Notes under the pieces: model-generated | The model's input: the letters and a program-made list of their open reading frames with translations, nothing else | Databases searched by the model: none | What the model was told of the DNA's origin: nothing | DNA from: a virus | IMG/VR virus record: IMGVR_UViG_3300013004_000175 | Span: 1 to 25,156 of that record | Strand: one strand, 5' to 3' | DNA: 25,156 nucleotides | Shown: piece after piece, positions 1 through 25,156 of the stretch | Layout of the letters: every line of letters begins with the position of its first letter | Numbering within the stretch: position 1 is the first letter of the stretch | Program-made: the position numbers and the translations under genes

Positions 1-504
1 TGGGTCATAGTTAACAGCTTCAGGGTCAGTACATCCACCTCTGTAATTAATTTTATCATCCCAACTTCCTGTGCATTTATCAGTATCAGTAACAACAACT
101 TCTACATTACCCGCTACTGAACCACTAAATAATAATATTGGTTCTAATGTTAATACATTAGCTACATTAGATACTAATTGAAAAACACTTGTATCATAAG
201 TCCAATTATAAGAAACAGGTAATACAGCATTTGTTACACTAGCTGTAAATACAAAGTTATTATTTACTATAGTAACAACTACATTAACTATAATATTACA
301 TACAACTGTACTTGATGCTTCACTACTTGTACATGGAAGATTAGAACCTTTTAAACAAGATAAGTCAATAGGTGTACAATCTAATCTGTTAAGATAAGAC
401 TTGATAAAATTTTCATTAGATGTATCATCAGAGCAAAGCATTCCAAATTTTCTTCGGAGTACTCTATCATACATTTCTTTGACTATGTTACAGTTCCATT
501 TCAT
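1..504 (-). CDS. Partial adhesin-like virion protein with a GCTDP repeat motif
   Basis: The reading frame starts at ATG 504 (MKWNCNIVKEMYDRVLRR) and stays open for 168 codons to the window edge, so the C-terminus is missing. It starts one base after the stop of the upstream gene, so it belongs to the same late operon. Residues about 65-145 are rich in V/T/S/N and contain a YNW pattern like an Ig/PKD-type beta sandwich. Near the edge is GCTDPEAVNYDP, the opening of a repeat common in Bacteroidetes surface proteins (GCTD-x-A-x-NY-x-P, usually followed by A-x-x-DDGSC). Inference: a tail or head fibre/adhesin subunit. No specific family is recognised. The full protein could be much longer. Confidence 0.6.
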   Translation of the reverse strand, partial: MKWNCNIVKEMYDRVLRRKFGMLCSDDTSNENFIKSYLNRLDCTPIDLSCLKGSNLPCTSSEASSTVVCNIIVNVVVTIVNNNFVFTASVTNAVLPVSYNWTYDTSVFQLVSNVANVLTLEPILLFSGSVAGNVEVVVTDTDKCTGSWDDKINYRGGCTDPEAVNYDP

Positions 505-505
505 A

Positions 506-1357
506 TTAGCAACCACAATTAGCACATGATTCATTAGTACCTAATTCAGAGCACAATTTATTAAATATTGTGCACAATTCCTCACAATTACATCCACAAT
601 TTGAACCTTCAGTTAAAGCATAATGTAGAAGAAATATATTAGTAGCTGTTTTATTACAGTTTAATATTTCTTCTAACTTGGTAGATACTTTACATTTAGT
701 TTGACAATCAAAAAAGAAACAATTTGATTCAGTAATTATATATCCATCAGTACTCTTAAAAGTAAGTGTAAATGAATAAATTCCATCAATAAAATTCATC
801 AATGAAAAAAATGATGGTGCTATATATAGCATATAATTATTTACAAACATTCCTTCAATTGGAAAATAACCAAAGTATATTTCCTGAATATCAGTTGTTA
901 GTTTAGTTGGAATTATATTTACAGGAAGGTCTGTAATTGTATATTGACAAGTATTTGCTACAGGGTCATAAATATAATTCTGAGTTACTGTTGTAGCAAA
1001 GTTAGTAGTAAAATAATTATCTACTATTGTAAACAAATTAGTTATATCTCCTGTACTACACATATAAGTTGCAGCAGTAGTTTCTATTGGAATTAAAAAC
1101 TGCTGGTGAGTAAAAATGTTTTCAAATACAAGTTGGTCTAAAAATACATTTGCATTAGTAGGAAACTGTAAAGTAAAAACACTACTGTCAATTTCATCTT
1201 CTCCTAAAGTATGAGTTACATTTTCATCACTACAACAACTTAATGTACCTGTAATTGTGAATGATGTATAGTTACTAGGATTTAAAATAAAGTCTGATAT
1301 AGTATCAGACTTTATTTCTATGAATTGACAATCTTCAGTTTTAGATAAGTACATCAT
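506..1357 (-). CDS. Cys-rich putative virion/fibre protein
   Basis: A 283-aa protein of unknown family, rich in beta-prone T/I/F/Y/N residues. Cysteines gather near the N-terminus (a CC pair after residue 40) and densely at the C-terminus (CGCNCEELC and the last residues CANCGC). It has no signal peptide or membrane segment. Its start codon overlaps the stop of the upstream 149-aa gene by one base (TAATG), and the next gene starts one base after its stop, so all three are translated as a unit. Position at the end of the structural operon next to a fibre-domain protein and an adhesin-like protein suggests a tail or head-fibre component. The cysteines may bind metal or form disulphides after release. 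Function is inferred from context only. Confidence 0.6.
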   Translation of the reverse strand: MMYLSKTEDCQFIEIKSDTISDFILNPSNYTSFTITGTLSCCSDENVTHTLGEDEIDSSVFTLQFPTNANVFLDQLVFENIFTHQQFLIPIETTAATYMCSTGDITNLFTIVDNYFTTNFATTVTQNYIYDPVANTCQYTITDLPVNIIPTKLTTDIQEIYFGYFPIEGMFVNNYMLYIAPSFFSLMNFIDGIYSFTLTFKSTDGYIITESNCFFFDCQTKCKVSTKLEEILNCNKTATNIFLLHYALTEGSNCGCNCEELCTIFNKLCSELGTNESCANCGC

Positions 1358-1806
1358 TATGGGTAAACTCTTACAGTTAAACTAATACTTAATGCACTAT
1401 CTGCTACTGTTCTTGCCCCTGCATTATCCATTGTAGCAGTAATAAACTTAAGTCTATTTGCAGTATCTCTAACGGCAGATGTTAATGCTATACTACCTGC
1501 TGGAGCTAAATCTGAACTTGTAAATGATGTCAAAATAACTACTTTAGATGCAGTTGGAAATGCACCTGTAAGTGTAGCTAAATAAGTACCTGCTGCACTT
1601 CTTGTCCAAACTAATGTACCACCTAAAGTATTATTAAGTACAGTTGCAACTGGTGCTGCAGTACCTGTTTGAGTAACAGTAGCTGTATATTCTTTGTAAG
1701 TACCAACAGCAGTTTGAAGTGCAGCAATATCACTTCTTTGAGTTGAAGTGTATTGAAAAATCATTTGTTTAATCTTGTTGAAAAGATTTTTTGGTAAACC
1801 TGTCAT
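1357..1806 (-). CDS. Small fibre/appendage domain protein
   Basis: 149 aa. Residues 1-35 are helix-prone and end in a TQRSDIAALQTAVGT segment resembling the short coiled-coil stalk that precedes a fibre head. Residues about 37-149 form a T/A/V-rich beta domain beginning KEYTATVTQTGTAAPVATVL, with GGTLVWTRSAAGTY in the middle and ending SLTVRVYP. From memory, this domain recurs at the C-termini of tail or head fibre proteins of many Bacteroidetes and marine phages. Here it stands almost alone on a short stalk. A terminator (1831-1860) separates it from the gene before, so it probably has its own promoter or depends on read-through. Likely a trimeric appendage tip; the role is inferred. Confidence 0.65.
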   Translation of the reverse strand: MTGLPKNLFNKIKQMIFQYTSTQRSDIAALQTAVGTYKEYTATVTQTGTAAPVATVLNNTLGGTLVWTRSAAGTYLATLTGAFPTASKVVILTSFTSSDLAPAGSIALTSAVRDTANRLKFITATMDNAGARTVADSALSISLTVRVYP

Positions 1807-1830
1807 TTTAATTAATATTAAAAGTTAAAT

Positions 1831-1860
1831 AAAAAAAGGAGAGAGGATTACTCTCTCCTT
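1831..1860 (-). terminator. Intrinsic terminator after the 380-aa virion gene
   Basis: Perfect 10-bp inverted repeat, AAGGAGAGAG (1836-1845) and CTCTCTCCTT (1851-1860), loop GATTA. Read on the minus strand it is followed by a U run (complement of the A run 1831-1837). It lies just past the stop codon of the gene at 1867-3009. Confidence 0.85.
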
Positions 1861-1866
1861 GTTATT

Positions 1867-3009
1867 TTATAGACCACAATCGCAATCTGCAAGAGGAGTT
1901 GTAAGACCAGGGAAGTTATCTACTACCCAAGCATCTAAAATTGGAAGCAAATCTCCAAGCAAATCATTATCTGCAGTACAAGGTACAGCAATAATAGTAT
2001 TGATATAGTTTTTGTATTCTTCCCAACCACCTACACTTTCATTTCTATACATCAAGTTTACTTGATTGTATTGACCTGAATTAGTAGACAATCTTCTGAA
2101 TGAACCAAGAGGAATACCTGCAAGTTCACCTACTCTATAAGGACCAGGTTGACCATTATATCCACCAGCTTCATATTCCAACCATCCAATATCTTTACCT
2201 TGACCATTACCAAAAGCAGGTTCTTGGAAAGTTACAGAAGTTGCACCACAATTAAGAGGTTCAAGCAAAGATGTAATCATCTTAAATTGAATCATCTTGT
2301 AGTAACGAGCAGGAATCTGACAGTAAGTATAAACTTTAGAAGGAATACTTGTAAGACGTACACCAAGACAAGCACCAGGATTATCAATAATCCATTGAGC
2401 TACATCATCAGGTGCAACTACTACAGGAAGCAATGGGTCAGTATAATCTACAAACTCAGCTTTGATAATACCATCAGTATCAACATTAACTGCAGTAACA
2501 AGAAGTTGAGCAAGTTCATTACAATCACCTGTTGGGCAATCACAATCAGGGCCACAACATCCAGTAGTTACAGAGAATGTTTTAGAGAACTGATTAAAGC
2601 CAAACATTTGATATGCTTGTGAGTTACCTCTAAACTCTACTTTAAAAGAATAGGTAGTTTCACAATTGACATTTGAGAAATTGTAAATGTCAACAATGTG
2701 TGGTGCTTCAGCTTCATAACAACTTAGTGAGTAAGCTGTCATACCTGACCTTTGAATATGTGTAGCTGCTGATACAATAATATCATCAGCGGTACCATCT
2801 GCATCTGTATCAATGTTTGTTGCAATAAAGATATTTCTTTTACCTACAACAGTTGAACTATTAACAGAAAGACCAGTTTCATAATCAAATACACCAAATG
2901 TTCCCAATGGATTACTAAGCAAACTAGTCACAGGTAAACCAGCAGCTAATACAGCTCCATCACCATCTTGACCAACAAGCACTTGAAAAACAGGATTATT
3001 TGCACTCAT
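1867..3009 (-). CDS. Putative major head-fibre/auxiliary virion protein, Cys-rich, Ca-loop
   Basis: 380 aa, starting MSANNPVFQVLVGQDGDGAV. No catalytic motif is seen; composition is that of a beta-rich structural protein. Residues 67-76 read DTDADGTADD, the spacing of an EF/thrombospondin-type-3 calcium loop. Residues 151-163 hold a cysteine cluster (CCGPDCDCPTGDC), and the protein ends DCDCGL. The gene has its own strong terminator and an A/T-rich leader directly before the start, both signs of high expression. In crAss-like phages abundant capsid-decorating or head-fibre proteins are encoded in this part of the operon, which fits, but I cannot assign it to one of the named virion proteins. 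It is flanked by a ring-like protein upstream and a fibre-domain protein downstream. Confidence 0.65.
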   Translation of the reverse strand: MSANNPVFQVLVGQDGDGAVLAAGLPVTSLLSNPLGTFGVFDYETGLSVNSSTVVGKRNIFIATNIDTDADGTADDIIVSAATHIQRSGMTAYSLSCYEAEAPHIVDIYNFSNVNCETTYSFKVEFRGNSQAYQMFGFNQFSKTFSVTTGCCGPDCDCPTGDCNELAQLLVTAVNVDTDGIIKAEFVDYTDPLLPVVVAPDDVAQWIIDNPGACLGVRLTSIPSKVYTYCQIPARYYKMIQFKMITSLLEPLNCGATSVTFQEPAFGNGQGKDIGWLEYEAGGYNGQPGPYRVGELAGIPLGSFRRLSTNSGQYNQVNLMYRNESVGGWEEYKNYINTIIAVPCTADNDLLGDLLPILDAWVVDNFPGLTTPLADCDCGL

Positions 3010-3024
3010 TTTTTAATTTAAATT

Positions 3025-3750
3025 TTAATTGTTCAAAAGATTAATTTTGTCTTGTTTAATTTGATAATCAGGTATTTGAATTTGCCCTGTGGCAATCAAA
3101 ACTGCTAAGTCTACAATTTCTCTATGAGTATGTTCAGGTAACTCACAATTCTGAAATCCCACTAAAGGAGTTCCATTTGGTAAATTATAAGTTCCCCCTA
3201 CATAATCTTGAGCATTCTGTATATAAGCAGGCTTCTTAAGATAATTAAACTCACATATAGATTCTACAATAAAGGTTCCATCACTAAATACTCTAAGTCC
3301 ATTTTTAAAAAATCTTACAGTCACTTCTCTCCACTCAAATGAACTTGAATCAAAAGGAGATTCTTCATGCAAGTCATCATGTTGTTTAACATATAATCTT
3401 GCTCTTTGATTCTCACAATCTCCTTTAGATATACAGGCATAGCCTGAAATAAAAAACATATAGTCAGCAGGTAATGCAGCTTGAAATGAATTATCCTGCG
3501 TATTAAAATTTGAAATAACCAAAGGAGTTAGACTATCTACAACAATAGTTCTTACATCATCTATACTCCTTTGGTTTACTTCAAATCCATATCCATTTTT
3601 AATGCGAGGTTGAGCAATCTTCTTAATAAATACTTCTTGTGCTTCATTGAGCAGCCAGTCAATTTCAGGAACTCTAAGGTTTCTAAATTGCTGTGAATCT
3701 ACTTTATTAAGTTTGACTTTTAAGTCATAATGCATTGCTCTAACATCCAT
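3025..3750 (-). CDS. Putative neck/ring (head-tail connector) protein, crAss-like
   Basis: 241 aa. The N-terminal part (MHYDLKVKLNKVDSQQF, then VPEIDWLLNEAQEVFIKK) is helical and resembles a segment I recall from a conserved crAss-like structural protein interpreted as a ring around the portal-tail junction. The middle is beta-rich (about 60-185), and the C-terminal helix (EIVDLAVLIATGQIQIPDYQ) contains the A-T-G-x-x-x-P-D-Y pattern often seen at the end of phage adaptor proteins. It lies 9 bases after the 267-aa gene and 15 bases before the next start, within the head/neck cluster. The assignment rests on remembered family resemblance and gene order; a different virion role is possible. Confidence 0.6.
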   Translation of the reverse strand: MDVRAMHYDLKVKLNKVDSQQFRNLRVPEIDWLLNEAQEVFIKKIAQPRIKNGYGFEVNQRSIDDVRTIVVDSLTPLVISNFNTQDNSFQAALPADYMFFISGYACISKGDCENQRARLYVKQHDDLHEESPFDSSSFEWREVTVRFFKNGLRVFSDGTFIVESICEFNYLKKPAYIQNAQDYVGGTYNLPNGTPLVGFQNCELPEHTHREIVDLAVLIATGQIQIPDYQIKQDKINLLNN

Positions 3751-3759
3751 GATTTAAAT

Positions 3760-4563
3760 CTAGTTAAGTTTCTCAAGGATTCTTGCTTTGATTTCCTGAT
3801 TCTGAGGATTAGTAAAATACTCAGTAACATCATCAATGCTATGTCCAAGAATGTCTGACATATAATAAATACCACTACCTTCTTTGGTAAGTATATTTTT
3901 ATATAATGCTTCTACTACCATTCCTTTTATATACAAGTAATTTTTATCAGCTTTAGAAAGTTTCAATAAGTCATTGATAAACTCTCCTTCTATAATCTCA
4001 CCAATTTTAACATCTATATATTCATTAGATTGTTTTCTTACTGATGTATCAAGAATAATCTGTATAAGAGCTACTTTTTGTTCCTTAGTAAGTTTGTCAA
4101 CAATTTTATATGCTTCCTTTTTCTTATTAAGTCTGTGAGCTTCAATTTCAATGTGTTCACCTTCATCATAAAGAATGTGAGTTGCTAAAGGCCACAAACC
4201 ATCTTGATATTCCTTTTCTGAATTAGCTACAAATGGTGAAGCTTTATAATTCTTTACTCTAATAAAATCCAATGGTTTAGTAATGTCAAGGATTAGAGTG
4301 CTATTAGGAAATTTAAGATGAGCAGTTTTAGTACTCCAATATGGGTGAGGTTGATTAGGATTAAAAGTATCACTTAAATCTACTCCCATCAATCCACCAT
4401 ACTGTTTAATTTCTTCTTCTGAAAGTCCAGTATCATATCTACCTGTTTGAGCATTATATAATACTTGTGAACTATGTTCTTGGGTAAATGAATCTTTACC
4501 TGTTTTTCCATGCCATTTCTTTATTTCAATTGGCCTAATTTCTACAATGTTTGCATTTCTCAT
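3760..4563 (-). CDS. Conserved structural-module protein downstream of the capsid gene
   Basis: 267 aa, hydrophilic, no signal or membrane segment. The N-terminal half (IVEIRPIEIKKWHGKTGKDS and PHPYWSTKTAHLKFPNSTL) looks beta-rich. From about residue 145 it is mainly helical and lysine/glutamate-rich (LNKKKEAYKIVDKLTKEQKV). The gene is the first after the capsid terminator and is followed 9 bases on by the ring-like protein, so these two form a pair. In crAss-like phages this slot holds a virion or head-completion protein; the precise role is unknown to me. The start ATG 4563 is preceded by an A/T-rich leader typical of this phage. Confidence 0.55.
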   Translation of the reverse strand: MRNANIVEIRPIEIKKWHGKTGKDSFTQEHSSQVLYNAQTGRYDTGLSEEEIKQYGGLMGVDLSDTFNPNQPHPYWSTKTAHLKFPNSTLILDITKPLDFIRVKNYKASPFVANSEKEYQDGLWPLATHILYDEGEHIEIEAHRLNKKKEAYKIVDKLTKEQKVALIQIILDTSVRKQSNEYIDVKIGEIIEGEFINDLLKLSKADKNYLYIKGMVVEALYKNILTKEGSGIYYMSDILGHSIDDVTEYFTNPQNQEIKARILEKLN

Positions 4564-4608
4564 AATTTACTTTTTTAAATATTTCAATTTAATTATTTAC
4601 TTATAAAT

Positions 4609-4633
4609 AAAAGGGGAGGGATGCTCCCCTTTT
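4609..4633 (-). terminator. Intrinsic terminator after the major capsid gene
   Basis: Perfect 10-bp inverted repeat AAAAGGGGAG (4609-4618) and CTCCCCTTTT (4624-4633), loop GGATG, followed on the minus strand by a U-rich stretch. It lies 21 bases past the capsid gene stop and probably limits transcription into the neck and fibre genes. Confidence 0.85.
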
Positions 4634-4653
4634 ACTAAAACTATTTATGACAA

Positions 4654-6108
4654 CTAAGAACGAGAAAGTATCAATTCTCCACAACGAGATACGTCTTCAA
4701 TGTGTACACCACATTGGTCTTTAACGTGCATCTCATAGTAGTCACCTGAGTGAGAAGCAAGTTTGTTGTTAACTGGACCATAAGGTGTAACAAGACCTGC
4801 TGTATAAATCAATGACATACCACCTTTTTTCTTAATACGTTTGATGTTAGATTGTTGTCCTTGTCCTGAGAAATCAAGGAAAGTAAAACGCATAGATTCA
4901 GTAGGATAACCTGTAACTGGGTCAATCTCAAAGTTAATCTCTCTATCATCATATAATGGATTATGGATGAGTTCAAGCTCAGCACCATTTGCCATTCTAT
5001 ACTTCACAAACTGATAACCAGCAGCAAGAGCTTGCTCATTATAATCAGAAGAAGTTTTGTTAATGAACAATTGGTCAACAACTTGAATGAAACCTTTTTT
5101 CTCCATCCAATCTTGGATAGCACGATGGAAGATAATCATACCATATTCACCTGTGTATGCTTTGATTTTACGTTGTCCACCAGGCTTAACACGAGAGTAG
5201 AAAATGTCCATCAAGTACTCTTCAATTAGAGTAGCAGTAAGATGAGTATAACGATGAATGTGAGAATCTTCCAATTGCTCTTGAATACCAGGACCTGAAT
5301 AGATTGGTCTACCATTAGCACCAAGTACAGAATCTGTACTACGAGAATACCAATAACCTCTCTCAAGTTCCTTGTACCATTGTTGCCAGTATTCTACTTC
5401 AGCATACTTAATCCAAGTATCATGCATTTTACCATTAGGGTCTGGAACCTTAACTGCAAGAACTTGATTGTGTGCATCACCTGTTACTTGATACTTTTTA
5501 CGGAAACGAGAAAGTCTATTCTTTAAAGTAATAGGAAGTGAGTATTGAGTTGAACCTGATTGTTCACCTGCTTCTTCATATTGAGAGAATAGTTTTGCCC
5601 ATTGAGTACCAGGAGTAAGATAAGTCAAAGGAAGAAAATCAGCAGGATTGTCAGTCATTAGACGTACTGTATAAATCCAACCTTTACCATGTCTGTATGG
5701 TTCTTCTTGTACACGAACTTGATATTTTTTGTTAGTAGTACCTGGGTGAAGAACATCACCTGGAACAAACCAGTTTTCATCAAGTTTAATTTTGAAGTTT
5801 TGTTTTAGTTTACCAGGAGTTGTATTACCTACAGTTTCTACGTTTTCAACTACAACAAGTGGTCTTGTCATACCTGTTCTCAATCCCCATTCCCATTCAT
5901 TAGAAGTAATCTCTTCTTCTTTACCCATCATAGATAGGATGTAAGTCATAGGATTATCTGAATAACGAGTGGCTGAAAACAACCTTGTCATTACTGATTC
6001 AAATACATGTGGCTTTGCAATAAGAGCAGCACCCAAGTGATTGAGGTCTGTCATATTAGCATGCCAAGGCATCTGTTTAGTTACTAACTTATTATTTAAT
6101 TGTGCCAT
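4654..6108 (-). CDS. Major capsid protein (HK97-fold, crAss-like)
   Basis: 484 aa, the usual size of crAss-like major capsid proteins, which build the icosahedral shell with an HK97 fold. The N-terminus (MAQLNNKLVTKQMPWHANMT) and the segments SATRYSDNPMTYILSMMGKE and EEITSNEWEWGLRTGMTRP match the pattern I recognise for this family; GLVTPYGPVNNKLASHSGDY lies near the C-terminus. The gene sits in the expected slot after portal and an acidic protein, has its own terminator, and its coding region is somewhat richer in C-ending codons (aac, cgt, atc) than its neighbours, consistent with high expression. It carries no obvious N-terminal delta domain or protease site; the upstream acidic protein may act as scaffold. 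Confidence 0.88.
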   Translation of the reverse strand: MAQLNNKLVTKQMPWHANMTDLNHLGAALIAKPHVFESVMTRLFSATRYSDNPMTYILSMMGKEEEITSNEWEWGLRTGMTRPLVVVENVETVGNTTPGKLKQNFKIKLDENWFVPGDVLHPGTTNKKYQVRVQEEPYRHGKGWIYTVRLMTDNPADFLPLTYLTPGTQWAKLFSQYEEAGEQSGSTQYSLPITLKNRLSRFRKKYQVTGDAHNQVLAVKVPDPNGKMHDTWIKYAEVEYWQQWYKELERGYWYSRSTDSVLGANGRPIYSGPGIQEQLEDSHIHRYTHLTATLIEEYLMDIFYSRVKPGGQRKIKAYTGEYGMIIFHRAIQDWMEKKGFIQVVDQLFINKTSSDYNEQALAAGYQFVKYRMANGAELELIHNPLYDDREINFEIDPVTGYPTESMRFTFLDFSGQGQQSNIKRIKKKGGMSLIYTAGLVTPYGPVNNKLASHSGDYYEMHVKDQCGVHIEDVSRCGELILSRS

Positions 6109-6135
6109 TTTTTAAAATTTACTTTTTTGTTTTAA

Positions 6136-7245
6136 TTAAAAATAATCTGCCAAACCTTTATTGCGAGAACCTTTATTGCCGATAGGAGAAACTTTGCTAT
6201 TTGTAAGTTTAGATTTAGTTTCTCTAATTATTTCTGTCTTTGCTTTTTCCTTTAAATCAGTTAAGTCAAAATCATTACTGATAAGTTTAGCAAGCAAGAT
6301 AGTCTTTTCTTTATCTTTAAATACTTGCTGTAAATCATTTTGAAACTGAGTAAGGTATTGACTTTCTGAAATTTTAACAGAAGCTCTTGTCATATATCCA
6401 TGAAGTACCTTTTTATCTCTTTGAGTAATACTCCAATCTTTTATATTATCAGCATCATCAATTAAACCTTTTAATTCTTTAACATACTGCTTTCTTTGTT
6501 CCTCTTGTTGTAACTGATAATACTGTTGCTTCTTAATTGCTTCTTCTCTATTCTGCTCAATCTCTTCCTCTACATTTTCATGATACTTTTGAGCATACTT
6601 AGTAAGCTTACCTGTTTCTTTTAAAAACTCAATCTTATCATCTATATCTTCATCATCTAAATCTTCATAAGCTTTATAGTAATACTTTAAAAACTTTTCT
6701 TCAGATTTAGAATCTCCTATTGTAGGAGTTGGTATTTGAGAAATTTCATTATAAAATTTAAAAAACTGTCTAGTATCCCCACCTTCTTTTTTAAACTTTA
6801 AAAATGCTTTTGCATCATCATCCAAGTCATCCATAAAAGCTTTAATAGTTTCATCTAAACCTGCTTCTATTTCCTGCTCAATAACATCAGCAAATGTTTC
6901 TTCATTAAATTCAGTTTCATCTTCAACATCAATTGATATAACTCCTTTTTCTTTAAGTAGTTTATATACATTTGAATATGATGTTTTTGATTGTGAAACT
7001 TCTTCTTCATCTTCATCAAAAAAAACTTCTTTTTCCTTTTCAGGTTCAGTAACTTTCTTATCATCAAGATTTACAGGTTCATCATCATCGTCATCTTCAA
7101 CCTGTTTTAATTTTGATATAGGAGTTTCCTGTGTTGCAGTTTCTTTAACTTCAGGTGTAATTCCAAAAAAATCTTCTGAATTATCCCAAGAGAAATTCAT
7201 AAGACTACTTTCCAATTCTTGTTCTTTACTTAGTTCTTTACTCAT
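6136..7245 (-). CDS. Acidic scaffold-like head morphogenesis protein
   Basis: 369 aa, extremely charged. Residues about 50-90 are a low-complexity acidic stretch (VEDDDDDEPVNLDDKK, then FFDEDEEEVSQ). Residues about 115-330 are strongly helical and coiled-coil-like (QREEAIKKQQ type runs), and the C-terminus is basic (NKGSRNKGLADYF). Position directly between portal and major capsid is the standard place for scaffolding or internal head proteins in tailed phages, and composition fits a scaffold. No protease catalytic motif is visible. It could instead be a packaged cargo protein, which crAss-like virions are known to contain. The gene is preceded by a 67-bp gap after the portal, the largest in this part of the operon. 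Confidence 0.6.
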   Translation of the reverse strand: MSKELSKEQELESSLMNFSWDNSEDFFGITPEVKETATQETPISKLKQVEDDDDDEPVNLDDKKVTEPEKEKEVFFDEDEEEVSQSKTSYSNVYKLLKEKGVISIDVEDETEFNEETFADVIEQEIEAGLDETIKAFMDDLDDDAKAFLKFKKEGGDTRQFFKFYNEISQIPTPTIGDSKSEEKFLKYYYKAYEDLDDEDIDDKIEFLKETGKLTKYAQKYHENVEEEIEQNREEAIKKQQYYQLQQEEQRKQYVKELKGLIDDADNIKDWSITQRDKKVLHGYMTRASVKISESQYLTQFQNDLQQVFKDKEKTILLAKLISNDFDLTDLKEKAKTEIIRETKSKLTNSKVSPIGNKGSRNKGLADYF

Positions 7246-7312
7246 AACGATACAAATTTAAGATTTAAAATGAAGTTTTTTTAAGATTTATTCTTAAGTT
7301 TTAAAATGTTAT

Positions 7313-9754
7313 CTAATTGCTTTTTTTGTTAAGCTTTTTCTTTTCTAATTCCATCTTCTCTTTATCTACTTTTTTCTGATACTCAAACTCTTGCTCATTT
7401 AAATCTTGTTTCCTCATTTTAATCTGAGCTTCCATTCCTTTTCTTGCTACTTCTAAAACATCAGGTTCCCCATCTTTATCTAAGTCTTTATCCATTGAGA
7501 ATCCCATAGATAAGATAGTTTGTTTTTGTATTTCTCTTTCTGTTTTCATCTTCTCAAGCATTACTTCAGTTTCTCTTTCAAACAACATCTTTTCTTTATC
7601 TGCTTGTAACATTTGTTGCTGCATCTCCTGTTGTTTCTGTAACTGTTGCATTTGCTGTTGTTGCATTTCTTCTCTCTTCTTTGCTTCAGAAGATATTAAC
7701 ATTTCTTCAGCTTCTTGAATTCCTTCTGCTCTAATAACTTTAATTACATCTGACAAATCTAATTTAGCTGCCTGCATTGCTGCATGTGCAAGTTGACCTA
7801 CAAGTTCTTTAGCTTCATGTGCTTTAGATGAATTAGAAACAAAGATACCATAAGTAGAATTATCTAACAAATCTGCATCTATAGTTAAAAGTTGTCTTGA
7901 AAAATCATCTAATATATAATTCAACTTTTGATTACCCTTTTCAGTATAAGCTACCTTAGCAGTTTCAATAAGTCTTTGTAATACATTTCTCTTAACATAA
8001 TTATGCAATTCAAATACTGGTTCCAATATATGTGAACTCTGTACCATAGTTTGTTTAGTATTTGTAACTGCAGCATTAGGACCAATCTGACCTTCAGCTT
8101 CAGGTGGAATACCAATAGACATCCCTGCTCTTCTTTCAATATATTCTGCTAAGTTAATATATTTCTGAATATCAGATGCTAAAGACATATCTATTTCTTT
8201 AACTGCATTAGGTATAGAATAGTCACCTTTATTACCTTCTTCATTAGGATTCATAAATCCTATTTTAGAACTCTCTAAAAAGTATAACCATTTCTCAGTA
8301 TCTATACCAGCAGATTCAGGTATCATTCCAATGTTCATCATAAGAAGTTTACCTTTATCAGATGCCATTAACAATTCTATCCTATACATTATAATATTGT
8401 AATAATACTGATAAGCTTTAATCCTATCAATAAAAGAAGTAGGGAGAGAATTAGTAGCATCCATGATAGCACCAATGTAAGGAAGCTTACAATAATGCAA
8501 ATTATTTAAATCTTTAAACTGTCCTGCTACTGGACCCATATTTACATAAATATCTACACCAATCTTATATCCCTCATATACTTCAGGAATCCATTCCCAA
8601 GATATAGATATATCTCCTTGTTCTCTATTAACAGAATAACCTTCATCTACTAACCTTTCTTGTACTTCACCATTCTGGTCTGTATATGTAAGAAATCCTA
8701 TCTTTCTTAGAGCTTTCCATGTAGCATGAATTACTCTTACAGTCCAACCCTCATCTTCCTTATTAATATTAAAAGTAAATGCAGAGTCAGTAACGTGATT
8801 AGCACTTTGAGTATAAATAGAATATATCTTATCAATCTCATCAGTAGTTAACTGGTCACCAAAATGTGATATTACAGTAGAAGGAGAAAGTCTGTAAACA
8901 CATACTGCCCATTCACCATCTTCAATAAATTCAGTATCAGGTGATTTATCATAGTCAAAATAAAGTGGATTAACTGTTGACATTGCAGGTTCACCATTAA
9001 GAATACCTACCCAAAATATTTCTTTTGCTGAAATACACAAATGCTTAAATCCCTGATTAAACTTAGTAGGTACATTTTCCTTGTGTATCATGTACTCAAG
9101 TAATTGATGAGCAAGTGCTTCAGCTGGGTCTTGATGTTCTCTCTCCATATACTTCCTAATTTCTGGAGGAGTCATAGTTTGTAACTCTTGTTCTATCTGT
9201 TGCTGTATCTGTTGCATTTGTTGAGGAGTAGGTTGTTGTCCTTGTAACTCTGCCATCTTCTGTTGTTCCAATCCTGCTCTGATTGGTTTCATTATTTCAG
9301 CCATTACATATTCCTGTATCATCTTAAACTCTTCCTGTTCTCTCCTTGTAGTAGCTTCTTCATTTACTGCCATTACTTTCCATGCAAAAGGTCTTTTCAT
9401 TTCCATACCTAAGAGTACTTTAATCTTAGGAGAAGTAATATCTCTATTTACAAAGTTAGCAGGTAACTCTCCACTCTGTGCACCAAATGGTCTAACTACA
9501 TATTCAAAATCCCTTATATTCAACATGTTATTAAACATGTCATAATTAACTTTCATCCTTTTATAATCTGATACACCATTAGTATCAAATGAGTCAAAAC
9601 CATATCCATTAAAACCTACTTGTGAAAATGACCTCTTATCCAAAAAGTCTATATTTTGTTTGTACCAAGATTTACCATCAACATTTTTTTGACCTCTTGT
9701 CAACCTATGTTTAGGCATACCCTTACTAAAATTACCATCAGTGCTATGTATCAT
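7313..9754 (-). CDS. Portal protein
   Basis: 813 aa, the usual large size of crAss-like portals. It forms the dodecameric ring at the capsid vertex through which DNA is packaged and ejected. Seen: the typical portal composition with a tryptophan/tyrosine-rich central wing and stem (EWIPEVYEGYKIGVDIYVN; GPVAGQFKDLNNLHYCKLPY), a hinge segment RRAGMSIGIPPEAEGQ, and a long glutamine-rich coiled coil near the C-terminus (about 700-810) that would make the barrel. A second Q-rich run lies at about 165-195. Its start overlaps the TerL stop by four bases (ATGA), so translation is coupled. Gene order TerL-portal-acidic protein-capsid supports the call. Confidence 0.88.
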   Translation of the reverse strand: MIHSTDGNFSKGMPKHRLTRGQKNVDGKSWYKQNIDFLDKRSFSQVGFNGYGFDSFDTNGVSDYKRMKVNYDMFNNMLNIRDFEYVVRPFGAQSGELPANFVNRDITSPKIKVLLGMEMKRPFAWKVMAVNEEATTRREQEEFKMIQEYVMAEIMKPIRAGLEQQKMAELQGQQPTPQQMQQIQQQIEQELQTMTPPEIRKYMEREHQDPAEALAHQLLEYMIHKENVPTKFNQGFKHLCISAKEIFWVGILNGEPAMSTVNPLYFDYDKSPDTEFIEDGEWAVCVYRLSPSTVISHFGDQLTTDEIDKIYSIYTQSANHVTDSAFTFNINKEDEGWTVRVIHATWKALRKIGFLTYTDQNGEVQERLVDEGYSVNREQGDISISWEWIPEVYEGYKIGVDIYVNMGPVAGQFKDLNNLHYCKLPYIGAIMDATNSLPTSFIDRIKAYQYYYNIIMYRIELLMASDKGKLLMMNIGMIPESAGIDTEKWLYFLESSKIGFMNPNEEGNKGDYSIPNAVKEIDMSLASDIQKYINLAEYIERRAGMSIGIPPEAEGQIGPNAAVTNTKQTMVQSSHILEPVFELHNYVKRNVLQRLIETAKVAYTEKGNQKLNYILDDFSRQLLTIDADLLDNSTYGIFVSNSSKAHEAKELVGQLAHAAMQAAKLDLSDVIKVIRAEGIQEAEEMLISSEAKKREEMQQQQMQQLQKQQEMQQQMLQADKEKMLFERETEVMLEKMKTEREIQKQTILSMGFSMDKDLDKDGEPDVLEVARKGMEAQIKMRKQDLNEQEFEYQKKVDKEKMELEKKKLNKKSN

Positions 9755-11838
9755 ATTGCTTGTTTATTTGAATTTTTAAACCATGATTTGTAACTATCTA
9801 AAAGATATTTTGCTGCTTTATTTTTTTCTGTCTTATCCGAATACTGTTTTTCTCCTTCTTCTTCTATTTGAAACATAATCATCATAAATGCCATTACTCG
9901 GTCAAAGTTTCCTTTCTTATTAAACTGTATTAATTCTTCTATTAATCCTGGGTCTTCAATAGTATCTAAGTTTAAAACTATATTTCCATTTTCATCTACA
10001 TCTCTTTCTTGAAGTAGCCATTGTTTAATATACTTAGCACCTGCATCCTTAAGGTCACTATTCATGTGAATACCATAAACCCTTGATACTCTTGAGTTCT
10101 TAATACTCTTAGATATAACAGCATCAGGTTGTGCAGCTAACAGATGTAACTTTCTTTTCTTTTCAAAATATCCTTTAACATCTCTAATCATATTCTCATG
10201 CATTATCTCTGCATTGTAAAGTTCTGCTAACAATTCTACAATTCTATGAGTATCATCTACTGTCTTCATTCTACCTACATAAGCTGCTACTATTTTATTC
10301 CTTGTAAATGAAAACACAGCATTACTTTTATATACATATACAGCACCTAATGATACACCTCCACTTTGGTCTTGTTGATAAGGGTCATATCCTATCTTAT
10401 AAAGACCTTTAGGTGCATTAGGTATTGGATATTCAAATATAACTGGTGCACCACTTAAATCAGTAATCTTAGGTTTATAATCCCAAACAGGTTGTAACTC
10501 ATTCTTTAAATCAGGTAATGCTTTAACTTTACCATCTTCTCCTCTTATAAGATTAACAGCTTGTCCTTTCTTAAAATGCAATTGTTCTCTTTCTACAATA
10601 TCCTTTCTTCTTCTAAGTTCAGTAATAGGAAAGTCATTAGTAGATACTGTTAAAAAAGCTTCACTTGGTTTTAATGGATATTCTTGTACTCTACCTTGTA
10701 TAACTCCTACACCATTAGCTGAGTTCTTTATAATTATCTCTCTTTGATTAGTTTCAAAATCAATAGCTTCTTGTGTAGCAGAATTACCTTGTTTATCATA
10801 AAAACCATCCATGTTCCAAAACACAGGATGAAAGAATCCACACTTAGTATTATCTGCATTATCATCCCATATATTTGTAAATGGCATTAAGTTAAAAGTA
10901 AGTGGGTCATAAAACATTTCAGCAAAATCTACTGTACCACTTTCCATATCACCACCTGTACCAAATATAAGTATTTGTCCTGTTACATATTTACCTGACC
11001 TAAGTGTAGGTTCAGTAGCACTATAAGAATCTTTCAAATTAGGAAACTTACCTGCTTCCTCAAACAATACATAAACAGAGTCTTTACCACGAGCAGCATC
11101 TGGATTATCCTTAAATGTAATTGCCATTACTTGTGATGCATAACCTTTCTCAATAGCTACACCATTCAATACTTCTTTAAAAGATGCTTTCCTATATTCC
11201 TGCTTATCAATAAAATCTCTATTCTTTCTCCAACCAGTATGTTCATTTAAAAAGTTCATATAGTCAGTAGCCATACCCATTGTACCATTAGGATATAAAT
11301 ACTTCTTATCAAATGCACCAATAATAGAAAGTGAGTTTCTTGTGTTATTATACTTATTAACTACTTTAGATGCATTCTTAAATGAGTAACCTTTTCTTCG
11401 AGATTTACCTACAATCATGTGTCTTCCACCATCCAAATACTCTTCTTGAATACTAACACTTAAATGAAGTTTATCTAACTCTTTTTTAGTAAGTCCATTA
11501 TAAGCTATTTCAGTTGCCCAATAATAGTTATAATCACCATCCCAAAAGTCAGGAAATCCTTCTATCTTTTTAGCCTTCTTACCTGCTGCATTTTTCTCTA
11601 CTCTTAAGATAGGACAAAAGTTAAGATAAAAGTAATGGTCACCTGTAATCTTAACTCCACCTGTTTCATATCCTTCAATAGTTCTTCTAAGTTGTTCTTC
11701 CCAATACATTTGCCAGGATGGAGAACCCCAAGGGTCAGGACAATAATACCCATGCTTTTCAAAGTGTCTTGCTTCTTCTCTGAAAACTTCTGTATTAATC
11801 CAATGTCCATCAGGGTTTCTTACTGACTCTACTTTCAT
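9751..11838 (-). CDS. terL: Terminase large subunit (DNA packaging ATPase-nuclease)
   Basis: 695 aa. The motor protein that pumps DNA through the portal and cuts it. Seen: a Walker A variant GKSRRKGYS at residues 144-152, the form typical of crAss-like terminases; Walker B VYVLFEEAG at 255-263 with catalytic glutamate; a coupling motif GTGGD at 293-297. The RNase H-like nuclease domain follows, with candidate metal-binding acids D485 (GYDPYQQD), E548 (IMHENMIRD) and D646 (NFDRVMAF). Length and motif order are complete. It overlaps the portal start by four bases and begins one base before the stop-adjacent end of the upstream 156-aa gene, which may be the small subunit. Confidence 0.93.
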   Translation of the reverse strand: MKVESVRNPDGHWINTEVFREEARHFEKHGYYCPDPWGSPSWQMYWEEQLRRTIEGYETGGVKITGDHYFYLNFCPILRVEKNAAGKKAKKIEGFPDFWDGDYNYYWATEIAYNGLTKKELDKLHLSVSIQEEYLDGGRHMIVGKSRRKGYSFKNASKVVNKYNNTRNSLSIIGAFDKKYLYPNGTMGMATDYMNFLNEHTGWRKNRDFIDKQEYRKASFKEVLNGVAIEKGYASQVMAITFKDNPDAARGKDSVYVLFEEAGKFPNLKDSYSATEPTLRSGKYVTGQILIFGTGGDMESGTVDFAEMFYDPLTFNLMPFTNIWDDNADNTKCGFFHPVFWNMDGFYDKQGNSATQEAIDFETNQREIIIKNSANGVGVIQGRVQEYPLKPSEAFLTVSTNDFPITELRRRKDIVEREQLHFKKGQAVNLIRGEDGKVKALPDLKNELQPVWDYKPKITDLSGAPVIFEYPIPNAPKGLYKIGYDPYQQDQSGGVSLGAVYVYKSNAVFSFTRNKIVAAYVGRMKTVDDTHRIVELLAELYNAEIMHENMIRDVKGYFEKKRKLHLLAAQPDAVISKSIKNSRVSRVYGIHMNSDLKDAGAKYIKQWLLQERDVDENGNIVLNLDTIEDPGLIEELIQFNKKGNFDRVMAFMMIMFQIEEEGEKQYSDKTEKNKAAKYLLDSYKSWFKNSNKQAI

Positions 11839-11839
11839 A

Positions 11840-12310
11840 CTATTGTGATGGAGCTGCTGTTACATATTTCAATCTATACATTGTATGTGCTGTAAGTTGC
11901 TGCATTTCATCTAACTGATTTAATATCCAACTTTCTGTGTACATAGACCTTGCTTCATCTATTTTATCATACAAAGATTCCATGTATTGAACAGGATTTT
12001 GTATTACAGAAGCTGAGAATGAAATTGATAGTTGACCATGTACAGCCATTACAGTTTCAGCAAATGTATCTAATAGTTCATCAAGGGAATCATAAAAAAT
12101 ACCCATAGCATCATGTATTGCAGAAGACTTTACTCTCTGTTCAATATGAGTAATGTGTGCATCTTCTTTTGCCTTAAACAATAAAGATACAAATCTTGAG
12201 CATGACTCAGGATGTTTTCCCATACCCATGCCCATAGACATTGGTGTAGATTTAAGTGACATAGTGGGTTCATCAAAGTACCCTGCTAAATCTTTTTTGT
12301 TTTTCATCAT
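11840..12310 (-). CDS. Unknown protein upstream of TerL (candidate small terminase)
   Basis: 156 aa, starting MMKNKKDLAGYFDEPTMSLK. After a methionine/glycine-rich stretch (MSMGMGMGKH, about 24-33) the protein is predicted mostly helical to the end, with no membrane segment or catalytic motif. It starts inside the stop codon of the 184-aa gene (ATGA) and ends one base before the TerL start. Position immediately before the large terminase is the usual place of the small terminase subunit, and size and helicity are compatible, but no DNA-binding helix-turn-helix is obvious. In crAss-like phages the small terminase has not been clearly identified, so this is only a positional guess. Confidence 0.5.
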   Translation of the reverse strand: MMKNKKDLAGYFDEPTMSLKSTPMSMGMGMGKHPESCSRFVSLLFKAKEDAHITHIEQRVKSSAIHDAMGIFYDSLDELLDTFAETVMAVHGQLSISFSASVIQNPVQYMESLYDKIDEARSMYTESWILNQLDEMQQLTAHTMYRLKYVTAAPSQ

Positions 12311-12861
12311 CTTTCAAATGGATTAATTTCTTTACCAGATTTTGTTTTTGAACTCTCATATAATTCCTGCTCAACTCTTTCTTTTAAATCAGTCATTGAT
12401 TTAAGTACTTCATTAGCAGACTTTAATGCAGGAATAACTTCACCAATCTTATACACAGGTTGTCCTTTATCTGTTCTTTCATTAAAATCTATATTCTCAA
12501 AAAAGTTAATAGTTTGTTCTATACCTTTCTTTACAGCAATATAATACTTCATTGATACAGATGCTTCTTGTAACCATTCATTATACTTAACAACTCCCTC
12601 TCTTACAAAGTCATCAGGAAACCACTTTTCATCTCTCCACAATCCTTTAATTACTTCTCTTTCTTTAAGCTCCTGTGAATAACCTGCATAAGGATTTGTC
12701 TTTCTTGGTGATACCAAGAAGCAAATATAAGAAAATTCTTTTATAGCTGTTTCTTTATGCTTAGATTTATCTCTATCCCATATTTCTTTAAAAGGTGAAA
12801 TAAGTAATACTTCCTTAACAGGAGTTACATGAGAGTTATGCATTTCAAATATTTCTACCAT
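12307..12861 (-). CDS. Conserved unknown late-operon protein
   Basis: 184 aa, hydrophilic and mostly helical. Aromatic-rich middle (VIKGLWRDEKWFPDDFVREG) and a charged C-terminal coiled-coil-like region (KSANEVLKSMTDLKERVEQE). No signal peptide, membrane segment or catalytic motif is seen. It lies 5 bases after the amidase gene and overlaps the next gene by four bases, so it is firmly in the packaging/head operon. Probably a virion or assembly protein; I do not recognise the family beyond a general impression that such a protein accompanies TerL in crAss-like genomes. Confidence 0.5.
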   Translation of the reverse strand: MVEIFEMHNSHVTPVKEVLLISPFKEIWDRDKSKHKETAIKEFSYICFLVSPRKTNPYAGYSQELKEREVIKGLWRDEKWFPDDFVREGVVKYNEWLQEASVSMKYYIAVKKGIEQTINFFENIDFNERTDKGQPVYKIGEVIPALKSANEVLKSMTDLKERVEQELYESSKTKSGKEINPFER

Positions 12862-12866
12862 ATCCT

Positions 12867-13805
12867 TTATGTAAGTGACATTATCATATCAATTAATTCT
12901 TGCTGTGGAAATATATCATTCTTTCCTGCAAATGCATTACCATGTGTATATATACCAGGATTCTTTTCCATCTCTATAGGATTACAAAAATCAAATGCAT
13001 ACTTAACACCTTTACTCTTAATCATTTCATACAATCCTTTCTTAGGATTTATCCTGTACAAATCTTGCAAGTAGTAAATCAAGTTTCTTACTTCTTCAAT
13101 CTGCTTATCAGATATCTTATGAAAATACTGATTAAACCTATAAACATATCCTAAGTCAACTACTTGGTTAGGACTTACTTCAACTCCAGGCCAAGCATAA
13201 AATCCATTAGGATTCTTAGGAACCCATTTACTCCCTTGATAATACCCACCTTTATTTAGTCCACCAAAAGAACAAATTTCTAACCCAATAGATTCCCTAT
13301 GTAGTGGAGTATTTCCTACTGATAAATGCCAAGCATAAGAACCTTTAGGTAAACAACTAATCATTCTACCATCAAAACCTAAATCACCTTTATTAGGATG
13401 CTTACCACCAAGTACATATTCAGTACCTACTGAGTTAGTATCTTTTTCCCAAAACTTAACTGTTTCATAAGGATTATCCCAACCTGCAGTATGATGTAAT
13501 ATCAACCACCTTTTAGATACAGGCCCAGGATAATAATTAGGAATCCATTTACCATTAATAGTAATACCTTGAGCTATAGGGTAATACTCATAATCATCAT
13601 TAGTTAAATCAGTATCTACTTTAGCAAGTAATGCATTCCATGTAATAGGACCAACAACACCATCAGCAGTAATACCAGATTGCTTTTGAAATTTAACTAC
13701 AGCATCATGTGTAATTTTACCAAATATACCATCAATCTTTATCTCAAGTAATTCCTGAACCTTCATTACTTCATATCCTGTATCACCAAGTTTAACTGTT
13801 TCCAT
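12867..13805 (-). CDS. Endolysin: N-acetylmuramoyl-L-alanine amidase with peptidoglycan-binding domain
   Basis: 312 aa. Cuts the amide bond between N-acetylmuramic acid and L-alanine of the cell wall. Residues 1-60 form a PG_binding_1 domain (KVQELLEIKIDGIFGKIT, then ITADGVVGPITWNALL). Residues about 85-310 are an Amidase_2/PGRP-like domain: LHHTAG (H104, H105), YAWH (159-160) and IGLEIC with E176, then H288 (IYTHGNAF) and D297 (GKND) as probable zinc ligands. No signal peptide is present. Its start overlaps the preceding 79-aa gene by 14 bases. No holin with obvious membrane helices lies beside it, so export relies on another gene. It may alternatively be virion-borne for entry. Confidence 0.88.
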   Translation of the reverse strand: METVKLGDTGYEVMKVQELLEIKIDGIFGKITHDAVVKFQKQSGITADGVVGPITWNALLAKVDTDLTNDDYEYYPIAQGITINGKWIPNYYPGPVSKRWLILHHTAGWDNPYETVKFWEKDTNSVGTEYVLGGKHPNKGDLGFDGRMISCLPKGSYAWHLSVGNTPLHRESIGLEICSFGGLNKGGYYQGSKWVPKNPNGFYAWPGVEVSPNQVVDLGYVYRFNQYFHKISDKQIEEVRNLIYYLQDLYRINPKKGLYEMIKSKGVKYAFDFCNPIEMEKNPGIYTHGNAFAGKNDIFPQQELIDMIMSLT

Positions 13806-14031
13806 TTTGTTTTATAATTAATCTTTGAGCTAATGTATTAAATTGTTTTTCCATATCTACAAACCTTACATCTACTTCAGTAAGTGCAGTAATATTTTCC
13901 AAGTAAGGTTCCATATCATGATTGAACCTATCAAAAATATGTAAAAAGCTATTAGCTGAGTTAATAACTTCTTGTGCTCTTGTGAGTAAATAATCTTCTG
14001 TAATTTCCTCTGGCATTTCTTGTAGTGTCAT
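13792..14031 (-). CDS. Small acidic helical protein before the endolysin
   Basis: 79 aa (MTLQEMPEEITEDYLLTRAQ...), predicted almost entirely helical and acidic, with no transmembrane segment, so it is not a classical holin. It overlaps the DUF1573 gene by four bases upstream and the endolysin gene by 14 bases downstream, which implies translational coupling. It could be a lysis regulator or a small assembly protein; there is nothing in the sequence to decide. Confidence 0.5.
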   Translation of the reverse strand: MTLQEMPEEITEDYLLTRAQEVINSANSFLHIFDRFNHDMEPYLENITALTEVDVRFVDMEKQFNTLAQRLIIKQNGNS

Positions 14032-14327
14032 TTTTCTTTAGTTTTAATTGTTCCTTTAATCATAATAACATCCTTTGAATTATCATCAAATATAATAGCA
14101 GCAGACTTACTGAAATCAAATGATGTTATCCCTTTACCTTTCAAATGATTAGGAAAAGTAGGACTTTCATAATTCAATATTATCTTATTACCTTCCTTCT
14201 TAGATGTAGTACATCCACATGCAGGTTTAACCTCTATAATCTTCTTATCACCTAAATATTCAAATTGAGCTTTAAGTGCTTGCTTTGGTTTTACTTCACC
14301 AAAATTGTAAGTAGTATGATTCCACAT
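14028..14327 (-). CDS. DUF1573-type protein
   Basis: 99 aa. The pattern HTTYNFGEVKPKQALKAQFEY followed by VKPACGCTTSKKEG matches the start and the hallmark CGCT motif of DUF1573, an Ig-like (ASPM/SPD2/Hydin-related) beta-sandwich domain very common in secreted Bacteroidetes proteins. This copy is a bare domain: no signal peptide, no lipobox. Conserved cysteines are C38 and C40. It overlaps neighbours by one and four bases. Cellular homologues are mostly periplasmic or surface; in a phage a virion-associated or host-contact role is possible. The function is unknown. Confidence 0.75.
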   Translation of the reverse strand: MWNHTTYNFGEVKPKQALKAQFEYLGDKKIIEVKPACGCTTSKKEGNKIILNYESPTFPNHLKGKGITSFDFSKSAAIIFDDNSKDVIMIKGTIKTKEK

Positions 14328-14617
14328 TATTTTAAGATTTTAGTTTTATATTCTAACCATTGTTTCTTAGACATCATAGGATAATAACATTTACCTTCAC
14401 ATTGCTTATTCGAAAGAGTAAGTGCAGGTATATCACAACCACAATGTAAGCATTGTCCATTAGAGTAACATTCTTTATCCATTAATTGAAGTCTTTCTTC
14501 AAACTGTTCTTGTATATGTTTCCTTACCAAGAACTTGAGTTTGGAATAATAGAGTACCTCTCTTGTGTGTCCTTGTATATAATACCATATATCACTTAGA
14601 TTTCTTTCTCCTTTCAT
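14327..14617 (-). CDS. Small Cys-rich putative zinc-binding protein
   Basis: I place the start at ATG 14617 (MKGERNLSDIWYYIQGHTRE), giving 96 aa. The frame stays open 15 codons further, but the nearer ATG has an AGGAGT stretch five bases before it and reduces overlap with the upstream gene to 26 bases. Residues 1-45 are helical and basic. Residues 50-77 hold six cysteines (C50, C56, C59, C61, C73, C77, with QCLHCGC and CEGKCYYP), consistent with a zinc ribbon or knuckle. The C-terminus is basic. The stop overlaps the DUF1573 start by one base. Being in the head of the late operon next to DNA-binding proteins suggests a regulatory or nucleic-acid role; function unknown. Confidence 0.6.
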   Translation of the reverse strand: MKGERNLSDIWYYIQGHTREVLYYSKLKFLVRKHIQEQFEERLQLMDKECYSNGQCLHCGCDIPALTLSNKQCEGKCYYPMMSKKQWLEYKTKILK

Positions 14618-14948
14618 AATACTCCTTAAAGAGCGTAGGATTTTTCTCAACATAATTCTCAAGTATTTTTAATCTAATAAAACATTTACTATTCTCAGTA
14701 ACCCAATCTTGTGTTCTTACTAATCCTCTTAACTTCTTTATCTCCTGTAGTATAGGAGCAGCAAATATCTGAAAACTACCAAACCCTTTTAACCTTACAT
14801 CAGGTAAATCATCTTCTGCCATTCTACCTCTAAGATAATAAAAAGTATCATTAATTATCTTATAACATTGTGCTTCAGTAAGCTGAGGGTATTGTCCCTT
14901 TATAAGCTTATAATATTTACTAATACACACATACTTATAATCGTTCAT
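14592..14948 (-). CDS. HU/IHF-like DNA-binding protein
   Basis: 118 aa. The N-terminal helices (LTEAQCYKIINDTFYYLRGR) followed by VRLKGFGSFQIF at 51-62 match the HU/IHF fold, where VxLxGFGSF marks the start of the beta saddle. The arm region differs from cellular HU: no RxGRNPxTG, and the C-terminal 50 residues are charged (LKILENYVEKNPTLFKEYYE). crAss-like phages are known to carry divergent IHF-type subunits in the late operon near the structural genes. It overlaps the upstream winged-helix gene by 14 bases. Likely role: bending or compacting phage DNA, or late transcription control. Confidence 0.7.
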   Translation of the reverse strand: MNDYKYVCISKYYKLIKGQYPQLTEAQCYKIINDTFYYLRGRMAEDDLPDVRLKGFGSFQIFAAPILQEIKKLRGLVRTQDWVTENSKCFIRLKILENYVEKNPTLFKEYYERRKKSK

Positions 14949-15288
14949 TATCCTTATTTATTATCTGTAAAAAGTATTCTTGCTTATCTACATTAGGAGT
15001 AAGTAGGGAGGGTATCTCATTAGTTGTTGAAATAAATCCTTTTTGTTTAAGTGTCTTTATATAATTAGAAAGTCCACCATCAGATAAAGACAATTCTTGC
15101 TTAACCAATTTCTTAGCAGTAGAACCAAATCTATCTTTAGCAATATCTCCCTGCAATGACATAAACAGAGCAAGTACTTCAACTTCTTTAGGTGTAAGTT
15201 TAATAGGCAGCAATGAATTTACTATATTTAAATGTACCTTATAATACTCACTTACAGGTAATTCTAACCTTTTACTTAGTGCTTTCAT
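14935..15288 (-). CDS. Winged-helix DNA-binding protein, first gene of the late operon
   Basis: 117 aa. Residues about 32-88 (LTPKEVEVLALFMSLQGDIA, then SLSDGGLSNYIKTLKQKGFI) read as a winged helix-turn-helix of MarR/Lrp-like type: a first helix, a recognition helix SDGGLSNYIKTLKQKG and a wing. No ligand domain is visible. It is the promoter-proximal gene of the minus-strand operon and faces the divergent intergenic region, a natural place for an autoregulator that switches early to late transcription. It overlaps the HU/IHF-like gene by 14 bases. Target unknown. Confidence 0.65.
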   Translation of the reverse strand: MKALSKRLELPVSEYYKVHLNIVNSLLPIKLTPKEVEVLALFMSLQGDIAKDRFGSTAKKLVKQELSLSDGGLSNYIKTLKQKGFISTTNEIPSLLTPNVDKQEYFLQIINKDNERL

Positions 15289-15312
15289 TTTTACTTTAAG
15301 TTTTCTTTAGAA

Positions 15313-15320
15313 CAAAGATA
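15313..15320 (-). promoter_or_regulatory. Possible Bacteroidetes -7 box for the late operon
   Basis: On the minus strand this reads TATCTTTG, matching the Bacteroidetes sigma consensus TAnnTTTG, 25 bases before the start of the winged-helix gene. A clear -33 TTTG is not present at the usual distance, so a phage-modified polymerase or activator may be needed. Weak evidence. Confidence 0.35.
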
Positions 15321-15396
15321 TGAAATTAGAGTTTGATTTAATTTTTTTCTGAAATTTTTTTAGTAAAATTTTTTGTAGAATTTTTGTGACCTTTAG

Positions 15397-15560
15397 GTAA
15401 GTGTGATTCCCCTCTGCCACCCCCCACCCAGCTGGCGCTTTCAATTCACTACCCCTCCCATCTGCCTCCCAAGTTTATTTCTTGCCCTCTATTTTTATTT
15501 TTCCCTACACCCTTCCCCTCACTCATGCTTGGCAGAGATTTTTCTGCTTCATCTTTTAAA
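15397..15560 (+). other. C/T-rich tract in the divergent intergenic region
   Basis: The gap 15289-15564 contains no gene. Its left half is A/T homopolymer-rich. Its right half is abruptly pyrimidine-rich with C runs (ccaccccccaccc near 15417, then CACCCTTCCCCTCACTCATG near 15508), unlike the surrounding 33% GC DNA. Part of it resembles the C-rich modules at 16421 and 18463. It could hold early promoters or the replication origin; no iterons are seen. Confidence 0.5.
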
Positions 15561-15564
15561 TCCT

Positions 15565-15903
15565 ATGACTATGTCTACTCAAGGTTCAGCTAAGTTTTTC
15601 ACTCCTAGTGAGTTCGTTGCAGAGTTTAAAATTGTAACTCTGCGTACTGTAGTAAATAAGAATACCCAAAAGGTTTCTGTATTGCTCAATGAGAATACTC
15701 AAGACAAAGAGTTTCTCCCTGTTAGTAAACAAATTCAAGAAGACCATAATCTTCTTGAGTCAGAGAATCTAAAGTTCTGGGTTCCTATTGAAACTGATAA
15801 GAAAGGAAGAGAAGTCCTTGATTATCAGAGTGCTTGTCTAATTGTCTGCACTCCAGGCGATTTATCTAAGTTTGTAACCAAAGGTATTTCCCTCGGTTTC
15901 TAG
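15565..15903 (+). CDS. Unknown early protein, first gene of the plus-strand block
   Basis: 112 aa from ATG 15565 (MTMSTQGSAKFFTPSEFVAE); the second ATG at 15571 is equally possible. The frame is open upstream, but that part translates the C-rich tract into an implausible P/S/L-rich peptide. The protein is soluble and looks like a small alpha/beta fold (FKIVTLRTVV, SVLLNENTQ, LKFWVPIETD). Codon use is richer in C and G than neighbours. A 12-bp terminator follows at once, so it is monocistronic. Its position suggests an early, abundant host-takeover protein; no family is recognised. It ends in TAG, evidence that TAG is a real stop here. Confidence 0.6.
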   Translation: MTMSTQGSAKFFTPSEFVAEFKIVTLRTVVNKNTQKVSVLLNENTQDKEFLPVSKQIQEDHNLLESENLKFWVPIETDKKGREVLDYQSACLIVCTPGDLSKFVTKGISLGF

Positions 15904-15911
15904 ACTTCTCT

Positions 15912-15947
15912 AAGTATAGCGTATTCTAATGAGTACGCTATACTTTT
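15912..15947 (+). terminator. Intrinsic terminator after the first early gene
   Basis: Perfect 12-bp inverted repeat AAGTATAGCGTA (15912-15923) and TACGCTATACTT (15934-15945), 10-nt loop, ending in a short T run (TTTT). Confidence 0.8.
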
Positions 15948-15981
15948 CAATTAATTATTAATCTTCTAAATCTTCTAAATC

Positions 15982-16176
15982 ATGGCTTCTTTAATCAAAG
16001 CTTTTGTTGTAGGATTACTCATAATCCTAAATGTTATCCTTATCATTTGTACTATGGAAATAGTAAATGATGTTACTGAATTCCAAGCTATATGCTTAGG
16101 CTTAGCATGTTGCATTACAACTACTGGTTGTATTGGTGCAGCTGTAGGTATATCTATGGTAAATACAGAGAGTTAA
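15982..16176 (+). CDS. Small membrane protein (two helices)
   Basis: 64 aa. Two hydrophobic segments are evident: residues about 6-26 (AFVVGLLIILNVILIICTME) and about 36-58 (AICLGLACCITTTGCIGAAV), separated by a short acidic turn. The second helix is glycine- and cysteine-rich like small pore or packing helices. The start has a duplicated leader AATCTTCTAAATCTTCTA just before ATG. The stop codon sits in the loop of a terminator. It is the first of three tiny membrane proteins in a row. Possible roles: holin-like, superinfection exclusion or membrane remodelling; unproven. Confidence 0.65.
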   Translation: MASLIKAFVVGLLIILNVILIICTMEIVNDVTEFQAICLGLACCITTTGCIGAAVGISMVNTES

Positions 16177-16192
16177 TCTCTCTGTATTTTTT
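16161..16192 (+). terminator. Intrinsic terminator overlapping a stop codon
   Basis: 12-bp inverted repeat AAATACAGAGAG (16161-16172) and CTCTCTGTATTT (16178-16189), loop TTAAT which contains the stop codon, then a T-rich tail. Confidence 0.85.
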
Positions 16193-16216
16193 ATTAACTT
16201 ATTAAACTAACTAACA

Positions 16217-16303
16217 ATGGTAGCATTATTATTTGTAGGATTTATGATGTTCATATTTCTTACAGTAGAACTAAATCAAAGAGAACAAAATCCTCACAAT
16301 TAA
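16217..16303 (+). CDS. 28-aa putative membrane miniprotein
   Basis: Reads MVALLFVGFMMFIFLTVELN then QREQNPHN. One hydrophobic helix (residues 2-17) followed by a short hydrophilic tail. The start is preceded by AACTAACTAACA, an A-rich leader of the type seen at other starts here. It stands between the terminator at 16161-16192 and the next miniprotein 11 bases on. Too short for homology by eye, but the same architecture is repeated three times, which argues it is real. Confidence 0.5.
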   Translation: MVALLFVGFMMFIFLTVELNQREQNPHN

Positions 16304-16314
16304 ATCTAAACATC

Positions 16315-16392
16315 ATGGCTGATTTATGTGCAATTGCAAGTGCTATACTATTTACAATAGTAATCATAGCACTAAACTATAAAAGAGATTAA
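16315..16392 (+). CDS. 25-aa putative membrane miniprotein
   Basis: Reads MADLCAIASAILFTIVIIAL then NYKRD: one transmembrane helix with a positively charged tail, consistent with the tail in the cytoplasm. The start follows AAATCTAAACATC, similar to the leader of the 64-aa gene. The stop codon lies in the loop of the next terminator, the same arrangement as in the 64-aa gene. Confidence 0.5.
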   Translation: MADLCAIASAILFTIVIIALNYKRD

Positions 16393-16411
16393 CATCTCTT
16401 TTATTTTTTTT
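16381..16411 (+). terminator. Intrinsic terminator after the miniprotein genes
   Basis: 9-bp inverted repeat AAAAGAGAT (16381-16389) and ATCTCTTTT (16394-16402), loop TAAC, followed by ATTTTTTTT. Confidence 0.88.
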
Positions 16412-16420
16412 ATTTCCTTT

Positions 16421-16470
16421 CACCCTTCCCCCTACTTATTTGGGACACTAACAAAGTCTAGTTATATACA
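16421..16470 (+). promoter_or_regulatory. C-rich promoter-like module before the large RNA
   Basis: CACCCTTCCCCCTAC (16421-16435), then TTATTTGGGACA; GGGACA (16442-16447), 17 bases, and TATACA (16465-16470) have -35/-10 geometry. A closely matching module lies at 18463-18517 (shared TTCACCC-Y-TCCCCCTAC-N-TAT-N-T-N-GGACA). Both stand directly after a terminator and before a new transcription unit. The -10-like box overlaps the first hairpin of the RNA, so the exact start is uncertain. Confidence 0.5.
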
Positions 16471-17283
16471 CATGGTTACTGGTGTATAATAATGAAAAAC
16501 GTGTAACTCATAGCATAAGTGAAACAAACAATGCATACTTTAATGTATTTACCTAAGAATAAGTAAATTGCAAAAATAGTTGATAACATCATTAATCTTA
16601 TGGCACCGTGATACCTCTAAATTTAATTGACAATGACAATTAAATAGGTTAGAAAGTTCAGCATAAGACTATTACATTAAAGTATATTATTTAAAAAACT
16701 TAATAACTTCCCAAGTTGTTGAGGGCACCAGTTTCTTTGATAATTAGAGATACAGTAAAGTGTGACAAAAAACTCTAATGTAAGCAGCGATGTTATATCA
16801 GAAGTTATAAATAAATTGCAAGTTATTTATAATGGAGATATTTCACCTGTGTCAATCCTTACAGATTATCAAAGTTTTAGGTGTAAAACACATTATTATG
16901 ATGAGTTATTGACATTAATAAGGTAGCACCTTATTGTTAAACAGGTCATCGTTTAACTCAGATAAATTGCCTGTTGTTTATCAGTCATTTTAATTGTTTA
17001 TAAAAAGTTGCAATGTAAAATCTAAATATATCATAATAGACGTATTATGAAGAAGGTAGTCTTATACTTTTTAGTTGGTTAAATGGGATGTTGAAATAGA
17101 GCACATCACCCTGAATACATTGTAACTTTTTATTTTAATGCACCACAACTCACTTCCCAAGGGTGAGCAGTTGTAATTGGTTATGTCCATTCTAGAAGGG
17201 ATATAATCTGTAAACCTACTGTCACATAGATGACAGCTTGAAAAACATCGCCAAAGATGTGGGATTACAACTGAGTGCAGAGG
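16465..17283 (+). ncRNA. Large, highly structured noncoding RNA (GOLLD/ROOL-like in style)
   Basis: About 820 bases with no plausible gene but dense base pairing. Hairpin 16465-71/16482-88. Domain closed by 13 bp 16535-47/16673-85, containing 16548-52/16563-67, 16596-602/16662-68 and a 9-bp hairpin 16621-29/16637-45. 11-bp hairpin 16699-709/16713-23. Domain closed by 10 bp 16735-44/16865-74, with 16745-49/16773-77 and a 10-bp hairpin 16805-14/16823-32. Tandem hairpins 16875-79/16884-88, 16917-24/16928-35, 16936-42/16951-57, 16961-66/16977-82. Domain closed by 18 bp 17000-17/17116-33, with 17031-38/17043-50 and 17087-91/17103-07. Hairpin 17149-53/17163-67. Domain closed by 11 bp 17168-78/17263-73, with 17179-88/17199-208, 17219-24/17231-36 and 17245-49/17256-60. 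Imperfect positions are G.U on the plus strand. Function unknown; ends approximate; no terminator follows, so it is co-transcribed with, or processed from, the next genes. Confidence 0.8.
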
Positions 17284-17300
17284 GAAATTATTTTTAAACA
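17284..17300 (+). repeat. 17-nt leader repeat, copy 1
   Basis: GAAATTATTTTTAAACA, identical to 17492-17508. It begins right at the 3' boundary of the structured RNA and ends 16 bases before the 49-aa gene. Possibly a ribosome-loading leader, processing site or promoter part. Confidence 0.6.
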
Positions 17301-17316
17301 CTTTAAATTTAATAAC

Positions 17317-17466
17317 ATGAAAAACTATAAAGTTATTTATTTAAATACAGAATATAGTGTTATGTCTATTTCTGTTACAGCTTCTAATGAAGAAGAAGCA
17401 AGATTATATGTATATAGTCATGTAGAAAATTGTATTAAAACACTTTCTGCTGAATATATAAATTAA
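17317..17466 (+). CDS. 49-aa unknown protein
   Basis: MKNYKVIYLNTEYSVMSISV then TASNEEEARLYVYSHVENCI... The pattern of two beta strands followed by an amphipathic helix with EEEA is typical of very small ferredoxin-like or DUF-type phage proteins. I chose ATG 17317; the frame is open a little further upstream from a GTG, but that part overlaps the RNA and the 17-nt repeat. It follows the large RNA and precedes the lipoprotein gene with no terminator between, so all may share one transcript. No family recognised. Confidence 0.55.
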   Translation: MKNYKVIYLNTEYSVMSISVTASNEEEARLYVYSHVENCIKTLSAEYIN

Positions 17467-17491
17467 ACCTTATTAAAACTAAATGCAAAAA

Positions 17492-17508
17492 GAAATTATT
17501 TTTAAACA
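17492..17508 (+). repeat. 17-nt leader repeat, copy 2
   Basis: Exact second copy of the 17284-17300 sequence, ending 18 bases before the lipoprotein start. The same spacing to the start codon in both places suggests a shared translation or transcription signal. Confidence 0.6.
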
Positions 17509-17526
17509 TATTAACTACACAACACA

Positions 17527-17922
17527 ATGAAAACATTATTTGCATTATTATTAACATTTACATTAGTATCATGTAAAGCACAAAATCAAATTGACATTGA
17601 CAACTTAGACAGTTTAATTATTACTAATACTTGTCTTGCAGAATTATGCTCATCTAATGATGAAATAGAATGTTTTGCATTCTATTTTGATACAAAACCA
17701 CACATTATCAAAGCAAATCTAAATCATTACAGAGTATTATACTCTTCTGAACTTAGAGATGCAGGATGGAATCCACAATCTCCATTTGACCTTATAAATT
17801 TCAGAGTACCTATTGACCAATATGGCATCATAGTTACTTGGGAAGAATGGAAAAAAATACATCATATAGATAATGATACTGAAGAGAAAACTTTATTTCA
17901 TTATCCTATAGAAGAGGACTAA
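17527..17922 (+). CDS. Phage-encoded lipoprotein
   Basis: 131 aa. The N-terminus MKTLFALLLTFTLVSCKAQN is a classical type II signal peptide: K2, a hydrophobic core, and the lipobox LVSC with lipidated C16. The mature part (115 aa) is acidic, with a possible CAELCSSNDEIEC cysteine pair and a D/E-rich C-terminus ending PIEED. It should be anchored in the outer or inner membrane of the host. Phage lipoproteins often block infection by related phages (superinfection exclusion); another possibility is a lysis role. The early-side location supports a function soon after infection. Its terminator follows immediately. Confidence 0.72.
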   Translation: MKTLFALLLTFTLVSCKAQNQIDIDNLDSLIITNTCLAELCSSNDEIECFAFYFDTKPHIIKANLNHYRVLYSSELRDAGWNPQSPFDLINFRVPIDQYGIIVTWEEWKKIHHIDNDTEEKTLFHYPIEED

Positions 17923-17946
17923 AAAAGGTGGAGAAATCCACCTTTT
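17923..17946 (+). terminator. Intrinsic terminator after the lipoprotein gene
   Basis: Perfect 10-bp stem AAAAGGTGGA (17923-17932) and TCCACCTTTT (17937-17946) capped by a GAAA (GNRA) tetraloop. The T run is short, but the structure is very stable. Symmetric A/T flanks mean it could work in both directions. Confidence 0.82.
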
Positions 17947-17947
17947 A

Positions 17948-17974
17948 CTTTTAATAGTAATACTATTATAAAAG
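17948..17974. repeat. Second inverted repeat next to the terminator
   Basis: CTTTT (17948-52) with AAAAG (17970-74) encloses AATAGTA (17953-59) and TACTATT (17961-67) around a single A. As RNA the loop is too tight for a full hairpin, so it may rather be a DNA palindrome bound by a dimeric protein. Directly follows the terminator 17923-17946. Confidence 0.4.
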
Positions 17975-17990
17975 TCAAAAACTTTACAAG

Positions 17991-18080
17991 GTTTTTCTCT
18001 CTTTCCCCCACACCCCCTTTCTCTCTTTTCCAAAGAGAATACTTATGTTCTGTTCGTATAATTTATCATCGTTATTTTTG
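17991..18080 (+). promoter_or_regulatory. C/T-rich tract and possible promoter before the 84-aa gene
   Basis: CTCTCTTTCCCCCACACCCC and more pyrimidines (to about 18030), a looser relative of the modules at 16421 and 18463. Downstream are TATAAT (18057-18062) and TATTTTTG (18073-18080), the latter matching the Bacteroidetes TAnnTTTG box. The remaining bases to the start at 18155 are plain A/T-rich leader. Confidence 0.35.
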
Positions 18081-18154
18081 TATTTATATGAAAATAACAC
18101 TTAAAAATTTACATTAGTTCCATAACATTCAAAATCTTTTAAATTTTAACATTT

Positions 18155-18409
18155 ATGTCAACATTATATATAACAACAAGAACAATCTTAATAGATTTTC
18201 TTAATTATGGTTTAGCAAATTATTTGTTTTATGGTTTTAATGTAAAAGCATTAGGACGAAATAGTAATTCAGAACTTGTTTATGAAGTAACTTATAAAAC
18301 TAATATAACTGAAGATGTAGATGCCTATTACATATATACATTTGAGAAGCCAACTAATGGTAAATATATGTCGTTAAGGCAACCTGAACTTGAACCATTA
18401 CCGTTTTAA
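18155..18409 (+). CDS. 84-aa unknown protein
   Basis: MSTLYITTRTILIDFLNYGL... A short hydrophobic/aromatic N-terminal half (LANYLFYGFNVKALG) and a beta-rich second half (ELVYEVTYKTNI, AYYIYTFEKP). No clear signal or membrane helix and no family recognised. It is monocistronic, bounded by a C-rich tract upstream and a strong terminator downstream, like the other small early genes. The leader AAAATCTTTTAAATTTT precedes the start. Confidence 0.55.
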   Translation: MSTLYITTRTILIDFLNYGLANYLFYGFNVKALGRNSNSELVYEVTYKTNITEDVDAYYIYTFEKPTNGKYMSLRQPELEPLPF

Positions 18410-18415
18410 TTTCCT

Positions 18416-18448
18416 AAGAGAGTTTATTTTGTAAACTCTCTTTTTTTT
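18416..18448 (+). terminator. Intrinsic terminator after the 84-aa gene
   Basis: 11-bp perfect stem AAGAGAGTTTA (18416-18426) and TAAACTCTCTT (18432-18442), loop TTTTG, followed by six more T. Confidence 0.9.
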
Positions 18449-18462
18449 ATTTTCTGTTCCTC

Positions 18463-18517
18463 CATTCACCCCTCCCCCTACATATGTCGGACAGTCATAG
18501 GATTTATAGTCTATATT
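18463..18517 (+). promoter_or_regulatory. C-rich promoter-like module before the 202-aa gene
   Basis: ATTCACCCCTCCCCCTAC (18464-18481) then ATATGT and CGGACA (18488-18493), 18 bases, TATATT (18512-18517). Aligns closely with the module at 16421-16470, and likewise follows a terminator. Confidence 0.5.
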
Positions 18518-18547
18518 AAAATCCTATTGTAGCAATACAATAGGATT
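18497..18547 (+). promoter_or_regulatory. Leader with mutually exclusive hairpins (attenuator-like)
   Basis: A 12-bp hairpin AATCCTATTGTA (18520-31)/TACAATAGGATT (18536-47) has a GCAA (GNRA) tetraloop. An earlier copy of ATAGGATT (18497-18504) can instead pair with AATCCTAT (18520-18527), opening that hairpin. It lies 68 bases before the 202-aa gene. If the TATATT at 18512 is the -10 box, the early copy would be untranscribed and the hairpin would simply be a 5' stabiliser. Confidence 0.45.
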
Positions 18548-18614
18548 ATTTTAACTTGCATTATTCAATTATTTATACTATTTTTTATTCATTAACTATT
18601 TAAAACAATTTATT

Positions 18615-19223
18615 ATGAGCAACGCAACAAGAAAAACAGTTTCAAGAGGAAAAGTAACTTTCTCAAGATTATTTGCATCTGATTACCAAAAGTCAGGTAG
18701 CAAAACATTGGAAATCAAGCAATTGATTACCACAACAATGTATTATCCTACTAAGAAATTCAATTCTGATTTACAAGATGCACTTTTTACAGAAAGTGAT
18801 TTTGGAGTTGAAGAAAATGGTTATGAAACCACAGAAACTCGTGTAGCATGGATTCCAGTTCCTGCTAATTATAACGAGGCACAAGTAAAACAAATTGTAG
18901 CTAATCTTCCTAAAGAAGCATGTATCTACAAAATGTTGTCAAATAGTCCTATTCTTACTGATAATCAGCGTCAAGCTGTACATCAAGGTTTAAAGACTAT
19001 GGATGATTTTGCTGATGCACAAGCTATCAGATATCCAAATAACAGCGAGTTTGCAGGAGAACTTATCCTTGATGCTCAAAGTAAGGTTCAATACAAAAGA
19101 ACATTCTTTAGCAAAACAGCTCAAGAAGATATCGATGAACGTGGTAATGGAAAAGAATATGTTTCTGATGCTTTAGCAGAAGAAACTGAAGGTGCTTCTG
19201 TTACTTTTGGTCAGAAAATCTAA
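18615..19223 (+). CDS. Conserved early protein, candidate ssDNA-binding/replication accessory
   Basis: 202 aa, MSNATRKTVSRGKVTFSRLF... The N-terminus is basic. The middle has a beta pattern (TTETRVAWIPVPANY), then helices (EAQVKQIVANLPKEACIYKM, LTDNQRQAVHQGLKTMDDFA). The C-terminus is acidic (ALAEETEGASVTFGQKI). Codon use is more GC- and C-rich than neighbours, indicating high expression, and the gene has a dedicated leader and a very strong terminator. It stands directly before DNA polymerase. These points suit an abundant ssDNA-binding protein, but no OB-fold motif is evident, so the call is tentative. Confidence 0.5.
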   Translation: MSNATRKTVSRGKVTFSRLFASDYQKSGSKTLEIKQLITTTMYYPTKKFNSDLQDALFTESDFGVEENGYETTETRVAWIPVPANYNEAQVKQIVANLPKEACIYKMLSNSPILTDNQRQAVHQGLKTMDDFADAQAIRYPNNSEFAGELILDAQSKVQYKRTFFSKTAQEDIDERGNGKEYVSDALAEETEGASVTFGQKI

Positions 19224-19228
19224 TTATT

Positions 19229-19330
19229 AAGAAAGTCTAATTTACAAATTATTATCTACAATCACTATTTATTCTATTTTAGAGTATTTATATTGTGGGT
19301 AATTTTTTGTAAGTTAGGCTTTCTTTTTTT
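19229..19330 (+). terminator. Unusually long rod-like hairpin ending in a T run
   Basis: Arms 19229-19262 and 19292-19325 pair at 32 of 34 positions (four of these are G.U on the plus strand, the mismatches are at 19249-50/19304-05), with an inner hairpin 19270-75/19281-86. The base AAGAAAG/CTTTCTT runs into TTTTTT, a proper terminator end. The length far exceeds a normal terminator; it may be a stable small RNA or RNase III site. It separates the 202-aa gene from the polymerase operon. Confidence 0.8.
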
Positions 19331-19362
19331 ATTATTTTACCATTTAATATTTACATTCTACT

Positions 19363-21276
19363 ATGCAAGATTACATTTATGATATTGAGATTTATCCTAA
19401 TATCTTTTTGGTATGTGCTGAAAACATAAGTACTAAACAAAAACTTAGTTTTGAAATCAGCATAAGAAAAATACAAACTCAACAACTTGTAGAATTTTTA
19501 AATCAAGACATTAGACTAATAGGTTTTAATAACAAAAACTATGATGACCTGATGTTACAAAAGTTTTTAGAATGTTTACATTTAAAAGGTAAAGATTTAG
19601 TACAAGCATTAAAAAAGCATTCTGATAATCTCATTACAAGAGAAAACTATTCTAAATTCTGTAAGAAGTTTGTAAAAGTACCTACAATAGATTTATTTCT
19701 ATTAAATCATTTTGATAATGATAATAGAAGATGCTCACTTAAAGAACTTGAGTTTGTATTCAATATGAATAACATTCAAGAATTACCATTTGATTACACA
19801 CAACCTATACCAGTTATTGATTTTGATACTCTTGTAAAATATTGTTGGAATGACATTGAAGCTACTTTTAAATTATATAACTATTCTATACAAGAGTTAA
19901 AGTTAAGAGAAGAATTAGGTGGTAAAGAACTTTTAAGTTTTAACTCACCAAAATTAGGTGAAAGAAGTTTTTGTCAGGCAATGATTAAAATAAATCCTAC
20001 ATTTGAACAAAAACTACAAAATAAATCACCAAGAAAAGAAATTAAACTTGCTGATGTAATATTTTCTTATGTAGAGTTTAAAAGTATAGGATTTCAAAAG
20101 CTATTAGAATATTTTAAATCTAAAGTAATTACTGACACCTATAAAGTATTTTCAGAATTACCATTTGATACTCTTACTTTAATAGAAGGACATTATAATG
20201 TCTATAAAACTAAAGGAGTTCAAAAGAATTTAAATATTAACCACAATGGATTTGAATTTGTATTTGGTACTGGTGGTATTCATGGTTGTATTGAACCTGG
20301 TATATATGAAGCAGACCAAGAACATGACATATTAGATATTGATGTAGCTTCATTTTATCCTAACTTAGGCATTAAAAACAAATTATATCCTGAGCATTTA
20401 GGTGTAGAATTTTGTGATGTATATGAACATAGATATCATGAAAGAGGTAATTATGCTAAAGGCAGTACTCTTAATAAATCTATAAAGCTTGAGTTAAATG
20501 GTGTGTATGGTAAAAGTAATTCTAAGCATTCACCATTTTATGACCCTAAATATACTATGTCAATTACCATTAATGGTCAATTACTCATAGCTATGTTAGC
20601 AGAACAACTTATGAATCATTCTCAACTATTACAAGCTAATACAGATGGTGTTACTATTAAAGTACTTAAGTCAGATTTACCTAAAATACAAGAAATACTT
20701 AATTGGTGGGAAAATCTTACTTCTCTTACTCTTGAAACTGCTAATTATTCTAAAATGGTTATTAAAGATGTATCTAATTACCTTGCTATTTATACTAATG
20801 GTAAAGTAAAAAGAAAGGGTGCAGCATTTAAAACTAAAGCAGAGTTAGAATTACATGAAAATCATTCAGGAGTTATAGTTCAGGAAGCTATTAGTGCATA
20901 TTTTATATCAAATACAGCACCTGAACAATTTTTATTACAAGAATTAGAATTAGGATTAGATAAGTTTTATATGAGAGCTAAAGTACAACGTGACCATAAA
21001 CTTGTAGCAAGAGATGTAACAGATATAGCTCTTCAAAGAATTACAAGATATGTAGTTACTAATACTGGTGTATCTCTTATTAAAATAATGCCACCACTTC
21101 CTAAGAATCCTGATAAGTGGAGAGAAACTGAGATTGAAGCAGGATGGAAATGTACACCATGTAATAATTTATCAACTATCAATATAGATTTTTTAAAACA
21201 AAACATTAACATCGAATATTATTTAACACAAATTAAAAAAGTAATCAATGCTATCAAGAGAAATAGTCCAGAATAA
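19363..21276 (+). CDS. Family B DNA polymerase with 3'-5' exonuclease
   Basis: 637 aa, the replicative polymerase. Exonuclease: Exo I D7/E9 (YDIEIYPN), Exo II N57 and D61 or D62 (GFNNKNYDDL), Exo III Y160-x3-D164 (YCWND). A YxGG-like linker FGTGG at 301-305. Polymerase: motif A D327-x2-S330-F-Y332-P (DIDVASFYPN), motif B K375-x3-N379-x2-Y382-G (KLELNGVYGK), motif C T427-D428-G (NTDG). Motifs A and B are only about 45 residues apart, so there is no large insertion such as the TPR2 of protein-primed enzymes. The polymerase is compact but complete. The helicase gene overlaps its end by 29 bases. crAss-like phages carry either family A or B enzymes; this one has B. Confidence 0.92.
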   Translation: MQDYIYDIEIYPNIFLVCAENISTKQKLSFEISIRKIQTQQLVEFLNQDIRLIGFNNKNYDDLMLQKFLECLHLKGKDLVQALKKHSDNLITRENYSKFCKKFVKVPTIDLFLLNHFDNDNRRCSLKELEFVFNMNNIQELPFDYTQPIPVIDFDTLVKYCWNDIEATFKLYNYSIQELKLREELGGKELLSFNSPKLGERSFCQAMIKINPTFEQKLQNKSPRKEIKLADVIFSYVEFKSIGFQKLLEYFKSKVITDTYKVFSELPFDTLTLIEGHYNVYKTKGVQKNLNINHNGFEFVFGTGGIHGCIEPGIYEADQEHDILDIDVASFYPNLGIKNKLYPEHLGVEFCDVYEHRYHERGNYAKGSTLNKSIKLELNGVYGKSNSKHSPFYDPKYTMSITINGQLLIAMLAEQLMNHSQLLQANTDGVTIKVLKSDLPKIQEILNWWENLTSLTLETANYSKMVIKDVSNYLAIYTNGKVKRKGAAFKTKAELELHENHSGVIVQEAISAYFISNTAPEQFLLQELELGLDKFYMRAKVQRDHKLVARDVTDIALQRITRYVVTNTGVSLIKIMPPLPKNPDKWRETEIEAGWKCTPCNNLSTINIDFLKQNINIEYYLTQIKKVINAIKRNSPE

Positions 21277-22345
21277 TGCTGTAAATGCAATTATCAAACA
21301 TTCTTATAAGGGTATAGTATATGTATCACCAAGGGTTGGTAAATCAAAGATAGTATGTGACATATTAAAAATGCCAACATTTAAAAAGTCAAAGATACTT
21401 ATTACAGCACCATACAATACTATTTTAGATTCCTGGACATCAGAATTTAAAAAATGGAAAGTAAATACAAAGAATATTGTACTTATAAATCAAAGGTCAT
21501 TAGGTAAATTAAAGCTTACAGATTATAATTACATTATTTCTGATGAAATACACACTTTGAGTGACAATCAAATTGTAGAGTTACAAAAAACTGATACTCC
21601 AATACTTGGTCTTACTGGTTCTTTATCTAAAGAATCTAAAAAGTTATTAAAAGATGAACTACTAATAGAACCTATATTTACATATTCAGTTGAAGATGCT
21701 ATCAATGATGGTATTGTAGCTGATTACAAAGTATATCTTATTGGTGTACCATTAGATAATAAAGACAAGTATATTGAAGCAGGTACTGTAAAACAGAAGT
21801 TTATGACTACTGAGTATGCAAACTATCAATATCTTACTCAACAGTTTGAAAAGTTTAAAAGGATGTCTTGGAATAATTCTAAGATGAATGCAGTTAAGAT
21901 GCAATATGCATCTAAAAGAGCATCAATGCTTTATACTGCTAAATCTAAAATAGCAATGGCTAAAAAGATTATTGCAGAACATGACAGATGTCTTATTTTT
22001 ACTGCAAGAACTGAAACAGCAGATGATTTTGCTACAGCTTATCATTCTAAAAGTAAAGAAAATTATTTAGAACAATTTAAAGATGGCACTATTAATAAAC
22101 TTGCTGTATGTGAGATGACCAACATGGGTATCACAATCCCTAATCTTAAAGTAGGTATATTTCATCAGATGAAAAGTTCAGAAGAATCTGCAATTCAAAA
22201 AGTTATGCGTATGTGTAATGTAGAAGAAAATGAAATTGCTGAAATTTACATTACATATTTCATTAATACAATTGATGAAGAATGGGTTAAAAAAGCTTTA
22301 TCAGGTCTAAATCCTGAAAAAATTATCTATGTAAATCGTGGATAA
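21248..22345 (+). CDS. Superfamily 2 helicase
   Basis: 365 aa. Motif I PRVGKSK (28-34), motif Ia ITAPYNTILDSW (52-63), motif II DEIH (99-102), motif III LTGSL (122-126). In the second RecA domain are RCLIFTARTET, then NMGITIPNL (motif V region) and SAIQKVMRMCN (motif VI region, with R instead of the usual QxxGRxxR). It resembles a compact SNF2/DEAD-type helicase found beside phage polymerases. The start lies 29 bases inside the polymerase gene, which suggests coupled translation. Likely unwinds origin or fork DNA, or acts in recombination-dependent replication. A terminator follows its stop. Confidence 0.85.
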   Translation: MLSREIVQNNAVNAIIKHSYKGIVYVSPRVGKSKIVCDILKMPTFKKSKILITAPYNTILDSWTSEFKKWKVNTKNIVLINQRSLGKLKLTDYNYIISDEIHTLSDNQIVELQKTDTPILGLTGSLSKESKKLLKDELLIEPIFTYSVEDAINDGIVADYKVYLIGVPLDNKDKYIEAGTVKQKFMTTEYANYQYLTQQFEKFKRMSWNNSKMNAVKMQYASKRASMLYTAKSKIAMAKKIIAEHDRCLIFTARTETADDFATAYHSKSKENYLEQFKDGTINKLAVCEMTNMGITIPNLKVGIFHQMKSSEESAIQKVMRMCNVEENEIAEIYITYFINTIDEEWVKKALSGLNPEKIIYVNRG

Positions 22346-22371
22346 TTTATAAAAAAGTCATATTTTTAATG

Positions 22372-22401
22372 GCTCTGTCACCTCAAATGGCAGAGCTTTT
22401 T
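22372..22401 (+). terminator. Intrinsic terminator after the helicase gene
   Basis: Stem GCTCTG (22372-22377) and CAGAGC (22391-22396), 13-base loop which can pair further, then TTTTT. It separates polymerase-helicase from the following operon, but the next start is only 23 bases on, so read-through or a promoter within the gap is needed. Confidence 0.75.
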
Positions 22402-22423
22402 GTCACTATTAAACTACAACAAT

Positions 22424-22966
22424 ATGCAGATTAATCAGGAAGTTCCAAAATTATTAGCAGAACATGGTGTTGATTGCAGTTTAGGTCTATTATATTTACT
22501 TGGTGTACATCATAATCTTGATGGTATAAGTGAAATAATACCTGAACCAATTGTCAGACTTGTTAATAACTTAGGAATAGTAGAAAGAAATTACAGAGAT
22601 AACACTATTGAATGGCATTTACCTCTCTATGATGGTCAAAATGTAGATTCAGTATGGGATTGGGTTAATGAATATCGTAAACTTTTTGCAACAAAGAATA
22701 AAGAGAGGGAAGGTAATAAGAAATCCTGTGTGCAAAGAATGAAAATGTTTTTTGCTCAGAATCCTGAAGTTAGAAAACATGATGTATTAGATGCTACTAC
22801 TATGTATCTTAGAACAGTAGAACCTAAATTTGTAAAGATGGCTGAAAGATTTATCTTTGATGGTCAAGGTAATTACAAAACCAGCATGTTGCTTCAATGG
22901 GTTGAAAGATTGTGGGAAACTAAAAGACAACAAATTCAAGACCCTAATCTTAAGATGATGAAATGA
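22424..22966 (+). CDS. Conserved unknown replication-operon protein
   Basis: 180 aa from ATG 22424 (MQINQEVPKLLAEHGVDCSL); an in-frame TTG further upstream lies in the terminator tail and is less likely. Acidic N-terminal half with a winged-helix-like look (LVNNLGIVERNYRDNTIEWH), then a basic helical part (KNKEREGNKKSCVQRMKMFF; DATTMYLRTVEPKFVKMAER). Its stop overlaps the next start by four bases (ATGA). Tight coupling to the DnaB-like ATPase gene suggests a helicase loader or replication accessory role; I do not recognise the family. Confidence 0.6.
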   Translation: MQINQEVPKLLAEHGVDCSLGLLYLLGVHHNLDGISEIIPEPIVRLVNNLGIVERNYRDNTIEWHLPLYDGQNVDSVWDWVNEYRKLFATKNKEREGNKKSCVQRMKMFFAQNPEVRKHDVLDATTMYLRTVEPKFVKMAERFIFDGQGNYKTSMLLQWVERLWETKRQQIQDPNLKMMK

Positions 22967-24057
22967 ATTTCATAGAAGCATTTAAAGAGGGTCAGCAAGG
23001 AAATAACAAAGGTTTACCAACAGGTCTTATTCCATTAGACAGAGCAATAGATGGAGTACAAAAAAAAGCTATATATGGTGTAGCTGCAGGTCCAAAAGTT
23101 GGTAAATCTACACTCGTAGATTTTGCATTTGTTATTCATCCTATACTTTATTGCTTAGAACATAAAATACCAATCCACCTTATTTACTTTTCTTACGAAA
23201 TTGACAGAGTCAAAAAAGAATTTGACTTTGCATCATTCTTTTTCTACCATGATTATCAAATTGATACTGTTGAGTATAATGGAATAGAATATCCTATGTC
23301 TGCAAGATATTTATTGGGTAAACTACAAGATGCTCAAGGTGAAATTATTCCTGTATCTAAAGACCATCAGCAAAAGTTATCTACAATCTATAAAACAAGA
23401 ATTATTCCTCTTTTTGGTGAATATGACGTTAAAGGTCATAAAGTAACAGAAGGTGTAATTCAGTTTTTAGAAGATAGAGATAATCCAACAGGTATGAGAA
23501 ATACTATTCTTGCCTATGCTAAACAGAATGGTAATTTTCAATTCCAAGAATATGAAACAACAGAAGACTCTAAGAAAGTAAAGAAACAAAGATTGATAGG
23601 TTATGTACCTAAAGACAAAGATAAGAGAACTATAATTATTACTGACCATATTCGTAAACTTAAAAGGGAAAGAGGTTTCTCTATGAAAGAGAACATGGAC
23701 AAATGGATAGAATACACAGTAGAACTCAGAAACTTCTGTCATTTTACATTTGTACACATTGTTCATCTTAATAGGTCTATTTCTAATATAGAAAGACTTA
23801 AGTTTAATGGTGAGTATATTTATCCTACAGGTGAAGATGTAAAAGATTCAGGTAATCTATCAGAAGAATGTGATTATCTGCTTACACTCTTTAATCCTAC
23901 TGATGAGAAATATGGATTAACTACACATTTTGGATATGTCCTTGAAGAATATCCTAATTATAGGTCTATCCATTTAGTAGAATCTCGTGATACAGAATGT
24001 CCAATGCATTTAGCAGTACAAATGAAAGGTAATGTAAAACAATTTAAACCAATTTAA
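22963..24057 (+). CDS. DnaB/RecA-fold replicative helicase-like ATPase
   Basis: 364 aa. LPTGLIPLDRAIDGV at 18-32 followed by YGVAAGPKVGKST with Walker A GPKVGKST (43-50) matches the DnaB/KaiC-type RecA core (TG-x2-x-LD...G...GK[ST]). The Walker B-like strand RTIIITDHIRKL (about 221-232) carries D; after it, FVHIVHLNRS resembles the RecA-core sensor region (usually H/Q at the strand end). No DnaB N-terminal domain is present, so it is a stand-alone ATPase core, as in other compact phage helicases. Probably the hexameric fork helicase; a RecA-like recombinase is an alternative. Confidence 0.78.
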   Translation: MNFIEAFKEGQQGNNKGLPTGLIPLDRAIDGVQKKAIYGVAAGPKVGKSTLVDFAFVIHPILYCLEHKIPIHLIYFSYEIDRVKKEFDFASFFFYHDYQIDTVEYNGIEYPMSARYLLGKLQDAQGEIIPVSKDHQQKLSTIYKTRIIPLFGEYDVKGHKVTEGVIQFLEDRDNPTGMRNTILAYAKQNGNFQFQEYETTEDSKKVKKQRLIGYVPKDKDKRTIIITDHIRKLKRERGFSMKENMDKWIEYTVELRNFCHFTFVHIVHLNRSISNIERLKFNGEYIYPTGEDVKDSGNLSEECDYLLTLFNPTDEKYGLTTHFGYVLEEYPNYRSIHLVESRDTECPMHLAVQMKGNVKQFKPI

Positions 24058-24059
24058 TT

Positions 24060-24311
24060 ATGACAGCACCAAAAGGTTATTATCGCAATTTAATTTCTGA
24101 TTCTAATATTAGAATTGCTTTTACTCATACACCAATGTATGGTGTTACAAAAATAGATAGCACTAAAGTTATCGAAGAATTAGAACAATCTACTGATGAG
24201 TATGCTCAATACTATATCAATGGATTAAAAAATGGTCAAATGGTTACTATAGTTGAAAACTCACATAGTGATAGATATTTTGTACCAGGAGAATTATATT
24301 TCAAATCTTAA
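24060..24311 (+). CDS. 83-aa unknown protein
   Basis: MTAPKGYYRNLISDSNIRIA... It starts two bases after the stop of the DnaB-like gene and ends 10 bases before the AAA ATPase start. Small alpha/beta protein with an acidic helix (STKVIEELEQSTDEYAQYYI) and a beta C-terminus (MVTIVENSHSDRYFVPGELY). No signal, membrane or metal motif is seen. Its place in a replication/recombination operon suggests an accessory factor. Confidence 0.6.
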   Translation: MTAPKGYYRNLISDSNIRIAFTHTPMYGVTKIDSTKVIEELEQSTDEYAQYYINGLKNGQMVTIVENSHSDRYFVPGELYFKS

Positions 24312-24321
24312 AACAACAACA

Positions 24322-25026
24322 ATGGCAAAAATTATGGTAATTGCAGAAAGTGGTTTTGGTAAATCTACTGCTATCTGCCCAAGTGAAGAACTTGGAATTA
24401 AGGGTTTAGACCCTAATACTACTTTTGTAGTGAATGTTAGTTCTAAAGATTTACCTGCAAGAGGTTGGAAAAAGCTATATAAGCATATTCAAGGTAAAGA
24501 CCTTAGTTCAGGTAATTATGTAGAAACTAACAATGGTTTAGATATAGCTGGTCTTATAAGCATTTTGAATGAGAAGAAACCTGAAGTTACTACACTAATT
24601 ATTGATGATTTTCAGTACATTATGGCTGATTATTATATGGATAAAGCTAAAACAGCAGGTTTTGATAAATTTCAAGACATTGGTTATTTTACAGGTCAAA
24701 TCTTTAAAGCTATTCAAAAGTTTAAAGGTCATGTAATAGTACTTACTCACCCTGAAGAAGTTCAAGGTAATTTTGGTACTACATACAAGGCTAAAACTGC
24801 TGGTAAAATGATTGACCAATATATTACTATGGAGGGTAAATTTGACATTGTCCTTTATGGTGCTCAAGATTATGATTCTAAAGCAAAAAAAGCTATAAAG
24901 CAATTTGTAACTAATTATGATGGTAGATATCCTGCAAAATCTGCACCTGGAATGTTACCATTATTAATGCTTAATGATTTGGGATTAGTTGTTGAACTTG
25001 TAAATAAATATTATGAAGGAGAATAA
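24322..25026 (+). CDS. Sak4-like RecA-fold ATPase (AAA_24 type)
   Basis: 234 aa from ATG 24322; the frame is open 23 codons upstream but that overlaps the previous gene, and ACAACAACA directly before ATG is a typical start context here. Walker A SGFGKST (10-16), Walker B TLIIDDFQYI (91-100), an SSKDLPARGWKK segment after the second strand, and VIVLTHPE as a sensor-like strand. This layout matches the AAA_24/Sak4 group, ssDNA-annealing or recombinase-like ATPases of phages. It probably works with the nearby ATPase and polymerase in recombination-dependent replication or repair. Confidence 0.8.
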   Translation: MAKIMVIAESGFGKSTAICPSEELGIKGLDPNTTFVVNVSSKDLPARGWKKLYKHIQGKDLSSGNYVETNNGLDIAGLISILNEKKPEVTTLIIDDFQYIMADYYMDKAKTAGFDKFQDIGYFTGQIFKAIQKFKGHVIVLTHPEEVQGNFGTTYKAKTAGKMIDQYITMEGKFDIVLYGAQDYDSKAKKAIKQFVTNYDGRYPAKSAPGMLPLLMLNDLGLVVELVNKYYEGE

Positions 25027-25099
25027 GAAAAGACCAAGAGTCAAAATTGAAAAGAAACAATACACATTAGTATATAGTGTACAACCAACTAAACAATAA
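25013..25099 (+). CDS. 28-aa basic miniprotein
   Basis: MKENKKRPRVKIEKKQYTLV then YSVQPTKQ. Overlaps the end of the ATPase gene by 14 bases in another frame and is preceded by no clear leader. Strongly basic N-terminal half. The short length and K/R-rich makeup would suit a nucleic-acid-binding peptide, but chance is not excluded. Confidence 0.4.
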   Translation: MKENKKRPRVKIEKKQYTLVYSVQPTKQ

Positions 25100-25127
25100 T
25101 TTTTTAACTATTTTAATTTTTTAAACA

Positions 25128-25156
25128 ATGCAAATCAAAATTTCAGAAATCCTCAA
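25128..25156 (+). CDS. Start of a further replication-operon gene (partial)
   Basis: ATG 25128 gives MQIKISEIL and runs off the window. It is preceded by TTAATTTTTTAAACA, the typical A/T-rich leader of plus-strand genes here, which supports a real start. Product unknown. Confidence 0.5.

Follow-up and report, generated by a model that had tools for sequence, protein, structure and literature searches.

Anatomy of the noncoding region

The question raised by this locus is what kind of RNA is encoded at positions 16465-17283 of the IMG/VR record IMGVR_UViG_3300013004_000175, and what such an RNA might do for a phage. The initial annotation of the analyzed stretch (25,156 nt, hereafter the window) had taken this region for a single ornate noncoding RNA of a crAss-like phage. 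Its noncoding nature was upheld, as no credible gene overlaps it. A minus-strand frame with a GTG start (17071-17301) is the only one of the ORFs of at least 60 aa to have most of its length within the region. The long-range helices proposed at 16535-47/16673-85, 16735-44/16865-74, 17000-17/17116-33, and 17168-78/17263-73 were paired at 13/13, 10/10, 18/18, and 11/11 positions, respectively, with G.U pairs counted, and the imperfect pairs (17010/17123, 16701/16721, 16704/16718, 17180/17207, 17185/17202, and 17178/17263) were G.U on the plus strand in 6/6 cases. Perfect Watson-Crick stems of at least 10 bp within 220 nt numbered 5, compared with 0.38 ± 0.61 in dinucleotide shuffles (maximum of 2), and those of at least 9 bp numbered 7, compared with 1.25 (maximum of 3).

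The folding z-scores of 16465-17283 against shuffles were -4.6 on the plus strand and -3.8 on the minus strand, and a second calculation for 16440-17310 gave -3.6 and -4.85, respectively. Because the minus strand also folds well, energy alone leaves the strand unfixed, and an assignment on that basis was rejected. The plus strand, as originally claimed, was fixed instead by the excess of G.U over A.C in the pair cells of homologues of module M1 (described below) when read on this strand (34 versus 3), by the common orientation of the modules, which lay on one strand in 91/91 contigs and opposite to TerL in 39/39 cases, and by promoter-like and terminator-like elements upstream. In the window, the module strand is that of the replication genes. 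The earlier borders were judged good and could be refined to a leader from about 16440, M1 at 16693-16888, and M2 at 17137-17285; positions 16440-17290 would encode a multi-domain noncoding RNA. A tRNA/tmRNA search of the window gave no match.

Upstream of the RNA, the plus strand reads as a terminator-like hairpin, AAAAGAGATTAACATCTCTTTT, with a run rich in T after it (16381-16402); this hairpin is absent from the automatic terminator scan and likely ends the upstream unit. An ORF farther upstream (15403-15903) is conserved in the locus L090 only. The promoter-like repeat CACCCTTCCCCCTAC follows at 16421-16435 on the plus strand, with exact copies also at 15508 and 18467; these 3 exact matches in the window are all on the plus strand, each ahead of a rightward unit, and allowing up to 3 mismatches gave 5 matches against 0.67 expected. 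The same element precedes the RNA in L090. The repeat CACCCYTCCCCYYAC, found at window positions 15508, 16421, and 18467 ahead of the three rightward units, is a candidate phage promoter motif.

The RNA itself, all on the plus strand, opens with a conserved 5' leader (16440-16536) and a first domain (16535-16685) closed by the 13-bp helix 16535-16547/16673-16685, for which no homologue was found other than the near-identical L026. M1 comes next, followed by a middle domain (16889-17133) with the 18-bp helix 17000-17017/17116-17133, and by M2. Past the 3' end of the RNA, what appears to be the same unit continues with two small plus-strand ORFs (17317-17466 and 17527-17922) and is closed by a terminator-like hairpin at 17923-17946.

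Conserved modules and their pseudoknots

A blastn search of phage records with the region matched 14 of them over short lengths; 13 of these were uncultured crAss-like genomes. M1 consists of two recurring blocks, AAAAAACTYAATAACTTYCCAAGAYRTTGAGGRCACCAGTTTCTT and AAGTTTTAGGTGTAAAA, spaced by about 10-200 nt. An IMG/VR scan with part of the first block returned 89 stretches, and the second block was also present in nearly all of them. The module was found with a near-invariant core in about 90 uncultured phage contigs, mostly crAss-like. The window copy, on the plus strand, has both conserved blocks and the characteristic pairing between the loop and the following GRR: its hairpin carries the loop CTTCCCAAG, in which CCC (16710-16712) pairs with GGG (16723-16725), and is followed by CACC (16726-16729), a variable arm (16735-16874), and the 3' block (16872-16888). 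In the homologues, the loop bases xyC before AAG pair with the three bases directly after the hairpin in the combinations CCC/GGG, TCC/GGA, CAC/GTG, TGC/GCA, TTC/GAA, and CTC/GAG. CCC/GGG was counted 31 times and TCC/GGA 36 times, with 0 crossed combinations (Fisher 8e-20), and a search leaving both sides free found the central loop pair, which occurs as C-G, T-A, A-T, and G-C, to be paired in 32/32 cases.

Among annotated phage records, M1 occurred in uncultured phages only, and it was present in the Suoliviridae genomes cr60, cr114, cr6, cr53, cr118, and cr10. The M1 pattern gave 47 matches across genomes of 84,980 species, of which 2 were real, both in metagenome-derived assemblies; in one of these, the contig that bears M1 also encodes a crAss-like terminase. 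The module was single-copy in the 50 records scanned.

M2 forms the 3' end of the RNA region as a three-way junction whose core is AATGCACCAYAACTCACTTCCCAAGGGTGAGCAG, the arm, and CTGAGTGCAGAGGG; this near-invariant core was found by scanning in at least 119 uncultured phage stretches, mostly crAss-like, and was usually single-copy in the 50 records scanned. The plus-strand copy in the window has P1 (17139-17143/17275-17279), P2 (17149-17153/17163-17167) with the loop TTCCCAAGG, an arm stem starting at 17168/17273, and a loop-tail pseudoknot of CCC (17156-17158) with GGG (17282-17284); the arm (17178-17263) is a conserved three-hairpin RNA domain. Among the homologues, P1 occurred as TGCAC/GTGCA, TGTAC/GTACA, and TGCAT/ATGCA, numerous compensated forms of the P2 stem enclosed the loop UUCCCAAGG, and the loop paired with the tail as CCC with GGG 3' of P1 or as CAC with GTG. 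The complementarity of P1, P2, and P3 entered detection in one M2 covariation search, and P2 was still 97-99% paired when its stem was left unconstrained. The loci were fetched by exact patterns, making the invariance of the pattern letters partly a selection effect, of which the pseudoknot counts and the unconstrained P2 counts are independent, as they are of the complementarity used in detection. Covariation among homologues, on which the initial annotation had made its reading depend, was strong and decisive at the M1 loop/GRR and at M2 P1, P2, and loop/tail.

A third module, M3, occurs outside the window and consists of TACTCTCATCCAAGCAGG, an arm, and CAAGGGTTGCAACCTTGTGAGAGTA. Queries with M2 and M3 gave no match in 50,697 annotated phage records. 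An M2 variant in L282, L286, L322, L325, and L433 has its hairpin loop opened by an insert starting with GTGGATATAAAGACTTCTT. At 2900-3200 of L221, module-like units, each closed by a terminal helix of its own (ACCACAAG..CTTGTGG and AATAAGTAGG..CTACTTATT), suggest more module families than M1-M3.

Exchange of arms between conserved cores

The single conserved 820-nt fold originally envisaged gave way to a chain of nested, exchangeable, and separately conserved modules once homologues were compared. The near relative L057 shares the middle unit with the window at 98.8% identity and matches it in the M1 and M2 cores, but both of its arms are unrelated; in L090, the leader is 98% identical and the downstream gene region 84% alike, and the intervening array differs. 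The 414 module copies contained 333 distinct arms. Flanks 98-100% identical enclosed unrelated arms in L172/L374 and L186/L196, and conversely, 214 pairs shared the same arm with unrelated flanks. The arms also cross between module types: the window M1 arm (16762-16866) is 88% identical to the M2 arm of L048, and the M2 arm of the window, whose three-hairpin domain shows compensatory changes, recurs in M2, M3, and other stems of other phages. Adjoining modules were separated by as little as 0-5 nt, and the module set, order, and total length varied greatly among phages. The junction-spanning matches contained no clean empty insertion sites, most being self-matches or neighboring units.

We refer to the conserved cores as sockets and to the arms as cartridges. 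M1 and M2, with M3 and others elsewhere, would join head to tail, each socket being a pseudoknotted junction whose free arm holds an exchangeable structured cartridge, and both cartridges and whole modules are exchanged among phages, presumably via recombination at the near-invariant cores. We regard this anatomy and the exchange of cartridges as almost certain.

Carriers and genomic setting

The assignment to a crAss-like phage held, with a TerL similar to that of the window in 44/50 carriers and a similar MCP in 40/50, some of these MCP matches being weak. Since an ORF of more than 100 aa overlapped only 1/77 M1, 1/114 M2, and 0/31 M3 copies, the modules are almost always intergenic. RAGATH-7/14 and hatchet ribozymes occurred in the corresponding regions of human-gut genomes, hatchet in several M1 loci, a pistol ribozyme lay near M3 in L428, and some module arrays were near tRNAs. 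No common neighboring gene was found; the largest downstream family follows 33/414 copies, with a median distance of 318 nt.

Relation to known RNAs

Membership in GOLLD, ROOL, OLE, or HEARO was not borne out, as cmscan of the window against all 4227 Rfam 15 families gave no match at the gathering thresholds and none relevant up to E=5. M1, M2, and M3 matched no Rfam family at gathering or relaxed thresholds, and the Rfam models of known small self-cleaving ribozymes had no match in the window. The RAGATH-7 (RF03159), RAGATH-14 (RF03145), hatchet (RF02678), and pistol (RF02679) elements share or adjoin the intergenic regions of some carriers, but none of these models matches M1, M2, M3, or the window, the RAGATH-7 and RAGATH-14 matches being confined to the loci of other phages. 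With M1, M2, and M3, no fewer than three widespread families of phage RNA lie outside Rfam, and the modular phage RNA is real and uncatalogued. A literature search found no prior description, although an unnamed earlier candidate is possible, for example among the 224 candidate RNAs that a 2017 paper by Weinberg reportedly contains.

Several known systems share single features with this RNA. GOLLD and ROOL (PMC12286853) are likewise large RNAs of phages, rich in structure, with pseudoknots and of unknown function, and some of them lie near tRNAs. They have one long conserved fold, whereas this RNA has many short cores, interchangeable arms, and variable module order, and it has no Rfam match. 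By analogy only, CRISPR repeat-spacer arrays, snoRNA guides, and TnpB reRNAs also combine an invariant scaffold with a variable part, which in those systems is a short single-stranded guide and here is a folded domain; no nuclease or partner gene was found associated with the modules. Because of the plug-in organization and the lack of a matching family, we rate the RNA as new in kind, the alternative view being that all large phage RNAs are of one kind. Evolution of RNA domains by plug-in exchange between conserved scaffolds has no described counterpart that we found.

Possible functions

The combination of near-invariant sockets, exchanged structured arms, no shared neighboring gene, and fixed strand is best fitted by a trans-acting RNA, the lack of a common neighbor favoring action in trans rather than the control of a single gene. 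In this model, the sockets would fold, protect, and space the RNA or bind one shared partner, and the cartridges would confer a changeable binding specificity in trans. We give this multi-domain RNA, displaying specificity through exchangeable cartridges, somewhat less than an even chance. From the pattern of turnover, the cartridge targets may be host factors, including defenses, with the RNA as a decoy or regulator; this display or decoy function is a tentative proposal, a little less probable again. Against this model, about a third of the M1 and M2 copies (33-37%) lie 20-70 nt ahead of an ORF, which also fits a cis role, the turnover of cartridges may amount to neutral reshuffling of domains that serve as spacers, and GOLLD too combines a conserved with a variable part.

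One alternative is an RNA-only multimer analogous to but independent of GOLLD and ROOL, in which a homo-oligomeric cage or particle would hold the arms inside or outside as cargo or linkers. The RNA is in the same size class, phage-borne, and pseudoknotted, with some arrays near tRNAs, and the M1 loop-GRR pairing, which involves bases directly beside the hairpin, may in fact be a contact between molecules. GOLLD and ROOL, also carried by phages and frequently located near tRNA islands, assemble into 14-mer and 8-mer cages, and GOLLD is likewise divided into a conserved and a variable part (PMC12286853). A varying module set, order, and length is, however, hard to square with one symmetric particle, and together with the missing GOLLD/ROOL match in Rfam this makes a cage unlikely.

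We assign the same low probability to RNA-processing or stability elements, namely self-cleaving ribozymes or exonuclease-blocking pseudoknots that set transcript ends, with the arms as passive parts. In the exonuclease-resistant RNAs that plant and animal RNA viruses carry, a hairpin loop pairs with bases lying 3' to the stem that closes the junction, a topology resembling that of M2; the two have no sequence relation, and the carrier of M2 is a DNA phage of a bacterial host. The hatchet and pistol ribozymes near M1 and M3 and the M1 and M2 copies shortly ahead of ORFs also agree with a processing role, but the window matches no known ribozyme model, and the arms, as domains of conserved structure in which compensatory changes occur, are not passive.

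More doubtful still is a cis-acting leader that would act on the small ORFs downstream, as a riboswitch-like element or through control of translation. The RNA does have a promoter-like element on one side and two small ORFs on the other, all in one unit, but the downstream genes are not conserved from one module copy to the next, and an array contains several modules, whose order varies. DNA-level elements such as transposon ends, integron-type recombination sites, or replication hairpins would account for the many contexts and complementary ends of the modules, but are very improbable given the strict single orientation, the G.U excess, and the lack of clean empty sites.

Returning to the trans-acting RNA, its sockets may constitute a combinatorial RNA-domain system, in which phages share a pool of cartridges and swap them to alter the host factor or defense that is bound, as an RNA counterpart of tail-fiber or anti-defense gene exchange. 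We consider this extension possible but rather unlikely. More broadly, the modular RNA makes a testable system out of intergenic DNA that had lacked an explanation in an abundant group of gut phages.

Other features of the carriers were also observed. The M1-bearing contigs L010 (5709-6083) and L039 (6604-6846) also carry tmRNA and permuted tmRNA. At about 2031-2095 of L006 (phage cr53_1), a hammerhead ribozyme core (CTGATGAG ... GAAAC), seen by eye and with no Rfam match at the gathering threshold, lies beside RAGATH-14 and two hatchet ribozymes. Finally, the TerL frames in the records behind L045, L046, L059, L143, L261, L264, and L283 have TAG interruptions, as expected if TAG is decoded as an amino acid.
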